Shown in pieces: positions 1 through 7,980 of a stretch of DNA of 7,980 nucleotides. Source of the stretch: a bacterium (GTDB taxonomy: Bacteria > SM23-31 > JAUVVT01); contig JAUWXV010000172.1 in assembly GCA_030616165.1 (NCBI GenBank), positions 1 through 7,980 of the forward strand. The letters are read 5' to 3'. How positions within the stretch are numbered: the stretch's first letter is position 1; the number at the start of each line of letters is the position of its first letter. A model generated the notes under the pieces. That model ran no database searches. It was not told where the DNA came from and worked only from the letters and a program-made list of their open reading frames with translations. Both the position numbers and the translations under genes were made by a program.

Positions 1-29
1 CTCTGTTTGGGAACATAAAGTGCAAAAAA
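1..29. repeat. 29-bp direct repeat, copy A (cut by window edge)
   Basis: These 29 bases are identical to 726-754. In the second copy the sequence starts in the loop of a perfect inverted repeat (arms 716-725 and 731-740). Here the window opens exactly at that loop, so the left arm probably lies just outside. The two copies are 725 bp apart and bracket the small membrane-protein gene. I read them as dispersed palindromic repeats or as the ends of a small mobile unit; the sequence does not decide which. Confidence 0.75.
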
Positions 30-81
30 TCAAAAAACTCAAAAATCGAACCCATGACCTTTCGACCGACTCAATGCGATG

Positions 82-88
82 GTTAGAT
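82..88 (-). other. attC-like box downstream of the membrane-protein gene
   Basis: On the minus strand this heptamer reads ATCTAAC, matching the integron attC box RYYYAAC (GTTRRRY on the other strand). It lies exactly 20 bases past the stop of the 135-residue gene, the same spacing as the GCCTAAC box after hicA. Both continue as CTAACCA. The partner half of an attC would fall in 1-60 or beyond the edge, and I see no clear partner in the window. A seven-base degenerate match is weak alone; the matching spacing is what makes it worth recording. Confidence 0.2.
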
Positions 89-108
89 GTCTATTTGAGA
101 AGCTGTGT

Positions 109-516
109 TCATTCACAAATATGAGCTAGCATCTCAGACGAGAAAAAATGAGCAAGCACCGCCGCAAAGGTGGTTCCGATAGTCAGCAACAGCCACCGCC
201 AACGCAACCAATCGTCACGAAAGCTGGAAAGTTGAACAAAGATATCGACTAAGTAAGCAGCACAATAGCAAACATTGGCAAAGATGGCTAGCACAAATAC
301 CTGCAAGATGTTGTCCCATGCAATGAGCGACTTTGAGCTAGGCAATGATAAAATGAAATGAACAAGCACGACAACTATAAGGACCAAGTTATAGAAGATT
401 CGGCGTGGCTCCCAATAACGCAGGGCTGCCGTCACGAATTCTCCAATACGAGACAAAGAAATTGATTTGTCGGACAAAGAAGATTTATCTACATCATTAG
501 ATTGATCCGAGTTCAT
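109..516 (-). CDS. Conserved small three-helix membrane protein of unknown function
   Basis: The product has 135 residues. A polar N-terminus (about 1-25, rich in Ser and Asp) is followed by three hydrophobic segments near residues 40-58, 70-95 and 107-125. Charged or aromatic patches separate them, notably LRYWEPRRIFYNL before helix 1 and SSFRDDWLRWRW before helix 3. I recall similar hypothetical proteins with the RYWEPRR and CYCAAY motifs, but none with a known function, so none is given. The ATG at 516 is preceded by AAAAGGAG with six bases between GGAG and the start, a strong ribosome binding site. A sigma-70-type promoter lies about 100 bp upstream (621-649) and closely resembles the hicBA promoter. 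It sits between two copies of a 29-bp repeat and looks like an accessory gene. The stop is TGA. Confidence 0.7.
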   Translation of the reverse strand: MNSDQSNDVDKSSLSDKSISLSRIGEFVTAALRYWEPRRIFYNLVLIVVVLVHFILSLPSSKSLIAWDNILQVFVLAIFANVCYCAAYLVDIFVQLSSFRDDWLRWRWLLLTIGTTFAAVLAHFFSSEMLAHICE

Positions 517-579
517 TTAGCACTCCTTTTCGGTTGGTTGTTCTTGATACACCTAACTATTAATTAACTTAACAATTAT

Positions 580-714
580 TCGCTGATTATACATTAGTTA
601 ATGAGTGTTAACTCAATAAAAAAATACCATATTAACCTCTGAAAGTCAAGTAAATTATTTTATTCATTCAGATTAATATTTAATAATAACAAAGAGTTAA
701 GATAATTTTAATCC
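580..714 (-). repeat. Promoter/leader duplication, copy 1
   Basis: This AT-rich stretch upstream of the membrane-protein gene aligns by eye over most of its length with 1453-1588 upstream of hicB. Shared blocks are AACTCAATAA, AAAGTCAAG and TAATAATAACAA, in the same order and nearly the same spacing, and both end in AATCC. Copy 2 differs by a 17-bp insertion containing a palindrome and by small indels. The distance to the start codon is similar in both. The homology therefore covers promoter and 5' leader but not the coding regions. Confidence 0.6.
621..649 (-). promoter_or_regulatory. Sigma-70-type promoter of the 135-aa membrane protein gene
   Basis: The minus strand reads TTGACT (649-644), a 17-bp spacer, then TATTTT (626-621). 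T/A-rich DNA lies upstream. Transcription would start near 613, giving a leader of roughly 95 bases with short inverted repeats (for example GAGT/ACTC around 603-614). The same arrangement recurs before hicB, which supports a functional element. Confidence 0.6.
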
Positions 715-715
715 T

Positions 716-754
716 TGTTCCCAAACTCTGTTTGGGAACATAAAGTGCAAAAAA
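716..754. repeat. Perfect inverted repeat plus 29-bp direct repeat, copy B
   Basis: TGTTCCCAAA (716-725) and TTTGGGAACA (731-740) are perfect 10-bp inverted arms around the loop CTCTG. From the loop to 754 the sequence equals 1-29. I recall similar TTCCCAAA...TTTGGGAA palindromes as dispersed repeats in many bacterial genomes. No T-run follows the hairpin on the minus strand, so it is not a typical terminator. It abuts the end of leader copy 1 and so marks a junction between blocks. Confidence 0.8.
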
Positions 755-913
755 AACTCCGTTTTGAAATTCTCCTTGTAACTATTCACCTTCAAGTGTT
801 ATGTATTTATATTTTTATATTTGATGTTTTTTGAAGTTGCTATTTGATTATATATTCAGAATTAAGCGGGTTCGGATAATTCTCATATAATACAATAAAT
901 AATGTTTGTCCCG
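741..913. other. Non-coding AT-rich spacer
   Basis: I see no supportable gene here on either strand. A 30-codon GTG-started minus-strand frame (about 790-698) runs through the palindrome and is most likely chance. The segment separates the attC-like structure after hicA from the palindrome before the next promoter. Confidence 0.5.
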
Positions 914-1007
914 GTAAAACGAGTGTAAATCACAAAATTTTACCAGTAGCGGTTCTTACTGAAAAAAGCGCCCGCTTGTCGTGGTTCGGTGCATTGACTG
1001 GTTAGGC
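914..1007 (-). other. attC-like imperfect hairpin downstream of hicA (degenerate)
   Basis: Read on the minus strand, the site opens with GCCTAAC (1007-1001; attC box RYYYAAC) and continues CAGTCAATGCACC. About 94 bases on it closes with GTGATTTACACTCGTTTTAC. The arms pair imperfectly (AGT/ACT, AAT/ATT, CAC/GTG, with AAC/GTT at the core), leaving bulged bases, as attC sites do. An inner 5-bp stem forms between 972-976 and 948-952. The closing box is GTTTTAC rather than GTTRRRY, so the site would be degenerate. It starts 20 bases after the hicA stop, where a gene cassette carries its attC. No integrase is present in the window. Confidence 0.3.
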
Positions 1008-1027
1008 AAAATAATAAACAATATATT

Positions 1028-1207
1028 TCATTTGAGACTAAGTTGTTTTCTAATCAATTCACAGAGGCTATTTTTGATTTCTGAATGACGCGGGACTGGT
1101 GCTTTCTTGCCATTGTTAGGATTTGTGTATATATCGTGATTACTGCCACGGCGTTTCAGATAGCAACCTGCTTTCGCTAATTCTCGAATGAAATCGCGTC
1201 GTTTCAT
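1028..1207 (-). CDS. hicA: HicA-type mRNA interferase toxin
   Basis: The product has 59 residues, a usual HicA size. HicA toxins are ribosome-independent RNases with a double-stranded-RNA-binding-like fold and one catalytic histidine. Visible family features are the N-terminal MKRRDFIRELAKAG helix, the motif GSNHDIY (residues 21-27) with the catalytic-type His24, and VPRHSEIKNSL followed by a basic C-terminal helix. The usual GSHH has Asn in its first His position, while the presumed catalytic His is kept. The ATG overlaps the hicB stop by four bases (ATGA, 1207-1204), indicating translational coupling; only a weak purine-rich ribosome binding site lies inside hicB. The order antitoxin-then-toxin is reversed from Escherichia coli hicAB but common elsewhere. 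The stop is TGA. The frame looks intact. Confidence 0.88.
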   Translation of the reverse strand: MKRRDFIRELAKAGCYLKRRGSNHDIYTNPNNGKKAPVPRHSEIKNSLCELIRKQLSLK

Positions 1208-1410
1208 ACTTCAACTTCTAATTCTTTCGTATGAACTTCAGGGTGGGGGACTTTTTCCTCCTCAGATATCATGAGTTGATAGGCATTCCTGATGTTTTCT
1301 TCTAATTCTTGGAGTGTTTCTCCTTGACTGAATACACCCGGAATTTCTTTAAGCCTACCAACATACCAGCCCTCATCTATCCAATACTCAAGCGTAAAAT
1401 GTCTTAGCAT
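1204..1410 (-). CDS. hicB: HicB-family antitoxin (short form)
   Basis: This 68-residue protein has the partial RNase H-like fold signature of HicB antitoxins: a strand FTLEYWIDEGWYVGRLKEIPGV split over residues 5-26, then FSQGETLQELEENIRNAYQLM. HicB binds HicA and blocks its RNase site. Longer HicB proteins add a C-terminal helix-turn-helix or ribbon-helix-helix domain for autoregulation. Here the protein ends shortly after the conserved helix with an acidic tail (EVHTKELEVEV), leaving no room for one. The ATG at 1410 follows AGGAGG (1426-1421) with a 10-base gap. A promoter with TTGACT and TAAGTT lies about 90 bp upstream, and a palindrome falls in the leader. The stop overlaps the hicA start by four bases, forming a two-gene operon. 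Confidence 0.88.
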   Translation of the reverse strand: MLRHFTLEYWIDEGWYVGRLKEIPGVFSQGETLQELEENIRNAYQLMISEEEKVPHPEVHTKELEVEV

Positions 1411-1478
1411 ATTCGCTGTTCCTCCTAATATAAGAACTCAATCATAATTTATTACATATTCATTAGTAAATAATTGGT

Positions 1479-1499
1479 TTATCCGCCTCTGGCGGATAA
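1479..1499. repeat. Perfect 9-bp-arm palindrome in the hicB leader
   Basis: TTATCCGCC (1479-1487) and GGCGGATAA (1491-1499) flank the loop TCT. The GC-rich core 1482-1496 is flanked by TA on both sides, while the matching place in leader copy 1 has a single TA before ACTCAAT. This fits insertion of a small dispersed palindrome at a TA. It lies just after the predicted transcription start, so the hicBA mRNA would begin with a stable hairpin. No U-run follows, so it is unlikely to be a terminator. Confidence 0.75.
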
Positions 1500-1508
1500 C
1501 TCAATAAT

Positions 1509-1537
1509 AACTTACCACATTTACCATCAAAAGTCAA
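1509..1537 (-). promoter_or_regulatory. Sigma-70-type promoter of hicBA
   Basis: The minus strand reads TTGACT (1537-1532), a 17-bp spacer and TAAGTT (1514-1509). It is homologous to the promoter at 621-649, with identical -35 box and spacer length and several shared spacer bases. The predicted start is near 1502, about 90 bases before the hicB ATG. No operator beyond the nearby palindrome is apparent. Confidence 0.6.
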
Positions 1538-1639
1538 GCAAATATATTTAAACTAAAATCTAATAATAACAACAGCATAAGGTAATCCCCCCACTCCCGA
1601 AAATAATCCCATATATCTATGTATCAAATCCCCATTTCA

Positions 1640-4336
1640 TCATTCATCTCCCCCCAAACCCACCCTCACAGGCCCCATCAGCCCCGAAGGCAGTGGCTCC
1701 CACCCGGAAGCATCAAACCGTTTATAATCTATATTAACAAAAAAATATTTCCTCCATTCCTCACCTCTCCTGTCGAGTTCAATAATCCTATTCGCCATAA
1801 GATTTCTCACTTTTATCTGCATAATATTTTCACCCTGCCTGCTCTTATCTGTTATATCCAGTGTATAGGGCGTAGTCCATACCGCACCTGCAAACTCTCC
1901 GTTAACAAAAATTTCAGCAGATTCATGCATTTCACCCAGATTCAAAGTAACTCTCTTCCCTGTATCATCGTCAGCAATTTCAAAACTTGTCTGGTATTCC
2001 ATCTCTCCTGAAAACAATTCAGTTTCTTTCCAATCTGTCCATGACACCAATTGCGATATACTTTTAGAATGCTCTTCACCATCATAATCCTGCCACGATA
2101 CCTTCCAGGGACCTTTGAGCGGAATTTCCGAAACAGATGCCATACTTTTCTCTGATTGAATATAATCATATCTGTTATTTTTATCTGCCAATAAAAGAAG
2201 AGTTGATTGCGGTTCCATCTTTAAATGGATTTCAATCCCTTTATTATTATTCAGTGTCTCTGCTTTATAAATCTCACCTGTTAAAGGTTCTCCAATAATA
2301 ACCGCATTCCCGTCACAATTCAAACTTATCCATTTATCAATATTCTTATCACTAAAATTTTTCATATAATAAAGTTTACTGTCAGAATTACGCAGCCGAA
2401 TAAATTTCAAACTTTCATCAATAAATTTCTCATTTTCTATTTTTAATCTCATAAGAACTTCGGGAAGTTCATCAACAGAATTAACGAGAAAAAGTGATTC
2501 ATACTTTTCAGAATATTCCTCTAAAATTTCGCTCTCAGATTCTTCCTGAATACTATCCGGCGAACCTCTTTCAACAGCCGAGGGAATATTTCCTATGAAA
2601 ATAATATTTACTCCTTCATCGAGTAATTGTCTGACTTTCTTTAATGTTTTTTCTTCAATAAATTGCGCCCCGGCAAATATGAGCGCCTTATAACGCATAT
2701 CACCGCATAGTATATCTCTTTTATTTGCCGCAAGCATTTCAGTAATGACTTTATCGGAAACATAATCAAACTGCCATCCTCTTTCTTGCAGCATATTGGC
2801 TGTTTCCCAGGTCAATCCTGCTGCTCTTTGAAACGAACCTTTTGCGAAATTGACTCCCAAAAATTGCAGCAAATCAGCCGCCCTTGGATTATCATGCCAC
2901 ACGTCATGCATCGGAAAATAAAGCATCACATCAGCATCAAATTGATTTGCCTGTAAGGCAGACTGAATTCGTCCAATGTATTCATTTAGATAATGCACAT
3001 GCGGCCACCATGTGTTTGTTTCTCCGGCATGAGTCGAAGCATAAAAAACAGCTCCCGGGAAACTATCCCCGGGTTGACTGAAAGGAACACCATGATAGAA
3101 AATATGATTAATACCTGCAAGAAAAAATTTATCAACACTTTTTTTCATCCTGTCGAGACTGACCTGAAAATGTTCATCAAGCCAGGTAAATGTTTCGGAC
3201 GAACAAAACTTCTTTCCATAAAGGTGGGCTGCCGAAGAAGCAAACTTCCCGAAAAGTATATCAATCTCTTCTCTTCCGAACCCTTCCGTCTCGGGAATGT
3301 CAGATATACCATAAAGGTCGACAAGATTCCCCGGAGCACCGTGTGCTTGAAATCTGTTTTGCATGTGATTCTTATGTGACCATTCAGTCCAGGGAATACA
3401 AAATTGTTCCACGTACAGCGAATATACAGTCTCTCTATAATCATGGAGTAATTTTCGCCTTATTTTTGAGTCTGTTTTGTCAATTAAAATCGGGATATAA
3501 TTTCTGAGGTCATATCCATGAAGACTATGAAATGCCGTAAAAAGTTCGGGTGTCCAGTTTGCATTGTAAACTTCGTATGAATCGTTAAAGTTACATCTCG
3601 GTCTCATTTGACCGATGTTGTTGTTTAATTCGTTAAAAGGCTGAACGTAATTGTCAAAAGCAGAACGTGAAAAATGGTCGAGTACACCTCCTTCCGAGCC
3701 AACGGTTGCACGCTTTACCTGCTGACCGGTATATCCAATCTTAACTGCATAAACCCTCCATCTGCCCGGGGGAATTGTCCAGTATTTTTGACCGTTATCT
3801 TTTTTAAACTCCAGAATCTCCCCTTTAACGGAAGGCTCATCCCGGGGAACCAGAATCACTGATTCTATAGGCTCCTTTGAATCATCAATAATTTTCCTTT
3901 CAGTATCACTTTCAGAATATACAGATTGTGTAACCTCCAACTTACGTGCTGCATTCTGCGGTTCCAGCCAGGGACCTCCAAAGGGCCAGCCGCTTCCTAA
4001 TGTTAAATCCACGCCAATTCCCAATCGCTCAGCTTCTTTAAGCGTAAAAAGAAAAACCTCCCCCCATCTTTTTGATAAATATGTTATTGGTTTTATCGGA
4101 GAATCCTTTTCGGGATAAATCGGCTGGATTTCAACACCTCCAAAGCCTGCTTTTTTCAATTCCTTTAATTGACGGGATATTTCACTCTCGTTTACACTGC
4201 TTCCCAGCCACCACCATCTCGCCCAGGGCTTCGCTTGAGAATCAATGTTGTCCCAGTGAAAAGGATGACCTGTCTCTATGTTCTTTGAACATGAGAATAA
4301 TACAATAAACAATATAAATATTCCTTTAATTCGCAT
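1640..4336 (-). CDS. GH106-type alpha-L-rhamnosidase-like lipoprotein
   Basis: The product has 898 residues, near the usual GH106 range. GH106 enzymes are inverting, calcium-dependent exo-alpha-L-rhamnosidases acting on pectic rhamnogalacturonans and other rhamnose-rich glycans. A hydrophobic start ending in the lipobox LFSC (Cys16) marks a lipoprotein on the periplasmic or outer-membrane side. Family-like elements follow in order: ARWWWLGSSV (39-48) opening the barrel, GGVEIQPIYP (66-75), LGSGWPFGGPWL (113-124), DIPETEGFG (346-354) and SSETFTW (379-385). The glutamates at 349/351 and 381 are the best catalytic candidates. A Rossmann-like segment covers about 540-640. A C-terminal GH2-like sugar-binding beta-sandwich (about 735-890) holds VNGEFAGAVWTTPYTLDI (811-828). 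The ATG at 4336 follows AGGA with six bases between. The frame is intact and ends in TGA. Exact substrate is unknown; GH106 is inferred from motifs. Confidence 0.85.
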   Translation of the reverse strand: MRIKGIFILFIVLFSCSKNIETGHPFHWDNIDSQAKPWARWWWLGSSVNESEISRQLKELKKAGFGGVEIQPIYPEKDSPIKPITYLSKRWGEVFLFTLKEAERLGIGVDLTLGSGWPFGGPWLEPQNAARKLEVTQSVYSESDTERKIIDDSKEPIESVILVPRDEPSVKGEILEFKKDNGQKYWTIPPGRWRVYAVKIGYTGQQVKRATVGSEGGVLDHFSRSAFDNYVQPFNELNNNIGQMRPRCNFNDSYEVYNANWTPELFTAFHSLHGYDLRNYIPILIDKTDSKIRRKLLHDYRETVYSLYVEQFCIPWTEWSHKNHMQNRFQAHGAPGNLVDLYGISDIPETEGFGREEIDILFGKFASSAAHLYGKKFCSSETFTWLDEHFQVSLDRMKKSVDKFFLAGINHIFYHGVPFSQPGDSFPGAVFYASTHAGETNTWWPHVHYLNEYIGRIQSALQANQFDADVMLYFPMHDVWHDNPRAADLLQFLGVNFAKGSFQRAAGLTWETANMLQERGWQFDYVSDKVITEMLAANKRDILCGDMRYKALIFAGAQFIEEKTLKKVRQLLDEGVNIIFIGNIPSAVERGSPDSIQEESESEILEEYSEKYESLFLVNSVDELPEVLMRLKIENEKFIDESLKFIRLRNSDSKLYYMKNFSDKNIDKWISLNCDGNAVIIGEPLTGEIYKAETLNNNKGIEIHLKMEPQSTLLLLADKNNRYDYIQSEKSMASVSEIPLKGPWKVSWQDYDGEEHSKSISQLVSWTDWKETELFSGEMEYQTSFEIADDDTGKRVTLNLGEMHESAEIFVNGEFAGAVWTTPYTLDITDKSRQGENIMQIKVRNLMANRIIELDRRGEEWRKYFFVNIDYKRFDASGWEPLPSGLMGPVRVGLGGDE

Positions 4337-4639
4337 AGCAAATCCTGTTTTTATTAAAAGTGCCGCTCACAAAACTCTTAAGTTATTATTTGATAATAAA
4401 TCACAGAGGTGATGAAATTTCACTGCAAAACAAATTTTTTATAATTGCCTGTTAGTTCATTCCTACGTGCATGTGAATGATAGAGGTTATTTGCATTGTT
4501 CTATTCATATTTATGACATACACAATATTAACTATTAATGCCGCTAAGTAGTGACATATTGTATTTATTTTACCAAGGATAATAAGGTTTCATAGAAATA
4601 CTTTTTAAAAATAATAAAAAATATCATTCAAGAGTTGTC
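4337..4639. other. Intergenic region upstream of the rhamnosidase-like gene
   Basis: This AT-rich stretch contains no gene I can support. It must hold the promoter of the minus-strand gene starting at 4336, but I find no convincing -35/-10 or Bacteroidota-type pair. Small symmetrical elements are present: TTATTA/TAATAA (4383-4399), ATCAC/GTGAT around AGAG (4400-4413) and TGAAATTTCA (4413-4422). They could be operator half-sites, but short symmetries are expected by chance in such DNA. Confidence 0.4.
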
Positions 4640-4659
4640 ATTCCCATGAAAACGGGAAT
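4640..4659. repeat. Small palindrome ATTCCC-N8-GGGAAT
   Basis: ATTCCC and GGGAAT are separated by eight bases and preceded by GTC. This arrangement equals the pattern of the neisserial dRS3 element and of similar repeats elsewhere. The palindrome at 7694-7711 also follows GTC and has a CCC/GGG core, so both may belong to one loose family. Relationship to dRS3 by descent is not implied. Confidence 0.6.
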
Positions 4660-4685
4660 TCATAAAAATAAAATTTATAATAGTA

Positions 4686-4706
4686 GGGGCAAACGGCGTT
4701 TGCCCC
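4686..4706. repeat. 9-bp-arm palindrome after the TPR gene (possible terminator)
   Basis: GGGGCAAAC (4686-4694) and GTTTGCCCC (4698-4706) flank the loop GGC. The hairpin begins about 30 bases after the stop of the minus-strand TPR reading frame. On that strand it is followed by TACTATTATAAATTTTA, which is T-rich without a clean U-run. It could act as a terminator, but it also resembles dispersed GGGGCAAAC-type palindromes, so I class it as a repeat. Confidence 0.65.
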
Positions 4707-4736
4707 CACAAAGCTAGTAATAAATACCAATCATCT

Positions 4737-6620
4737 TTATCGTTTCAAATTATCGATTTGCGCCCTTAAATCTTGTGCATCGGGGTCAAGTTTAAGTGCT
4801 TTTTCAAATTCACTTATCGCCTGTGCTTTGTTACCAATTTTTAAATATAAATTACCCAGCTCAATATAACCCTGGATATTTGAAGGCACAAGAGATAATG
4901 CTTTATTGTACATTGAAATTGCTTCAGGGATGGTTTTATTATCCAATGAAAGCACCCTGCCGAGCATAAAACATACGTTGGGATTATTTGGATTTGCCTG
5001 ATAAACGGTTCGGAATGCCCTTTCCGCTTTATCGTATTCTTTCTTCATCATATATATTATTCCAAGTTCATAGTGAGCACTGACAAAAAAAGGATTAAGT
5101 CTCAAAGCACTTACAAATTTCATTTCTGCTTTCTCGTATTCTTTCTTCATCCTGTATATTATTCCAAGTTCATAGTGAGCACCAACAAACAGAGCATCAA
5201 GTTTTAAAGCAGTTTCAAATTTCATTTCCGCTTTCTCATACTCTTTTCTATTCATGTAAACCATTCCCAGATTCAGGTGAGCACTGGCATGCTCAGGGTC
5301 AAGTTTTATGGCAGTCTCAAATTCCATTTCTGCTTTCTCGTACTCGCCTTTCGATAATAGTATTAATCCCAATCCCTCATAAGCATCAGCATACTCTGGC
5401 TCAAGTTTTAACGCGGTTCCAAATTCCATTTCTGCTTTCTCATTCTCGTTTCTATTCAGGTAAACTTTTCCCAGATTCAGGTGAGCACTAACACTCTCGG
5501 GGTCAAGTTTTAAAGCAGTCTCCAGTTCTATTTGTGCTTCATCGAGTTCGCCTTTCGATAATAGTATCATTCCTAACCAATCATGGGCTAATGCATGCTC
5601 TGGATTGAGTTCTATAGATTTTCTGAATGACTTTTCGGCTTCTTCGTATTTTCCCGACAACATAAAATCGCCGCCTTCTCTTGCATATGAATAATAATCA
5701 AGGAAAGATTCGTGCATTTGTCGTATACCACCCGCTTTTATGTTTGCAAATTCCGGAATATTGGCAGCCCTGTCGGGATCAGTGAAGTTGGACAGCAGGA
5801 CCGGTGGACTGTCATTACCTTCTTCATCGATGTGCGTAAGAAAAAGTTGGGTGTAAGGAGTAAAAACCTTGGATGAAAATACCAGCCACTTGCCGTTTGG
5901 TGACCAACTGTGCCAGGAATTCATTTGATTGGTGTTGCATCTCATCTCTCTGGCAACTCCTCCCTCCGCAGGCATTATATATAGTTTACTGTCGGGCTGA
6001 AGTAGCATAAAACTGTTGGCTTTGCAAAAAACTATCCACTTCCCGTCAGGAGAATATTTTGCAAAATAATTACTCATCCCGTCACCCGATGCACCTGCAA
6101 GAGGCTTAGCCTCCCCACCTTTACCATCATTAAAGGGTATCCTGTATAAATCATACCGAAATTTTTTCCCTCCCGTAAGGTAGTCCTCGCAGTCCTCTTT
6201 TGATAGAACCACTTTATTACCAATTTCTCGCAGGGAATCCGCTTTATTTCTGGCAAAAACAATGTACTTACCATCAGGGCTCCACGCTGGATTGCTCTGT
6301 ACAAATCTCTTGTCATCCGCTCCGGGCAGCGCCTGGAAAGAACCCGTTTCCTTATTATAGTAAGCAAGAATGCCTTTGAGCGGGAAAAATAATTGGGAGT
6401 AGTAAAGGTCCGAAACCGGGACAAATACTGATCTGTCTTTGACTGTACTTACTGTATATTTTCCATCAGGTGATATCTGGGAAAGCAAACCAAAAGTCAA
6501 TTCCTGGTCTTCTCTTTTATAATCAGTCCAGGTAATTATTTTATTTTTAGTGAGCATTATATCTTCGGAAACCCTGGTAATTATATACGAACCCTTATCA
6601 TTAGCGTAATCCACATCCAT
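4737..6620 (-). CDS. PD40 propeller + TPR protein, C-terminal part of a split gene
   Basis: This 627-codon frame continues, in the same frame, the 201-codon frame ending at 6621; only a TGA separates them. Residues 1-10 (MDVDYANDKG) look like the interior of a protein, not a natural start, and no good ribosome binding site precedes the ATG at 6620. PD40/TolB-like propeller blades recur at SPDGKYTVSTVK (50-61), SPDGKYIVFARN (114-125), SPDGKWIVFCK (190-200) and SPNGKWLVFSSK (240-251). A conserved tail follows: PYTQLFLTHIDEEGNDSPP (255-273) and NIPEFANI (287-294). Nine TPR units fill about 309-615, consistent with protein binding. Without the first part this piece lacks the membrane anchor and CxxCH, so it would be cytoplasmic if made by reinitiation. 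Stop TAA. The function of the full-length family is unknown to me. Confidence 0.8.
   Translation of the reverse strand: MDVDYANDKGSYIITRVSEDIMLTKNKIITWTDYKREDQELTFGLLSQISPDGKYTVSTVKDRSVFVPVSDLYYSQLFFPLKGILAYYNKETGSFQALPGADDKRFVQSNPAWSPDGKYIVFARNKADSLREIGNKVVLSKEDCEDYLTGGKKFRYDLYRIPFNDGKGGEAKPLAGASGDGMSNYFAKYSPDGKWIVFCKANSFMLLQPDSKLYIMPAEGGVAREMRCNTNQMNSWHSWSPNGKWLVFSSKVFTPYTQLFLTHIDEEGNDSPPVLLSNFTDPDRAANIPEFANIKAGGIRQMHESFLDYYSYAREGGDFMLSGKYEEAEKSFRKSIELNPEHALAHDWLGMILLSKGELDEAQIELETALKLDPESVSAHLNLGKVYLNRNENEKAEMEFGTALKLEPEYADAYEGLGLILLSKGEYEKAEMEFETAIKLDPEHASAHLNLGMVYMNRKEYEKAEMKFETALKLDALFVGAHYELGIIYRMKKEYEKAEMKFVSALRLNPFFVSAHYELGIIYMMKKEYDKAERAFRTVYQANPNNPNVCFMLGRVLSLDNKTIPEAISMYNKALSLVPSNIQGYIELGNLYLKIGNKAQAISEFEKALKLDPDAQDLRAQIDNLKR
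4776..5696 (-). repeat. Nine tandem TPR units with recent 102- and 204-bp duplications
   Basis: The TPRs cover residues 309-615 of the 627-codon frame. Most units are 34 codons (102 bp); unit 8 has 35. A 20-base match at 5344-5363 recurs at 5548-5567, and the block starting at 5266 recurs at 5470, both 204 bp apart. So a two-TPR unit (LLSKGE type plus NLGxVYxNR type) was duplicated. The 25 bases at 5056-5080 recur exactly at 5158-5182, a 102-bp step duplicating the HYELGIIY type unit. Confidence 0.8.
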
Positions 6621-6623
6621 TCA
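6618..6623 (-). other. In-frame TGA followed directly by ATG splitting the CxxCH-PD40-TPR gene
   Basis: The minus strand reads ...AAT TAT TTA TGA ATG GAT GTG GAT..., so the protein would read NYL-stop-MDVDY. In relatives I recall, the segment reads CGNCHSF-ADG--LGMD, with glycine at the stop. GGA to TGA is one base change (+ strand 6623, C to A). TGA is also the stop of the four other intact genes here, so the code is standard. Nonsense mutation, sequencing error or readthrough/reinitiation remain possible. Confidence 0.8.
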
Positions 6624-7226
6624 TAAATAATTTCCATCAGCAGTAAATGAATGACAATTCCCGCACACCGTCATATTTTCCAGTATCACTGGTGGGGGCT
6701 CATCTGAGGATATATCGCCCAAACGCCACTTTATTTCATCCTTGTGGTCGACCGCATACTCAAACGGAAGAGGAACATCACGATAAAATATTGGTGCACC
6801 AACCTCATCAATCGATGTTTTTATTGAGATAGTCTTCTTCGAGAGGAACCTTTTCACACCAACTATCTTTTTAAAACCCAGAATTGTAACCTTGGCTCTC
6901 TTTTCTAAAGTTCTCTCCTTTGCAGACTCCCAAATATCTCTTTTTGGAGTCCATTCCATTGAGGATGTTTGAACTTCTATTAGTTCATTTGGTTCTTGGA
7001 ATTCAAAACGAAGAATCCAACTATTGGCGCCTGATTTATCATCCCATCGAAAAGTAGGGGACGCAATCTCAGGTGGGAAAAGGGAATCATCAAACGGGTA
7101 GATAATTGATAACTCCTTTAAAAAAGAATCAGGTAGAAAAGGATAAAAAATCCCGTTAAACAAAACAATAATCAGAATAATAAACAACACAATAAATAAA
7201 ATAATAAATTTAATTCTATTCGACAT
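6621..7226 (-). CDS. Membrane-anchored CxxCH protein, N-terminal part of a split PD40-TPR gene
   Basis: The frame has 201 codons. One strongly hydrophobic segment (about residues 6-30) anchors the N-terminus with the rest probably periplasmic. A beta-rich domain follows with FPPEIASPTFRWDD (50-63) and SWILRFEF (69-76). Near the end is VCGNCHSFTADG (187-198), whose CxxCH (Cys188, Cys191, His192) is a c-type haem attachment motif. The frame ends three residues later at TGA and resumes in frame at 6620 as a PD40 propeller plus TPRs; together they make about 829 codons (4737-7226). The ATG at 7226 has AAAAGG eight bases upstream. The frame stays open for about 25 further codons upstream but offers no ATG or GTG, so 7226 is the best start. 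Alone, this product would lack the propeller. Family identity rests on remembered similarity. Confidence 0.75.
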   Translation of the reverse strand: MSNRIKFIILFIVLFIILIIVLFNGIFYPFLPDSFLKELSIIYPFDDSLFPPEIASPTFRWDDKSGANSWILRFEFQEPNELIEVQTSSMEWTPKRDIWESAKERTLEKRAKVTILGFKKIVGVKRFLSKKTISIKTSIDEVGAPIFYRDVPLPFEYAVDHKDEIKWRLGDISSDEPPPVILENMTVCGNCHSFTADGNYL

Positions 7227-7349
7227 ATTTAAAACCTTTTCATTAATCGGCTTTTTTGTTTCAGGTTCTTCAGGAATTTTATTTTCAATGAATCTTTATG
7301 TTAACGGTGTGTTTAGGCAAATCAAATCCATTCCCCCGCTGCAGGATCT

Positions 7350-7420
7350 GTAGAGGCGAAGCATTTTTTATATATGCCGTAAATTTTTCGAAAACTCTTC
7401 ATTTAAATGCTTCACCCCTA
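7350..7420. repeat. Imperfect inverted repeat, MITE- or REP-like
   Basis: TAGAGGCGAAGCATTT (7351-7366) pairs with AAATGCTTCACCCCTA (7405-7420) at 14 of 16 positions across a 38-bp AT-rich centre. I recall GTAGGGGCGAAGCATT-type inverted repeats as dispersed elements in many genomes, often mistaken for short genes encoding phrases like FSKTLHLNASPL. That phrase appears in the plus-strand translation here. No transposase is nearby, so mobility, if any, would be in trans. Confidence 0.6.
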
Positions 7421-7693
7421 TTCCGCTTATTTCCTGATGAACTTAAATTTATCACAAAATGTATCGTTATTATCGAGAAGTTTGTCGGTGCTGCTCTGTT
7501 TTTTTTTGGCGTTGAATACACCATTAAAAACAGAAATTTAAGATTTGGATTTTCCTATCATAGATGTGCTCTTCATTAAGCTGGACCATAAATAATTATA
7601 AAAAAAGAATAATGAATTTTTCCATCAATCGCAAGTAAAATATATGAAAATTCTCTCTTATTTATTTAGATGATACCCATCTTTTTATTCGTC

Positions 7694-7711
7694 ATCCCGA
7701 ATACTCGGGAT
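7694..7711. repeat. Small palindrome ATCCCGA-N4-TCGGGAT
   Basis: Seven-base perfect arms (7694-7700 and 7705-7711) surround the loop ATAC, preceded by CGTC. It resembles the GTCATTCCC palindrome at 4640-4659. No coding sequence lies on either side. On the plus strand it is followed by TGTTTTC, too weak for a terminator call. Confidence 0.6.
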
Positions 7712-7772
7712 TGTTTTCAAATTCAATCTGAACCATTCTGTAAAACTCTTTAATAATCCAGATTAAAAATAC

Positions 7773-7800
7773 TTGACTTCTGTGATTTTTTTTTTATTTT
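7773..7800 (+). promoter_or_regulatory. Possible rightward promoter
   Basis: TTGACT (7773-7778), a 16-bp spacer that is mostly T, then TATTTT (7795-7800). Both boxes match those of the membrane-protein promoter at 621-649, and CTTGACTT is shared. An alternative -10, TAAAGT (7803-7808), would need a 24-bp spacer. The long T-run makes chance matches likely, and no gene follows inside the window. Confidence 0.3.
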
Positions 7801-7875
7801 TGTAAAGTATTTATTAATATTATTCTTTATTATTTGTGAGTAATTTAGAACCCAAAAATTGAAATACAAAAAAAT

Positions 7876-7904
7876 TTGACTGGAGTTAAGCATTTTTTTA
7901 ATGA
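7876..7904 (+). promoter_or_regulatory. Second possible rightward promoter
   Basis: TTGACT (7876-7881), a 17-bp spacer and TAATGA (7899-7904). It points off the right edge, as does the candidate at 7773. An ATG at 7955 stays open to the end of the window but has only eight full codons and no ribosome binding site, so no gene is called. Confidence 0.25.
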
Positions 7905-7980
7905 GAAAATAAAAAAAGTTCCTTAATTTTTATATTTGTATAATTTTCAAAAATATGTTAACGGACAGAACGCTGCCTGC

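Follow-up and report, generated by a model that had tools for sequence, protein, structure and literature searches.

A repeated leader resembling an integron Pc-attI region stands before accessory genes in a bacterial draft genome

Integrons are described as typically having a single attI site per platform (PMC9024848), which leaves captured genes competing for expression close to a single promoter. The same paper notes that, class 1 aside, attI sites are poorly described. Among the closest described arrangements to the one reported here is the sedentary chromosomal integron platform, composed of intI, Pc and attI (V. cholerae attIA; PMC3948777, PMC8191803). The DNA analysed is a stretch of 7,980 nt (the window) that makes up the entire contig C266 of a 3.74-Mb draft genome of 343 contigs, and it contains two copies of a leader. 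Like the V. cholerae-type platform, the leader family has a promoter shortly upstream of a putative attachment site, a GTTRRRY-type putative insertion point, attC cassettes behind it and, at one copy, what looks like a divergent intI, which here is broken. Unlike that platform, which is present in a single copy and carries a long array, the leader is scattered in ~23 copies, mostly with one or a few genes per site, and no intact integrase was found. Clusters of attC sites lacking an integrase (CALIN; IntegronFinder, PMC9024848) resemble the attC cassettes without an adjacent integrase on contigs C233 and C311 and on contigs of the related genome G005, but CALINs are defined without a promoter-attI-like leader, whereas many units here begin with one. 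Insertions at attG and secondary sites and delta-attI cassettes (PMC12901181, PMC10127599) likewise put cassettes outside a platform at GTT-type points. However, secondary sites have only a very short motif in common, compared to a promoter-carrying leader of ~105 bp here, and delta-attI sites lie behind a gene in place of attC, whereas the leader lies in front of the gene. CALINs and delta-attI cassettes, as well as insertions at attG and secondary sites, have been described before; none has a multicopy promoter-attI region in common. A full-text literature search on multiple attI sites in integrons, with subscription papers mostly outside its reach, returned no paper.

Two leader-gene modules in the window

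Both modules of the window lie on the minus strand (Table 1). An earlier note had described them as unrelated coding sequences behind homologous promoter and leader DNA. The homology was borne out by 76% identity over 54 nt plus 73% over 41 nt in register and by a single BLAST match of 84 nt (E 3e-7), and the two promoters, TTGACT-17-TATTTT and TTGACT-17-TAAGTT, are both present at the modules claimed. Our leader profile, R2, matched leader 1 at 552-657 (E 1.5e-22), where the consensus matched 552-692, and leader 2 at 1432-1543 (E 3e-7). The leader alignment revealed that leader 2 is interrupted by the palindrome TTATCCGCC, inserted at ~1480-1500. The predicted 135-aa membrane protein behind leader 1 belongs to no known family, with no Pfam match and no PADLOC match. 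Behind leader 2 is a HicBA toxin-antitoxin pair, a HicA domain with a HicB-like antitoxin adjacent.

Table 1. Features of the two modules, in window coordinates.
Feature	Position	Strand	Remarks
Leader 1	551..692	-	promoter and attI-like core; ends GTTAGGT (557-551)
Leader 1 promoter	-35 644-649; -10 621-626	-	TTGACT, 17 nt, TATTTT
135-aa ORF	109..516	-	predicted membrane protein behind leader 1
Heptamer ATCTAAC	82..88	-	candidate; possible attC start, 20 bases past the 135-aa ORF stop
Inserted stretch with GTTCCCAAACTCTGTTTGGGAAC	716..905		extent approximate; interrupts upstream part of leader 1
Leader 2	1432..1592	-	promoter and diverged attI-like core
Leader 2 promoter	-35 1532-1537; -10 1509-1514	-	TTGACT, 17 nt, TAAGTT
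hicB-like antitoxin gene	1204..1410	-	68 aa; UPF0150 and HicB_lk_antitox matches slightly below cut-off; adjoins hicA
hicA toxin gene	1028..1207	-	59 aa; HicA_toxin Pfam match above cut-off, E 1.2e-12
Possible decayed attC of hicBA	914..1007	-	candidate; GCCTAAC (1007-1001) to GTTTTAC (~920-914)

Toxin-antitoxin genes are common integron cargo. The pair resembles a hicBA cassette in having HicA with a HicB-like partner and differs in that no attC could be confirmed. The heptamers GCCTAAC (1007-1001) and ATCTAAC (88-82) do begin exactly 20 bases past a stop, as had been noted. By our rough estimate the chance of an RYYYAAC within ~40 nt of a stop is about 5% when the DNA is this AT-rich, which makes the two heptamers suggestive at most. 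The position of GCCTAAC 3' of hicBA fits an attC, and GGGACAAACA... comes directly after GTTTTAC; the same GGGACAAACA... also stands 3' of a true attC at C172:4935-5005. The attC-like status that the earlier note had given the heptamers found support neither in folding nor in the covariance model described below. The 94-nt hairpin opened by GCCTAAC proved weak, the bottom strand of 905-1015 folding no better than shuffles (z -0.5), and the ATCTAAC site, whose full extent is cut off by the contig end, gave no significant fold. With filters off, the attC model scored 5.5 bits at the GCCTAAC site and 5.2 bits at 45-88, and an Rfam scan of the window returned no match. That the hicBA attC is decayed rather than absent is plausible, and ATCTAAC may likewise mark a decayed site.

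A REP-like palindrome, GTTCCCAAACTCTGTTTGGGAAC with an A-rich tail, occurs at window 1-29, so that the contig ends in it, and at 716-754, the repeated part being 1-29 and 726-754. It was rejected as a module boundary because it is dispersed in the genome independently of the leader and interrupts the leader's upstream region. Contig C172 holds the uninterrupted version of the 716..905 region, and the window copy is flanked on both sides by a repeated AATTATC. Elsewhere in the window, at 4737-7226 (minus strand), an in-frame stop codon apparently splits a PD40/TPR protein into two ORFs that abut, 6621-7226 and 4737-6620.

Leader copies and their 3' boundary

A genome search with window 580-760 returned many more leader copies, together with the separately dispersed REP-like palindrome. 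In this genome 14 copies were counted by consensus, 21 by deeper scoring and 23 by profile R2, the last count reaching down to C329 (E 1e-5); a match on C340 was discarded as it lies inside a coding sequence. The earlier note had proposed looking for more copies; the genome total is ~23, and the copies stand before many other accessory genes. Six genomes of the phylum were present in the collection searched, all drafts (63-90% complete), and among the relatives G005 has three copies, G002 one and G001 one. Searches of plasmids, phages and viral contigs gave no convincing copy. An exact-pattern search of other GTDB genomes, with a pattern that only part of the copies fit, likewise gave none convincing: its 7 matches resembled the leader only in the pattern and in AT-rich surroundings.

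The genes behind the leaders differ nearly every time. Among their products are a pentapeptide-repeat protein, a protein with a TIR domain, a trypsin-like protein, HicBA and small membrane proteins; a pair behind a G005 leader reads by eye as HicA-HicB. The majority have no family match, which is usual for genes of integron cassettes. Leader-gene units stand in tandem in the window and on C172, C24, C233 and C208, and five pairs of leaders lie on the same strand within 3.5 kb of each other. The copies form subfamilies with differing upstream flanks. On C208 (L079, 394-2199) the leader precedes genes for two proteins that, by eye, look like a B12-binding radical SAM enzyme (472 aa) and a peptide precursor (127 aa). 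Remnants of IS200/REP-associated transposases, as judged by eye, adjoin several leader loci (L013 ~940-1100, L011 ~6875-6970 and L079 ~2200-2420).

Conservation of the leader extends as far as a GTTRRRY-like point (…AAGTTAATTATTAGTTAGGY) and collapses there. Across 24 aligned copies, each column of the last 35 nt carries 0.75-1.0 bit of information, compared to ~0.1 bit right after GTTAGG. Nine of the 24 junctions fit GTTRRRY in full and most others keep part of it. The promoter motif, TTGAC-17-TA..TT, is directed into the putative insertion point, and the distance from -35 to junction hardly varies among copies that diverge by 10-30%. The core occurs without a promoter on C208, C3 and G005:C14; a further promoterless attI-like core lies ~350 nt behind the second leader of C233 (L018, 7170-7230). 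No consensus fold was obtained for the leader, and its reading as a structured RNA was rejected.

Two pairs of loci have a unit in common behind the leader. C24 and C233 have a common 101-aa gene unit behind diverged leaders, with identity of 73% across the 100 nt that precede the junction, 96.6% across the 176 non-coding nt that follow and 91% in the coding sequence; similarity stops at GGTTAGTCAGAAA, just past the stop codon, with none beyond. G005:C14 and G001:C68, from two genera of two families, have a 623-bp unit in common, with no further common DNA in the flanks compared. This unit begins 5 nt after the leader end in G005:C14 and 67 nt after the expected leader end in G001:C68, where the leader core is lost. 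Since the common units begin at the leader's end, the leader lies outside the unit.

attC sites and integrase remnants

We built an attC covariance model from seven attC-like hairpins that were found downstream of several leader genes. Over the phylum it detected 8 sites in the window's own genome, about a dozen in G005 and 1 in G001, with no site at E 10 in the other three genomes. Folded attC sites stand behind leader-associated genes on C204, C92, C20, C172, G005:C216 and G005:C38, and the C208 site is weaker (18.4 bits). Those of C92 and C172 lie behind leader genes and outside the model's training set. A leader is present upstream on the same strand within 3 kb of 4/8 attC sites of the own genome and within 5.5 kb of 6/8, where 0.9% and 1.7% per site are expected. 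The resulting P of ~5e-7 for 4/8 within 3 kb is partly biased because three own-genome training sites came from behind leaders or from a leader contig. The unbiased subset has a leader at two of its four sites (C92 and C172; the other two lie on C311, truncated by a contig end), for which our own arithmetic gives a few times 1e-4. Eight attC sites of G005 have no leader within 2.6 kb upstream, the internal cassettes of the arrays on C233 and C311 carry none, and many leader units have no recognisable attC. On C172 a leader lies almost directly 3' of an attC.

On C172 (L010, 5150-5290) and on C329 (L162, behind 2340), the DNA between leader and gene includes a similar stretch, ...GTAAGCGTGCCATC...CAGCTTATC.GCAGTT.CGTT..., which might represent another type of attC that the model misses. 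An array of cassettes on C311 (L130) has at least two attC sites, and the product of one 385-aa gene there resembles SIR2-type defence proteins by eye. In G005:C156 (L122) a textbook attC stands directly behind a peroxiredoxin-like gene, the leader is absent, and the genes after the attC read by eye as a HigBA pair.

An intI was also looked for. No match to TIGR02249 over cut-off was found in the six incomplete phylum genomes, and an intact intI may be hidden by draft incompleteness (63-90%). On C260, a broken frame with RYKHYSPRTEKNYIQWIKDYI lies ~50 bp upstream of a leader and is divergent from it. Its best NCBIfam match is the integron integrase, short and at E 0.0055, and compared to an approximate IntI1 sequence it gave 52% over 21 residues (E 0.06). 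As read from the sequence, this layout looks like that of the intI, Pc and attI of an integron platform, and the leader looks like Pc-attI because this copy has the intI remnant beside it. The search for intI that the earlier note had proposed gave, in these genomes, a broken IntI N-terminus at C260 and no intact gene. The ATGAATGATAA start seen at C260 also occurs upstream of three other leaders, the two on C24 and the one of G001; no divergent intI start stands beside the remaining leaders. C124 has a second IntI-like N-terminal remnant, with no leader. The two full-length tyrosine recombinases scanned as possible IntI are both XerC/XerD-like and were rejected, as were recombinase pseudogene pieces on C22, which has no leader there.

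Readings of the leader family

We consider it likely that the leader represents an integron's Pc-attI region, present in many dispersed copies, and that the genes behind it are captured cassettes. The leader would consist of a sigma-70-type promoter and a double-stranded attachment site of ~40 bp ending in G^TTRRRY, in ~23 scattered copies, sometimes two in tandem. Cassettes, each a gene with a folded attC, would be inserted at GTTRRRY and transcribed from the leader promoter, and hicBA and the 135-aa membrane protein gene would be two such captured genes. Because intI is missing or broken in this assembly, the sites would be relics or be served by an integrase in trans. Directly observed are the leader copies, their sharp 3' boundary, the common units that start there, attC sites behind leaders and one divergent IntI N-terminus remnant. 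From the common units we infer integrase recombination at the leader end; the leader promoter is presumably active, and an integrase source and some process that multiplied the leader would have to be supposed. Counting against a Pc-attI region are the absence of an intact intI and the shortness of the IntI remnant, the partial bias in the P of the attC-leader association, the few full GTTRRRY junctions, the many units without attC, the failure of the window heptamers as attC, the leaderless attC sites of G005 and the C172 leader that follows an attC.

That last arrangement would also be explained by promoter-bearing cassettes, in which the leader is the 5' part and moves with gene and attC, as the earlier note had proposed; the tandem units of the window, C172, C24, C233 and C208, and the similar sequence after the C172 attC and the possible hicBA attC, also fit. 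However, the leader lies upstream of the GTTRRRY point, in both pairs of loci a common unit stands behind diverged leaders with identity breaking at the leader end, internal cassettes of the C233 and C311 arrays have no leader, and one leader copy adjoins an intI remnant. We regard such cassettes as unlikely: ending at the crossover-like GTTRRRY and lying outside the common unit, the leader does not look like a cassette's 5' portion. The earlier proposal seems right in kind, in that the modules appear to belong to an integron-type system, and its alternative of a modular system with coding regions exchanged behind an unchanging promoter is the better half; the attC sites behind several units and the repeated leader are in keeping with this.

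The strong promoter motif, the many genes without recognisable attC and the repeats and transposase remnants common in this genome might instead reflect a plain regulon or a repeat scattered through the genome, in which a conserved promoter with its 5' UTR was multiplied along with accessory genes or close to them and no recombination took place at its end. This too appears improbable: conservation peaks towards the 3' end and breaks off at a single point, which is also where units begin, attC sites lie downstream on the same strand and there is no conserved RNA structure. Independent cassette insertions at minimal genomic sites of the attG or secondary type, with the similarity of the leaders unrelated, would draw on the use by IntI of secondary sites with a very short motif (PMC10127599), on the mention of attG (PMC12901181) and on the lone G005 attC sites. 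Such insertions would not share ~105 bp and a promoter at near-fixed spacing in ~23 places, nor adjoin an intI start, and they are very unlikely to account for the family. Chance similarity of two leaders in AT-rich DNA with short heptamers can be practically dismissed, given profile matches down to E 1e-22 and the many copies; the copy number already refutes it.

If the leader is a Pc-attI region, the further possibility arises of a distributed integron, with more than twenty attI-promoter docking sites across one chromosome, loaded independently with cassettes by a trans-acting integrase, and many captured genes expressed at once where a single array would express just its first few; for this we see the case as evenly balanced. 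As part of that reading we suggest that the integrase is now lost or lies outside the assembly. If real, many attI-promoter platforms without a linked integrase would be new, and a genome with ~23 attI-promoter copies would have a different route to expressing many captured genes. The ~24 alignable putative attI sites define a core of 35-40 bp and would be a rare set on which the rule of attI recognition in a little-known phylum could be tested directly.

Follow-up and report, generated by a model that had tools for sequence, protein, structure and literature searches.

A premature stop codon in one of four paralogous genes

In the 7,980-bp stretch of DNA analyzed here (the window), a gene for a membrane-anchored CxxCH/PD40 (TolB-like) propeller/TPR protein is interrupted by one in-frame TGA, and this copy is probably a very young pseudogene created when one of four paralogues recently acquired a nonsense mutation. 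A single G-to-T change would have made a true UGA stop out of the GGA codon of a conserved glycine. The ribosome would most likely terminate there, leaving a fragment of 201 residues without the TPRs and with almost none of the propeller, and the three intact copies could cover the job of the lost one. We infer that the organism truly carries this base and that the product does not function. The window is the entire contig C266 of a 3.74-Mb draft genome, which consists of 343 contigs and is 90% complete. The following features were identified:

4731..4739, minus strand: TAA AGA TGA end of the gene, where a CAA-to-TAA change stops the frame two codons ahead of the paralogues' stop
4737..6620, minus strand: downstream frame of 627 aa, PD40 propeller followed by TPR repeats
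6618..6620, minus strand: ATG immediately 3' of the TGA, an inherited Met codon and a possible but unspecialised reinitiation site
6621..6623, minus strand: in-frame TGA where relatives have Gly, Ala or Ser and the three paralogues have GGA
6621..7226, minus strand: N-terminal fragment of 201 codons plus TGA, with a hydrophobic N-terminal anchor, a beta-rich region and CGNCH
6651..6665, minus strand: CGNCH (CxxCH) motif, in which C, N, C and H are invariant in 79 aligned relatives
7266..7441, no strand: repeat insertion of about 176 bp that separates the start codon from the conserved upstream region and is lacking in all three paralogues (ends uncertain by about 5 bp)
7443..7661, minus strand: leader/promoter region conserved with the three paralogues

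The coding parts 7226-6624 and 6620-4740 form one minus-strand frame with the single TGA (6623-6621) between them, and the sequence across the junction is CGNCHSFTADGNYL-stop-MDVDYANDKG. The first-pass annotation had placed the open reading frames 7226-6621 (201 aa) and 6620-4737 (627 aa) in the same frame, and the TGA alone does separate the two. The features of the CxxCH-PD40-TPR family are all present (CGNCH, propeller signature and TPR array). Against a profile of relatives the downstream half scored 592 bits, compared to 585-596 bits for the paralogues; since this is the score of a full family member, its homology is not due to chance. The N-terminal fragment alone gave no Pfam, NCBIfam or PDB sequence match. 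With respect to c-type cytochromes, CxxCH was seen as a motif that is invariant in the relatives, and covalent haem attachment is putative. An annotation of the genome would show two "genes" in place of one broken gene.

Paralogues and relatives carry glycine, alanine, or serine at the stop

Three intact homologues were found in the same genome, on contigs C158, C222, and C317, with identities of 93, 91, and 91% over the propeller half. All three run uninterrupted for about 800-830 codons and have GGA (Gly) at the position of the stop. Two of them are located near CarboxypepD_reg/TonB-receptor-like outer membrane proteins. Counted from the first base of the stop, the window agrees fully with the C222 copy (L003) over the 42 preceding and the 28 following nt, so that one base alone differs around the stop. 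The resulting 71-nt tract, matching C222 with one mismatch, could reflect local gene conversion, which does not supply the T.

Among 86 relatives from public genomes of many phyla, a tally that took in stop-free relatives aligned across the site, the residue at the stop position was Gly in 58, Ala in 27, and Ser in one. The following residue was Met in 80 and Leu in six. An unfiltered tblastn survey of all loci gave no stop at the site except in the window copy. The continuous homologue proposed in the first-pass annotation is therefore real, as the three paralogues and 86/86 aligned relatives read straight through the site. Its proposal of a single GGA-to-TGA change at an expected glycine likewise agrees with GGA in the paralogues, Gly/Ala/Ser in the relatives and a frame that is otherwise open. 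No second-strain orthologue showing the change as fixed was found.

As in nonsense pseudogenes, the premature stop stands where homologues are continuous, and intact copies exist. The window gene resembles a young nonsense pseudogene of a multicopy bacterial family in its single-base premature stop, the open frame beyond it, the intact paralogues and the little decay; nothing essential differs, and in the window gene an ATG happens to adjoin the stop.

The real gene would instead be intact if the assembly or its consensus were wrong at this base, as the first-pass annotation also considered, or if a metagenome-type assembly had picked up the base of a minority strain; we consider this unlikely, though not far-fetched. 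The draft is fragmented, the window is one whole contig, four close paralogues could be mixed, and the gene has no other frame-breaking lesion inside it and no sign of relaxed selection. However, the window copy is no patchwork of the other copies, differing from each by 11-15% overall, and no paralogue has a T at the site, so mixed reads would not by themselves give rise to the stop. A chimeric assembly from the paralogues was rejected, since over most of its length the window copy diverges from each of the three. We ranked the nonsense mutation first, an assembly or strain artefact second and a restart of translation third, with selenocysteine and recoding each given almost no weight.

The family is widespread in many phyla. 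The search through named genomes turned up 80 loci, which belong to Planctomycetota, Latescibacterota, Elusimicrobia, KSB1, Verrucomicrobia, Lentisphaeria, Bacteroidota, Myxococcales, Binatota, Fibrobacteres, and others. Two family copies lie close together in several genomes (L063, L067, L069, L077, L098, and L011/L032).

The downstream half still shows the marks of purifying selection

Pairwise dN/dS over the propeller half was 0.07-0.11 in all pairs, those with the window copy among them. Changes unique to the window copy in this half were silent in 25 cases and replacing in five; there was no excess of replacing changes, and purifying selection is still visible. From these counts the neutral share of the branch leading to the window copy is at most about 5-10%. 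The probability of five or fewer replacing changes is 0.04 if 5% of the branch was neutral and 0.003 if 10% was, in a simple Poisson estimate that assumes a background dN/dS of 0.08 and counts the window-unique changes as the window copy's own.

Given the dN/dS, the unique changes and the profile score, either the break is recent, or the base call is mistaken, or the downstream half continues to be produced, and the data fit these three alike. The kept codon constraint counts against the pseudogene reading to the extent that it is equally expected if the gene is still translated or the base is wrong. That any inactivation had to be recent, as first suggested from the open downstream frame, is supported in that the frame is open and any relaxation of selection is late.

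The UGA is very unlikely to be a selenocysteine codon

The genome encodes a tRNA-Sec (70 bits; anticodon UCA) and selB (353 bits), both on contig C100. It also carries a convincing UGA-containing gene for the alpha subunit of formate dehydrogenase on contig C53 (L233:13435-16494, minus strand), with the in-frame TGA at 15915-15913 inside the Molybdopterin domain. With the TGA read as Sec, this fdhA scored 1341 bits against TIGR01553. Selenocysteine therefore needed testing in the window gene, and fdhA, which would itself be mis-annotated as two genes, served as the internal positive control.

In bacteria the SECIS element lies immediately downstream of the Sec UGA and has a small apical loop containing a G (PMC1088965); the same survey required mostly Cys homologues. 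The RNA following the fdhA UGA was predicted to form a long, strong hairpin of -16.7 kcal/mol with a 3-nt loop, whereas the RNA following the window TGA gave -5.8 kcal/mol, no better than shuffled sequences. The z-score of the fdhA control was -0.5, which is not significant alone, and the contrast with the window rests on the strength and shape of the hairpin. No SECIS-like hairpin was found just 3' of the window TGA. The weak structure of the window is shared by the GGA paralogues, the next 28 nt being identical in one of them, and none of the 86 relatives has Cys at the stop site. The window gene is thus like bacterial selenoprotein genes such as fdhA in that a TGA interrupts its frame and the genome encodes selB and tRNA-Sec, but it differs in lacking Cys homologues and a SECIS-like hairpin and in having the TGA at a Gly/Ala/Ser position. 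Reading of the window UGA as selenocysteine is accordingly very improbable.

A reassigned UGA, read as glycine or some other amino acid as in Gracilibacteria/Absconditabacteria (code 25), would suit the lost residue, which is Gly. We regard it as scarcely credible, since RF2 is present in the genome, the intact paralogues themselves end at TGA, and of the 523 long open frames in the 1.09 Mb of the genome that were sampled, 145 end at TGA. The anticodons of the Gly tRNAs found are GCC, TCC, and CCC, and among the tRNAs examined in this incomplete genome, in which no Trp tRNA was seen, the only UCA anticodon was that of tRNA-Sec. General recoding of UGA is in practice excluded. The first-pass suggestion that the stop might be bypassed was consequently not upheld: no SECIS was found, the examined tRNAs include none but tRNA-Sec with a UCA anticodon, UGA serves as a normal stop here, and no relative has Cys.

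The comparison illustrates cleanly how, where the genome has Sec machinery, paralogues, relatives and an internal positive control (fdhA) can tell such a TGA from a real Sec codon. Beyond its value for the selenocysteine test and for annotation, the split gene is ordinary.

Restart at the adjacent ATG

The ATG that follows the TGA could allow ribosomes to stop at the TGA and restart at once, so that the locus would be a natural arrangement of two translationally coupled proteins. The TGA-ATG adjacency is a layout compatible with this, and the downstream frame is constrained. Nevertheless we find it improbable. No relative among the 86 is split, which also speaks against the natural gene pair considered in the first-pass annotation. 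The Met proposed there as a restart site is an inherited internal residue, given Met in 80 and Leu in six of the relatives; the ATG is no new start, and the TGA-ATG pair is accidental. The sequence upstream contains only a weak GGA, 12 nt away and itself an inherited Gly codon.

The consequence for the protein was considered on a predicted model of an intact relative (L040, residues 1-545; pLDDT 93.4, pTM 0.91). The model has a helix at the N terminus, a region rich in beta strands and a propeller whose closest match is TolB (Z about 27, rmsd about 3, 273-277 residues). CxxCH (184-188) lies on the strand 185-190 and the stop-site Gly 198 on the next strand, 196-201; from the order of strands, both would belong to blade 1 of the propeller. 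As the two strands neighbour each other, the stop is predicted to cut one blade in two. The upstream fragment would then be an anchored stub, and a restarted product would lack both the N-terminal membrane segment and part of blade 1. A division of blade 1 between the two products, one of them without the anchor, argues against a functional pair. Reinitiation had first been put forward as a way of separating a membrane/haem part from a propeller/TPR part; the TGA-ATG adjacency is there, but in the predicted fold the split falls within a strand of blade 1 with CxxCH on the neighbouring strand, and the proposed separation would not hold. It is similarly doubtful that the stop is real and lasting but partly bypassed, by restart at the ATG or by a leaky UGA, to give a truncated anchored fragment and a second propeller-TPR product with a role of its own.

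The predicted propeller of the intact relative matches that of TolB-type PD40 proteins (PF07676; E. coli TolB fold), whereas this family has in addition a membrane anchor, CxxCH in blade 1 and a C-terminal TPR array. The equivalog for TolB of Tol-Pal was not matched, a paralogue scoring 34.5 bits against a cut-off of 343. The L040 propeller also resembles a chain of hydrazine synthase (5c2v_A; Z 23.5, rmsd 3.7, 288 residues, 12% identity), which is a haem enzyme.

Other split genes in the genome

The 1.09-Mb sample of the genome was also the basis for a count of split genes. It contained 25 places where two frames of at least 120 codons are joined by one stop, 11 with TAA, nine with TGA, and five with TAG. 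Nine of the 24 junctions other than that of the window gene were domain-scanned, and most of the 24 are not shown to be split genes. A domain crossed the stop in three of the nine: a Ser/Thr kinase-PD40 gene on C204 (L199:2304-2302, minus strand) and a sulfatase gene on C54 (L234:4920-4922, plus strand), each with one in-frame TAG inside a Pfam domain, and the Sec codon of fdhA on C53. As the domain-crossing junctions on C204 and C54 are TAG, nonsense-split genes occur at a low rate and with different stops. A match on C129 with two TGAs was rejected as a second case, since it lies out of frame, close to the end of a different PD40 protein.

Leader insertion, early end, and neighbouring genes

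Two further changes are peculiar to the window copy. The segment of about 176 bp sits between the upstream region shared with the paralogues and the start codon. It is a composite insertion, of which a 73-bp intergenic palindromic repeat (window 7349-7421; GGGGCGAAGCATT...AATGCTTCGCCCC) forms part; the repeat occurs at about 17 other places in the genome (G000). The second is the CAA-to-TAA change at the end of the gene, and the resulting loss of two residues is probably harmless. Both fit a weakly constrained copy, and neither is proof of it; the insertion need not silence the gene. A promoter scan of the leader gave matches at chance level only.

The same contig carries a near-full-length GH106-type rhamnosidase (1640-4336). 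A role of the family protein in glycan uptake or breakdown would be a guess from the neighbouring genes. A small ORF resembling HicB/UPF0150-like antitoxins, below the Pfam cut-off, is located at 1204-1410 of the window on the minus strand.
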